Below the pieces are notes generated by a model. The model was not told the origin of the DNA, did not search any database, and was given only the letters and a program-made list of their open reading frames with translations. The translations under genes were made by a program, and so were the position numbers. A stretch of DNA of 43,474 nucleotides from a virus. The stretch spans positions 1-43,474 of the IMG/VR virus record IMGVR_UViG_3300034198_009761. The stretch is one strand, 5' to 3'. This document shows positions 1-43,474 of this stretch, in pieces; position 1 is the first letter of the stretch, and each line of letters starts with the position of its first letter.

Positions 1-49
1 CCTTGGAGTTTTGGGACCAGCCCAAGATCCACAACCCGAAAGGTCTACC

Positions 50-973
50 ATGTTCACCACCATCAAGAGCGCGTGGGCACGAACCCCGCAAGGCGCTCGA
101 CCCGGCGCAGGCACTACGGCAGTAGCGGCGAACGAAACGAATCTTGAGTTCGTGATCGAGGGTTTGAACGCCATCGCGAAAAGCGCTGAATCGATCGTCA
201 CACGCATCAACGCCATGACCGACAGTGTCGCTGACGCTGCCGGGGAAACCGTTCTCACGGTCCTCAACGAGGAGCGCCCGATCGTCCGCAAGACTGCAAA
301 CGTTGTGCGTCGCGTCGTCGGCGCGTTCCGGTCCATCCGTGACGGGCTCGTTCAACGCATCACCAAGACACGCGAAACGGTCCACACCGCAGCCGCAGAT
401 CCAGACGTGATCAGGACAACCAGCAGGACCGCGAAGTTGCTGTTCGCTGCAAAAATCCTGACAGACATCGCAGCAAATCCCATCGTCAAGAAGTGGGCCG
501 CAGTCGGAGTCGCGTTCGCCGCGCGATTCGTGCCGATCGTGAAACTCGCCCCTATGTGGGCTCGGGTAGCAGTCATCTGGTCATCAGTGACCGCGTTCCT
601 CTCCGTCGGCAGCAACATGGCAGCCGTTGTTGCAGCGGTGTTCGCTGCAAGCATCATCGTGGTGCTGTTGTTGACTCTCGTGCAGCGCAAGGCGAAGAAG
701 CTTGACGACGCAATCCAAGAGTGGGTTGCTTACCTCGCCGCGGCAGAAGAAACCGTTGAAGAAACGGAAGAAGAGGTTGCTGGTCTGCACCCGTCCGCAT
801 GCGGCACTGGTGTTGCTTTCACCGAAGTCGCTGGCGAAGGTTTCCACGCCGTCACAACGGACGGCACAGTCCTCACCTCCGAGGACGAAATGAAGGACTA
901 CGCGGATGAAATGATCCGCGCCCGCAAGGTCACTCACGCCTCAAAGAAGCGCAAGGCAGCACGAAGGAAGTGA
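50..973 (+). CDS. membrane protein of unknown function (convergent plus-strand operon)
   Basis: The predicted product has 307 residues. Starting at the ATG at 50 is preferred because GAAAGG lies 6 bases upstream; an in-frame TTG at 11 has only a badly spaced GGAG. The N-terminal half is amphipathic and helix-rich. The middle (about residues 145-215) has two or three strongly hydrophobic segments, followed by an acidic Glu-rich stretch and a very basic Lys/Arg C-terminus. This suggests an integral membrane protein with cytoplasmic tails. It overlaps the next gene by 4 bases, so the two are probably translationally coupled. I do not recognise a family. Confidence 0.7.
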   Translation: MFTTIKSAWARTPQGARPGAGTTAVAANETNLEFVIEGLNAIAKSAESIVTRINAMTDSVADAAGETVLTVLNEERPIVRKTANVVRRVVGAFRSIRDGLVQRITKTRETVHTAAADPDVIRTTSRTAKLLFAAKILTDIAANPIVKKWAAVGVAFAARFVPIVKLAPMWARVAVIWSSVTAFLSVGSNMAAVVAAVFAASIIVVLLLTLVQRKAKKLDDAIQEWVAYLAAAEETVEETEEEVAGLHPSACGTGVAFTEVAGEGFHAVTTDGTVLTSEDEMKDYADEMIRARKVTHASKKRKAARRK

Positions 974-2073
974 CCGAAGACGACCCTTGGCTTGGTAAAT
1001 GGAGCGGATACCCGCTCATTGCCAAGTACGACCGTGAATACAACCAGGGGACAGTGAGCATGCTGTCCCCTGGTTCCTCGGGGTACGCGCTGTTAGTTGC
1101 AGTCGCACACGATGACTGTAACTACGGCGCGTCCTACTTCACCCAAAACGGGCTCATGTTTTTCTCGCCAGCGGTCGTGAAATACAAGTCACCGCTGGAC
1201 GTTTCCGGATATGTCGCGTCAGATGTACGACTATGGTGCAGCGAATATGACATGCCCGGGCCCATTCTCGTCGCGGAAATGAGCGGCGAATACAACGAGA
1301 AGCGGATCTACAGCACAAGAGACAAGTGGTGGTTTGGCGGTTCGGATCCCCTCGGTCAAGCCTCCCCTTGGGGCTGCAACTCTGTCGCGGACGGCTATTC
1401 ATATCACGAGATCGATTGCGTGTTCGTCAACGCAATGTCAGTCATCCCGATCACGGAAGAAGCCGCGATAGAAATCGGCCAGTCCATATCTAAATACAAC
1501 GACAAGTACCCAATCTCCGCGTTGTATTACTCCGAAGAGTTGCTATGGAGCGTCGGCAGCGAGATGGAAGAGTTTGACTATTTGGCTCTCTGTCACTGCC
1601 GAGTGGTCGAAGCCGAAACCGTGCACACCTCCACATGCCGCAGAAGCGAATGCGGAGAAGGAGAACACACGCACACACGCACCAGCACAGAACACGGCCC
1701 CGCCTGCCAGTTCGACGGAAATACGTGTCCATGTGACTACATCCTTTCTGAAGACACCTGCACCTGCGGATCCAAACTGCGCATCGCAATGTACGACAAG
1801 CAGTTCATAGAACACCAGGTGGAATCTGGTGGGATCAACGCCTACAACTGCATCCCAGAGAAATATCACGCCCTCTGGGAGCACGCGGTAAACCGGTACG
1901 TCACCGGGCAGCAAGCCTTACTCAAATTTCAGGAGGAAAACGAATGCAATACCTTATCATGGCGGTCGCCGTGGCAGGCGCGGGATATGCTTTCGCTCGA
2001 GCAGCATCGCCCGCAACAATCGTCCGGTTCAATCAGTTCCAGCAAGCAGCTGGAATTCTTTCCCGCGTCCTGA
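970..2073 (+). CDS. hypothetical protein with a Cys/His cluster
   Basis: The GTG start at 970 overlaps the upstream stop and has AAGGAA directly before it. The 367-residue product is soluble-looking, with many aromatic residues in the first 200 positions. Between residues 208 and 266 there are nine cysteines in CHC, CPC and CTC pairs, interspersed with a His/Thr stretch. This is consistent with one or more zinc-binding sites, but it matches no named finger that I recognise. The last 43 codons overlap the next gene in another frame, which is long for a phage operon. Function unknown. Confidence 0.65.
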   Translation: MTEDDPWLGKWSGYPLIAKYDREYNQGTVSMLSPGSSGYALLVAVAHDDCNYGASYFTQNGLMFFSPAVVKYKSPLDVSGYVASDVRLWCSEYDMPGPILVAEMSGEYNEKRIYSTRDKWWFGGSDPLGQASPWGCNSVADGYSYHEIDCVFVNAMSVIPITEEAAIEIGQSISKYNDKYPISALYYSEELLWSVGSEMEEFDYLALCHCRVVEAETVHTSTCRRSECGEGEHTHTRTSTEHGPACQFDGNTCPCDYILSEDTCTCGSKLRIAMYDKQFIEHQVESGGINAYNCIPEKYHALWEHAVNRYVTGQQALLKFQEENECNTLSWRSPWQARDMLSLEQHRPQQSSGSISSSKQLEFFPAS

Positions 2074-2234
2074 CCCTGTTTGACGCGATCAGGGTTGTCG
2101 CCGTCTGGTTCTCGGACGGTAAACAAGGAGGCGGGCCGCTGACCGTCCCATCCCCAGCATCATCAGCACCAGCAGGCCGGGCCACATTCAACAGAATGAA
2201 TCCCAAGGAGTACATGGAAGGCATCGGCCTGTAA
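1944..2234 (+). CDS. small membrane-anchored protein
   Basis: The product is a 96-residue protein with a near-ideal AGGAGG ribosome site 7 bases before its ATG. The first 20 residues are hydrophobic and Ala-rich, consistent with a membrane anchor or signal segment, followed by an amphipathic helix and a Pro/Ser/Ala-rich tail. It begins inside the upstream gene and overlaps it by 130 bases in a different frame. The ribosome site makes this the safer of the two overlapping calls. It is the last gene of the plus-strand operon, and a terminator follows 7 bases after its stop. Function unknown. Confidence 0.65.
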   Translation: MQYLIMAVAVAGAGYAFARAASPATIVRFNQFQQAAGILSRVLTLFDAIRVVAVWFSDGKQGGGPLTVPSPASSAPAGRATFNRMNPKEYMEGIGL

Positions 2235-2240
2235 ACACAA

Positions 2241-2289
2241 GTGAGCCCTCACCCCTTAACGGGGGTGGGGGCTCACTGTACTCTTTTTT
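2241..2289 (+). terminator. strong intrinsic terminator between convergent operons
   Basis: A 15-base-pair stem pairs 2241-2255 with 2262-2276 around a six-base loop. It is GC-rich with one G-T wobble and is followed by a T6 run at 2284-2289 on the plus strand. It lies directly after the last plus-strand gene. The hairpin can also form in minus-strand RNA, where the following tract is less T-rich, so it may work weakly in that direction at the end of the late operon. Confidence 0.9.
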
Positions 2290-2303
2290 GCGTTTCTGGA
2301 CCT

Positions 2304-2651
2304 TTACATCCGCGACATGTGCTGATCGAAACGACCCCGAAGTTCACCAATCTCAACACTCAACGCATTCGACTTCACGTCAAGAGCATCAACTGTTATT
2401 GAAATGCGGTTGATCGCTTCACGCATCCCACCACTATTACCACCAAACTCGCGAGACAAAGACACCTTCAACGTCTCAAGCTCGTTCAAAATCGCGTCAC
2501 GCTCACTTTCAGCATGAGCCATCTGTATTTCAAGATCCGTACCACGTTTATCAATACCCGCGCGGATCCTCCACGCACCAGCAATCACAGCCCCTACAAT
2601 GACCAGAATCTCTAAAACGTTTCGCGCCTGGTTCAACGCATCGGGGTCCAT
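2304..2651 (-). CDS. small membrane protein with coiled coil
   Basis: The product has 115 residues. The ATG at 2651 has GGAG five bases upstream. Residues about 12-30 form one hydrophobic transmembrane segment (EILVIVGAVIAGAWRI). Most of the remainder is a charged helical region with heptad-like spacing, predicted here as a coiled coil. The layout resembles small one-TM phage proteins annotated as DUF2746-like or holin-like, but it is far from the endolysin, so a lysis role is not assumed. It is the last gene of the late operon, just before the convergent terminator. Confidence 0.7.
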   Translation of the reverse strand: MDPDALNQARNVLEILVIVGAVIAGAWRIRAGIDKRGTDLEIQMAHAESERDAILNELETLKVSLSREFGGNSGGMREAINRISITVDALDVKSNALSVEIGELRGRFDQHMSRM

Positions 2652-2660
2652 TTATGCTCC

Positions 2661-2683
2661 AAAAAAGTCAAGTCTATTGACTT
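2661..2683 (-). terminator. weak intrinsic terminator-like hairpin
   Basis: On the minus strand a 7-base-pair AT-rich stem (2665-2671 with 2677-2683) and a 5-base loop are followed by a run of six T residues (2661-2666). It lies between the repeat-protein gene and the last gene of the operon. It also sits just upstream of that gene's ribosome site, so partial termination or attenuation is plausible. Confidence 0.5.
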
Positions 2684-2715
2684 ACATCTTCGCGTGAAAC
2701 CAGACGCTGAGCAAC

Positions 2716-3648
2716 CTACTTTGTAGGTATCCATGTGGTTCCAGACCAGTATTTAGGTGTTGCGGAAACCCACGCTGAACCATTCCAGCGGAACAGGAAA
2801 CCACGAACCCACGTTGAACCATTCCATTGAAAAACGTCAGGACCGTTACCGTCCACATTCCACAAAACGACACGGCTACCAGAAACCAAGCCGCGGGTAT
2901 TCCACGTAGCGACACGCGTATTACTGCGACCGCTCAGAACATTCCACGAAACGACCCGTGTATTACTCGTGGACGTGTTGATGTTCCACGATACGGTACG
3001 TGTGTTACTCGTTGACGCTTTCACGTTCCACGAAGCGTTTCTGTTGTTTGTGAGAGAAGCAAACGTGTTCCATGACGCGACGCGTGGAGAAACAACGGTC
3101 AGAATAAGAGCCGCGACGTTCCATGACGCAACACGACTGTTAGACAACCCAGCTAGCGCATTCCACGACGCGACACGGCTATTAGTGGCGCTAGAAAGAA
3201 CACTCCATGACGCGTTGCGTGTATTACTTGCTGCCGTGTTGACGTTCCACGATACGGTACGTGTGTTACTCGTTGACGCTTTCACGTTCCACGATGCTAT
3301 GCGTGTGTTGTTGAGCGCCGCGTTTGTATTCCACGAAGCGACCCGTGTACCTGCGACGGAAGCAGCCGTATTCCACGAAACCGTCCGCGCGTTACTGACA
3401 CCAACGTTGACATTCCACGACGCGACACGACTGTTTACCGCAGCAGTTAAGACGTTCCACGAAGCAACTCGTGTGTTGCTTGACGCGGCGTTCGTATTCC
3501 ACAAAACACCGCGGGTACTATCAACAGCACTTGTCGTATTCCATGTAGCGGTACGAGTATCGTTGACGCTAGTGAGCGTGATTGCGGCAACGTTCGCGGT
3601 ACGCTGAACAATGATTGAAGCGTTATAGCCCCTACCCGCGATTGCCAT
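2716..3648 (-). CDS. tandem 14-residue-repeat protein, probable tail or fibre protein
   Basis: The 310-residue product is built almost entirely of seventeen tandem units of about 14 residues. The consensus is N-T-R-V-A-S-W-N-V-x4-S (residues 29-271). The C-terminus carries three Trp-rich motifs of the WNGSxWV type, common at the ends of phage tail and fibre proteins. The conserved Trp and Asn at fixed spacing suggest a solenoid or beta-stacked rod. The gene follows the DNRLRE-like tail gene by 4 bases and has AAGGTGG upstream inside that gene. Repeat 11 is irregular (18 residues) and repeat 12 is shortened. A structural or adhesive role is inferred. Confidence 0.75.
   Translation of the reverse strand: MAIAGRGYNASIIVQRTANVAAITLTSVNDTRTATWNTTSAVDSTRGVLWNTNAASSNTRVASWNVLTAAVNSRVASWNVNVGVSNARTVSWNTAASVAGTRVASWNTNAALNNTRIASWNVKASTSNTRTVSWNVNTAASNTRNASWSVLSSATNSRVASWNALAGLSNSRVASWNVAALILTVVSPRVASWNTFASLTNNRNASWNVKASTSNTRTVSWNINTSTSNTRVVSWNVLSGRSNTRVATWNTRGLVSGSRVVLWNVDGNGPDVFQWNGSTWVRGFLFRWNGSAWVSATPKYWSGTTWIPTK
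2836..3564 (-). repeat. 17 x ~42-bp coding tandem repeats
   Basis: These are the DNA units behind the 14-residue repeats. Each is about 42 bp, kept in frame and diverged except at the Arg, Ser/Thr and Trp-Asn positions. Within them 2975-3033 and 3236-3294 are 59-bp direct copies with a single mismatch, 261 bp apart, indicating a recent internal duplication or gene conversion. Confidence 0.85.
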
Positions 3649-3652
3649 CAGG

Positions 3653-5350
3653 TCACCACCTTGAAGCGCGGGTTACGGCAGCGTTGGACACGAGAGCAGA
3701 CGGTGGGCCGCCAGCAACCGCCTGTATAATGGTAAGGGCCGTAGTTAGGACATTTTTACCGCTAGTCAAACCGATTGAGTCAGATGACAAAACTCCCGCG
3801 TTAGGGGTTTTGTATTGCATCTGCAGAACACTTTGGCCTGACCCGCCAAAAGCAACTTGCGGGTCGGTAGCGATTGGCTTTGTCCACGTTCCGCTGCTAC
3901 CAAAAGTGCCAGAAGTCGCGGCAGAAAGAGCCATCACCATGTCGCCACTCTGGGCTACCGTGACAGATGGAATGGACGCGCTAGACACAGAACCGGCAGT
4001 GAAATTTCCGAGGGTCGTCGGTGTTGATGACGTTGTGTAGCCCACTCCCGGAGATGTGGTAAACGTGGTTGGTGTAACACTGTCTGCCCCAGTTAACGCA
4101 AAAAATTCAAAAGAGCACGCATTTGCCCCCGCATCGCCCATAAAAAAGTATGAAGAACCAGTTACCCATTTAACGGACCACACCGTCATTCTGATTCCAC
4201 CCGTATAAGTTTCACCCGTTGCTGGATCGCCATAAAAATCTGCAACCCTAGTTAAAGCAGGACCAACATCTGCTCGCGCACCGCTTGGATAGCCGGGGGC
4301 GTAGTAAACACCACCGAGAAACAAAGAAACACCACTAGTGCCGTTGTCACCTGTTTCGTCATGACTCTGCACTCCGACGATAACAACAAGATCCCCGTTT
4401 TGTGGCGCAACGTTAAAAGTTGGGGCACCAACACTAAGAAGACCGCTGAAATTTGAATCCCAACCGTTACCAGTATTTGTTGAGCCATACCCGCGAATAC
4501 TAATTTTCGGCACAGAAGGTTCAGTGTAAGTGACTGTTAGGGCAGGTCGTTCTGCTGGAGTTGTATACCCCGGTGAGGGAATTCCGATAGTGTTTTGGGA
4601 TTCTGAACCAAGAGTAGGCGCGTAGGCGCTGTGAGTAAAAGCCAAACCGAAATAGGAACCCGCTTTAGAAGTAATCTCATCAACAAGAACGGTCCCTGTA
4701 TTTGAAAGTGAGTAGCGAGTAAAGTTGCTCATAGTGCTAGTAGGCCTACTTGCGGCAAGTGTCAGCGCACCCATCGCAGATGAACTAAGCCACTGCATTT
4801 GATCTATGGTTACCGGCCCCGGTGAAGTCACGCCCGCAACAAAAGTTGTTGAAGTGAATGTTAAAGAGGTGGCAGATTCAACCGAAGCAACCGTGTACGT
4901 TCCATTATTCGCCGCCCTACTGCCATAAATGTACTCTCCTGAATAAAGAAACTGATCGCCAACTGAATACCGATGAGGAGAATCTGTCGTCACAGTTACG
5001 ACGTTTCCGCTTTTAGTTGCAGACAAAACAATGACAGTGGGTTTTCCAGAATACAGACGAGCCTGAAAAACAGGAGTGGACTGTACTAAAAACCCAGAAC
5101 TAGGCCCATAGTTGGTAAATGCAAATGTGGCGGAAGTGATTGTTGAGCCAGCAGGGATGCCCGACAAATCAAACCAGAGGAAAAATTGTTGTGCAGTCCA
5201 CAGGCCGCTGTCAGGGTCAGACCCGTATCCAGTATACGTTGCAGTTCGAATATCAGTTCTTGTAGCGCTACCTGAATTAGCAACAGCAAATGATGCATTT
5301 TCTGCAGTATAAAGTCCTCCGTATTGAGGAACAATGACCGCTGTAGGCAT
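3653..5350 (-). CDS. minor tail protein with DNRLRE/CBM96-like domain
   Basis: The product has 565 residues. The ATG at 5350 overlaps the upstream stop (ATGA). The first 280 residues look like a DNRLRE-type carbohydrate-binding fold: a segment around FDLSGIPAGSTITSATF and a closing RPALTVTYTEP. This fold is interrupted at residues 105-175 by a small beta module found in other tail proteins here. The second half (about 285-555) is another Gly/Ser/Thr-rich beta domain. Its position in the second fibre block supports a virion adhesin or glycan-binding role. The enzymatic class is unknown and no catalytic motif is seen. Confidence 0.7.
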   Translation of the reverse strand: MPTAVIVPQYGGLYTAENASFAVANSGSATRTDIRTATYTGYGSDPDSGLWTAQQFFLWFDLSGIPAGSTITSATFAFTNYGPSSGFLVQSTPVFQARLYSGKPTVIVLSATKSGNVVTVTTDSPHRYSVGDQFLYSGEYIYGSRAANNGTYTVASVESATSLTFTSTTFVAGVTSPGPVTIDQMQWLSSSAMGALTLAASRPTSTMSNFTRYSLSNTGTVLVDEITSKAGSYFGLAFTHSAYAPTLGSESQNTIGIPSPGYTTPAERPALTVTYTEPSVPKISIRGYGSTNTGNGWDSNFSGLLSVGAPTFNVAPQNGDLVVIVGVQSHDETGDNGTSGVSLFLGGVYYAPGYPSGARADVGPALTRVADFYGDPATGETYTGGIRMTVWSVKWVTGSSYFFMGDAGANACSFEFFALTGADSVTPTTFTTSPGVGYTTSSTPTTLGNFTAGSVSSASIPSVTVAQSGDMVMALSAATSGTFGSSGTWTKPIATDPQVAFGGSGQSVLQMQYKTPNAGVLSSDSIGLTSGKNVLTTALTIIQAVAGGPPSALVSNAAVTRASRW

Positions 5351-5637
5351 CAGACGCCCGCCAAGCCGCGAATGACCATTACAACAAAGAGCTCCAACTG
5401 CTCACGCGGGTCAATCGTCACACCGTCGACTTCACCAGCCAGAACCGCGCAACCAGTCAAGAACAGCGGCTGAGGCACTTCGACTGGCTGACCGTCAACC
5501 GTCGCCGTAACAGTGTCAGCTCGCAACGTCGAGCCTTCACCCGTCAGCGCGCCCAGTGTCACCGTGACGTTTCCGTCACTAAACGTGTAGCCGCCGACTG
5601 GTAAAAGCAATAGCAGGGCGGCGAGCGCCTCGTCCAC
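5350..5637 (-). CDS. small hypothetical protein in fibre block
   Basis: The product has 95 residues from a GTG at 5637. It starts with a hydrophobic Leu-rich helix and continues as short beta-like segments. It resembles the small proteins found between tail fibre genes, but I do not recognise a family. The GTG has no good ribosome site. A good GAGAGGTG site instead precedes an ATG at 5666 that opens a 9-codon reading frame ending in TAG, and this TAG overlaps the GTG (TAGTG). Translation may therefore arise by reinitiation. The stop overlaps the next start by 4 bases. Confidence 0.65.
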   Translation of the reverse strand: MDEALAALLLLLPVGGYTFSDGNVTVTLGALTGEGSTLRADTVTATVDGQPVEVPQPLFLTGCAVLAGEVDGVTIDPREQLELFVVMVIRGLAGV

Positions 5638-5666
5638 TATGCACGCTCAAGGGAGTAAGCGGGCAT
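5637..5666 (-). other. 9-codon leader reading frame overlapping a GTG start
   Basis: An ATG at 5666 with the strongest local ribosome site (GAGAGGTG, five bases away) opens MPAYSLERA and stops at TAG. The last base of that stop begins the GTG of the next gene. It could be a coupling leader peptide. Alternatively it is the true N-terminus of the downstream protein, separated by a one-base indel. Confidence 0.4.
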
Positions 5667-5667
5667 G

Positions 5668-6150
5668 TCAGCACCTCTCGAACGTGAACTCACCGTAGGC
5701 ATTTACAGAGACACCCGTTGGTGTGGTGCATCGCAACACGAAGCCCTGCGAGACGGGTGAATCAGGGGTAGTGCCCAAGGGGATGTCGTACATGACAAGG
5801 CCGCCCTGAGGTGACAGCGGGAACTTGCTTAGCACGGTCAGCACGGTCGGCTCAAAGCCCGTAGCCGATGCCGCGAACGCCGTCGCACCAACTGCAATCT
5901 GTCGACCGTAGATCTGGTTCGGTGTCACGGCCGTGTTGTTGGTTCCTGGCGTTGAGTTCGTGGCGAACGTCGCGGCACACAAGTCCACGACTACCGAGGC
6001 CTGGTTGTTCGTGCTTCCGTCGAACCCAATCCGAACCTTCGTCAGGTCAAGGCCAAAGGTCGATGGAGCAATCAGCGCAAGGACGGTTCGAGTAGATGCC
6101 GCCGCAAGGGACACCTGCCCAGAGATAACCGTGTATCCAGCTTTAGCCAT
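5668..6150 (-). CDS. probable small virion or tail protein
   Basis: The 160-residue product is rich in Ala, Thr, Gly and short beta segments, with few charged residues and a single Cys near each end. Composition and location among fibre genes suggest a structural beta-sandwich protein, perhaps a fibre accessory or decoration subunit. The ATG at 6150 overlaps the preceding stop (ATGA), indicating coupled translation with the 184-residue protein upstream, which has a similar composition. No specific family is recognised. Confidence 0.6.
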   Translation of the reverse strand: MAKAGYTVISGQVSLAAASTRTVLALIAPSTFGLDLTKVRIGFDGSTNNQASVVVDLCAATFATNSTPGTNNTAVTPNQIYGRQIAVGATAFAASATGFEPTVLTVLSKFPLSPQGGLVMYDIPLGTTPDSPVSQGFVLRCTTPTGVSVNAYGEFTFERC

Positions 6151-6704
6151 CAGAGACTCCCTGTATCGCCTTGAACCGCAAGGGTCACACCGTCACCCGA
6201 CAGTGCCGCAGTGTTAGCAGCAGACCGTTTTACCCAAATAGCGCGACACGAACCAACCGGAATAGTACCCAAAGGAACAGCAATAAGGGCTGCGGCGTAA
6301 GTAGTCGGCGAAGCAAACGTCACACCCGCAGGGGCCGTCGTCAAACTTCCAATAGTCAAAGCCTGAGCCGCAGCGGAACCAACAAGCGAAGCAGCCGTCG
6401 TATCAACACCAATAGCAATACTCGCACCACCAGCAACCTCAGAAGACAACCACACCGCAGCATTCTGATACGCGTTAGCCGTGTTCGTGTTATGAATGAA
6501 CAAACACCGGTAATCCACCTGCGACGCCGCGTTCTGAGCACCCGTCAAATCATCAAACAAGTCATTGATCGCGCCACCAGCCCAAGCAGAAGTCGAAATG
6601 TACTTCCCAAGACCCGCGTTAGTACCCGCAGTCGAGTTACCTGCCGAACCAGAAGTCGTTGAAAACTTCCACAAAATATCGCCAGCGACAATCGCAGCCA
6701 TCAC
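6150..6704 (-). CDS. probable small virion or tail protein
   Basis: The product has 184 residues, or 183 if translation begins at the ATG at 6701 rather than the GTG at 6704. AAGGG upstream serves either start. It is Ala/Thr/Gly-rich with regular beta-like segments and no transmembrane helix. A Cys in RCLFIHNTNT and a late SCRAIWVKR segment are the most distinctive parts. It is coupled to the following 160-residue gene. A structural role in the tail tip is inferred from context only. Confidence 0.6.
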   Translation of the reverse strand: MMAAIVAGDILWKFSTTSGSAGNSTAGTNAGLGKYISTSAWAGGAINDLFDDLTGAQNAASQVDYRCLFIHNTNTANAYQNAAVWLSSEVAGGASIAIGVDTTAASLVGSAAAQALTIGSLTTAPAGVTFASPTTYAAALIAVPLGTIPVGSCRAIWVKRSAANTAALSGDGVTLAVQGDTGSL

Positions 6705-6745
6705 AACAACCCTTCAACAGACACAATAAAACCCATCATACACAC

Positions 6746-7183
6746 CTACACCTGAAGCCATAACTGATTCAACACAGGAGAAACAGGAGCCGTAGACGAC
6801 ACCGTAATCCCCACAGGACCCGCCGGACCCTGCGGCCCCACCACAATTGGAGTACCCGCAGTCGCAGGAACCGAGCCAATACTAGACAACGCCAACGAAC
6901 CAGCACCCGAAGGAAAAAGGAAATCAATCGGACGACTATTCGCCCACGAAGGCGTACACCGATACGTGAAACCAGTCGGATTGATACTCGCGGAATCAGT
7001 ACACAGCAACGTGACATTCGCGGCACCAGCACTATCAAGGGTCACCACGATAGGCACACCCTCGAGGATCACAGCGCCCGAAGTGTCCAACACGCGAGTA
7101 GACGGCGTAATCCACACCTTCTTACCCGCAAAAGGGGCACCGGAATGATTCGTAAACTTCAACGCCAGCGTACGAGTCGCCAC
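6746..7183 (-). CDS. small fibre-type protein with collagen-like segment
   Basis: The product has 145 residues. A GTG start at 7183 has a strong GGAGG six bases upstream. The N-terminal two thirds is a beta-rich domain. Near residue 115 there is a short collagen-like Gly-x-y run (VGPQGPAGPVG), followed by a short tail ending in NQLWLQV, which is typical of phage fibre C-termini. It probably trimerises and forms part of a fibre or its tip. It sits directly after the 51-residue coiled-coil gene. Confidence 0.65.
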   Translation of the reverse strand: MATRTLALKFTNHSGAPFAGKKVWITPSTRVLDTSGAVILEGVPIVVTLDSAGAANVTLLCTDSASINPTGFTYRCTPSWANSRPIDFLFPSGAGSLALSSIGSVPATAGTPIVVGPQGPAGPVGITVSSTAPVSPVLNQLWLQV

Positions 7184-7201
7184 CGGACACCTCCAACCAG
7201 A

Positions 7202-7357
7202 TTAGTCTTCATTATCCCCGGAAACAGGCGGCTTTTCCAGAGACTCAATCTTCTCCTGCGCCTGAGCCAGTAGGGCAGAAAGTTCAGCGTTCGCGGCCAT
7301 CGCCTGGGCGAGCTGTTGGCGGGTGTGTCCGAGAACGGATTCCATCAAGTCAGTCAT
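7202..7357 (-). CDS. 51-residue coiled-coil protein
   Basis: A short reading frame starts at the ATG at 7357 with AGGA about seven bases upstream and ends in TAA at 7202. The product is mostly one Ala/Gln/Glu-rich amphipathic helix with a Pro/acidic tail. Its position, 9 bases after the S74 fibre stop and 18 bases before the collagen-like gene, and its helix content suggest a fibre assembly or trimerisation peptide. It fills an otherwise empty interval, which supports it being real. Confidence 0.6.
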   Translation of the reverse strand: MTDLMESVLGHTRQQLAQAMAANAELSALLAQAQEKIESLEKPPVSGDNED

Positions 7358-7366
7358 GTTTTCATC

Positions 7367-10300
7367 CTAAGCTGTTTCTAGTGCGGTGAGTCGTGCGTCC
7401 AAGTTCTGGACAGACGCTACCAGAGGAGCGATGAACTCTTCGTAACGCAACGACTGAATCGAATCCGGGTCGTCAACATCGCCCATACTCCAACCACCCC
7501 AGTCAGTAGAAATAGCATCCAGCGACTCTTTCACTTGCTGGGCGATAAAACCGGTATGTGTACGAACACCGGTCTTAGTGACCATGACACGCTCACCGTC
7601 AGCGTCAAAAGTTAAGCTTCCGTCAGCGTTTCTGGCCTGCATTTTACCCGCATCAGAAAAACGGTACTTCACCGGAACAAGACTACGAATAAAGCCAATA
7701 CCAAGAGGATTAGTGTCGTCGATCGTCACAATATCTGTCTTCACGCGGCTATCGGACGTACTAATTGTCCCGTTGGTAGCAAAAATAGTGTTCCAACGAA
7801 ACGATGTGTTACCAATGCTCCAGCCAGCGTTTACGCTCGGAACCCAGTCCACGCTGCAAATGTTGTAACTAAACGTCGTTGCGTTTACCACAATCTGATT
7901 TGATGTATTGCTTTGATTGCCTCGAAGATAAAGACCAGTATTAGCGTCTGGTCGCACCACTCCGCCACCGGCAATAAAAGTGCCTCCAGCGGTGATACTC
8001 CCAGCAGCAGAAATATTCACCCACCGCTTAGTTGACGTCCCCAAGTTGCTGACATTATCGACATCGGGAACAAGATCGTTACTGGTATCGACGGTAATAC
8101 CGTAAGCGTTACCGTTCGGTCGAATACTGACAAAACCACCAGGACCGGCACCTATGTAAGTATTACGGGTACCTGTTGAAGGCTGCATCATGATGTAGTA
8201 GCCATCCCAGTCCATCAAACCACTGTAGCCAGTGCTGAGAGAGACAGTGGTTGTTCCACCTGCCGCGGATGGCGTGTTTGCTCTTGCCCAGTTACCAAGA
8301 ATTAACTGTGTTGAAAATGTATCCGTCGGCTGTATTTCGATATGTGGTGTTGATCCGTAAGGAACAAGAGTGGTACTTGAAGAACCAGTACCTCTACCGT
8401 AAAGAGTAATAGATGTAGACGTAGAAATACTGCCCGTTGTCGGTGACACAAGTTGTGTGCTGATAACAGCTGTTCCTGTGAGGCTTAAAAAAGCCGACTG
8501 GATTAGGCCGCTAATCTCACCGGAAGTGCCGGTGTAAAGAGATATTTGTCCAGACCCCACTTGATCATCCATAACGACACGCGAACCAGAAGCGGCCGTT
8601 CTAATAATACCGCCGGTAATCGTTGAACTAGAGATCGTTGAACTGGAAATCGTTGCGCTAGTAATCGCTGAACTGCTGACAGTGCCGGAAAAAGTAGCAG
8701 CCCCAGACGTATCAATAGAGAACGTCTGAATAGGAAGAAAAGGCGTAGCCGTCGCCGCTTTATAGGCGCGAATCCCATTACTGTCCATGATGAGACCAGC
8801 AACGTTAGCCGTGCCGTTTACGCCACTAACCGACTTAATCGTGTTACCAACAATGATGTTGCCGGTAAACGTCGCAGCGTTCACCGTCCCACTAAACGTC
8901 GCAGTACCGCTCGCATTCAAATCAACAACAGTCGCAGCGCCGTTAAAAACCCGCAAACCATTAGAATCCAAAACGATACGAGAACCAGTAGCGGCAGACT
9001 GAATCGTAAAAATACCACCCGAAGTTAACCTGAACGTCTCCAACGCCCCAGTAAACCCACTCAAACCAGCCGCAGTCATCTGCACCCGCGACCCAATACC
9101 CTGAGCTGTACCAGCCGCGCCAGCAGTCACCATCACACCAGACGACACCGTAAACACGCGCGCAGACGGAACAGTGTTCACTGTCCACGTACTGTTATTC
9201 GCCGTGCTAGAACCAGCAATCACCACCTGCTGGGCAACCGTCAACCCGTGATCGCCGTCAACAGTGACCGTCGCAATACCACCACTCGCTGCGATAGACG
9301 TAATCGCATTCGACACAGTTCCGGCGTTCGTCGTAATCGAACCACCAGAAATGATCTGATCAGCAGTCAACACCCCCGAAGTCAACTTCAACACCGACAA
9401 GTCAGCGATCTCGTTGTCCTTCAACGCAGTCGGAACACTAGACACAATCGTCGAAGCCGCAGAAGCATTACCCGTATTGTCATACGACACAAACTGCACG
9501 TAATACGTTGAACCCTGCACCAAAGGCGAACCAGTCACAGGATCCTTCGTCACAAGGAACTGAAACGCACCCGAATACCTCGCAGCATACGTAGACGCAG
9601 AATAAGTGCCAGAAGACGACGCAACAAACACGTCCGTATACGCGTAATCCGAAGGCTGCGCGCCACCAGCATTCAGCTTGCCGTCCCACGAAACCTGCAA
9701 CGTACCCAACTTAGGCACAATAACCGGCGCAGAAGGCTGCCCAGGAGCCACACTGTCAGCAGCCGTCAAATGCGTCGTCGTCGTCGACCACGAAGAGCTA
9801 TTACCGTACCCATCCGTGACCTTCGCCTGCACCGACAAATACGTGCCAGACTTCACGCCAAGAAAAGACACCGTCGGGGAAACAGAAGACGCCGTCGTCC
9901 AATCACTGACACGCATCACCGTACCCACCGCGCCAGCAGCAACACCAAGATCGTTATTGAACGTCATCGTAGAACCAGAAGCCGTCAACAACTTGAAACT
10001 AAAATTATTGGCAGCAGTTGAACCCGTCACCACAACAAAATTGCCGCCCGTCATGCCGTGAGCAGCAGTCGTCGTCAACGTCACCACACCAGCAGACACC
10101 GTGATACTTTGAATGTTCTTCGTCCCGTAAATAGACGGATCCTCATACCGCCACCGCACCGAATACAGGGACGGCGCGACCAGAACAGAACCATCCGTAT
10201 ACGTCGACGGTGGGGTCACAACAGCCTTCACACTCGACACCGCCGTACCCCGCGGGGTAGACGTCGTATCGTACTCGTCCGCGTTATACGGAGCAGACGT

Positions 10301-10495
10301 CACCGTAGGCGCAACAGGCAACCCCGGAACAAGCGACGTCGAAGGCACCCAATCAGTACCATCAAAAACCGGAACCGTGCCCCCAGGCAAAATACCAACC
10401 GGAAACCCAACAACATCCGTCAAATTATGCTTATGCGCCCCCGGCGGCGTGTTCTTCGGGGGCGGGATCCGCCCACCGACAGACGACTCTGTCAT
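7367..10495 (-). CDS. tail fibre with C-terminal S74 self-cleaving chaperone
   Basis: The product has 1042 residues. The ATG at 10495 overlaps the HTH gene stop (ATGA). N-terminal residues 1-60 are Pro/Gly-rich and probably attach to the tail. Residues 128-195 and 398-465 are two copies of a small beta module shared with other tail proteins here. Residues about 251-355 look like a fibronectin-III domain. Residues 470-900 are repetitive beta fibre. From residue 914 the SDSRVKTDI motif starts a peptidase S74 intramolecular chaperone domain. In that family a Ser-Lys dyad (here Ser914 and Lys919) self-cleaves after trimer folding. The C-terminal helix is the usual S74 ending. Confidence 0.9.
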   Translation of the reverse strand: MTESSVGGRIPPPKNTPPGAHKHNLTDVVGFPVGILPGGTVPVFDGTDWVPSTSLVPGLPVAPTVTSAPYNADEYDTTSTPRGTAVSSVKAVVTPPSTYTDGSVLVAPSLYSVRWRYEDPSIYGTKNIQSITVSAGVVTLTTTAAHGMTGGNFVVVTGSTAANNFSFKLLTASGSTMTFNNDLGVAAGAVGTVMRVSDWTTASSVSPTVSFLGVKSGTYLSVQAKVTDGYGNSSSWSTTTTHLTAADSVAPGQPSAPVIVPKLGTLQVSWDGKLNAGGAQPSDYAYTDVFVASSSGTYSASTYAARYSGAFQFLVTKDPVTGSPLVQGSTYYVQFVSYDNTGNASAASTIVSSVPTALKDNEIADLSVLKLTSGVLTADQIISGGSITTNAGTVSNAITSIAASGGIATVTVDGDHGLTVAQQVVIAGSSTANNSTWTVNTVPSARVFTVSSGVMVTAGAAGTAQGIGSRVQMTAAGLSGFTGALETFRLTSGGIFTIQSAATGSRIVLDSNGLRVFNGAATVVDLNASGTATFSGTVNAATFTGNIIVGNTIKSVSGVNGTANVAGLIMDSNGIRAYKAATATPFLPIQTFSIDTSGAATFSGTVSSSAITSATISSSTISSSTITGGIIRTAASGSRVVMDDQVGSGQISLYTGTSGEISGLIQSAFLSLTGTAVISTQLVSPTTGSISTSTSITLYGRGTGSSSTTLVPYGSTPHIEIQPTDTFSTQLILGNWARANTPSAAGGTTTVSLSTGYSGLMDWDGYYIMMQPSTGTRNTYIGAGPGGFVSIRPNGNAYGITVDTSNDLVPDVDNVSNLGTSTKRWVNISAAGSITAGGTFIAGGGVVRPDANTGLYLRGNQSNTSNQIVVNATTFSYNICSVDWVPSVNAGWSIGNTSFRWNTIFATNGTISTSDSRVKTDIVTIDDTNPLGIGFIRSLVPVKYRFSDAGKMQARNADGSLTFDADGERVMVTKTGVRTHTGFIAQQVKESLDAISTDWGGWSMGDVDDPDSIQSLRYEEFIAPLVASVQNLDARLTALETA

Positions 10496-10947
10496 GCTTC
10501 CACCTGCTTTGACGCGCCACGCAGGGCTTCAATGTATTCGCTGCTGGTGCCTTGAACGATGACTGTGTTGACGGTTTGCGCGGCCTGCTGCAAATTATCT
10601 AGTCCGAGGAGTTTCGCGCGTTGCGCTGCGACCTTCAACACAAACTCGGCGGCCCGTACATCCCCTTCAACAGCGTCACCCCAATACGCGTACTGCAAAG
10701 CGTCCAGCCGGGAAACTTCCATCACCAGCATTGTTTGCTTCGTGTACTCGTCAACGAGTTGAGAGGCCATACTGATCGCCTCATCGACACGTTTCATCGC
10801 CATCGTCTCACTAATGCCGATGCGTTCAGCGACCTCCCACCAGGAAAGGCCTTGCTGACGCAGTTCGTACGCTTGACGTGCCTGCCGAGACCGCTCCTCG
10901 AGGGCGTCAGCTTGCTGCTTCGACTTCGTCACCCGTTTGATGCTCAC
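10492..10947 (-). CDS. HTH DNA-binding protein, terminase-small-subunit-like
   Basis: The product has 151 residues. A GTG start at 10947 has AGGAG five bases upstream. Residues 27-56 form a helix-turn-helix (ELRQQGLSWWEVAERIGIS), followed by a long helical region. The segment RAAEFVLKVAAQRAKLLGLD resembles the oligomerisation part of small terminase-like proteins. A role in DNA recognition, either for packaging or as a regulator, is inferred. It overlaps the WhiB gene by 41 bases and the S74 fibre by 4, which is an unusual place for a packaging gene. No large terminase is in the window. Confidence 0.65.
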   Translation of the reverse strand: MSIKRVTKSKQQADALEERSRQARQAYELRQQGLSWWEVAERIGISETMAMKRVDEAISMASQLVDEYTKQTMLVMEVSRLDALQYAYWGDAVEGDVRAAEFVLKVAAQRAKLLGLDNLQQAAQTVNTVIVQGTSSEYIEALRGASKQVEA

Positions 10948-11251
10948 TGCGTCTCCTGATTGTTAACGTTCCCTCATCATACGCCGAAACAACAGCCTCG
11001 ACTGTGCCGTATTCAGTGAGCGCGTTATGCCGTTCGTTTCCGAGGAAACCGCCGCGGATCCCATTACGTTCATCAATTCTCAACGCGTCAATGAGACAGT
11101 CCCGTTTCACGCTGCACAATTCACACACAGAACGTCCCTGTTGTATGAGCGCGGATGTCATCGGTCGACTTTCTGAACCAAAAAATAGACTCAACGGCAA
11201 GCCGATACAGTACGCGTCGTCCGCCCAGTCAAGGCGCGGCAAAATCTTCAC
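10907..11251 (-). CDS. WhiB-family transcriptional regulator
   Basis: The product has 114 residues. A GTG start at 11251 overlaps the upstream stop (GTGA). Four cysteines at 15, 43, 46 and 52 show the C-xn-C-x2-C-x5-C pattern that binds a [4Fe-4S] cluster in WhiB proteins. The following GIRGGFLGNER matches the conserved G-[VI]-W-G-G turn, with Arg in place of Trp, and a basic C-terminus follows. WhiB proteins are confined to actinobacteria and their phages and usually act with the primary sigma factor, so this gene is the best host indicator here. It may switch host or phage transcription late in infection. Confidence 0.85.
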   Translation of the reverse strand: MKILPRLDWADDAYCIGLPLSLFFGSESRPMTSALIQQGRSVCELCSVKRDCLIDALRIDERNGIRGGFLGNERHNALTEYGTVEAVVSAYDEGTLTIRRRSEHQTGDEVEAAS

Positions 11252-11613
11252 GCCAACTTCTCAATCTGAAACTGGAAACGTGAAACTGTACGTTTTGGTT
11301 CTGGGGGCATAATGACAGGCCACACCCGTTCCACGAACTCTTGCGTATCGTCAGGAACAATACCCATATCCGCGAGAGCATCCACGACAGGCTTCATGGA
11401 TGCCACCAGATTATCGGGATCCCGGCGTCTGTTCTGTGCAGGGAAATAAAACAACGTCACCTTCACCCGCTTACATGGCGGGATATCAGTGAACGCTTCC
11501 CTCGCGGCCTTACGCCACTGAGCAACGAGTTTAGCTTTCACCATATGATGCAGCCGGTCGTTCATGCTGAGAGGTTTCACGAACGGCAAATCAACAAGCC
11601 ACGTTTCACTCAT
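11248..11613 (-). CDS. RusA-like Holliday junction resolvase
   Basis: The 121-residue length is typical of RusA. The signature is RRDPDNLVASMKPVVDAL (Asp65, Asp67, Asn68, Lys74, Asp78) followed by IVPDD (Asp88, Asp89), which fits the acidic residues and lysine of the RusA active site. RusA dimers bind four-way junctions and cut them symmetrically, in phage often to clear branches before packaging. It is translationally linked to the WhiB gene (GTGA) and to a small membrane peptide upstream. Its position beside lysis genes instead of replication genes fits a late packaging-related role. Confidence 0.85.
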   Translation of the reverse strand: MSETWLVDLPFVKPLSMNDRLHHMVKAKLVAQWRKAAREAFTDIPPCKRVKVTLFYFPAQNRRRDPDNLVASMKPVVDALADMGIVPDDTQEFVERVWPVIMPPEPKRTVSRFQFQIEKLA

Positions 11614-11722
11614 CGACGTCGTTCACATCATCACGTTGAAGGAAACGAAGAAAACTCATCACTAAATGCGCCACAGTAACAATGACCCCTGCAACGACAG
11701 ACATAGCGACGAGATACAACAC
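11606..11722 (-). CDS. 38-residue single-TM protein next to endolysin
   Basis: A GTG at 11722 overlaps the endolysin stop (TAGTG) and opens a 38-codon frame ending at 11606. An internal ATG at 11704 would give 32 residues. The product has one hydrophobic helix (LYLVAMSVVAGVIVTVAHLV) followed by a charged tail with several Asp. The junctions on both sides and the position after the endolysin suggest a small lysis accessory or holin-like peptide. No family can be assigned at this size. Confidence 0.5.
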   Translation of the reverse strand: MLYLVAMSVVAGVIVTVAHLVMSFLRFLQRDDVNDVDE

Positions 11723-12540
11723 TACGCAACCACCGAATAACCGTACTTCTTCGCCAACTTCACCAACGAAGCACGCCCAGGAATACCATCAGCGTCCTTA
11801 CCAGTGAAGCCAAGCTTGCGTTGCCACAGGGCGTAAGCGTCACGTGTTAGCGGACCAAACTTGCCATCCAGAGGCATCTTGCCGCCCTCCTTAGCAAGCC
11901 AATTCTGCAACAAACGAACCGGTGCGCCCGTATTACCCATTTGGACGGACTTCAAACTAACAATCCGCTTCGGCTTCGGCGGCGGCAAAACCTGCACAAC
12001 CTTACCGACGACACTCTGCGTCCCATCCGGGCGAATACCCAGACGCTTAATCACATCCTGCACATCTTCAAGCGTGCAATCCGAACCCTGCGACCCCTTC
12101 GACCACGCCTGAATCAACTCAAGGTGCATCTCATCCGCGGACCGGCCGGGAGTCCAATCCCCACCCCAACCGAACACTGACTTGCCCTTGGACGTCACAT
12201 ACTTTGCGAGGATCTTGTGCATCGCGTCATGCTTAGCCTTCGGCCAATGCAACTGCCGATCCGCCAACAACACGTCATAACGAAAATCGACAGCCGTACC
12301 AGAAGAATGATTAGACATCCCGCCGCCCATACGGGCTTCCCGGTACGACCAGCCATCAAGAGGGCCAACATTGAGAGGAATCAACTTAGCGTGAATCTCC
12401 GCAAGCGCGCACGCAACAAGCGGTGCTGCTTCACGTCGGATCAAAATCGACCTCGAGGTACCTGGCACAACAATGTTGACCAGTCGAGAATCATTTGCCT
12501 GCGAAATTGAAGGCCACCCATTGAGGCTGGTCGTAGTCAT
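11722..12540 (-). CDS. endolysin: M15 peptidase with peptidoglycan-binding domain
   Basis: The product has 272 residues. The N-terminal domain carries the VanY/VanX-type zinc site: His78 and Asp85 in SNHSSGTAVDF, and Asp136 with His139 in SADEMHLEL. M15 peptidases cut peptidoglycan stem-peptide bonds. After a Pro/Lys-rich linker (about 185-195), residues 197-268 resemble a PG_binding_1 domain (SVQMGNTGAPVRLLQNWL and DGKFGPLTRDA). There is no signal peptide, so access to the wall would depend on the holin encoded immediately upstream. The two-domain order is standard for actinophage endolysins. Confidence 0.9.
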   Translation of the reverse strand: MTTTSLNGWPSISQANDSRLVNIVVPGTSRSILIRREAAPLVACALAEIHAKLIPLNVGPLDGWSYREARMGGGMSNHSSGTAVDFRYDVLLADRQLHWPKAKHDAMHKILAKYVTSKGKSVFGWGGDWTPGRSADEMHLELIQAWSKGSQGSDCTLEDVQDVIKRLGIRPDGTQSVVGKVVQVLPPPKPKRIVSLKSVQMGNTGAPVRLLQNWLAKEGGKMPLDGKFGPLTRDAYALWQRKLGFTGKDADGIPGRASLVKLAKKYGYSVVA

Positions 12541-12542
12541 AA

Positions 12543-12899
12543 TTAGTGCTCCGGGAAAACGTCAGGCTCAACAACAGGATCAAACGACGTATCGGCCGAA
12601 CCGACACCATACTGGCGAGTGATAGGAGTCAACGCGTTCACCGCCATCGGAATAGCGAAACCAAGCAAACCCACCACTTGAGGTGACAAGCCCCAGTTCG
12701 TGTAATCCGTTTGGATCCACTGAATCAACGCAGACACGACAATGCCCGCAGCGACCAGAATACTGTGCCGCACACTAGCCGGGAGAACATCAAGGAAACC
12801 CATCACCACTCCACTTCTATAAACTTTCACCTGTGACACTAGCGTAACGCACGCGAACAGTAGGAGGAACACGCCCAAAAGTACGCACAACCAGAACAC
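12543..12899 (-). CDS. holin, possible dual start
   Basis: From the GTG at 12899 the product has 118 residues and three hydrophobic segments. From the ATG at 12803, which has GGAG five bases upstream, it has 86 residues and two segments (HSILVAAGIVVSALIQW and VVGLLGFAIPMAVNAL). The short form looks like typical actinophage holins and has the better ribosome site, so it is probably the main product. The longer form with an extra N-terminal TM segment could be an antiholin. It lies directly upstream of the endolysin, with 2 bases between stop and start. Confidence 0.8.
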   Translation of the reverse strand: MFWLCVLLGVFLLLFACVTLVSQVKVYRSGVVMGFLDVLPASVRHSILVAAGIVVSALIQWIQTDYTNWGLSPQVVGLLGFAIPMAVNALTPITRQYGVGSADTSFDPVVEPDVFPEH

Positions 12900-12931
12900 A
12901 ACACCCGTCTATGCGTATCTTTTCTGCAACA

Positions 12932-15421
12932 TCACTCATATGTTTTCTGCCACAAACGACCCAAAAAGTACGTTGGCGTAGTGCTTTCGCAGTAGATCAT
13001 GACATACGCCCATACATCAGCGCTTTGCTGCTGCGAAAACGACTTCTGCGGATCCACACGCCCAGCCGCAGTCGTAAAATCCCAACTAAAACCAATCTCA
13101 TCCTGCAACAAACCCGTCGCAGCATCACCGTTAGCGCTACTCCCCGGCCAATAACCGCCCCGCTCGTAATACGTCCCCCACCCAGCAAGGAACGTCCCAC
13201 CATCAGCAGCAACGAGCTGTTGAGTGTTCGTCGGCGTCGTCCCGTTCGGGTTGATACGCTCCCACGCCTCAGCAAAAAACGGGTAATGCTGACCCGTCGC
13301 ATACGACACACCATTAGGAAACTTCGCCCCCGCGGGGATCATCGGCATTGCCGCAGGAGTCATACCAGACGCATTATAGATAGACACATGGAACGGAACC
13401 TGCTTCACCGTCCCATCCGCGTTATAGGCCGCAATCTGAATCAACCGAATGTTGCCCTTCGCGGCAAGTTTCACCCGATACGTTTGACCTGGGCCACCAG
13501 CCCACCGGGCATAGTTTTGTGCAAACGTATCCCCGTCAACCCAATTCTCTTGAGCCCAGTTATAGTTTGCGTTCGTCTGCTTTGCTTGCACCTTCGCATA
13601 AAACCGTGGATACGACGACGGCGGAAAAATGTTCGTATACGCAGTCCACGGAAAAGACACTTGCGAAGGCGAACCAGTAAAACCCCACGTTCCCGGATGA
13701 TCAGTTAGCTCTTTCGTCGCGCGCTCAAAAATGCTCTTACTACTCGAGGCATACGTAATCGGGTTTTGGAAAAACAAACCATTGTTGATCTCCCGCGACC
13801 GCCACTCAGGAATCACACCAGCACCCGTCGCATACGACCACGGATACAACAAATCCTCCACCTTCGGAGCATACGTACCGTTCGTCGAAATAGACCGCAT
13901 CGGTTTCAACGAATCACGGCCACGCAAACGCACCTGATCAACCGTCAACTGATCCCTATATTTAGAATCAACAGTCAAACTAACAGTGCCGTCTTCGCTC
14001 ACGCTCGCGGCAGTCACGTGCATCAACACGTCCCCGCCAAACAAACCCTTCACAAGAAGAGTTGAACCAGCCTGAATAATCCACCGAGGGAACGGCCGAC
14101 CCGCCTGCGTCAAAGGATCCGTCGTCAACGTAATCGAACCCGAAACACCCGGATCAACAAACCGGCGAATATACGCAGCCGCAGCAGACTGAGCCTGACG
14201 AGGAGTCAACCCCTCACCAAAATCAACCTTGATCTCCTTACGCATCACGTTCTTGTTCAGATACGTGTTATATACGTACGGAGGATGCACCGCCGCGAGA
14301 TAAGCAGACGGCTTATACGTCGTAATATCCCCATCGGATGAAACTTCCATCCCCGAATACACTTCACCGTTCTTCGCCGTCCCCTGCGTATAAACGACAG
14401 AAGCCCGCTGACTGTAATCCTGCGTCGCCTGCATCGTGACACCAGGCCACGTCAAATCAACAGTCAACACAGACTCGCCAGCGAGCGGTGTTTGAGAAGC
14501 AGAAGTCAAAAACGGACGGAACTTCAACGAAGGAACACGACCACTATCCAACAGCAACGTGAACTGGCCCGTTGGAGTCGTCGAAGAATCAGCCACACTA
14601 AACTGCATGTTAGACAGCAGGCCTTGAATGTAACCAGACAGCATCGGCTCAAAATTGCCAGTCTGCCGCGTGAGAAGACCCGTCCACTTATCGTTATCCG
14701 CTACACCCTCAGGAACACTCCACGGGGCGTTAGTCGCATCATAATTAGCCGACAGGAACGTCTTTGTCCATCCGGAAGGGAACGCAGAAGCAACCGTTGT
14801 GGGATCCGCTAAGCGCGTGTCTGGACGCAGCTGTGTGTGGTTAACAGCCGGGTCCAGAAAAGCCTGCCGGATAGCAACCTCATACGGCAACGGCCTATAC
14901 GGATACTCCGGTTTCGCCAAATAGTTATCCATCTGGAACAACGCCCCACGGCATGTCACCGTCAACCCAGAACCATCGCCACCAGACTCATACTCGTATG
15001 AGGTGAAATAGCCTTCCCACGTGTACCGGGCAGCACCGACCGTCCCCCACGTAGGGTCAGCGTTCACCCACACAATGTCCACGTCATACTCGGGAACCAT
15101 CCAGTCAAGATCACCCGTGCCGACACTGTCAAGAATAGTGACAGCAGGGAACGTTAAAGACGCCGTCGCAGGACCAAAAGGATCCGTCGTCGTCACACTA
15201 GAAACCTGTGTCGGCGCGCCACGAACAGTCGAAATATCAACCTTCACACGCGAACCACTAGACGTGTTGTACGCGTACACCTTCCAATACCCGGAGTTGC
15301 CCGACTCCCCGCGGGTAGAGATAGGAGGGCGCGTCGGATCAGCAGCGGCTTTTGGGAGCCCGTTCTTTAACGTGTATGCCTCTGTAGAGACGACGACGTA
15401 ACGGTACGGTGTTATTGCCAC
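12932..15421 (-). CDS. tail hub / baseplate-type minor tail protein
   Basis: The product has 829 residues and lies after the fibre genes and before the lysis cassette. The N-terminal 500 residues consist of beta-rich domains with segments such as SYEYESGGDGSGLTVTCRG and TPRQAQSAAAAYIRRFV, of the kind seen in large actinophage tail-hub proteins. The C-terminal third is a beta-sandwich region that may bind carbohydrate. The annotated GTG at 15421 has no convincing ribosome site. In the same frame 19 codons upstream is an ATG with a perfect AAGGAG, separated by one TAG (15431-15433), so the true N-terminus is uncertain. Confidence 0.75.
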   Translation of the reverse strand: MAITPYRYVVVSTEAYTLKNGLPKAAADPTRPPISTRGESGNSGYWKVYAYNTSSGSRVKVDISTVRGAPTQVSSVTTTDPFGPATASLTFPAVTILDSVGTGDLDWMVPEYDVDIVWVNADPTWGTVGAARYTWEGYFTSYEYESGGDGSGLTVTCRGALFQMDNYLAKPEYPYRPLPYEVAIRQAFLDPAVNHTQLRPDTRLADPTTVASAFPSGWTKTFLSANYDATNAPWSVPEGVADNDKWTGLLTRQTGNFEPMLSGYIQGLLSNMQFSVADSSTTPTGQFTLLLDSGRVPSLKFRPFLTSASQTPLAGESVLTVDLTWPGVTMQATQDYSQRASVVYTQGTAKNGEVYSGMEVSSDGDITTYKPSAYLAAVHPPYVYNTYLNKNVMRKEIKVDFGEGLTPRQAQSAAAAYIRRFVDPGVSGSITLTTDPLTQAGRPFPRWIIQAGSTLLVKGLFGGDVLMHVTAASVSEDGTVSLTVDSKYRDQLTVDQVRLRGRDSLKPMRSISTNGTYAPKVEDLLYPWSYATGAGVIPEWRSREINNGLFFQNPITYASSSKSIFERATKELTDHPGTWGFTGSPSQVSFPWTAYTNIFPPSSYPRFYAKVQAKQTNANYNWAQENWVDGDTFAQNYARWAGGPGQTYRVKLAAKGNIRLIQIAAYNADGTVKQVPFHVSIYNASGMTPAAMPMIPAGAKFPNGVSYATGQHYPFFAEAWERINPNGTTPTNTQQLVAADGGTFLAGWGTYYERGGYWPGSSANGDAATGLLQDEIGFSWDFTTAAGRVDPQKSFSQQQSADVWAYVMIYCESTTPTYFLGRLWQKTYE

Positions 15422-15430
15422 AACAACAGC

Positions 15431-15478
15431 CTACGCGACCTGAATAGCGATCACGGGGTTCGAGGCGAGTCCTGACAT
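15431..15478 (-). CDS. 15-codon reading frame in phase with tail-hub gene
   Basis: An ATG at 15478 has AAGGAG six bases upstream, the best ribosome site in the area. It encodes MSGLASNPVIAIQVA and then TAG. The next codons continue in the same frame into the 829-residue tail-hub protein without another stop. It is either a leader peptide, a readthrough extension, or the native N-terminus broken by a CAG-to-TAG type change. Confidence 0.45.
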   Translation of the reverse strand: MSGLASNPVIAIQVA

Positions 15479-15505
15479 AGAAGTCTCCTTCTGACGAAGT
15501 ATTTC

Positions 15506-15583
15506 TTAAAGTGTGGCTGGGTAAGCCCGGGGTGTGCCGGTAAACCAAAGTTCTAACAGGTTAGAGCTTGATTGGCTGAGCAT
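15506..15583 (-). CDS. possible 25-residue peptide
   Basis: A short frame with an ATG at 15583 and GAGGT nine bases upstream encodes a 25-residue peptide containing ELWFTGTPRAYPATL, ending in TAA. It lies between the beta-helix fibre and the tail-hub gene in a 170-base interval otherwise lacking a full gene. The peptide looks protein-like, but its size gives little support. Confidence 0.35.
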   Translation of the reverse strand: MLSQSSSNLLELWFTGTPRAYPATL

Positions 15584-15595
15584 ATTAGATCAACC

Positions 15596-18067
15596 TCAGA
15601 TCAACGTGATCGAGCCGCCCTGACCAATTTGGTCAGAGTATCCGGGGCAACCCCGCACCTCAAAGGCGGGCGGGTAGTTAGTGGACGTGTACCTCAACGG
15701 GCCGTACGGCTGCAATAGGGTATCCGCAATGATGGCGGTATCCGTTGTTTTTGACTGAAATGCGGCATGGATATGCGAACCGTGACTAGCGGGAACTACC
15801 TGCCATGTCACGCCGCCATCAACAAGCGTTTCGCCAATTCCGATAGTGGAGGCAAACGGAAGTGACGTGGTTGCGGTTGCGGAAGTCGTGCCCGCAACAG
15901 TGGCCCGATAGAACGTCTGACTCGTGCTACGAATCAAGTCTCCCACCGCATAAGCAGTAGAAACTGCTCGGGTTTGAGAAGGGACGGTCACAGAAGTCAC
16001 ATCCGTACCGGTTTGTGCAAACGCAACCTTGGTTCCGGTGGCTCCGAGGTACAGCCACGCCACACCGTTGCCATCAGTGAACGTCGTGGTGCCAGTGGGT
16101 GCGGTAATTGAATTACCACCAGTGGTGCATACGTAGATGTTTCCTGCGTTGGTGCGGTACACCCCGGCCGCCACAGTTTGTGTCGACCACGCCGTAAAGG
16201 ACCACGTTGCCGATGCGGGCGTCGCACTATTAAACACCGCCGCCGAACCAACAAGGCCACGAATAAACACCGGGGTAGAACCTGATTGCGATGTTTCACT
16301 CGGCGTGCGTTCTATCGTGGCTAGACAGTGATTACCAGAACGCAAGATAGAAGTGATGATCAGGTCGTCACTAATTCCGGGCCAGTCAACGAACGTCGTT
16401 CCACGGAACAACATTCTGCCTTGGCGGTTACGCCACGGTGTTCCGGTAAACGCGGAAACGTACGTCCACGACACGCCACCATCAGTGACCGCACCTGATC
16501 CATGCGTCGGCGGGGTCGCTCCGGTAGTACCTGCACCCGTGGACGAGTACAGGTTGCCGTTGTAGGTGCGCTGAACACTTGCTGCGGTGATGACCTGACC
16601 AGATTCCCACACACCCGGACCCATGTCGTAGAGCACGTAGCCGTTGACCGAAGATTCCTCCATCACAAACTGTCCCGGACGACGGAGCGTCCCCATCCTC
16701 CACTGCTTCGTAGGCTGCACTGCTTGTTGATTGGTCAATGTCGAGATGCCTCGAAAAACAGCGCGGGAGTTCGTTCCATCCCACGCAATATCAAAGACTT
16801 TTGCCGCAGCCTTACGCATTTCAAACCGAGTACCAAGGCACTCAAAATTGCGGGTGCCCTTGTCTTGGCTGATGGCAACGCCTGTGTAAGTTCCGTCGTC
16901 GTTGTGCGGTCCAAGAAGAAACGCTACGCCAGAGCCCGTAGAACTAAGCGCCATAACCACGTCTTGCGCCGCAAACCTCATCTGTCCGCGTTCCAATCGC
17001 AAAACATGGCCGTCGTTAATCTCAATCTTGCAAGACTGTTCGATGTAGTTGTTGACCGACTGATCCATGCCGGTGTTCGTGGCGGTGTTGGTGATCCCGA
17101 TACGCCACACCGAGTCAGCAAATGTGCCGCGTACCCGGACGTTGCGCCACGTCATTTCCGAGTTTTGGTTGCCGTCCTCGGCACCATCAAGGCCCCACCC
17201 GCGGTTCCACGAACCAATGAGGTTGATGTTTTCCCACAAGTAATCATTCTGAACGCCACCCCACGAAAGAGTCGGGTACGTCGCGGACGGGCCCGTCTTG
17301 TTGGCGTACAAATACCACGCCGAGGAGTTTGGGTTCATTGATCGAAAGTTCAGGTTCTGGTAACGGTGGCCGCTACCCATGTTGTCAAGTGTAAACACGT
17401 TGCCGAGGTTGGGGACGGTCACGGACGAATCGGTAGTCGCGACCATAATGTCAGTTCCCACGAGGCTATTGCTTCCTTGGATGACAGCGCCATTCCAAAT
17501 CTTGTCGCTACTCGCACTTGATGCACGGGGCGAGTCAATCAATGCGCTGGTCTCGATGATGTAGATGCCGGTAGGAATAGAAACTGGACGTTTTGCCGCC
17601 GCTCGATACTCCAACGACCCGCCCGGGGACGTAGTGAAAACTTGAATTCGTTCATTGAACGCATCAGTAAAAGCGTTCTTGATCGGGGTGTAGTTGTTGA
17701 CCCCCGCGACTACCAGCGCACCGGTCACAAGCGTAGTCGGCGCAGGAGTGGTAAACGTAGCGACTGATGCAGACGTGCGAGTCGCAGCGGTAACTTTCAA
17801 AAAACTACCGGACGCCCCAGCCCCGTCGATGTAGAGGTTGACGCCGGTCAATGACGCCGGAAACGAGCCGTAGGTGAGGGTCAGCGTGTACGGGCCTGAA
17901 CCCGTCAGGGTACCCACTGCCTGCGTGTTTGTAGGAATAACGTACTCTTCGATACTGAGGTTCTGGGTATCGAGACGACCGACTGCATCGCTGACGCCGT
18001 TTTCAAGGTTGGTCAGAGAAGACGCTGCGAAAATACCATTTGTCCACGAAGTGGGTGTGTACGGCAT
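15596..18067 (-). CDS. beta-helix tail fibre or tailspike
   Basis: The product has 823 residues. The N-terminus (SWTNGIFAASSLTNLENGV) matches the short adaptor helix seen at the start of many actinophage fibres. Residues about 150-470 have the Gly/Asn/Asp-rich turns of a right-handed parallel beta-helix, the fold of phage depolymerases. Around 490-570 and 650-770 are chitin/carbohydrate-binding-like motifs in which an aromatic-GxxY pattern is followed by a TDGGVSW type ending. The C-terminus is Gly-rich. It probably binds and perhaps degrades a host surface glycan. No catalytic residues can be assigned. The start lacks a clear ribosome site. Confidence 0.7.
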   Translation of the reverse strand: MPYTPTSWTNGIFAASSLTNLENGVSDAVGRLDTQNLSIEEYVIPTNTQAVGTLTGSGPYTLTLTYGSFPASLTGVNLYIDGAGASGSFLKVTAATRTSASVATFTTPAPTTLVTGALVVAGVNNYTPIKNAFTDAFNERIQVFTTSPGGSLEYRAAAKRPVSIPTGIYIIETSALIDSPRASSASSDKIWNGAVIQGSNSLVGTDIMVATTDSSVTVPNLGNVFTLDNMGSGHRYQNLNFRSMNPNSSAWYLYANKTGPSATYPTLSWGGVQNDYLWENINLIGSWNRGWGLDGAEDGNQNSEMTWRNVRVRGTFADSVWRIGITNTATNTGMDQSVNNYIEQSCKIEINDGHVLRLERGQMRFAAQDVVMALSSTGSGVAFLLGPHNDDGTYTGVAISQDKGTRNFECLGTRFEMRKAAAKVFDIAWDGTNSRAVFRGISTLTNQQAVQPTKQWRMGTLRRPGQFVMEESSVNGYVLYDMGPGVWESGQVITAASVQRTYNGNLYSSTGAGTTGATPPTHGSGAVTDGGVSWTYVSAFTGTPWRNRQGRMLFRGTTFVDWPGISDDLIITSILRSGNHCLATIERTPSETSQSGSTPVFIRGLVGSAAVFNSATPASATWSFTAWSTQTVAAGVYRTNAGNIYVCTTGGNSITAPTGTTTFTDGNGVAWLYLGATGTKVAFAQTGTDVTSVTVPSQTRAVSTAYAVGDLIRSTSQTFYRATVAGTTSATATTSLPFASTIGIGETLVDGGVTWQVVPASHGSHIHAAFQSKTTDTAIIADTLLQPYGPLRYTSTNYPPAFEVRGCPGYSDQIGQGGSITLI

Positions 18068-18137
18068 CAGTTAACCAATCTTAGAAGGAACGTAAAAACA
18101 ACTATCAGGGTTACGGACTGTTAGGCAAATTGTTGCA

Positions 18138-20918
18138 TTACGGGATGCGGATACCCCCACTGAACCCGACAGTGAGCAGAGATCCCGGCGAAGCCACCCC
18201 AGTATTAGCAGCATTGTAGGCAACGGTTGCAGCGTCGCTGTCCCACACGTTCCCAGATGTCGTGAACATGACGGCACTTTTGTACCTGATTTGGTACGAC
18301 GACGACACCGGAATCTCATGCCCGTCGTGAGCGACTCGGTTATTGGTGATAGTTCCTACCACGTTGTCGTCACCGACCCAGTTGTACGGCGCGTCGGTGT
18401 TGAGCGCATTTGCTTGAAAACAAGCAGCTCCACCGCTCATCCAGTTCTTGTCTACCGTCAGGTTTTTGACTGCCGAGTTGTTAGGGGCAACGGTCACACA
18501 CGCACCATATTGAAGATCGGCGTATCCCGCCGCAGCCATAACACCGATACGAGCGCCCGTCATTTTTGAGTTCATGCTGTTGCCTTGAATCAAAGTTCCT
18601 GACCCGCCAAAAACCGAAACTCCGTCGTTGTGGCTCCACCAGGCGGGCGAAGAACTGCGCTGGTCGTAGTCGTTATCAAACAAGATTGAGTCATGAAGAT
18701 AGTTACCCGTAATGGTCGCGGCCCCGTTACGAACTGAAATCATGTCCCCGCAGTTAGCAATGTTGCAGCGGTTGACGGTTGTTCCATCTTGCGCGTAAAC
18801 CCCGTAGCACCACCACGAAGGATAGTCTGGAATCAACGTACACCTGTCAACCAACAACCCATTTGTAGGTACTGAGGTGTCAGAGTAGATAAGGCTCCGC
18901 ACGCTGAAGGACGAGATAGTGGGTATCGCTCGCGCGTAGGCACCATCAGCAGCGGGGCTACCTGACGGGGTGGCCGGGAGAGTCAAACTACCGACGACAA
19001 ATCCGTCGCCCGTGTCCCGACCCCGGACTTTGCAGTTGCGAATGGTGACGTTGGTGTGTTTAACAACAATGAAACCAAAGACTTCTTTATTTTCAATGAT
19101 TTGTCCGTTAGCTGTGGTCGTTATGTCACCTATCACGGTGGTCAGCGCGGTGCCTACGGGAACTCCCGTGTTGAGGGCGCTGGGGCGAGTGTAGCCAAGA
19201 ATAAAGGTTGGTTCGCTCCCATCGCCAATTACTAAAGGAACGGTCATAGGCACCGTAAAATTCAAAGGGGACAGAAACTCTGGGGTGGGGGAGATGTTTG
19301 CAATCGGCGGTGAAACACTGTAATTGATACTCACAGTGCCAAATTGGTAAGGCCGAGAATACGTTTTAGTTGTTGAACTATACGTTCGTGGTCCGGTAGG
19401 TCGCCCTAAACGAATGTGGTAGTCGTCCACAGGCCACCACTGTGAATAGCCTCCGCGTGCTGGACTGGACTGGTAGCCGCTCGACGTGTACCGGGTGAAG
19501 ATGTCATTGCGACTGGGCTGAACAAGCAGGTTGACTGCGGTAATAAAGAGAGAAGCGTTGGTGTTTGTAGGGCTTTGGTCCCACGGCACTGTTGAGGCAG
19601 GTGTACCGACATCGGCAGATTGGCCCACGCAGATAATCCCAAGGCCCGCCGCTGAAAGCGTGTCTATGTGAGTAAGTGACAGGTCAAAATTGGCTTGACT
19701 GAGGTAGTTGACGCCGGGGTTTGAGTATGTGGTCGGCCAGTCCTCTAGCATCACCCCGTCCAAACCGTTAGCGCGGTAAGACAAGATGACCGCTTCGTAA
19801 GCGGCGCGGTTCGTGGAACTTGTCCACGAAGTCGGGTAAGCGTTACCCCACAGTTGGCCGTTGGGAAAAGTGCTCATGAGGTTGGTCGTAAGCCACCCGA
19901 CAAGTTGCACATGAGCCGAGTTCCATTGCGTTGACGTCCACGCCGTCCCTGCGGTATCACCAACACCGGATGTCACAACGTATGGGGTGGGGTACACGCC
20001 GCTGGGTGTGTAAGAAGTTAATTTTGAGGCGTTGGTGTGCAGGTTGTCGAGGAAGATTCCGTCGTAAAGGTTCGTCGGCGCCGCTCCGGTAGTCACCGAG
20101 TTGCGGAACGCCGTGTACCGGGCAAGCGTCCAATCGCGAAACTCGGTGCTTGTGGGGTCCGCAAGGATGGTGTGCTGGCCGTCACCAATGCCCGAGCGAA
20201 TACGGCACCGCAGGATTGCACCGCTTGGGATGGACGTGAGGGTGGGCAGTGTCCACGCTGCGCTCGTTTGCGGGTTCGTTGCCCCAACACCGCTCAAAGT
20301 GGCCGGGTTGTACCCGATTGACCCGTAGCCACTTGTTGGGATAGCGATAGTCCCTGCACCCGTAGTAGCAGATCGCCCATCGGCGGCGGTCGAGTAGCCA
20401 TGGACAACACCGAGGTATGTGGCCCCAGTTGAGTCCCACACGTCGATGATCGCTCGTCCACCGGTTCCGTACTGTTGAATTTTTGACAAATCCGCTACAG
20501 AAACTATTGCCGCGCCCGATGATGCGGTAGCGGTTGCCGTAGTGGAGGCGAGGTGCAGCCACGCGCGGGGGGTGTACTCAATGGCCGTGCGCCACGGAAT
20601 GCTTGACATGCACCACCCGTTACGGAACGGGGCCGCGGTTTTGAATGTTCCGTCGGAGTTGACTTCAAAATAACCGATTTCGGTAAAAAGGAAATAGTGC
20701 AAGTTCAACGGCACGGGGTTCGCGTCGCGGCAGATTTTTAGTGCTGCTTCATCCTGATATGTCCACACGTTCAACCCTGACAGTGCGATTTGTTCCGAGT
20801 ACGTGGAGATGTCCGCTGTCAGACTTGTTGTGGAATCCAGTGCGACTCTCCGGTTGTACCAGAACGCAGTCCGCACCGAAGGCAATTCGTGACCTACACG
20901 GGGGTTACTGACCGCCAT
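18138..20918 (-). CDS. two-domain tailspike: TIM-barrel hydrolase-like plus beta-helix
   Basis: The product has 926 residues. The N-terminal 440 residues look like a TIM-barrel glycosidase-related domain of the GHL15/GH114 kind. It has a YDGIFLDNLH strand-end (Asp291) and a LDGVMLEDW strand-end (Glu392, Asp393), spaced as in barrels where Asp and Glu act as acid/base residues. A beta-rich insert occupies about 125-225. Residues about 610-900 form a parallel beta-helix (TNVTIRNCKVRGR onward). The start overlaps the upstream stop (TAATG). Two potentially active folds in one chain suggest a specialised surface-polymer depolymerase. Activity is inferred, not shown. Confidence 0.75.
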   Translation of the reverse strand: MAVSNPRVGHELPSVRTAFWYNRRVALDSTTSLTADISTYSEQIALSGLNVWTYQDEAALKICRDANPVPLNLHYFLFTEIGYFEVNSDGTFKTAAPFRNGWCMSSIPWRTAIEYTPRAWLHLASTTATATASSGAAIVSVADLSKIQQYGTGGRAIIDVWDSTGATYLGVVHGYSTAADGRSATTGAGTIAIPTSGYGSIGYNPATLSGVGATNPQTSAAWTLPTLTSIPSGAILRCRIRSGIGDGQHTILADPTSTEFRDWTLARYTAFRNSVTTGAAPTNLYDGIFLDNLHTNASKLTSYTPSGVYPTPYVVTSGVGDTAGTAWTSTQWNSAHVQLVGWLTTNLMSTFPNGQLWGNAYPTSWTSSTNRAAYEAVILSYRANGLDGVMLEDWPTTYSNPGVNYLSQANFDLSLTHIDTLSAAGLGIICVGQSADVGTPASTVPWDQSPTNTNASLFITAVNLLVQPSRNDIFTRYTSSGYQSSPARGGYSQWWPVDDYHIRLGRPTGPRTYSSTTKTYSRPYQFGTVSINYSVSPPIANISPTPEFLSPLNFTVPMTVPLVIGDGSEPTFILGYTRPSALNTGVPVGTALTTVIGDITTTANGQIIENKEVFGFIVVKHTNVTIRNCKVRGRDTGDGFVVGSLTLPATPSGSPAADGAYARAIPTISSFSVRSLIYSDTSVPTNGLLVDRCTLIPDYPSWWCYGVYAQDGTTVNRCNIANCGDMISVRNGAATITGNYLHDSILFDNDYDQRSSSPAWWSHNDGVSVFGGSGTLIQGNSMNSKMTGARIGVMAAAGYADLQYGACVTVAPNNSAVKNLTVDKNWMSGGAACFQANALNTDAPYNWVGDDNVVGTITNNRVAHDGHEIPVSSSYQIRYKSAVMFTTSGNVWDSDAATVAYNAANTGVASPGSLLTVGFSGGIRIP

Positions 20919-23900
20919 TACACACCCGAGTCGGCGGAGTTGTAGAGACCAACATAGAAAAGCGTGTCGTAGTTGGTTACCGTAGCGGCGGTCAGGGTTG
21001 TCGGGAGATCGGTCTGCGCCGCCAAAACGCCTGACATACGTGGTGAGTACGACATCAGCAATGATCTGGCAGTGGAGTTCGGGCCGGACCCTTGATAGCG
21101 CATCACGTCAGGAGCGGTCGCACTTGTTGCCCCGTTGACGTTGTAGATGATGCCGATGGCGTACCGCGCTCCGTACAAAAGGTCGTACGAGGCGGGATAG
21201 CCGCCTGTCGTGTCAAGAGCGTCTTCCTGAACAGCGTTAGTAGTTGTCCAACGGAGCCCTTGAGATGTGCGGGCGACAAGGGTTAGGTCACCATTCGCAG
21301 CGACGGTGTACAGGCCAAGGCGTGTTTGGTGCGGTCCACCAGTCCCCGCCGCGTAAGCCGTGGTACCCGAGAAAGTTCGGAAACGGTTGATTGTCTTATT
21401 GATGTTACTCGTGAAATAAGTGAATCGCACATCTGCGGTGGTACCCGACGAGGGCCACGATGTTTGGCCGTTGAACGAGTACCTGTCGATAGTTTCGGCG
21501 CGGTTAGCCGACTCGTGGCCAGCACGAATAACGGTTCTATCGGTACCCCCGGGTCCATGGAGTGCGGCGTGCAGGAAGTCATCCGGAACTGGGACAAACG
21601 AGTTGTTCAGACGCAGCAGTTGCCCTGCAACTCCACCGAGGGTTGCGGGGGAAGTGGCCACGCGACCAGTGCCGACGAGGGTCGTGATAGGTACTGCTGG
21701 CGCACCGTCTTTGGAGAAATGTCCAAGTTCAACCGCGCCATTGTTGACATAAATGTCGGTCGGCGTTGTTGAGCCGCTCGACCACAGTGACAAGTTGCCA
21801 ATTTGGACGGTGGCGTTTTCTACGCGAACTGAACCGGGGAAGGCACTATCAAACTGCGCCACAGATCGCAGGCTCATCGAGTTAACTTGAACGACACCGC
21901 GAATGTCGTGGAACCATACGCCGTAGTCCGCTCCAAGGTAGCCGGATGCCGGAGAGGGTGCAGGGCCGGGCGAATCGAAGTGCGGGCCGCGCCAGCGCAC
22001 GCCGTCCGAGTAGTACGAGCGGATACCAGAAAGGTCGGTTGCGTCAGAGACAGTGGCCCAGCGACGTGTGTTGGCTGCTGCAAGAGCGCTCGTTAGGGAC
22101 GCTCTAGTGGCGAACGGTGAACCAGTGACAAGCGTGGTGTTGTCAACAATTGTCTGGTAGGAACTTCCATCCCATCGAGATACAACACCAGTATCTGTCT
22201 TTTCATACAGCCAACCACGCAAAGAAGTTTGTTGAGCGGCAGTAAGCGTCGGCGGTACGGCGGTACCGAACGATGCGGGGGAGATTCCGAGGGACTGTCG
22301 AGTGTTGTGTTCACCTAGTCCGTTGACAAGGAAGTTGAGAACAAGACCGTCGCCGTAACCAGTTACCTCAATGGGCCTACCGGGACCGGGAGTAATGTAC
22401 ATAAAGTCAACAGTGGATTCAGCAAAACCATCAATTTTGACAATGGATTGATCTGAAGGAATACCCTGAAACCAAGTGTCAATGTAAATGTGCTCAAGGA
22501 AGTTGTCAGACCCACCAAAATGAACAAGTCCTTCATTGGATGGGGTGAGTCGCGTGCCTGCCGTGTTGTAAGAAAAACCATTGTTAAAGTAACACTGAGT
22601 CATACGTGAGCGGCCAGCAAGGAACTTGGTCTGGGTAAACCACTTCCACGCACAGCGGCTGAAAATGGAGTCCTTGAATGTCGCCGCACTACCGGGGAAC
22701 ATGAACGCTCGAGCGACCGTCGTGGTGGCGTTCTCCGACGACCAGAAACCAACGTCCTCACAAAACACGCCCTGCACATTGCCGTTTGCGCCAAAGCCGG
22801 CAAAATAGTGACTGCCAAAAACCTGCAACTCGCACGGGGTAGCTTCACCGCGCATCGGGACAATGCCCTTGACCGTAGTACCGGACTGCATGGGCAGGCT
22901 GCGAGCAACCGTATATGTCGCCCCGTGAGCTTTACCGGCCTCCCACGCCGTGCCAGCAGTACGCGCGGCCAGCGTCAACACAAGGCCCGCGTACGACGTG
23001 ACCGTCACAACCTCACTGACACCCGAAGTCGTGTTTGGCTCAAGAATGATCTTGAACGGACCAGCGGCAGGCAAACCCGCAGTCGAAGCAACCGTGATCG
23101 TCGCGCCCGCGGCAGAAGAAGCAGCCAGCGTTCCGCTCGTTGCCGTCGTGTTGAACGCTGCACTGACCTGGAACCGCCCAATCGGGACGATAAGCGTCGC
23201 GTTCTGAGCCTTTGCGTCGAGAAACGCCTGAAACCACGCCGTCATCGCCACCGTCGAGTCAGCGGAGTCGTAGCCTGCGTACGAGGAAGCCGACAGGTAG
23301 GTTACCGCAGTCGCAGCGGTGTTGGCTGTGTTGGCGGTACTCAAAGCAGTCGTGGCGGTACTCAAAGCAGTAGCGGCGTTAGTAACAGCAGTGTTAGCGG
23401 TCGCCTGTGCAGCGTTAGCCGCAGCCAAAGCAGCAGCCGCATCACCGCCACCACCGCTACCGCTACCCGTACCCGCAATAACCTGCACACCCACAACAGG
23501 AGCAGAACCAGTACCCGCGAACCCAACAACCTCAACCGGATCCCGCAACAACTGAATCTGAACCTGCACCATACTCGAATGCAGCAAAGGCTTCGACGAA
23601 GACAACGTATAATCACTCGAATAACACGTCCACGTCGTCTTCCAGTTATCCACCGACGCAATAAACGTAAACGTCGGCTGCTCCAACGCATCCGTAATCA
23701 ACTTCACCGCAGCCCGCGTCACATACTGCGAATCACTCTTCACATACACATTCACCTGCTCCGTGATATTCCCACGAAGCGAAGACACCACATACTCACC
23801 CTCAATAAACGGATTCGTAGCAGTCTTACGACGATGCTGCGTCGCCTGATTCTCAAAAGAACCATCCGCAACACGATACGTCGAATCATCATTCAACTCG

Positions 23901-24157
23901 AGCAAAGACGACAACGTACCAACAGCGCCCTGCGCAACCATAGAAGCCGACGTAATCGTCAACGTATTCACCGTAGGAACAGACACAATGTTCCACAAAC
24001 CATTATTAGCCGCAGTACCACCAGCAATAAGAACCTGCTGGCCCACAATCAACCCATGCGAAGGAACCGTCACCGTCGCAGTACCAGCAGACACCGTGAC
24101 ACTAGTAATACTGATCGTCTTCGTAGTGATCTTCGCAGAAACAACCTTATCGGCCAT
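20918..24157 (-). CDS. multi-domain minor tail protein / beta-helix fibre
   Basis: The product has 1079 residues. The ATG overlaps the tape measure stop (ATGA). Residues 1-225 resemble a tail-attachment domain and contain a shared beta module at 14-85. Residues 226-290 form a Gly linker and an Ala/Thr/Asn-rich coiled coil. From 290 a pectate-lyase-like beta-helix begins (DSADSTVAMTAWFQAFLDA then IVPIGRFQV). After about 650 comes a WDGSSYQ motif and a C-terminal beta-sandwich that may bind glycans. Being first after the tape measure fits a distal-tail or adhesin role. Base composition changes near the linker, suggesting that the C-terminal part was exchanged. Confidence 0.75.
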   Translation of the reverse strand: MADKVVSAKITTKTISITSVTVSAGTATVTVPSHGLIVGQQVLIAGGTAANNGLWNIVSVPTVNTLTITSASMVAQGAVGTLSSLLELNDDSTYRVADGSFENQATQHRRKTATNPFIEGEYVVSSLRGNITEQVNVYVKSDSQYVTRAAVKLITDALEQPTFTFIASVDNWKTTWTCYSSDYTLSSSKPLLHSSMVQVQIQLLRDPVEVVGFAGTGSAPVVGVQVIAGTGSGSGGGGDAAAALAAANAAQATANTAVTNAATALSTATTALSTANTANTAATAVTYLSASSYAGYDSADSTVAMTAWFQAFLDAKAQNATLIVPIGRFQVSAAFNTTATSGTLAASSAAGATITVASTAGLPAAGPFKIILEPNTTSGVSEVVTVTSYAGLVLTLAARTAGTAWEAGKAHGATYTVARSLPMQSGTTVKGIVPMRGEATPCELQVFGSHYFAGFGANGNVQGVFCEDVGFWSSENATTTVARAFMFPGSAATFKDSIFSRCAWKWFTQTKFLAGRSRMTQCYFNNGFSYNTAGTRLTPSNEGLVHFGGSDNFLEHIYIDTWFQGIPSDQSIVKIDGFAESTVDFMYITPGPGRPIEVTGYGDGLVLNFLVNGLGEHNTRQSLGISPASFGTAVPPTLTAAQQTSLRGWLYEKTDTGVVSRWDGSSYQTIVDNTTLVTGSPFATRASLTSALAAANTRRWATVSDATDLSGIRSYYSDGVRWRGPHFDSPGPAPSPASGYLGADYGVWFHDIRGVVQVNSMSLRSVAQFDSAFPGSVRVENATVQIGNLSLWSSGSTTPTDIYVNNGAVELGHFSKDGAPAVPITTLVGTGRVATSPATLGGVAGQLLRLNNSFVPVPDDFLHAALHGPGGTDRTVIRAGHESANRAETIDRYSFNGQTSWPSSGTTADVRFTYFTSNINKTINRFRTFSGTTAYAAGTGGPHQTRLGLYTVAANGDLTLVARTSQGLRWTTTNAVQEDALDTTGGYPASYDLLYGARYAIGIIYNVNGATSATAPDVMRYQGSGPNSTARSLLMSYSPRMSGVLAAQTDLPTTLTAATVTNYDTLFYVGLYNSADSGV

Positions 24158-27100
24158 CAGAAACTAGTCTCCTTCGCGGCACTACCAGGCGACACCAAAC
24201 GAGCATGCGCCACCTTCTTACGCAACTCATCCACCATCTTATTCGGATCATTCGCCTTCACACTGATATTGCCAGTGAACTGAGTCCGATTGTCATAGTG
24301 ATACGTGTTGTTATTCGTCACCGGAGAAGAATAATGAGCCGTCCGCGCCGCATGAATCTCACCACTCGGAACACTACGAAGCATCGGCTTCTTACCCTTA
24401 GACTTCGACCCGCCACCAAGCTTCTTACGCAAATCAGCAGTAGCAACGTGATGATTCTTCTCAAGGCTTTTCTTCTTACGCTCAGCCTCAAGCTGCTTCA
24501 ACATCGCGTCCATCTTCTTCTTAGCATCCGCGCGCTCACGCTCAATCTGCTCCTTTGCGCGCTTAGCATCCGAAGCCATCTGATCCTTCATGCGCTTAAA
24601 ATCATCCTCCATCCGCAGCTGCTTCCGGCGTTCATCAGCAGACGGAGCACCAGCCGCGGGACCCATCAAACGCGCAATCGTATCCGCCATGAAACTACTA
24701 CCCGTAGAGTTCAGCGGAATAACAGCCTCAGGACCGGCCTCACCAATAATCGCCTCTTGAGCGCCCAACGCAATAACACCTTGGGCGTGACGGCCACGAT
24801 CAGCAGGAGGAGGCGCAGGAGGAGTAGGCTTGTTGTCCTGCCCGCGCTGATTACCGCCGTGCTCCCCGCCTCCAGCATCACTCGGAGACTTGCCACTAAA
24901 AATGTCAGAAGACAAACCATACGGAGACAAATACGTATCAAGGAACGACTTCAAATCACCAGAAGCAGAAGACCAAATCGTTCGCAGATTCTCCGAAAAC
25001 TTCCCACGAATCGACAAAGGCATAGCCGCAATAGAGTTAGTGAACTGCTTCACGACACCCTCAACACCGCCACCAACCTCGTCACCCATACGAACCAAAT
25101 CTTCCTGCGCCCGAGTACGCGACTTCTTAAGATCCTCGTCCATCTGAGTCAACGTCAACAAATACTGACGCTTCGCGCGCGCCAAAGTCTTCTTATAGTC
25201 AGTCTCGCCACGCGCCATTGACTTCACGAAATCAGTAAAACTACGGCCCATAGACTTCTGAAAATCAGTAGCACCACGCGCAAGAGACTTCTGAAAATCA
25301 ACAGCGCCATCACGCATCGACGTAGCAAAATCAGCACGAGCATTCTTCTGAGACGTAGCAAAATCCGCACTAGAATCTTTCAAGCCCTGCTGAAAATCCT
25401 CAGTCATGTGACGGAAATCTTTACCCTGCTCAACAAGACCCTGAGTCGCATCCGCACGCTGAGTCGCAGCGCCATTCAATCCAGCAACAACCGAAGGATC
25501 ACTCTGAGCGTCCTGCAAAATACGCTCCAGCTGCTGCGCGTTACTCGCATCAGACAACTTCAACTGGTCGATAACAGCCTGACTCAAACCAAGCTTCTTT
25601 GCCTTCGCAATATTCTCAGTTTGTTTCAAAAGAGCAGCATTCTGCTCCTTCAAGTTCGTCAACAGTGACCGCGCATCCCACACCTGCTGCGCCTGAATCC
25701 GCTTATACGGGTCATAAATGGAAGCCGCCTGATCTTCCATCATCCGACGAACACTCTTGTTGAAATCACGGATAGAACGAAGCCGCTGCTTATTGAACTC
25801 TTCTTGGCTGCGAGCCGCGTTCTTATTAAAGTCACGCTCAGCACGTTCACGCGACGTACGATTATCTTCCTCCGCGCGAGCAACACCCAGATTGTAGTCA
25901 TCAGTAGCACGCTTCTTAGACGTGTTGAAATCTTCCGACGCACGCGCGCGACCCAGCGTGTAATCCTCTTTAGCGTCACTCTTAGACGTATTAAAGCTTT
26001 GAGCCATACGCCGTTTGTTAGTGGCAACGTCCTCATCGGAACGCTTCAACTGCAAATTCAAATCCTTGTAGGCTTGAACAAACGCCCGCATAAAAGAAAG
26101 ACGCTCGCCAAACGCAGCCTGCTCACCAGCAATAGTCTTCTGCCGGTCCTGCTCATCCGCCTGCGTATCGTAAGGGCCCTGCGCTTGCGCCTGACGGCCC
26201 GCCAACATCGCGGCACCCGTGCGCTGACTCATCGTCTGCGCGCTCTGCTGAACCTGCTGAGTGCTCTGCAAACCCGCAATAGCAGTATTAATCGCCGTAC
26301 GACGCAAAGACGTCATAGACTCACCACTACGCTGCGCCTGCAACGCAAGAATCCCCTGATTCACGTCACCAGAACGACTAACAGCACTCTGCGCAAGCGA
26401 CGTACCCGCTACCTGCAAATTCTTAGGAGTCGCATCCTTCAAATAAGTAGCAACAGCAGAAGCACCATAAGACGCCCGACCGCCCGTCCGCGCCGCCCGA
26501 CCAACACCATACAAAGACTCAACAAGGTCACCACCACTTTTAGTGATGCCCTTCGTGATCTTATCGAACTGGTCCTGCAATTTTTGAGCAGACTTCTCCG
26601 CTTCGGGCGTACTAGCTATCTTGAAATAGTCCGGCTTATCAAGGTCATAAGGCTTGATACCGGGGCCTTGCGGTGTCAACGCAGTAAACGCCTTCGACAA
26701 AGGACTTTCCTTGTTTTGACGCATCAACGCGCCAAAATCTTTACTATCAAAATTGACATCACGCGAGTCAACACCAAGCTGGCGACCAAGAATGTCTTGA
26801 GCGGCTTGCCGACCCTTATCGTCAGGTTTTAGTGCGGCAGCCTTGTCGTAAACTTTCTTCAAATCAGAAAGCTGCGACAGCGTACCAGCGCCCTCACCAT
26901 ACTGATCAGATTTCGTTACAGAGTTACGGGTAATCGTAGCTTGAATACCAGCAATAATGTCTTCAGTGCCCTGCGTAGCGGTTGCTCGCATACCGTATTT
27001 TTGGACACCTACAGTATCTTCTCCTCCCATCCTTTCTTTTATAAATTCGCCTAAAGCGCCAAAATTTCCGTCCTTAACGTCGCTAACCATCTTGCCAGCG

Positions 27101-29484
27101 CCCTGAAAGCCAGAAAAGTTAGGCATATTGCTGTACGTATCTCCAGCAGCGCCGACAGCGTCGCCAATAACTCCGTCAGGGTTTTTTAAGCCGTCTTTCA
27201 GGAGACGCAAAACTTCGTCAACAGTCGTGCCAGGACTTTGAAACTTTGAATCAGTAGCAATCTGATTCGTCACATCCATACCAACGCGAGCAATAGCCTC
27301 AGGAGCCGCGTTCGGACCAAGCATCAACTGAGCTTGCGTCGCAATACTTTTAGCGTCAGTAGAATTAGCAGTAAAAGCACGTGTGTAGCCAGGAGACGCC
27401 GCGTTTTCACGCTCCGCAGCCGTCATCTCAAACGCATCTTTAAGAGTCTTATTACCAGTTTGAATCTCTTTAGTCGTCTTCGTTAACGCCTCACTAAAAG
27501 TAACCAGACCTTTGCTTGTCAGGTCAGCCGCAGCAGCAAACTCGTTAAACTTCCCATACGCATCTTTAGAAGCGTCCAAACCAGTGTTGATACGGTCCGT
27601 GGACTGGTTACCTTGATCGTTTAAGTAACTTGCGCCAGCAAGAGCGCCACCAATAAGCGCCATCTGACCAAGACCACCAAGCCCACCAGGGAACTTACTA
27701 GCAGCAGCGCCGCCCACAGCCAAACCAGCTTTTGCAGTTGCCTGAGCCGTCAAAAGACTAGCTCTCGTAACAGCTTTTGCAAACTGCATCGTCGAACCCT
27801 CAGCAGTCAAAAACGCTTTAGACGCAGACGCTGTCGTTGTCGTAAGATTCGCAACCGCAGTCTTAAAATTAAGCGCAGACGCATCTGCCTTAAACTGCGT
27901 GCCAACACCAGTCATACCAGCACGGAAAGCCTGACCAGCGGTAGACGTAGGCGAAGACTGACCCATCGCATTAGAAATAGACGATGACTGAACATTTGTC
28001 GCCGTCGTCGCCGAGTTCATTACACCGCGAAAAGTTGTCTTAGCTATCTGACGCAAACTAGGACGCTTCGGGGCAGGCGGTTTCGTCACGCCCATAAACC
28101 CAGCCGCCTTACCCAAACTACCCGCAACACCGCCAACATTTGAAGTGCCAGTCGCGTTCATTTGGGTAGCGCTATTCATGAAGTTACCGCCAAAGTTTTT
28201 CAACCCGCGGTACGCCATAAGGCCAAGAGCGCCAGTAGACGCCATACCAAACGCGTTCATGCCAAGACCAGCAGCCGTCGACACAACAGGCGCAATCTTC
28301 CCAGCAGTCTGAGCTTGGCTGCTTTCAGCCAACTTCGCCACCCCACCAGCAGCAGCGTTAGCGCCCTCCAAAACCTTACCCAGCCAGTCCAAATACGGCT
28401 TACCCGCAGACGCCACCGTCTGACTCAACGTCTCACCAAGAATCTTCGCCTGCGCATTCACACCGCTCATAGCAGACTCAGCGCCCTTAGCAGTAGACCC
28501 CCCAGAAAACTCCTTAGACGACGACTCCACCACATCACGCAAATTGCCCTGACTCGAAATCGCACGCAAAGAACGAACCGTACGCGTCGAATCAAAACCC
28601 AAACCCTCAAGAGAACGCTGCAACTCAGGCGAATTCTTCTTAATCGCCTCAGTAAACCGAAGCAACACCTCAGTCGGATCCTGCTTAAACATGTCCTTCA
28701 ACGAAGCCGAAGAAACACCCAAAACACTCGCATACTCCTTCAATTCAGGAGTACCATCACGCACCGAACGCTGCATATCCAACAACACCTTGTTGAACGC
28801 GTTAGCGCCCGCATACCCATCCTCACCCAAACGCGCAGCAGCAGCAGACAAACCCATCACAGCCGTCTGCGACATCCCCACGCTTGAGGCAACCGGAGCA
28901 AGAGCCTTTGCAAACGAAAGCGTCCCCTCAACAGAAGCACCAAACTTCTTAGAAACACCCGTTAGCGAATCACCAAACTTCTCCAACGAAGACTCAGAAT
29001 TACCAAACACACGACCCAGTGACAGCAACTCTTTACCCAAAGCAGCGCCATCAACACCGTTCGCCTTACCAAGATTAGCGAACGCCTTACCCAGTTTGGC
29101 AATCGACTCCTCAGCCGTCACACCCGAAGACTGCAACGTCTGAACAATACGAACAGCCTCCCCCATACCCCCAGGGATAGACCGAGCCAACTTCAACGTC
29201 GTATTTTCAAGCTTCTGAAAATTCTGGCCCGTTACAGCAGCCGTCGCCGCAATCCCCGACATTGCCTCCTGATACGCGGCAGCCTGAGCAACAGCAACCT
29301 TATTAGCACCAGTCAACGCAGTCGTACGAGACACCAAAGCCAACGTCACCACATTCAGTCGACCAATCTGGCCAACCAAACCATCAGTAACCTTCGCAGC
29401 CTCCGTCGACTGCTGAATCATTTGACTCAACGAAGCGCCAAGGTTACCCCCAGCATTAAAATCAATAGTGACCTGCTCATTCAT
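24157..29484 (-). CDS. tail tape measure protein
   Basis: The 1775-residue product is the longest gene in the window and follows the tail chaperones. The N-terminus resembles the TP901-type tape measure core (a MSGIAATAAVTGQNFQKLEN region). Several hydrophobic helices lie between about 380 and 630. Two blocks of 11-residue coiled-coil repeats follow (25735-26007 and 25080-25407). The hallmark IIGEAGPEAVIPL is near residue 1580. A Lys/Arg-rich helical C-terminus ends the protein. At about 0.15 nm per residue the tail would be roughly 265 nm long (inference). The start has GGATCC-type SD just upstream and overlaps the chaperone frame. Confidence 0.92.
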   Translation of the reverse strand: MNEQVTIDFNAGGNLGASLSQMIQQSTEAAKVTDGLVGQIGRLNVVTLALVSRTTALTGANKVAVAQAAAYQEAMSGIAATAAVTGQNFQKLENTTLKLARSIPGGMGEAVRIVQTLQSSGVTAEESIAKLGKAFANLGKANGVDGAALGKELLSLGRVFGNSESSLEKFGDSLTGVSKKFGASVEGTLSFAKALAPVASSVGMSQTAVMGLSAAAARLGEDGYAGANAFNKVLLDMQRSVRDGTPELKEYASVLGVSSASLKDMFKQDPTEVLLRFTEAIKKNSPELQRSLEGLGFDSTRTVRSLRAISSQGNLRDVVESSSKEFSGGSTAKGAESAMSGVNAQAKILGETLSQTVASAGKPYLDWLGKVLEGANAAAGGVAKLAESSQAQTAGKIAPVVSTAAGLGMNAFGMASTGALGLMAYRGLKNFGGNFMNSATQMNATGTSNVGGVAGSLGKAAGFMGVTKPPAPKRPSLRQIAKTTFRGVMNSATTATNVQSSSISNAMGQSSPTSTAGQAFRAGMTGVGTQFKADASALNFKTAVANLTTTTASASKAFLTAEGSTMQFAKAVTRASLLTAQATAKAGLAVGGAAASKFPGGLGGLGQMALIGGALAGASYLNDQGNQSTDRINTGLDASKDAYGKFNEFAAAADLTSKGLVTFSEALTKTTKEIQTGNKTLKDAFEMTAAERENAASPGYTRAFTANSTDAKSIATQAQLMLGPNAAPEAIARVGMDVTNQIATDSKFQSPGTTVDEVLRLLKDGLKNPDGVIGDAVGAAGDTYSNMPNFSGFQGAGKMVSDVKDGNFGALGEFIKERMGGEDTVGVQKYGMRATATQGTEDIIAGIQATITRNSVTKSDQYGEGAGTLSQLSDLKKVYDKAAALKPDDKGRQAAQDILGRQLGVDSRDVNFDSKDFGALMRQNKESPLSKAFTALTPQGPGIKPYDLDKPDYFKIASTPEAEKSAQKLQDQFDKITKGITKSGGDLVESLYGVGRAARTGGRASYGASAVATYLKDATPKNLQVAGTSLAQSAVSRSGDVNQGILALQAQRSGESMTSLRRTAINTAIAGLQSTQQVQQSAQTMSQRTGAAMLAGRQAQAQGPYDTQADEQDRQKTIAGEQAAFGERLSFMRAFVQAYKDLNLQLKRSDEDVATNKRRMAQSFNTSKSDAKEDYTLGRARASEDFNTSKKRATDDYNLGVARAEEDNRTSRERAERDFNKNAARSQEEFNKQRLRSIRDFNKSVRRMMEDQAASIYDPYKRIQAQQVWDARSLLTNLKEQNAALLKQTENIAKAKKLGLSQAVIDQLKLSDASNAQQLERILQDAQSDPSVVAGLNGAATQRADATQGLVEQGKDFRHMTEDFQQGLKDSSADFATSQKNARADFATSMRDGAVDFQKSLARGATDFQKSMGRSFTDFVKSMARGETDYKKTLARAKRQYLLTLTQMDEDLKKSRTRAQEDLVRMGDEVGGGVEGVVKQFTNSIAAMPLSIRGKFSENLRTIWSSASGDLKSFLDTYLSPYGLSSDIFSGKSPSDAGGGEHGGNQRGQDNKPTPPAPPPADRGRHAQGVIALGAQEAIIGEAGPEAVIPLNSTGSSFMADTIARLMGPAAGAPSADERRKQLRMEDDFKRMKDQMASDAKRAKEQIERERADAKKKMDAMLKQLEAERKKKSLEKNHHVATADLRKKLGGGSKSKGKKPMLRSVPSGEIHAARTAHYSSPVTNNNTYHYDNRTQFTGNISVKANDPNKMVDELRKKVAHARLVSPGSAAKETSF
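25080..25407 (-). repeat. hendecad repeat block 2 in tape measure
   Basis: About ten consecutive 11-residue units start at MTEDFQQGLKD. Each has Asp-Phe or Asp-Tyr at positions 4-5 and Lys-Ser or Thr-Ser around positions 7-8 (for example GATDFQKSMGR, SFTDFVKSMAR). Eleven-residue spacing fits a nearly straight or right-handed coiled coil. Confidence 0.8.
25735..26007 (-). repeat. hendecad repeat block 1 in tape measure
   Basis: Eight or nine consecutive 11-residue units run from MAQSFNTSKSD to MMEDQ (for example ASEDFNTSKKR, ATDDYNLGVAR, AERDFNKNAAR). The DNA units are 33 bp and clearly diverged. This block and block 2 are separated by about 110 residues of ordinary helical sequence. Confidence 0.8.
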
Positions 29485-29836
29485 CAGGATCCACCATCAC
29501 AAACGACGCAGAATTCCGGCGAGCCTGGGCCACACGAGCAGGAACCAACACCACCGTCGCCCCCGGAGTCGCAGGAACATCCTCCTGCGCAGCGTCCTTC
29601 ACCAAACACCCGAAACACTGATTCACCGCGGCCTCGTACGCGCCCCGATCCGCCTCCCACTCCCACGAAGACGTCCCGCACATTTGACACCGGCCAGCCG
29701 ACTCGAGCAGATGCGCCGTCAACTTCGCCCTGTCCTCCGCAGACCACGAAAGCAGAGCGGAGTGTGGCATGCCATGATCCGAACACCATGCCACCTCCAT
29801 CGCAAACGTCGGATCGTACCTTAGTCGGCGAACGTG
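29477..29836 (-). CDS. tail assembly chaperone, frameshift-encoded second part
   Basis: This is the -1 frame that continues the first chaperone. From the slip site it reads HVRRLRYDPTFAMEVAWCSD without a stop. An internal ATG at 29800 would give 107 residues alone but has no ribosome site. The domain has Cys-xx-Cys pairs (RCQMCGT and CFGCL) and an HGMPHSALLSW motif found in the T part of actinophage tail chaperones. By analogy with lambda gpG/gpGT, the fusion binds the tape measure and recruits tail tube subunits. The frame ends 8 bases inside the tape measure start. Confidence 0.8.
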   Translation of the reverse strand, partial: HVRRLRYDPTFAMEVAWCSDHGMPHSALLSWSAEDRAKLTAHLLESAGRCQMCGTSSWEWEADRGAYEAAVNQCFGCLVKDAAQEDVPATPGATVVLVPARVAQARRNSASFVMVDPDE

Positions 29837-30210
29837 AAAGGGACATCAAGTCCCTTAGCACACAAATTCACACACGCCATAAACAAGTCACGCAACTCAC
29901 CGCGACTCCACTCATTACCATTCCAAATCTGACCAGCCTGCTCCTCAGAAATAACAGGCTCAGACACCACAGCAGCAATAATCGCAGGAGCAAACGTCTC
30001 AGCGTTATACCCCGAACCATCCACCGCCTGCTCCTTCGTCGGAGGATGATCAGCAAGCAGCTTGTCATACGCCGAAGCCGAAATAGCCTGCAACTTCAAC
30101 AGCAACTCAACATCGCCCTTCTCACCCGGGACCGTAATCACAATCTCCTGGCGGCGAGCAGGCTTCGAAAGCAAATCCTCAATAGTTGCGGACCGACGAC
30201 GAGCAGCCAT
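29821..30210 (-). CDS. tail assembly chaperone, first part (gpG-like)
   Basis: The product is 129 residues from the ATG at 30210, which has an ideal AAGGAG six bases upstream. A longer in-frame start at 30261 lacks one. The protein is helical and charged: an N-terminal basic segment (MAARRRSATIEDLL), a beta pair (EIVITVPGEKGDVELLLKL), then helices ending in FMACVNLCAKGLD. It lies between the major tail protein and the tape measure, the invariant place for G-type chaperones. Six codons before its stop is a -1 slip site giving the longer chaperone. Confidence 0.85.
   Translation of the reverse strand: MAARRRSATIEDLLSKPARRQEIVITVPGEKGDVELLLKLQAISASAYDKLLADHPPTKEQAVDGSGYNAETFAPAIIAAVVSEPVISEEQAGQIWNGNEWSRGELRDLFMACVNLCAKGLDVPFTFAD
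29836..29842 (-). promoter_or_regulatory. -1 programmed frameshift heptamer in tail chaperone
   Basis: In minus-strand reading the chaperone frame is GTC CCT TTC, giving C CCT TTC, a perfect X-XXY-YYZ slippery heptamer. The -1 frame is closed by TGA two codons before it and open after it through the second chaperone domain. The zero frame stops four codons after the heptamer. No long stem-loop is obvious right after it. Confidence 0.8.
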
Positions 30211-30235
30211 CAAAAACTCCTTGATAGATATGGAT

Positions 30236-30266
30236 AGGGCGTGCAGACGGTATGTCCACACGCCCT
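30236..30266 (-). promoter_or_regulatory. stem-loop between major tail protein and chaperone
   Basis: A perfect 8-base-pair GC-rich stem (30236-30243 with 30259-30266) with a 15-base loop lies downstream of the major tail protein gene and upstream of the chaperone ribosome site. No T-run follows on the minus strand, so it is not a classic terminator. It may protect the 3' end of the tail-tube message or lower chaperone expression. Confidence 0.4.
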
Positions 30267-30316
30267 ACCATACTAGATCAAACCATTGAACAATGACCCA
30301 AAACGCTGAGTCACGA

Positions 30317-31360
30317 TCAGACAGTAACCGGACCAACAACAGCACGAGCACCCGAAGTACCAGCAGCGTTCACAGCCTCAACCGCGAAGTAGTACGCCTG
30401 ACCAGTAGTAAGACCAGACGAGATACGAGCAGTCGTACCGGAAACAGTGACACTCGAAGTCAGTGCAGTGCTACCAAACACGATCGTTCCAGAAACAGCA
30501 CTCGCGTTAGCAACCGACAAAGTCACCGTCAGAGCAGGGCTAGTACCTGAAATTGCAGTAACCACAGCGTTAGTACCAATACCAGTACCCGAAACAATCT
30601 GACCAACCGCAATCGTTCCCGAAGCGATAGCCGAAGTCAGGATCGTAGACTGGCCCGAAGTACCCGTCGCAGTTGCCGAAGCACCCGAAGCGACCTGCGC
30701 AGCAGCACCACCAGCAGTGGTCTGGTAAACCTTGTACGGCGTAGTCGCATTGAGCCCACCAGCTCCAAGGAACGCAGGAGCAGTCCAGTCCAGAATCGCA
30801 ATACCGTTGGCTTCCTTGTAAGCGTTACCAAGAAGAATCAGCGACGGAACACCAGCGACCGAAACAACGCCAGCGTTCTCAACAGGCACGTCAAGAGCAC
30901 CCATCACGTCAAAAGTCTGAACAGTGTTCGACGTCATCGCAGACGCCTTACGCTGCGCCACAGTAATCGGCCAAACCTCAACCGTTTGACCAGCAGCAGG
31001 CGACTTATCCGCGTTAGTGCCACCAAAACGAGAAATCAGGAAATACCCGATAGTTCCCTTCGACATGGCATTCCACGCAGTATCGGCAGTGTTATCGCGG
31101 TAGAACGTAGCCGAAAGAGTACCCTGAGTGGTACCAATAATCTGACGTTCAAACAGTGAATCCAAAGCAGGAGTCGGAATCATGTTACCGGCCTGCGACG
31201 CGTCAATCTGCACCACAAACGGAGTAATGTTCGTCGCCGCAGCAAGCTCAGTGGAAGTAACAGACACACTGTTAGCATTAATGTTCGCCGCAGTATAACC
31301 CGCGGGCGCAACCGTAGTGAACCCAATGTACGAGTTCTGGTTCGGAATGATCTTAGGCAT
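30317..31360 (-). CDS. major tail (tube) protein with Ig/FN3-like C-terminus
   Basis: The product has 347 residues. The ATG at 31360 has AGGAGG four bases away, one of the strongest sites here and consistent with high expression. Residues 1-195 are the tube domain (ISRFGGTNADKS and AGQTVEVWPITVAQRKAS are typical tail-tube segments). From about 196 an FN3/Ig-like domain begins and ends in AYYFAVEAVNAAGTSG. This domain is split at residues 229-297 by a small beta module almost matching one in the major capsid protein. It lies between the tail terminator and chaperone genes. Confidence 0.88.
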   Translation of the reverse strand: MPKIIPNQNSYIGFTTVAPAGYTAANINANSVSVTSTELAAATNITPFVVQIDASQAGNMIPTPALDSLFERQIIGTTQGTLSATFYRDNTADTAWNAMSKGTIGYFLISRFGGTNADKSPAAGQTVEVWPITVAQRKASAMTSNTVQTFDVMGALDVPVENAGVVSVAGVPSLILLGNAYKEANGIAILDWTAPAFLGAGGLNATTPYKVYQTTAGGAAAQVASGASATATGTSGQSTILTSAIASGTIAVGQIVSGTGIGTNAVVTAISGTSPALTVTLSVANASAVSGTIVFGSTALTSSVTVSGTTARISSGLTTGQAYYFAVEAVNAAGTSGARAVVGPVTV

Positions 31361-31383
31361 TTATCCTCCTGTAGAAACCTGTC

Positions 31384-31399
31384 CTACCAAGAATGGTAG
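31384..31399 (-). promoter_or_regulatory. stem-loop in major tail protein leader
   Basis: A 6-base-pair stem (31384-31389 with 31394-31399) around a tetraloop lies about 20 bases upstream of the AGGAGG site of the major tail protein gene. It may stabilise or mark the 5' end of a processed message. It is short and could be coincidental. Confidence 0.3.
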
Positions 31400-31418
31400 A
31401 CCCAACAAAGCGGCGCGT

Positions 31419-31877
31419 CTAGGAAGACAACACCAAAGAAAACGAATCAAACACTTGCCAAAATGGAGGCTCCGTCGCATCAACACGAGACGTCGGACCC
31501 AAACCACCCCACTGCAACCCAATCACCGAAAAAGAACCCACCGACTTCGGAACAAACCCCGCAATAGCCAGCCGAGACAAATTCGCCATCCAGTCACACT
31601 GCTTCCTCGAACCACCAAAAGACCGCAACGAAAACGAAGCATTCCAATCAGGATCAAACGAAGACAAATTCTGATACACAGGCGACACGCCAGCAGACGC
31701 AACCACCGCATACGGACGAAACACGCCCTGGCCTGGCTGACCCTCCAACCAGCCACCACCAGCAGGAGCAACACCATCACCAACAAGAGGCCGCGGCGTA
31801 GACACAACCAAAGACGCGATCCTTGCCGTCACATGCGACAACAACGAATCAGTCAACAAACCAACATCAAGAACCAT
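31419..31877 (-). CDS. tail terminator / tail completion protein
   Basis: The 152-residue product is the last gene before the major tail protein, the standard place of the tail terminator. N-terminal helices are followed by a beta-rich core with SFSLRSFGGSRKQCDWMANL, a segment resembling those seen in actinophage terminator proteins. The protein would cap the tail tube and join it to the head connector. The start overlaps the preceding connector gene by 11 bases. Assignment rests mainly on gene order, size and this core. Confidence 0.65.
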   Translation of the reverse strand: MVLDVGLLTDSLLSHVTARIASLVVSTPRPLVGDGVAPAGGGWLEGQPGQGVFRPYAVVASAGVSPVYQNLSSFDPDWNASFSLRSFGGSRKQCDWMANLSRLAIAGFVPKSVGSFSVIGLQWGGLGPTSRVDATEPPFWQVFDSFSLVLSS

Positions 31878-32145
31878 TAGCTACATTCCTTGCAGCCTTC
31901 ACGCCCTCATCCTCAAGACGAAACTTCACCTTCTCGCCAGCCTTCAACGCACCAAAACCCGACAAAGAAACAGTCACACCCGCAGGCTGACGCGTAATAC
32001 CCACACTCACCGTAGACGGCAACGCCTTAAACACCGCAGCAGTCGCAACCGTCTCCATCTGCTGACGGTACACACCCTCACGCGAAGCCACACGACGCAA
32101 AATAGACGAAACTTCACCCATACCAGCCACCACTACACCGCCCAC
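31867..32145 (-). CDS. small head-tail connector protein
   Basis: The product has 92 residues from a GTG at 32145, or 84 from the ATG at 32121, which has GGTGG upstream. It has an N-terminal helix and a beta-rich middle (VSVGITRQPAGVTVSLSGFG) ending in a Lys/Arg-rich segment. Position between the DUF6093-like gene and the tail terminator suggests an HK97 gp10-like connector piece. It is short for that family and not recognised with certainty. Confidence 0.55.
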   Translation of the reverse strand: MGGVVVAGMGEVSSILRRVASREGVYRQQMETVATAAVFKALPSTVSVGITRQPAGVTVSLSGFGALKAGEKVKFRLEDEGVKAARNVANGS

Positions 32146-32648
32146 TCAGCAGGAACATCCGAAGGCGAAGCACCATCAGACCGGACACGAACCTGCGTAT
32201 CCGTCCACCCAGCATAACGAGCCACACCCACAATTTGCAGACGCCGCGACGGAACCAACACCCCAGAAACCTCAACATCAACAATACGAAACAAACGACC
32301 CGTCAACAAAGGATCATTCGACGCATCAACACGCAACAAATCATTAATCTGCGGCTCAACCGGAACAGAATCAACCTCAACCGGAATAATCGCCACACCC
32401 GAAGAAAAAAACTGCACCTCATCACCCACCGTGTACGTCACAGGCCCAGTCGCATTACCCAACTCAGCACGCCCCGAATAGACAACAGTTCCACCAGCAG
32501 AATCCAACTCACCCACACTCGACAACGCGAGACCCGCAACAGAAGGCTTACGAGTAATCGTCACAGCAGAACCCATATTGCCCTCAGAGTTCGCTTGAGC
32601 AATAGCCTTCGCGGACTGCAACGCCCGCAACGCCACATTACTACTCAC
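32133..32648 (-). CDS. head-tail stopper-like protein (DUF6093-like)
   Basis: The product has 171 residues. The GTG start at 32648 overlaps the adaptor stop (GTGA). An N-terminal helix is followed by a beta-barrel-like domain including VTYTVGDEVQFFSSGVAIIP and LLTGRLFRIVDVEV, typical of DUF6093 and similar head-closure proteins of actinophages. It would form the ring below the portal adaptor. The small downstream gene overlaps it by 13 bases. Family recognition is by general resemblance and position. Confidence 0.6.
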   Translation of the reverse strand: MSSNVALRALQSAKAIAQANSEGNMGSAVTITRKPSVAGLALSSVGELDSAGGTVVYSGRAELGNATGPVTYTVGDEVQFFSSGVAIIPVEVDSVPVEPQINDLLRVDASNDPLLTGRLFRIVDVEVSGVLVPSRRLQIVGVARYAGWTDTQVRVRSDGASPSDVPAEWAV

Positions 32649-33115
32649 CGGTAACCAGTCTCCTCGTACGGAGAAACTAACCCATGTTCGCTACCATAAT
32701 TTTGAGCACCGGCCCAACGATTATCGTGAAAACCCACACCAAACGACAACGGCAAAATAGTGAAATCAGGATCCTGGGCCATCACACTCGAAAGATCCGG
32801 AGCCTCCATCGAATACAACGCCTTATACTGCTCACGCAAAGACGAAGCCAAATCATTGTAACGCTGTTGTAACGCACCCTGATCAACACTAACCCCACCA
32901 GAGTTCACATTCACCTGCGTCGCAAACGACGCCGCAATCACCTCAGCAGCAACCGCCGCCGTATACAAAGGCGAACCAAACGCATCAGCCCACTGCGTGA
33001 GAAGAAAATCAATCTCCTCATCCTGCAACAACGGACGAGCCTCATCAGTGTCCTGCACGTAAAAACGCACCTGGTCACGCTCAGAAGACGAAGGATCGCC
33101 GCTATAAGACCACAT
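32645..33115 (-). CDS. head-tail adaptor protein
   Basis: The product has 156 residues. The opening WSYSGDPSSSERDQVRFYVQ and the following LLQDEEIDFLL are characteristic of actinophage head-to-tail adaptors (HK97 gp6-like). These form a mostly helical ring attached to the portal, and helices dominate up to about residue 115. The C-terminal part is a Gly/Asp-rich tail that probably contacts the next ring. It is the first of four connector-type genes before the major tail protein. Confidence 0.75.
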   Translation of the reverse strand: MWSYSGDPSSSERDQVRFYVQDTDEARPLLQDEEIDFLLTQWADAFGSPLYTAAVAAEVIAASFATQVNVNSGGVSVDQGALQQRYNDLASSLREQYKALYSMEAPDLSSVMAQDPDFTILPLSFGVGFHDNRWAGAQNYGSEHGLVSPYEETGYR

Positions 33116-33178
33116 ACATACAGCCTAACGTCGAAACGACCCCAAACAAACTACCAGCTTAAGCAGCAAGCCTTGAAA

Positions 33179-34006
33179 CTAGTTATCGAAGTTTTGCTGG
33201 GCCTTGTAATTACCCTTACGGTTATTGCGCCTAATGCCATAAAGGTTGCCAGTAGCACTACCAGCAACGCTACCAGCAATAGCACCGCCAATAACGGCAG
33301 CAGGCTTACCGCGGCCAGCAACACGTCCCAAAGTAGAGCCAGCAATATTGCCGGCAAAACTGCCGCCAAGCGTAGGAATATAAACATTACCAAAAGCATC
33401 AAGCTTACGGCCCTTACGACCCGCAACAAGCGGATGAACACTAGGAAAAGCCAAGCCCGTCGCAATACGGCCAGCAGACGGCCTGCCACTAGACGGCCGA
33501 TCTTCCTTCTTCACCTGATAATCAGGATGCTTCACCGCACGCTTACGACCAACATAATCAGCGCGAGTCAACGCGGCATCAAAACCACCGTAAGCACCAG
33601 CCAAAGCACCAAGACCAGCACCCGCCAAAGCGCCACGAGGACCGCCAATGACAAGACCCGCAGCACTACCAAGACCAGCACCAGTACCCGCGCCAACAGC
33701 CGCGTACTTGCCAGCCTTCTCCCGGCGAGCCTGACGAATCTCACGAAGGAGAATCTTCCGATTGTTTTGAGCTCCCTCATGGCCATACATGTCACGGTTC
33801 CACACCACGTGCTTATAAGCGTCAGTCTCGCGAAGACGTTTCTTACTCTCGCTCTTCAAAACCTCATCCGCAAAAGCAGACAACTCACGCAACGACTTCT
33901 CAACACCATACGAAGACACGCGAGCCCCTTTACACGTCTTACATGTACATTCACAGCCCTTATCAGGCTTACCTGGCTTACACCCGCACCCACACGAAGC
34001 GCACAT
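33179..34006 (-). CDS. Cys-rich, glycine-zipper virion-module protein of unknown function
   Basis: The product has 275 residues. The first 27 residues contain eight cysteines (CASCGCGC, then GCECTCKTC), a metal-binding pattern. A charged helical segment follows (about 35-95). Two long Gly/Ala-rich stretches come next (about 98-145 and 210-262) with GxxxG spacing, like membrane-inserting glycine zippers. Location between head and connector genes implies a minor virion or assembly protein. A role in membrane passage at ejection is possible. No family is assigned. It overlaps the upstream stop (ATGA). Confidence 0.65.
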   Translation of the reverse strand: MCASCGCGCKPGKPDKGCECTCKTCKGARVSSYGVEKSLRELSAFADEVLKSESKKRLRETDAYKHVVWNRDMYGHEGAQNNRKILLREIRQARREKAGKYAAVGAGTGAGLGSAAGLVIGGPRGALAGAGLGALAGAYGGFDAALTRADYVGRKRAVKHPDYQVKKEDRPSSGRPSAGRIATGLAFPSVHPLVAGRKGRKLDAFGNVYIPTLGGSFAGNIAGSTLGRVAGRGKPAAVIGGAIAGSVAGSATGNLYGIRRNNRKGNYKAQQNFDN

Positions 34007-34173
34007 CAGGCATCCACCAACTCAACGCGACGAGCTTTCACCCACGACTCCAAACGAAGCCACGAAGCAGCACCCGGAACAACATCACCAGGCTCAAACA
34101 CGCGACCATCAATCACAAGACGCCGTACCGCCCGATACACAGGTTCGCGCACCTTACGAGGACGCCCAGCCAT
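34006..34173 (-). CDS. 55-residue basic protein
   Basis: A short frame starts at the ATG at 34173, overlapping the upstream stop (TAATG), and ends at 34006, overlapping the next start (ATGA). Both junctions fit the coupled style of this operon. The product begins MAGRPRKVREPVYRAVRRL and continues with FEPGDVVPGAASWLRLESWV. The latter resembles a small beta fold, similar to the short connector-region proteins of actinophages. Function unknown. Confidence 0.65.
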   Translation of the reverse strand: MAGRPRKVREPVYRAVRRLVIDGRVFEPGDVVPGAASWLRLESWVKARRVELVDA

Positions 34174-34664
34174 TACGTAGTTGTCGCAGTCGTAGACGTC
34201 GTATCAAAGTTGCTAGACGTCACAGTAATCGTAAACGTACTAGCCGTAGCGTATGTACGAGTAGCAGTCCGACCACGCACCGAAGACGAAGACGAATCGC
34301 CCCAGTTGATAGAGAACGGTGCCTCACCACCAACAAGAGTGATCGTCACCTTCTTCGTGAGCGTCCCATCAACCACAGCAGACACAGTGAAGTCATTAGT
34401 CGTACCGCGAGCCAAAATCACGCGACTCTTAGCACCAATAAACACCGGCGTCGGGCGACGCTTACCCTTACGAACACCACCCGACGACGACGTGTTACGA
34501 CCAAAAACGTCAGGAGTCGCATACAACACATTCTTGCTAATCAGCGCATCCAACTTACGAAGCGCAGCAATATCAGCCGCCGAAATCGTCGCATCCTTAG
34601 CATATGACGTGCCACGGAGAACAATCGCCTTAGCGGCCTTAATAGTCGCAGGAATGGTATGCAC
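34173..34664 (-). CDS. capsid-associated protein with PKD-like domain
   Basis: The product has 163 residues. A GTG start at 34664 has AAGGGG five bases upstream, which overlaps the capsid gene stop. The N-terminal 80 residues are helical and basic. Residues about 85-160 look like a PKD/Ig-like beta-sandwich (GGEAPFSINWGDSSSSSV, then TRTYATASTFTITVTSS). Position immediately after the major capsid gene suggests a head fibre or decoration protein exposing an Ig-like domain that could bind glycans or cells. Confidence 0.65.
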   Translation of the reverse strand: MHTIPATIKAAKAIVLRGTSYAKDATISAADIAALRKLDALISKNVLYATPDVFGRNTSSSGGVRKGKRRPTPVFIGAKSRVILARGTTNDFTVSAVVDGTLTKKVTITLVGGEAPFSINWGDSSSSSVRGRTATRTYATASTFTITVTSSNFDTTSTTATTT

Positions 34665-34673
34665 AACTACCCC

Positions 34674-35891
34674 TTACGCAACAGCGCTGCTAAGGAAATA
34701 CCCCAAGTCCGGAGCAACAACCTTCATGTCATAAGTCATTTCAGCCTCAATACGGTCCGAAGCAATGTTCTCCATACGGAACCGCTTCACCTTGATGCCC
34801 TGACCGTTACCACCAAGATATCCGTTCCACGTAAACGTATAACCGGCAGAAGGAGTCATCAGCGACGGACCCGAAGGAGCATACGCAAACAGCACAGACT
34901 TCGAGTTCGAAATGAAATCGAAACCGACAGTACCAAACGTCAACGTACCCGAAGAAATCGCAGCCGAAGTGTTAGCCGACAGAGTAACCGAAGTACCCGA
35001 AACGGCAGCAACGGTAGTACCCGCGGCAACACCAGTACCCGAAACCGGAGTACCAACAATGATACGAGTATCAGCAGCACCAAGAGTCACCGCAGTAGAA
35101 CCCGAAGACGCCGAACCAACCGCAGTAAACACAGTGTTCACAGAAGCCTGAACACCAGCATCCGGGAACTGAGCAGGCGAACCGAAATCAGTAGCACCAG
35201 ACACACCCGCAGCAGTCGCATACGACGTGTACAGTTCATCCACATCAAACAGAGTCGCAATCAGATCCTCCGTAACAATACCCTTCTGGGTGTACTTGAT
35301 ACGGTCAATAATGTCCGGGTGCTGCTTCAAACCCTTCATAACATCCGCGCCAAGAACGCAAATGTTCGGCTTAAAACCAGTCAACTTACGAAACGCCACA
35401 ACAATGTCAGCAACATCGCTAATCGGATCCGAACCAGCGTCAGACCACTTCACAAAGTCAGTGGTACCAACCTTGTCAGTAGCCCAGACGCCAGTCTTGA
35501 AATAAGCAGCGTTCCAGTCAATATCACGCTGAAGCAGCAACTGGTTCGTAATGAACTCAGTAGCATCCCGATCAAGGTTGAAGTTCGAATCAGCGTTCGC
35601 GCGCAACTGGTCATCAATATCCTTGTGGATACCGTACACATGCGCGAAATACTGATCCGTGGTCAGGTTCCAACCAGAACCCGGAGTCTCAGTACCAGGA
35701 GCACGACGCTTAGCGTCAGTACGACGCCAATCCGCCTTGCTGTACTTCCAGTACAGATCAGACTGCTTAGAAACAGGGACCTTGGGGAAAACCTTATCCG
35801 CAAGGTAGGTCGATGCCGACTGAAGATACGCAATGCTGACGTTAGTTAACGGAGCATTGACGTGAAGGTCGGACTGAGCGGGACTGGGCAT
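34674..35891 (-). CDS. major capsid protein with inserted beta module
   Basis: The product has 405 residues. The start has AAGGA about seven bases upstream. N-terminal to middle segments (ADKVFPKVPVSKQSDLYWKY, IHKDIDDQLRANADSNFNLD) and the C-terminal RFRMENIASDRIEAEMTYDM are typical of HK97-fold major capsid proteins of this actinophage type. Residues 257-321 are an extra Gly/Ser/Thr/Val-rich module nearly matching one in the major tail protein and probably exposed on the capsid surface. Flanking genes (decoration and scaffold upstream, PKD protein downstream) support the call. Confidence 0.9.
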   Translation of the reverse strand: MPSPAQSDLHVNAPLTNVSIAYLQSASTYLADKVFPKVPVSKQSDLYWKYSKADWRRTDAKRRAPGTETPGSGWNLTTDQYFAHVYGIHKDIDDQLRANADSNFNLDRDATEFITNQLLLQRDIDWNAAYFKTGVWATDKVGTTDFVKWSDAGSDPISDVADIVVAFRKLTGFKPNICVLGADVMKGLKQHPDIIDRIKYTQKGIVTEDLIATLFDVDELYTSYATAAGVSGATDFGSPAQFPDAGVQASVNTVFTAVGSASSGSTAVTLGAADTRIIVGTPVSGTGVAAGTTVAAVSGTSVTLSANTSAAISSGTLTFGTVGFDFISNSKSVLFAYAPSGPSLMTPSAGYTFTWNGYLGGNGQGIKVKRFRMENIASDRIEAEMTYDMKVVAPDLGYFLSSAVA

Positions 35892-35920
35892 ATTAGGATC
35901 CTTCTCTTCTCAGCCCTAGG

Positions 35921-36337
35921 CTACTTCAACAGAACGCTGATCAGTTCGCCCGTAGTGGACGAAGACTGAAGCGCAATACCATAAACTTGCTCCGTACCAG
36001 ACTGTGCAATCGCGCGACCAACAGAATCACAGGTCACAGCAGCACCCGCGGTAATCGCCGTAGCGCCACCACCAGACTCAACATAAGAAATACCGCGAAT
36101 AGCGACAGACGCAGCACCACCAACTTGCTGCGGCTTATTCTGCAACACGCCAACAGAACGATCCGACGCCTTCGTAGTGCAAAGACCAACCGTGTACTTA
36201 CCAGTCACCTTCACAAAACGGTACATACGACCGTTGTTCGGCGAAGCCGCACCAGTCTGACCAGGAACACCAGTAAAAATACCGATGCTCGAGTCAGCCG
36301 CGAAACTCGCAGAATGAAAATTCTCGTCGAAAGCCAT
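35921..36337 (-). CDS. capsid decoration protein
   Basis: The product has 138 residues and is beta-rich. It contains a SVGVLQNKPQQVGGAASVAI segment and later AGAAVTCDSVGRAI, the pattern of DUF2190/lambda-D-type head decoration proteins. It sits just upstream of the major capsid gene. Such proteins bind the expanded capsid at its local three-fold sites and stabilise it. An alternative is another small head protein, but the match to this family is good. Confidence 0.75.
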   Translation of the reverse strand: MAFDENFHSASFAADSSIGIFTGVPGQTGAASPNNGRMYRFVKVTGKYTVGLCTTKASDRSVGVLQNKPQQVGGAASVAIRGISYVESGGGATAITAGAAVTCDSVGRAIAQSGTEQVYGIALQSSSTTGELISVLLK

Positions 36338-36345
36338 CTCTTACG

Positions 36346-37359
36346 TCACCATCCGTTCTGTTCAGAAATGTACGCGTCATACGCGTCCGGGTTAGCAGCG
36401 AACATTGCAGTCGAAGCCTGCTCAAGCGAGAAATCCCCAGCAGACTTAGTGACCATCTCCGAAGCCAAACCATTCACGCGATCGTAAATGGAGTTCGAAG
36501 CACCACCAGCGAGGCCAACCTCGTCATAGATCGCGTCACCGGCAGCAGTCAGAACATGGTCAAGAATGTCCAACTCCTCATCAGTGAGGACCGAAGCAGC
36601 AGCCTTCAAAATCGGACCAAACACTCCAGGGTGAACCGGGAGGTTGTACTCAGCAGCCTTAGCAATAAACGCCTCAGTCACACGCTCATCCTGAAGCATC
36701 GCCAGTTCATCCTGCGCCGCCTGAGCCTGAGACTTAGCAATCTCAACCTCGTCCAACGCCTTAGCGATAATGAACTCACGGTCAGACTCAGAAACAGCCT
36801 TCGAAAGCTGCTCAAGCACCGAATCGCCCAAAGACTTGCCGACACCGTCACCGTCACGGTCACGCATCATGTACGCTCCTCCTCCACCAACACCAACACC
36901 AGCAGCGGTGCCAGCAGCAATCTTTTTACCATTCTTACGCGCACCAAAACCTACACGTTGCGCCATCGGGTTAAGCTTCGCAGCACCCTCAGCAGACGGT
37001 CCGCTAGTAATCTCGCCCTTCATGCCAGTCTTAAACTGGTTAGCGGCAGTACGCAAACCACTCATTGAAAGCGCCTTACCAATTTCGTCATCGTCGTCTT
37101 CGTCATCCGCAACGAAAACAAACTCATTACCAGCCTCATCGAAGACAGTGTCGCCATGTTCCAGATCATCCTCATCAACAGGAAGCCCAGTATCGGTGTA
37201 CAGATCTGTCACGCGACTCTCCTCAATCATGTCAGCGGCATTCGCAGCCTTAGAAAACGCAATCAAACCGTGCTGGTTAGCAGGACGGTCAACAGAAGAA
37301 ACCTCATCAAACTCGAGGTCAAACAGCTTGTTCACTTTCCTACCCATAGAACTAATCAT
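36346..37359 (-). CDS. scaffold-like head assembly protein with glycine-rich insert
   Basis: The product has 337 residues from the ATG at 37359, with GGGAG nine bases upstream; a TTG three codons earlier is less likely. The opening KLFDLEFDEVSSVDRPANQ is seen at the end of XkdF-like proteases and the beginning of scaffold proteins. An acidic stretch follows. Next comes a glycine-rich hydrophobic segment and an EF-hand-like loop (RDRDGDGVGKSL). A long coiled coil ends in a helical C-terminal domain with NPDAYDAYI. A scaffolding role is inferred from its place between protease and capsid genes. Confidence 0.65.
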   Translation of the reverse strand: MISSMGRKVNKLFDLEFDEVSSVDRPANQHGLIAFSKAANAADMIEESRVTDLYTDTGLPVDEDDLEHGDTVFDEAGNEFVFVADDEDDDDEIGKALSMSGLRTAANQFKTGMKGEITSGPSAEGAAKLNPMAQRVGFGARKNGKKIAAGTAAGVGVGGGGAYMMRDRDGDGVGKSLGDSVLEQLSKAVSESDREFIIAKALDEVEIAKSQAQAAQDELAMLQDERVTEAFIAKAAEYNLPVHPGVFGPILKAAASVLTDEELDILDHVLTAAGDAIYDEVGLAGGASNSIYDRVNGLASEMVTKSAGDFSLEQASTAMFAANPDAYDAYISEQNGW

Positions 37360-37401
37360 GGAGCACAACTCCCGCCTGCGCGATAGGGATACGCCATAAA
37401 T

Positions 37402-37430
37402 ATTTTACAAACAACAAAAAAGTAGATCAG
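37402..37430 (-). promoter_or_regulatory. weak candidate promoter upstream of scaffold and capsid genes
   Basis: In the largest AT-rich gap of the head module, minus-strand TAAAAT (37402-37407) stands 17 bases after CTGATC (37425-37430). The -10 is a good match and the -35 poor. It would drive scaffold, decoration and capsid genes in addition to readthrough from upstream. Confidence 0.25.
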
Positions 37431-38653
37431 TTCCACGGCTGATTACGACGAGAAACACCGCGACCATACACAGCAGCAGAACCAGCACCCAAACCACCAG
37501 CAAGACCAGCAGCAATCAAACCACGCTTTGAACCACGAACACCATAAAACTTACGGCCATCAACAACCTTATTAGCCGAAAGAAACTCCCCGCCGCGACC
37601 TGCAATAGAGCCAGCAGCAACAGAACCACCACCAAGAACACCAGCGTACATTCCCATGCGACGTTGACGGTCGCTTTCCGGATCAAAATGCCGAGCCTTA
37701 CCATACATAGCGTACGAAGGCTCTTGACTAGCAGGCTGCTTCTTACGGCCAGTAGCCATCAGCGCGCCAGCACCTGTAGCACCAGCACCCACACCAATCT
37801 TCGTTTTAAGACTAGCGTTACCAAACTTTTCCTTAGCCGCAGCACCAACGCGCTCACGGCCACTCATGCTAGCGAAACGCTCCGAACGAGCACGCTGCGC
37901 ATTAGCCAGCGCCCTATCCTTCGCCGCACGCTCCATTGACCCAACATTAGTACCACCAGCGCGAGCCGATTGTGACGCTTGGACAGCAGCGCGACGCTCA
38001 CCAATCGTTTGACCAGTAGGAGTCTTACGAGCCGAAACCAAAGCGTCACGACGAGCCTGCTTCGCCTCAGCCACAGCGGGACCCCGCTGCGCCCGCTCAA
38101 AACGGCGAGCCAAACGCGCATCAACAAGTTTCCCCTGCGAACGCGCAGACCCAGCAACAGCATTCGCTGACGGCCCAGTAACAGCACCCATATGAGAAAT
38201 AGTGCGAGCAAACTTAATCTGAGAAAGCGGATTAGCTTTTCTTACCTCAACAATACGACGACCAGACCCATTACGAGGATCAACACCCAAATAAGACATA
38301 CCCTTAACCACCTTAGATTCGCTAGCCTGCCGAGCCTGACGATGTAACGCACGAGCCGACAAAGCATCACTAGCCAACTCAGCGGTATGCAAAACACCCC
38401 AACCACCAAGCGACGCCAAAGCCGCCCTCTTCGGATCCTTAAAAGCACGACCAATGCCGGGAACTTTCCGCAAACGCCCAACAACCTTACCCGCGGAAGG
38501 AACATCAGACGCAGGAGTCTTCACCGCACGCTTAATTTCCTTACCCGTCAAATACGCGGCATGCAAACCACCAGCAGTCGCCACACCGTTCAACACTTGG
38601 CCGGTGCGAGCCTCCTTCAAAGAAGGAGTGCCAGAAGAAACACCGCCGCTCAT
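37427..38653 (-). CDS. basic glycine-zipper head-module protein of unknown function
   Basis: The product has 408 residues. The start overlaps the upstream stop (ATGA). The protein is highly basic, with a long Arg/Ala-rich helical middle (about 165-275). The last 130 residues contain three Gly/Ala-rich hydrophobic segments (IGVGAGATGAGALMAT, YAGVLGGGSVAAGSIAG, IAAGLAGGLGAGSAAV). This pattern suggests a nucleic-acid or membrane interacting virion protein, possibly packaged inside the head. No known family is recognised. A role in DNA ejection is a guess based on its composition and on similar segments in neighbours. Confidence 0.65.
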   Translation of the reverse strand: MSGGVSSGTPSLKEARTGQVLNGVATAGGLHAAYLTGKEIKRAVKTPASDVPSAGKVVGRLRKVPGIGRAFKDPKRAALASLGGWGVLHTAELASDALSARALHRQARQASESKVVKGMSYLGVDPRNGSGRRIVEVRKANPLSQIKFARTISHMGAVTGPSANAVAGSARSQGKLVDARLARRFERAQRGPAVAEAKQARRDALVSARKTPTGQTIGERRAAVQASQSARAGGTNVGSMERAAKDRALANAQRARSERFASMSGRERVGAAAKEKFGNASLKTKIGVGAGATGAGALMATGRKKQPASQEPSYAMYGKARHFDPESDRQRRMGMYAGVLGGGSVAAGSIAGRGGEFLSANKVVDGRKFYGVRGSKRGLIAAGLAGGLGAGSAAVYGRGVSRRNQPWN

Positions 38654-38913
38654 CCCAACATCTCCAACGGCGAATACGCCAAACCACGAGCACCAACAAA
38701 AGCGTAAGCATTCCGAGACCCCTGGCGACGCTCAGCCCGCGAAAGCTTACGACCCATCAACGCAGCACCGTTATCAAGCATGATCCGGCTAGACGCAAAC
38801 ATCGCCAACGGCGAAACAGGATCCGAAGACACACGACTCGACGGAATACCAATCGACGGCATAATCAAATCATCCGGCATACGCCCATAAGAACGAGGCT
38901 CAAACAAAGCCAT
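38650..38913 (-). CDS. small hypothetical head-module protein
   Basis: The 87-residue product overlaps both neighbours (TAATG upstream, ATGA downstream). It has no transmembrane segment. The C-terminal half is basic (RKLSRAERRQGSRNAYAF). It lies between the protease and the 408-residue glycine-zipper protein, so a minor structural role is likely. Family not recognised. Confidence 0.6.
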   Translation of the reverse strand: MALFEPRSYGRMPDDLIMPSIGIPSSRVSSDPVSPLAMFASSRIMLDNGAALMGRKLSRAERRQGSRNAYAFVGARGLAYSPLEMLG

Positions 38914-39644
38914 TAGATTTCAGCCTCAACACGCTTACCGCGACCATGAACACTAAACCCAGTCTTACGACCAGCCTTAATATCAGCCCACGTATCCCCC
39001 TCCTCATACTGGTAACCAACCCACCAGCCACGAGGAGTATCCGCAGGCAACCCCATCTTCTCAATCTTCTCATCAGTCACAACAAAAGACTCAATCATCT
39101 CGCCAGCCTTCACAGCATTACCAAACTCATCACGCTTATGCTGCGTACCACCAACACGAGACTTTTGAACATACGTATACGCCGCACGCTCCAACTCGTC
39201 CGGAGTAATCCAATCACCCTGCAAATCAACCACAGGCTGACCATCAACCTCCACAACAGAAGCCCACCCAAAAGCCTGACGCTTATCCGAATCAAGCTTA
39301 GAAAACTCGCCACTCCACACCACGTCATACGACTTCACAACAGTCCCCGAAGACACAGGAGACGCAGGCTTCTTCGCCATCGGCGCTGGCTGAGGCGCAG
39401 TCTTCACCGCGGCAGGCTTCGGCATCGGCGGCTTCGGAACCAAAACACCACGCGAAGGCTTACTCACACCAGTCGGCACAGAAACATCAGACGGAGCAGG
39501 ACTCATCTTCGACACAGCATCCCGGTCATACAAATAAGACCACACGTCAGCACTATCCACCGTCGGACCAAACAACGTGTCACACAGTGCAACAAAATTA
39601 GGATCCACCTCGTAAAGAGACTTCACCACACGACGCGAATCCAT
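38913..39644 (-). CDS. capsid maturation protease (XkdF-like)
   Basis: The product has 243 residues from the ATG at 39644, which has GGAGG five bases upstream; the GTG at 39656 is less likely. After a Pro-rich linker (about residues 60-100) the C-terminal domain runs from VVWSGEFSKLDSDKRQAFGW through GDWITPDELERAAYTYV, GEMIESFVVTDEKI and PRGWWVGYQYE to KTGFSVHGRG. This order fits XkdF-type putative serine proteases that mature the capsid. The scaffold-like protein is encoded two genes downstream. The N-terminal 60 residues are unique. Confidence 0.82.
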   Translation of the reverse strand: MDSRRVVKSLYEVDPNFVALCDTLFGPTVDSADVWSYLYDRDAVSKMSPAPSDVSVPTGVSKPSRGVLVPKPPMPKPAAVKTAPQPAPMAKKPASPVSSGTVVKSYDVVWSGEFSKLDSDKRQAFGWASVVEVDGQPVVDLQGDWITPDELERAAYTYVQKSRVGGTQHKRDEFGNAVKAGEMIESFVVTDEKIEKMGLPADTPRGWWVGYQYEEGDTWADIKAGRKTGFSVHGRGKRVEAEI

Positions 39645-39707
39645 ACAAACCTCCACCTAGGGCTAGTCTTATCATCCCGCACAAAAGTAACAGACGCCAC
39701 CAAGGAA

Positions 39708-42074
39708 TCAGTATTCCCCGGGCAGACTTACCGTCACCAAACGGATAGGAACGTTACCAATATCCCCCAACTCACGCCGCGACATAGTAAACGCCTCCGC
39801 CAATGACTCCTTCGCAAATGGACTTTCGTGAATTGCTATACGAACGTCCTTGTTAGTCCGAAACGCCTTCAACGCGGCGTCAGAACCGGTAACAAAAACC
39901 GGGGGATCTCCGGGGTCGTAAGCAACCCGTACGGCTACAACTTTCCCGTCCACAGAATCAACACGTACACCGCTGCTCAAAGCAGTGTACGGAGATTCCA
40001 TGCGTTCGCGGGCGTAATGATCCTCTTGAATTTCTACAGCACGATCCTGCACTTGTGCAAGGCTTCCGGAATCTGCCGAAACACGCTGTTCAAACAAAAC
40101 CTCGCCTTCTGATCCATTACCGACGCTAATGTAGTTGTGCATTAGATTAGAAAAACGCGTCAACGGGCTGTCCTCAAAAACATACCCAGGATCTTTCATG
40201 CGAGCAGTGAACGTAGCCCCAAGAACCCTATCTAGGTCGTTTACAGCAAGGCTGGTACGTGAATCTTCACCCGCAAGCATGTCCATGAAATGGGCAGACG
40301 ACATCTGGTAACCCTTAGCTTTGCCATAATCAAGCCTCTCAAAAACTTGCGTAGACGGTTGAGGCGTTGCGGCAGTCTTTCGACGCGCAGGACGTTTCGG
40401 TGTGCCCGCAGACGCCACAGCAGGTTTAATTACAGTCTCAACAGGAATAGCATGCTCGCGAACAGCATGTTCCCTAACCGCATGCTCCCTAACGGCATGT
40501 TCGCGAACAGCATGCCGAGGCTGAAAAGCCTCCCGGCTTTTAGCAGGTAACAGCGCAGACAAATCAGTCAACGTAGGAGAAACCTTTTTCTCCTGCCGAG
40601 CGACAGGCCGATTAGCTCGCTCCAAACGAGCGAGACGCTCTAACCGCGGATCCACGTCAGCAAACTTCCCATCCGCGTCCCGCTCAACATTGACCATCCG
40701 CAACTTGCCATCCACACGCCACTGCTCGCGCGACTTACCAAGCTCCTCACCGTCGTACGTAAAACGCCACTGCTGAGGAACCAAAGCATAGTGTCCAACA
40801 GGAGTATCTCTGCCAGAAAACATCACAGGATCCGGATTGCTGTCCTGAAAAGAAAAACGCGCCTGATTCGGAACAGAGAAACCTTCACCATCAGTGCCGC
40901 CATCATAAATCGGCACAGCGCCCGAAATGATCAACATTCCCATAGGCTCACCGCTTTCCATCATCAAGTTAGACCACGCACCCGAGTCGCTCTCAACAAT
41001 CCTACGATCAGAAAAATACAACTCGGTGGCTAACTGATTCTCAATAAGCAAACGCTTCACGTCACCAGCAGTAAAACCATCCTTCTCAAACTGCTGCAAC
41101 AGTCGAATAGGGACATAAGCGATGTGATCCTTCACGTCATGCGCGACATGAAAAGGCTGCTCAACAATCTTCGCTTTAAGCTCCCTCTGCGTAACAGCCC
41201 TAGGAAGCTTACTTAAAGATGGAGTTTTCCTAGCCTTCGGCTCTTTCGGTTTAGCAACATCAGGCTTAGCGTGCTCACGAACAGCATGCTCTCGCTTAGC
41301 ATGTTCCCTTGTTGCGTGTTCGCGAACAGCGTTCGGTCGCTGTTCAGCCTTTAGATCAAACAAAGACATCAAATCAGACAGCGCAGGTTTCTTATCCTCA
41401 CGCTTCATAGGAACGGCATTAGAACGCTGCAACCGCTCTAAACGAGCAAGCCGTTCAACATCCTCAGCAGAACGACCAGGCTTCACCGCAAACTTACCTT
41501 CAGGATCCCTCCGATGATCTTCCTCACGGAAACGAACAGCCTTCGACACTTCCGCGCTCGACTCTCGAGCACCCACATATGAAGCAAAATCCATCAAAGA
41601 ACGATCAGCCGCATCAACACGCACCACAGGAGACACCACAGGAGCCTTCACAGCATTCACATACGAACCAACACGCTTCGCAGGAACGCCCACCACATCA
41701 GCAGCACGCTCCACCGCAAAAGGCATCGGAACACCCGCAGAAGACCACACAGTCAACACATGAGAAACACCCTCAACAGCATCCTGATGAATCTGCGACG
41801 CCAACAACCGACCATACTCGCTCGAAGCATCACCCATCACCGGCTCAACAGCCGCAGACAACGCCTTCGCAACGGGAGAAAAATCGGCGCTATTCAACGC
41901 GTCAACGACATCAGCCGCATCAACCAGCGAACGACCCGTCAAACCACCCAACGCCGACTTCGCAAGCGCGTGATACCCCAACACAGCCGAACCCACACCC
42001 TGCACCACGTCACGGCCATCAATACCAGCCAGAACAACGCGAGCCGCGCCCTCATCATCCCACCAGCGGTCCAT
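39708..42074 (-). CDS. MuF-position protein with duplicated module and REHA repeats
   Basis: The product has 788 residues from the ATG at 42074, with GAGGG seven bases upstream; numbering below follows the frame from 42080. Residues 1-185 are helical and Ala/Val-rich, like minor head proteins beside the portal. Two copies of a module follow (189-272 and 466-545): each has a RDxxGKFA-type motif, an ERLARLER helix, a short LxDLxxL helix and four REHA pentapeptides. The first copy is followed by an unknown globular domain (285-465), the second by another (575-790). It may be a packaged multi-domain protein. No toxin motif is recognised. Confidence 0.6.
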   Translation of the reverse strand: MDRWWDDEGAARVVLAGIDGRDVVQGVGSAVLGYHALAKSALGGLTGRSLVDAADVVDALNSADFSPVAKALSAAVEPVMGDASSEYGRLLASQIHQDAVEGVSHVLTVWSSAGVPMPFAVERAADVVGVPAKRVGSYVNAVKAPVVSPVVRVDAADRSLMDFASYVGARESSAEVSKAVRFREEDHRRDPEGKFAVKPGRSAEDVERLARLERLQRSNAVPMKREDKKPALSDLMSLFDLKAEQRPNAVREHATREHAKREHAVREHAKPDVAKPKEPKARKTPSLSKLPRAVTQRELKAKIVEQPFHVAHDVKDHIAYVPIRLLQQFEKDGFTAGDVKRLLIENQLATELYFSDRRIVESDSGAWSNLMMESGEPMGMLIISGAVPIYDGGTDGEGFSVPNQARFSFQDSNPDPVMFSGRDTPVGHYALVPQQWRFTYDGEELGKSREQWRVDGKLRMVNVERDADGKFADVDPRLERLARLERANRPVARQEKKVSPTLTDLSALLPAKSREAFQPRHAVREHAVREHAVREHAVREHAIPVETVIKPAVASAGTPKRPARRKTAATPQPSTQVFERLDYGKAKGYQMSSAHFMDMLAGEDSRTSLAVNDLDRVLGATFTARMKDPGYVFEDSPLTRFSNLMHNYISVGNGSEGEVLFEQRVSADSGSLAQVQDRAVEIQEDHYARERMESPYTALSSGVRVDSVDGKVVAVRVAYDPGDPPVFVTGSDAALKAFRTNKDVRIAIHESPFAKESLAEAFTMSRRELGDIGNVPIRLVTVSLPGEY
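40449..40517 (-). repeat. REHA repeat block 2
   Basis: The block consists of four tandem 15-bp units encoding Ala-Val-Arg-Glu-His-Ala with a period of five residues, at the end of the second module of the 788-residue protein. The units are similar but not identical at the DNA level. Confidence 0.8.
41268..41333 (-). repeat. REHA repeat block 1
   Basis: The block consists of four tandem 15-bp units encoding REHA with Val, Thr, Lys or Val before each, at the end of the first module of the 788-residue protein. It is more diverged than block 2. Confidence 0.8.
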
Positions 42075-42097
42075 CAACAACCCTCACATAGACAAAA

Positions 42098-42922
42098 CTA
42101 TGCGTTCACATTAGCAGCACGCAGACGCTGAGCCCGATACTGAGCAACACCCAACTCAACATCCTCCGCCGTAATACGCGTCAAATCAGCGTCCTCAGCA
42201 TTAGCAACCCGGCGCACATGCGCCTGCCTAATCGCCTGAACAATGTTGCGGGCATTACGAGCATTACCCTCACCCAACTCACTCACCGCAGAACCAACCA
42301 ACTCCGCAGCCCGCTTATCAAGCTTGTAATCACCCTTCTTGAAAAACAGCCCAGCAATCTTCGTCAAATCCTTAGACGAATAATCAGGGAACTCAATGCT
42401 GGTAGTGAACCGCGACTCCAAGCCCGGGTTCGTCGCAAGAAACTCACCCATCTGCTTCGGATAACCAGCAAGAATAACCACCGTGTCATCACGATGGTTC
42501 TCCATCAACTCAAGCAACGTATCCACAGCCTGACGGCCATACATATCATCCTTGCCCTGAACAAGCGCATACGCCTCGTCAATAAACAACACGCCACCAC
42601 GAGCCTTATCAAACTGCTCCTGCACCAGCGTCTGAGTCTCACCCAGATGCGTACCAATCAACTCCGACTTCTTCGGCGCAACAAACTTATCCGAAGGAAC
42701 CAAACCAAGAGCCTTATACAATGGAGCAATAGAACGAGCAATCTCCGTCTTACCCGTACCCGGATTACCCACAAAAATCATGTGCTTAGTGTCCTGCTCA
42801 ACAGGCAAACCTTCCGCCTCACGACGACGGTTATACACACTCGTCGCAATCAGCGTATTCACCTGCTGCTTCACCTTCGACATACCAATCATCGAACCAA
42901 TGCCGGAAACAATCTCCGTCAC
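42098..42922 (-). CDS. CbxX/EccA-type AAA+ ATPase
   Basis: The product has 274 residues from the GTG at 42922. Walker A is GNPGTGKT (52-59), Walker B VLFIDEAY (111-118), sensor 1 is in ILAGYP, the arginine finger is in LESRF (Arg171), and sensor 2 is GNARNARN. The SMIGMSKVKQQV start and overall form match the CbxX/CfqX/EccA clade, hexameric remodelling ATPases. The GTG has no ribosome site and no other start exists upstream. The frame stays open for 50 further codons back to a slip site in the preceding gene, so the likely main product is a fusion. An ATPase of this type inside a phage head operon is unusual. Confidence 0.85.
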   Translation of the reverse strand: MTEIVSGIGSMIGMSKVKQQVNTLIATSVYNRRREAEGLPVEQDTKHMIFVGNPGTGKTEIARSIAPLYKALGLVPSDKFVAPKKSELIGTHLGETQTLVQEQFDKARGGVLFIDEAYALVQGKDDMYGRQAVDTLLELMENHRDDTVVILAGYPKQMGEFLATNPGLESRFTTSIEFPDYSSKDLTKIAGLFFKKGDYKLDKRAAELVGSAVSELGEGNARNARNIVQAIRQAHVRRVANAEDADLTRITAEDVELGVAQYRAQRLRAANVNA

Positions 42923-42957
42923 CTTGTCGTAATCAATATCAGAAAGATCCGGCTCCC

Positions 42958-43474
42958 CTACACCAGAGGAAGACCCACCGCTTTCCGCAACATCACGTCC
43001 ACCGAGCGCGGGTGATCCCGCGGCAACACGCGCACCCGTCGGGACGAGAGCCCCTTCGCGAGGGGCTGCACTTTTGGGGAACCACCCCCCGCAGGATCCA
43101 TCACATCAATCACTTCACGCACGCGCTTCAAAGCACGCGCCTGCTGAAACAGCAACGCCTGAGCAGCAACAGCAGACGGCTCAAAATCAGACGGACCCGG
43201 ATTATTCTTACCCGTCAAAAGTTGCAAACCCTCCGGAGGGATCCCGGACATTTGAGCCATCTTCGGCAAAAGACTAGCCGGGTTGCTCACAACCTCAGAG
43301 CGCGCCTTCTCCCATGCGTCAGGCAAACCCTTCAACGCAGTAAAAAGAGACTCAGTATCAGAAGGCACCGGAAGAAGAGCAATAGCCCTACCCGGACCAG
43401 CCTCAAACGCATTCAACTGCGCACGGTTAGTAATACCAACAAGATTACTCGTCAACTGCGGCTTAGCCCCCATA
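42958..43474 (-). CDS. C-terminal part of a head protein, portal by position (runs off the window)
   Basis: At least 171 residues are visible, and the gene may extend past the window edge. It is helical, with segments such as SNLVGITNRAQLNAFEAGPG, LPKMAQMSGIPPEGLQLLTG and AAQALLFQQARALKRVREVI. Position before the AAA+, MuF-position and protease genes is where the portal is expected, but I cannot confirm the portal fold from this fragment. In frame it ends at 42958 with a basic 37-residue tail after a slippery site. A -1 slip would replace that tail by a linker and the AAA+ ATPase. Confidence 0.5.
   Translation of the reverse strand, partial: MGAKPQLTSNLVGITNRAQLNAFEAGPGRAIALLPVPSDTESLFTALKGLPDAWEKARSEVVSNPASLLPKMAQMSGIPPEGLQLLTGKNNPGPSDFEPSAVAAQALLFQQARALKRVREVIDVMDPAGGGSPKVQPLAKGLSSRRVRVLPRDHPRSVDVMLRKAVGLPLV
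43049..43078 (-). promoter_or_regulatory. -1 programmed frameshift signal (heptamer plus stem-loop)
   Basis: Minus-strand codons read TCC CCA AAA GTG, giving C CCA AAA, a canonical slippery heptamer at 43072-43078. Four bases later a perfect 7-base-pair stem (43061-43067 with 43049-43055) with a CGCGA loop follows. A G-rich SD-like stretch precedes the heptamer. The -1 frame is closed by TGA codons until about a dozen codons before the heptamer. It is then open through a 50-residue linker into the AAA+ ATPase to 42098. Confidence 0.8.

Follow-up and report, generated by a model that had tools for sequence, protein, structure and literature searches.

The window analysed here, positions 1 to 43,474 (43,474 nt) of the IMG/VR virus record IMGVR_UViG_3300034198_009761, encodes behind its tail genes a protein made up nearly entirely of 17 tryptophan-centred units with a step of 14 residues. 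The array is conserved at the protein level, and arrays with the same unit and the same 17-residue joint recur in other phages. With a probability of about 0.5, the protein is a surface component of a tailed-phage virion, forming a beta-strand rod with a core of Trp and the residues at positions -2 and +2 from it, a length set by recombination of units, a joint and a W-x-G-x-x-W tip. The unit recurs in many unrelated phages and there probably forms a surface rod of the virion; rods of tandem repeats are a common feature of phage particles.

The repeat gene and its product

The gene and its parts, read from the open reading frame (ORF) listing, the translation, the Trp positions and the unit table, are as follows.

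3656-3662, minus strand: Shine-Dalgarno-like AAGGTGG, 7 nt ahead of the ATG, within the end of the upstream gene
2716-3648, minus strand: repeat protein gene, 310 aa, ATG start
3559-3648, minus strand: N-terminal 30 residues preceding the first clear unit
2842-3558, minus strand: 17-unit array, consensus [TS]-R-x-[AV]-[ST]-W-N-[VT], step 14
3070-3123, minus strand: the single 17-residue step (joint), WNVAALILTVVSPRVASW, with a length and pattern common to other arrays
3244-3294, minus strand: 51-nt block, first copy, identical to 2983-3033
2983-3033, minus strand: 51-nt block, second copy, 261 nt from the first
2719-2829, minus strand: C-terminal segment carrying three W-[NS]-G-[ST]-x-W-[VI] motifs

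Tryptophan occupies residues 36, 50, 64 and so on to 176, and then 193 to 263, which confirms the seventeen-unit array of the original prediction. The spacing, which had been called strict, consists of 15 steps of 14 residues and one of 17 (176 to 193). At a lag of 14 the protein matches itself at 109 residues, compared with at most 55 for the best lag (5 to 44) in each of 2000 shuffles, a periodicity well above what chance would give. The window has 10 occurrences of three TGGAAY spaced 42 nt apart, and 100 window shuffles gave none. The fixed Arg and Trp-Asn positions were also borne out, with Arg at -4 in 17/17 units (using five different codons) and Asn at +1 in 16/17; Ser is found at -1 in 13/17. 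The protein is rich in Ser, Thr, Asn and Ala. Its N-terminal segment terminates in L-T-S-V, comparable to the T-T-x-V found ahead of many arrays when array starts were compared.

The region first assigned to the repeat, 2836-3564, spans the array and extends into the beginning of the first C-terminal motif; the whole gene is longer, and its minus strand had not been given. Two of the three WNGSxWV motifs predicted after the array are exact (W275/W280 and W288/W293), while the third is WSGTTWI (W301/W306). A tblastn search with the last 46 residues retrieved 62 phage records, mostly from Mycobacterium, Rhodobacter and Microbacterium phages and partly annotated as minor tail protein, with a best E of only 0.02.

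Differences between units amount to 0.67 at synonymous sites and 0.37 at non-synonymous sites. Because of these values, and because the invariant Arg is written in five codons, the array is judged to be old and held at the protein level. The identity of the two 51-nt blocks indicates recent exchange or duplication within the array, and larger imperfect direct repeats show the same. On the plus strand, a 212-aa antisense frame (2969-3607) is open opposite the array and has its own F-H-[DE]-x-x-x-R-V-L-L repeat; it is probably a by-product of the codon pattern.

Genomic setting

The window is a virus record with a tail module on the minus strand. The genes of orientation are listed below.

34674-35891, minus strand: capsid protein
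30317-31360, minus strand: tail tube protein
24157-29484, minus strand: tape measure protein
7367-10495, minus strand: fibre with S74 chaperone
3653-5350, minus strand: 565-aa protein, directly upstream of the repeat gene, with a sub-threshold DNRLRE match in its N-terminal part
2304-2651, minus strand: 115-aa protein, after the repeat gene, its N-terminal stretch hydrophobic and the remainder polar

The tape measure gene is followed by genes for large proteins and then by the fibre gene. Small genes and the 565-aa protein gene lie between this fibre and the repeat gene, which starts 4 nt past the stop codon of the 565-aa protein gene and is the last but one of the tail module. The 115-aa protein, for which Pfam and PHROG searches gave no convincing family match, is possibly holin- or spanin-like. 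The only close relative by repeat protein and upstream gene was contig IMGVR_UViG_3300032327_000488, identical over the 13,350 nt compared.

The 565-aa protein ends in VTRASRW directly before its stop codon, resembling the start of a repeat unit. The idea that the two adjacent genes are a split form of fused proteins such as those of loci L243 or L246 was dropped; a shared upstream domain was unsupported by phmmer, hhalign (probability 0.3%) and blastp (E 0.074).

Family searches

The repeat protein matched 0 Pfam and NCBIfam families at E 0.1 or better and no PDB sequence, and the repeat profile gave one chance match only (E 0.27) among PDB sequences. Thus, the earlier view that the unit belongs to no named repeat family holds for Pfam and NCBIfam, but the unit recurs in phages and is touched by part of PHROG 6079. 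This family, annotated 'tail protein' and 605 positions long, matches the repeat protein at E 4.4e-6 over 102 positions (best stretch 57-158). Its profile stretch of about 43-209 matches most arrays of the 14-residue W-N kind, including that of the window. The PHROG entry is an annotation that comes with no described role for the repeat. The term phrog 6079 was absent from the open-licence PMC literature searched, and titles and abstract starts of open-licence PMC papers held no description of the 14-residue unit. As judged by these comparisons, the unit is unnamed yet not singular, being a recurrent phage array.

A tblastn search of phages with the whole repeat protein gave no match at 1e-5, and 18 records when E values up to 10 were allowed. 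Vibrio phage F86 alone reached E 2e-4, and the arrays of the gp15 proteins were found through this match.

Relatives and the shared joint

Relatives were gathered with DNA patterns encoding W or WN every 42 nt, and arrays sharing the unit were picked by eye. The resulting alignment, A1, comprised the window and 15 arrays from other records. A profile built without the window scored the window at 139.8 bits, compared with at most 46.2 in 100 Trp-keeping shuffles and at most 76.1 in 100 strict shuffles, in which Trp is kept together with the next residue where this is N, D, S or H. The gp15 proteins of Vibrio phages KVP40 and F86 scored 95.7 and 137.9 bits respectively (41.4 and 51.5 in shuffles). 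Loci L118, L250, L270, L173 and L107 likewise scored above their own shuffles. A Desulfofustis phage protein in which Leu replaces Trp reached 14.0 bits (0.4 in shuffles). This protein (OP947158.1, 31110-33392; L362, 3819-6101) has repeats of the form S-Y-D-[LI]-x-L-[ND]-V, a version of the unit that lacks W, and its annotation as 'capsid protein' is doubtful.

Among 15,751 distinct ORFs in 382 loci, at least 54 had a profile match with an E of 1e-3 or lower, and at least 38 of these exceeded their own 40 shuffles by 10 bits. Some of the 38 are weak rows that were not relied on, such as antisense frames in L243 and L246 and short ORFs from a Fischerella genome (L376 and L377). Passing ORFs of 60 bits or more came from at least 24 records: the window's identical twin, KVP40, F86 and 21 further IMG/VR contigs, 15 of which supplied the alignment and so match by construction; L117, L118, L107, L250, L270 and L248 lie outside it. 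Such arrays, gp15 of KVP40 and F86 among them, are carried by at least 23 records besides the window and its twin.

Of the 117 genome stretches among the W-pattern matches listed, one array was counted, L173. Among genomes from the phylum of a Limnobacter, 4/398 matched, all weakly, and among those from the phylum of a Salinibacterium 0/396 matched, an empty result that shows nothing without a positive control. One of the four weak matches, L378 (bacterial genome G418, minus-strand ORF), has a W-less S-x-D-[IV]-R-x-x-[VI]-x-x-x-[VI] 14-residue repeat, which may be a distant version of the W-N unit.

The 26 core ORFs contain 424 steps of 14 residues and 23 of 17. In the 17-residue steps, Leu is found at +6 in 15/23 and Val or Ile at +9 in 19/23, compared with Leu at +6 in 25/424 ordinary steps. 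The joint of the window has Ile at +6 and Val at +9, and so shares the hydrophobic +6 with Val/Ile +9, Leu being the commoner +6 residue. Joints occur in 13/26 core ORFs, with one to three per ORF; the exceptions to the pattern are three joints in L248, and one joint in L052 that lies ahead of its array. Such a common irregularity would be a sign of common origin rather than of chance convergence on Trp spacing. Together with the shuffle controls, it argues that the arrays form a single repeat superfamily, which occurs by itself or after other domains.

Architectures of the arrays

Unit number differs widely between the phages carrying such arrays. In the window, L082, L045, L107, L118 and L270 the array is preceded by a short N-terminus. 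Longer sequence, about 170-600 residues, stands ahead of it in L042/L069, L243, L246, L290, L314, L102, L049, L052, L121, L250, L078 and L007; L007 includes a metallophosphoesterase. These lengths are minimal, since some ORFs are cut by contig ends.

In KVP40 and F86, W-centred units at 14-residue steps, as in the window, follow the PHROG 227 domain of gp15, the tail sheath stabilizer. In these two phages the array extends a neck protein, whereas in the window it makes up nearly the whole protein. As the array in KVP40 follows the gp15 tail domain, the unit occurs in a known virion protein. The T4 counterpart of gp15 is hexameric. The record of Vibrio phage 1.081.O labels its gp15 array (MG592456.1, 238041-238571) as CRISPR spacers, which probably arose as an artefact of the tandem DNA repeats.

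The superfamily, the fold of which is unsolved, might tentatively be seen as a kit of 14-residue rungs and a 17-residue joint, often with a T-T-x-V start, from which neck, fibre and enzyme-bearing proteins obtain rods of chosen length. Naming the unit, which has neither a Pfam/NCBIfam model nor a sequence relative of solved structure, would provide an annotation for phage virion proteins of a recurring class and link the KVP40 gp15 extension with tail proteins of uncultivated phages. The arrays also offer a clean natural test of structure predictors on near-perfect repeats.

Predicted fold

Mean hydrophobicity is high at unit positions -2, +2 and +6, and the hydrophobic -2 and +2 share one alternating face with Trp at 0. 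When Trp was excluded, 18/23 arrays showed stronger power at periods 2.0-2.3 than at 3.5; the opposite trend was seen in L049, L007, L118, L270 and L173. For the window alone, power was low at period 2.0 (12) and high only at 2.3 (157). Pooled power was 76 at 102.9 degrees and 135 at 180 degrees, and thus the 3-4 hydrophobic spacing of heptads was not found.

Structure prediction as a monomer, a check proposed earlier, gave an all-beta fold at low confidence. AlphaFold2 with A1 drew the window protein mostly as 11-residue strands and 3-residue turns (pLDDT just 65.3, pTM 0.66), and strands were again obtained for L290 with six relatives in an alignment that left out the window (pLDDT 60.6, pTM 0.60). 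According to one study (PMC11795689), AlphaFold2 tends to draw beta-solenoids for repeats. Nevertheless, the sequence pattern and the two low-confidence models point to beta strands.

Foldseek searches of PDB and BFVD with the window model yielded no match at E 0.001 or better. Flat parallel beta-helices such as those of SufB/SufD resemble the low-confidence models of the window (Z 19.3, rmsd 3.2, 232 aligned) and of L290 (Z 16.6, rmsd 4.4, 235 aligned) but show no sequence relation to them (about 9% identity), and the resemblance may stem from the habit of AlphaFold2. A two-unit coil, suggested by these matches, gained no support from unit similarity: similarity of units i+2 exceeded that of i+1 in just 7/20 arrays, and units at distance 1 to 6 were equally similar (means 0.40-0.43 over 20 arrays).

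The proposed rod and alternative explanations

The repeat protein would most likely belong to the tail-tip or side-fibre apparatus, and its rod body would be built from one strand and a turn per 14 residues, with a core packed by Trp 0 and the hydrophobic -2 and +2; units gained, lost or copied through recombination would set rod length. The 17-residue variant unit would act as a joint, and the short C-terminal W-x-G-x-x-W stretch as an exposed tip. The rod is favoured by the tail-module position, the PHROG 6079 match, the profile score, the occurrence in gp15, the joint, the beta periodicity, the all-beta models and the 51-nt identity. Counting against it are the low pLDDT, the AlphaFold2 bias, the low power of the window at 2.0, the unit similarity and the coverage of PHROG 6079 (102/605).

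A somewhat unlikely alternative is an interwoven oligomeric shaft, in which several chains are wound together and each unit contributes a strand from every chain to a common fibre. Triple beta-spirals are shafts of this type, and trimers are frequent among phage fibres. A further such shaft used for comparison is the beta-bracelet fibre of Orsay virus. The equal similarity of units at distance 1-6 is what equivalent units would show, as opposed to units paired into a two-unit coil, but the array also follows gp15 in KVP40, the counterpart of which in T4 forms hexamers. In an oligomeric shaft the single-chain model would be wrong in detail, and the protein would still be a rod.

The original prediction had offered a solenoid rod or a glycan-binding array. 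The first gains from the alternating hydrophobicity, the all-beta models and the differences in unit number, with model confidence low, and is the better supported of the two, albeit in part. The second, in which exposed, regularly spaced Trp-Asn pairs would bind repeated host-surface sugars, is improbable. Trp commonly stacks on sugars, the gene has a tail location and some related arrays follow other domains. No positive evidence for binding emerged, however: no Pfam or NCBIfam binding domain matches, Leu stands in place of Trp in the Desulfofustis protein, and a buried Trp core fits better than a binding face because Trp shares the alternating face with the hydrophobic -2 and +2. A flexible low-complexity linker with no stable fold, although compatible with the Ser/Thr/Asn/Ala-rich composition and the over-folding of repeats by AlphaFold2 (PMC11795689), is very improbable, as a fixed 14-residue Trp step and a fixed joint common to distant phages would not be expected.

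Other repeat classes in phage proteins differ from the array of the window. The BACON domains of crAss-like phages (PMC6949934) are likewise tandem repeats in a phage protein, but are whole domains of a known family instead of 14-residue units. The S-A-N-W-N-S-x-Y fibre repeats (L094, L264, L109, L306 and L308) also have Trp at 14-residue steps, but their hydrophobic spacing is 4-3-4-3, like two heptads and unlike the window unit. Against the repeat profile, this class did not rise above strict shuffles in 5/5 cases and was set aside. The S-A-N-W-N-S-x-Y-T-x-V repeat is frequent in large phage fibre-like ORFs.

Follow-up and report, generated by a model that had tools for sequence, protein, structure and literature searches.

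A conserved signal for programmed -1 frameshifting predicted to fuse an AAA+ ATPase to a protein encoded between the portal and prohead protease genes of uncultured tailed phages

Results

Gene order around the p1103/ATPase junction

The window, by which we mean the whole analysed stretch of 43,474 nt from IMG/VR record IMGVR_UViG_3300034198_009761, ends within a long minus-strand gene that we refer to as p1103 (Table 1). The complete gene is present in IMGVR_UViG_3300032327_000488 (L003; 55,441 nt), where it begins with a GTG and encodes 1,103 aa (L003:3205-6516). This contig is 100% identical to the window over the overlaps checked. The window has the same start and junction coordinates and appears to be an abbreviated form of this contig; given the same start coordinate and full identity, the second contig may not be independent evidence.

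In L003, p1103 is preceded by a portal gene (Portal_Mu, E-value of 3.8e-7; phrog_113, E-value of 3.7e-28) and a 904-aa ORF (p904). The order of portal, p904, p1103, ATPase, p790 and protease recurs wherever the flanks of relatives are readable. A first-pass annotation made from the sequence had described p1103 as a portal-position protein that might act at the portal vertex. This description fails, as the portal is encoded two genes upstream, outside the window, and p1103 has no family match in Pfam, PHROG or NCBIfam.

Three diverged p1103 queries matched no isolated phage in the phage collection searched. Neither a model of the full protein (pLDDT 60) nor one of its core (pLDDT 85) had a match in the PDB, while a comparison of the core model with BFVD returned one clear relative and some weak matches, among them two phage proteins named as minor capsid proteins. 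From the weak hits, we considered a catalytically dead JAMM/MPN-like core, with an invariant R-T-R at the place of HxH, and rejected it for want of profile support. With no known family or solved structure matching p1103, gene order is the basis for its proposed virion location and role.

The p904 ORF (L003:494-3208) has no match in Pfam or NCBIfam; by eye, its stretch FHGTTLANARSIKREGF resembles the start of an ADP-ribosyltransferase. A short motif resembling H-P-R-[DG]-x-x-G-[RK]-F is common to p904, p1103 and p790 and is possibly a common targeting or packaging signal. The p790 protein also carries runs of a five-residue repeat (VREHA), and the major capsid protein of the window is longer than its 336-aa relatives by roughly 70-90 residues (about 229-318). 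Capsid relatives occur in Arthrobacter and Microbacterium phages, among others.

Table 1. Features of the p1103 locus and its surroundings (window coordinates unless prefixed L003)
Feature	Position	Strand	Basis or remark
p1103, C-terminal 171 codons (0 frame), cut by window end	42958..43473	minus	ORF list
Slippery heptamer C_CCA_AAA (CCCAAAA), candidate -1 ribosomal frameshift site	43078-43072	minus	Direct reading
Probable stimulatory stem-loop, AGCCCCU/AGGGGCU, loop CGCGA	43067-43049	minus	Sequence and folding energy
Predicted -1 extension, 324 codons (SAAPREG... to ...NVNA), linker and AAA+ ATPase	42101..43072	minus	Translation, homologous -1 frames
Putative dual-coding overlap of 0-frame tail (37 aa, ...RRVRVLPRDHPRSVDVMLRKAVGLPLV) and -1 linker	42961..43071	minus	Conserved motifs
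AAA domain (PF00004), Walker A GNPGTGKT, Walker B LFIDEA	42386..42781	minus	Pfam E-value 4.2e-17
AAA lid (PF17866 AAA_lid_6)	42158..42271	minus	Pfam E-value 5.2e-07
p790, next gene of the module	39708..42080	minus	Adjoins ATPase in relatives too (synteny)
XkdF-type prohead protease (Peptidase_S78_2)	38913..39656	minus	Pfam E-value 3.9e-18
Major capsid protein (phrog_1005)	34674..35891	minus	PHROG E-value 1.3e-84
Tail assembly chaperone candidate	about 30230-29484		Just upstream of tape measure
H-P-R-[DG]-x-x-G-[RK]-F-like motif sites	L003:2513, L003:3544; 41516, 40685	window sites minus	

A slippery heptamer and a hairpin at the junction

Read on the minus strand, the upstream frame is ...GGT TCC CCA AAA GTG CAG..., which places CCCAAAA in phase as C_CCA_AAA. 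A 4-nt spacer (GTGC) separates the heptamer from a perfect 7-bp stem. The hairpin has a folding energy of -11.5 to -12.1 kcal/mol (-12.1 with flanks), a stability matched at just 0.4% of the control sites within p1103. The 0 frame stops at TAG 42960-42958. The -1 frame is closed by TGA 43108 and is open thereafter until TAG 42100-42098, and the first ATG, GTG or TTG of this open stretch is GTG 42922, which is without a ribosome site. It begins with a linker of ~50 aa, rich in Gly, Ser, Pro and Ala, that precedes the AAA+ ATPase. The first-pass annotation had pointed to the heptamer in the upstream frame, the perfect stem-loop four bases after it, the -1 frame closed just upstream and then open into the ATPase, and the lack of an earlier start; direct reading of the minus strand bears out each of these.

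The heptamer by itself is not rare, as CCCAAAA occurs 10 times in the window against 8.0 expected. It is the in-phase conservation in homologues, the strong codon bias against the heptamer and the local hairpin that set the signal beyond chance. No match to the region was found in Rfam. An internal Shine-Dalgarno sequence was considered as a second stimulator and set aside: AGGTG/GGAGG-like stretches lie 11-19 nt upstream of the heptamer in only about half of the members, and the window has none.

Homologues of p1103 among environmental viral contigs

The closest relative, G002, came from a profile search with the ATPase: this 70,410-nt contig opens with an ATPase fragment that is 66% identical. 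Since this contig has a 123-nt terminal repeat, it is effectively circular, and at its other end lies a p1103 of 44-47% identity that runs into the ATPase in the -1 frame. The slip region is TTCCCCAAAAGT in both the window and G002; their hairpins are of unlike sequence and both lie 4 nt downstream of the heptamer (-12.1 and -12.3 kcal/mol, respectively).

Further homologues were found by scanning for two amino-acid motifs, EFDPNFRGA and GGQ[YF]VRTR, which yielded some 30 more viral loci, all on IMG/VR contigs. The p1103 homologues are a previously unlisted family in environmental viral contigs, belonging to widespread, uncultured tailed phages. A two-sequence profile search of bacterial genomes found nothing, and none of the 74 pattern matches from a motif search of genome contigs was a relative of p1103. 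Two contigs from different assemblies, IMGVR 3300027749_000047 (135,953 nt) and 3300028392_000043 (105,652 nt), each contain two diverged copies of the head module, about 84% identical in p1103 and with capsid genes 67-69 kb apart. These contigs represent a heterodimer of related phages, tandem prophages or an assembly chimera.

Conservation of the heptamer and the hairpin

Every reachable junction was read, and in 25 distinct members the 3' region of p1103 is readable. For this count, near-copies were grouped (L043 with L041, L066 with L068 and L051 with L071), and L052 was included though its contig ends soon after the heptamer. An in-phase heptamer is present in 23 of the 25, as C_CCA_AAA in 22 and as G_GGA_AAA in one (L060); the remaining two, L058 and L069, have neither a slippery heptamer nor the ATPase. 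The heptamer persists where p1103 identity to the window has fallen to 23-25%, and the base that follows it is G in all heptamer members.

The codons at this site run against the preferences of the genomes. In the window, CCA accounts for 1 of 52 Pro codons and AAA for 2 of 45 Lys codons, and in L018/L056 for 0 of 61 and 0 of 31, respectively. The residue before Pro-Lys is variable (S, A, P, D, G, F or L), but every CCCAAAA member uses a C-ending codon for it; only 8% of window codons are of this type. Multiplied over 17 CCCAAAA representatives of <80% identity, the probability of the codon choice given Pro-Lys is 10^-40.5, an index of constraint rather than a p-value because the lineages are related and Pro-Lys is presumed. 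Judged by its codons, the slip site is conserved beyond what the protein would need.

For each of 18 representatives, we took the stablest hairpin that begins 4-9 nt beyond the heptamer and compared it with those at 250 codon-phased sites in the same gene. In 15 of them, it ranks within about the top 6% of these control sites by stability (Fisher p 3e-15). Stability is no better than expected in L056, L047 and L065, and L148 has only a weak hairpin. A simple count of perfect stems of at least 5 bp (17/26, against a background of 31%) is weaker and points in the same direction. The stems differ in sequence, with 14 different 5' arms. A structure a few nt downstream of the heptamer presumably serves as the stimulator.

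The heptamer, its phase and its conservation in homologues support the programmed -1 frameshift signal proposed in the first-pass annotation, which had suggested searching relatives for loss of the heptamer by synonymous changes and for an independent ribosome site of the ATPase. The heptamer is not lost in this way, no ribosome site for the ATPase is shared across the family, and the stem and the open -1 frame recur.

The AAA+ ATPase in the -1 frame

The ATPase of the window has intact Walker motifs and an intact lid, and by its sequence is a member of the CbxX/CfqX AAA+ family. Its NCBIfam matches are EccA (E-value of 1.9e-67), SpoVK (5.5e-67) and CbbX (1.7e-56), and the nearest solved structures are of EccA1 and CbbX (PDB 9lur, 3zuh and 3syk). 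We rejected orthology to EccA, SpoVK or CbbX, as the scores are far under the curated equivalog cut-offs (228/467, 226/423 and 192/459, respectively). There is no Ig-like domain in the window extension, whose strong matches are to AAA/P-loop-type families only. At the pore-loop position, the window has HLG where several relatives have YVG.

All 17 AAA+ lineages encode the ATPase in the -1 frame, after a linker of ~50-70 open codons, and no AAA+ member has a stop in this frame between the heptamer and the AAA domain. In the window and its nearest relatives, by contrast, the upstream part of this frame has 51-81 stops per 500 codons. The joint chance of the open linkers is ~10^-30, a value driven by the AT-richer members since the high-GC members are uninformative. 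Neither an in-frame fusion nor a free-standing ATPase was seen at the p1103 locus among the homologues. A 633-aa AAA+ ORF of Adler was discarded as an in-frame precedent; it sits in an apparent type VII secretion locus and has no similarity to p1103. These observations support the predicted fusion of p1103 to a CbxX-type AAA+ ATPase through a flexible linker, as first proposed from the window.

The unshifted tail and alternative extensions

The tail that p1103 would have without a shift is about 30-70 aa long and often conserved. Of 25 tails that were read, near-copies among them, 18 carry a motif resembling RVxVLxxxHPLSxxVxxRxxxGLPLV. Within this overlap, close relatives also conserve LVPTG in the -1 frame. 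Both products therefore look selected, which suggests selection on the short as well as the long form.

Seventeen lineages, among them the most diverged (L017/L046 and L018/L056), have the CbxX-type AAA+ extension. Five members keep the slip site with another -1 extension: a non-AAA extension of 191-298 aa in L047, L060, L063 and L147, and one of only 60 aa in L148. The L047 and L060 extensions are homologous to each other (E-value of about 5e-5). Codon-position base composition indicates -1 coding past the 0-frame stop in these two and, less sharply, in L063. In all three, the next gene begins directly after the extension, for which no Pfam match was found.

In a tree of the p1103 core, the five non-AAA+ members group with L149, which has the AAA+ extension, and with L058 and L069; AAA+ members make up the remainder and occur in both of the deepest parts of the tree. 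The simplest reading of this tree, whose root is uncertain from long branches, is that the AAA+ extension was ancestral, was later replaced and was once lost.

Alternative explanations

The change of frame could arise from a sequencing or assembly error or from a decayed gene, as a GGGGGG run lies just upstream of the window heptamer and the identical second contig may not be independent. This is already refuted by the homologues, as the same -1 relation and heptamer occur in >20 diverged members from many assemblies and both frames of the overlap are conserved; we regard its probability as negligible. Slippage of the RNA polymerase instead of the ribosome is conceivable at a partly homopolymeric site (4 C and 4 A). 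These runs are too short compared with known slippage sites of about 8 or more A or T (PMC3711429), and the X_XXY_YYZ phase and downstream hairpins are ribosomal signatures, which makes polymerase slippage highly improbable. A little less remote, though still improbable, is that the ATPase is a separate gene, started at GTG 42922, at ATG 42892/42883 or by re-initiation, with the heptamer incidental. In its favour, the window has a GTG 38 nt past the stop of the 0 frame, and conservation is fairly good for the downstream ATGs in the SMIGM segment. Against this, the candidate starts are without a Shine-Dalgarno sequence in nearly all members, the window GTG (42920..42922, minus strand) is GTC in G002, and a separate gene needs neither ~50-70 open upstream -1 codons nor an in-phase heptamer maintained against codon bias. 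A conserved programmed -1 ribosomal frameshift at the p1103/ATPase junction is thus the reading that the sequences very strongly favour.

A different alternative accepts the frameshift and questions its setting: the long form may have its function inside the infected cell, such as an effect on a host target or a part in replication, with the head-module position incidental. CbxX-type ATPases elsewhere serve metabolism, sporulation and secretion, and p1103 has no sequence match among known virion proteins. On the other side, the position between portal and protease is conserved wherever flanks are readable, and the weak fold matches of the modelled p1103 core include two phage 'minor capsid' proteins. 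We consider a role in the infected cell possible but doubtful. Overall, the best explanation, to which we assign a probability of roughly 0.87, is a frameshift-made p1103-AAA+ fusion, most likely acting in head assembly or an internal head complex.

Discussion

In the mechanism that we propose, most ribosomes would complete p1103, of about 1,100 aa and with its own conserved tail. A fraction would slip from C_CCA_AAA to CCC_AAA, presumably aided by the hairpin 4 nt downstream, and read the -1 linker into the CbxX/EccA/SpoVK-type AAA+ ATPase, giving a p1103-AAA+ protein of ~1,390 aa. This product would be the minority form. Long and short forms may co-assemble through their common p1103 part, and the AAA+ part, probably a hexamer, may remodel a partner in the structure made of p1103. 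The place of the p1103 gene between the portal and prohead protease genes makes a head assembly or internal head complex the most likely identity of that structure, and p1103 would be an assembly or internal head protein. Taken by itself, a head or assembly role of the fusion is a tentative assignment to which we give slightly less than even odds.

Phage frameshifts are known in tail chaperones and in coat or tail proteins with Ig-like extensions (PMC5009743), and cellular frameshifts in the AAA+ genes dnaX and magnesium chelatase (PMC3711429, PMC5009743). As in the lambda-type G/G-T system, where a -1 slip leaves a minority of the copies of an assembly protein with a C-terminal extension (PMC5009743), the p1103 slip would extend a protein at its C-terminus. 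In contrast to G/G-T, p1103 lies in the portal-protease part and not directly upstream of the tape measure, the proteins are others, and the extension is an enzyme; this location led us to reject p1103 as the G/G-T tail assembly chaperone. The likely chaperone gene of the window has an in-phase -1 heptamer of its own (C_CCT_TTC, 29842-29836, minus strand). Besides the p1103 slip, the phage therefore probably uses a second -1 frameshift.

In T3, A2 and the Listeria phages A118, A500 and PSA, frameshifting likewise adds an optional domain to a protein of the structural module (PMC5009743). Their extensions are Ig-like or similar passive domains, whereas that of p1103 is an AAA+ ATPase and its carrier is no known coat or tail protein. 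Bacterial and archaeal magnesium-chelatase genes and dnaX resemble the p1103 locus in that frameshifting occurs in genes encoding AAA+ proteins (PMC3711429, PMC5009743), but these are cellular genes with A_AAA_AAR sites that put no motor on a phage protein, and the dnaX shift yields a shorter product. EccA, SpoVK and CbbX are of the same ATPase family; unlike them, the ATPase of the window is predicted to be produced by frameshifting as a C-terminal domain instead of as a protein of its own. We found no report of a phage frameshift that adds an AAA+ ATPase in the open-licence literature. As far as these sources show, -1 frameshifting is a known phenomenon and its use for AAA+ addition is new.

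The exchange of extensions at a retained heptamer raises the possibility, which we consider rather unlikely as a whole, that the slip site is an evolutionary docking slot. The frameshift would set the ratio of bare to extended p1103 and the extension, usually AAA+ but another module in one subclade, would be exchangeable, with the AAA+ form adding an ATP-driven remodelling ring at controlled copy number to the assembling or infecting particle.

The phages that carry p1103 form a broad family with no isolate in the phage collection searched. Known phage frameshifts add chaperone or passive surface domains, while that of p1103 appears to set the dose of an ATP-driven AAA+ machine joined to a large head-module protein. 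If virions or proheads contain the product, phage assembly or entry would have an energy-driven remodeler in addition to the terminase, and the fusion would be one whose stoichiometry is controlled naturally.
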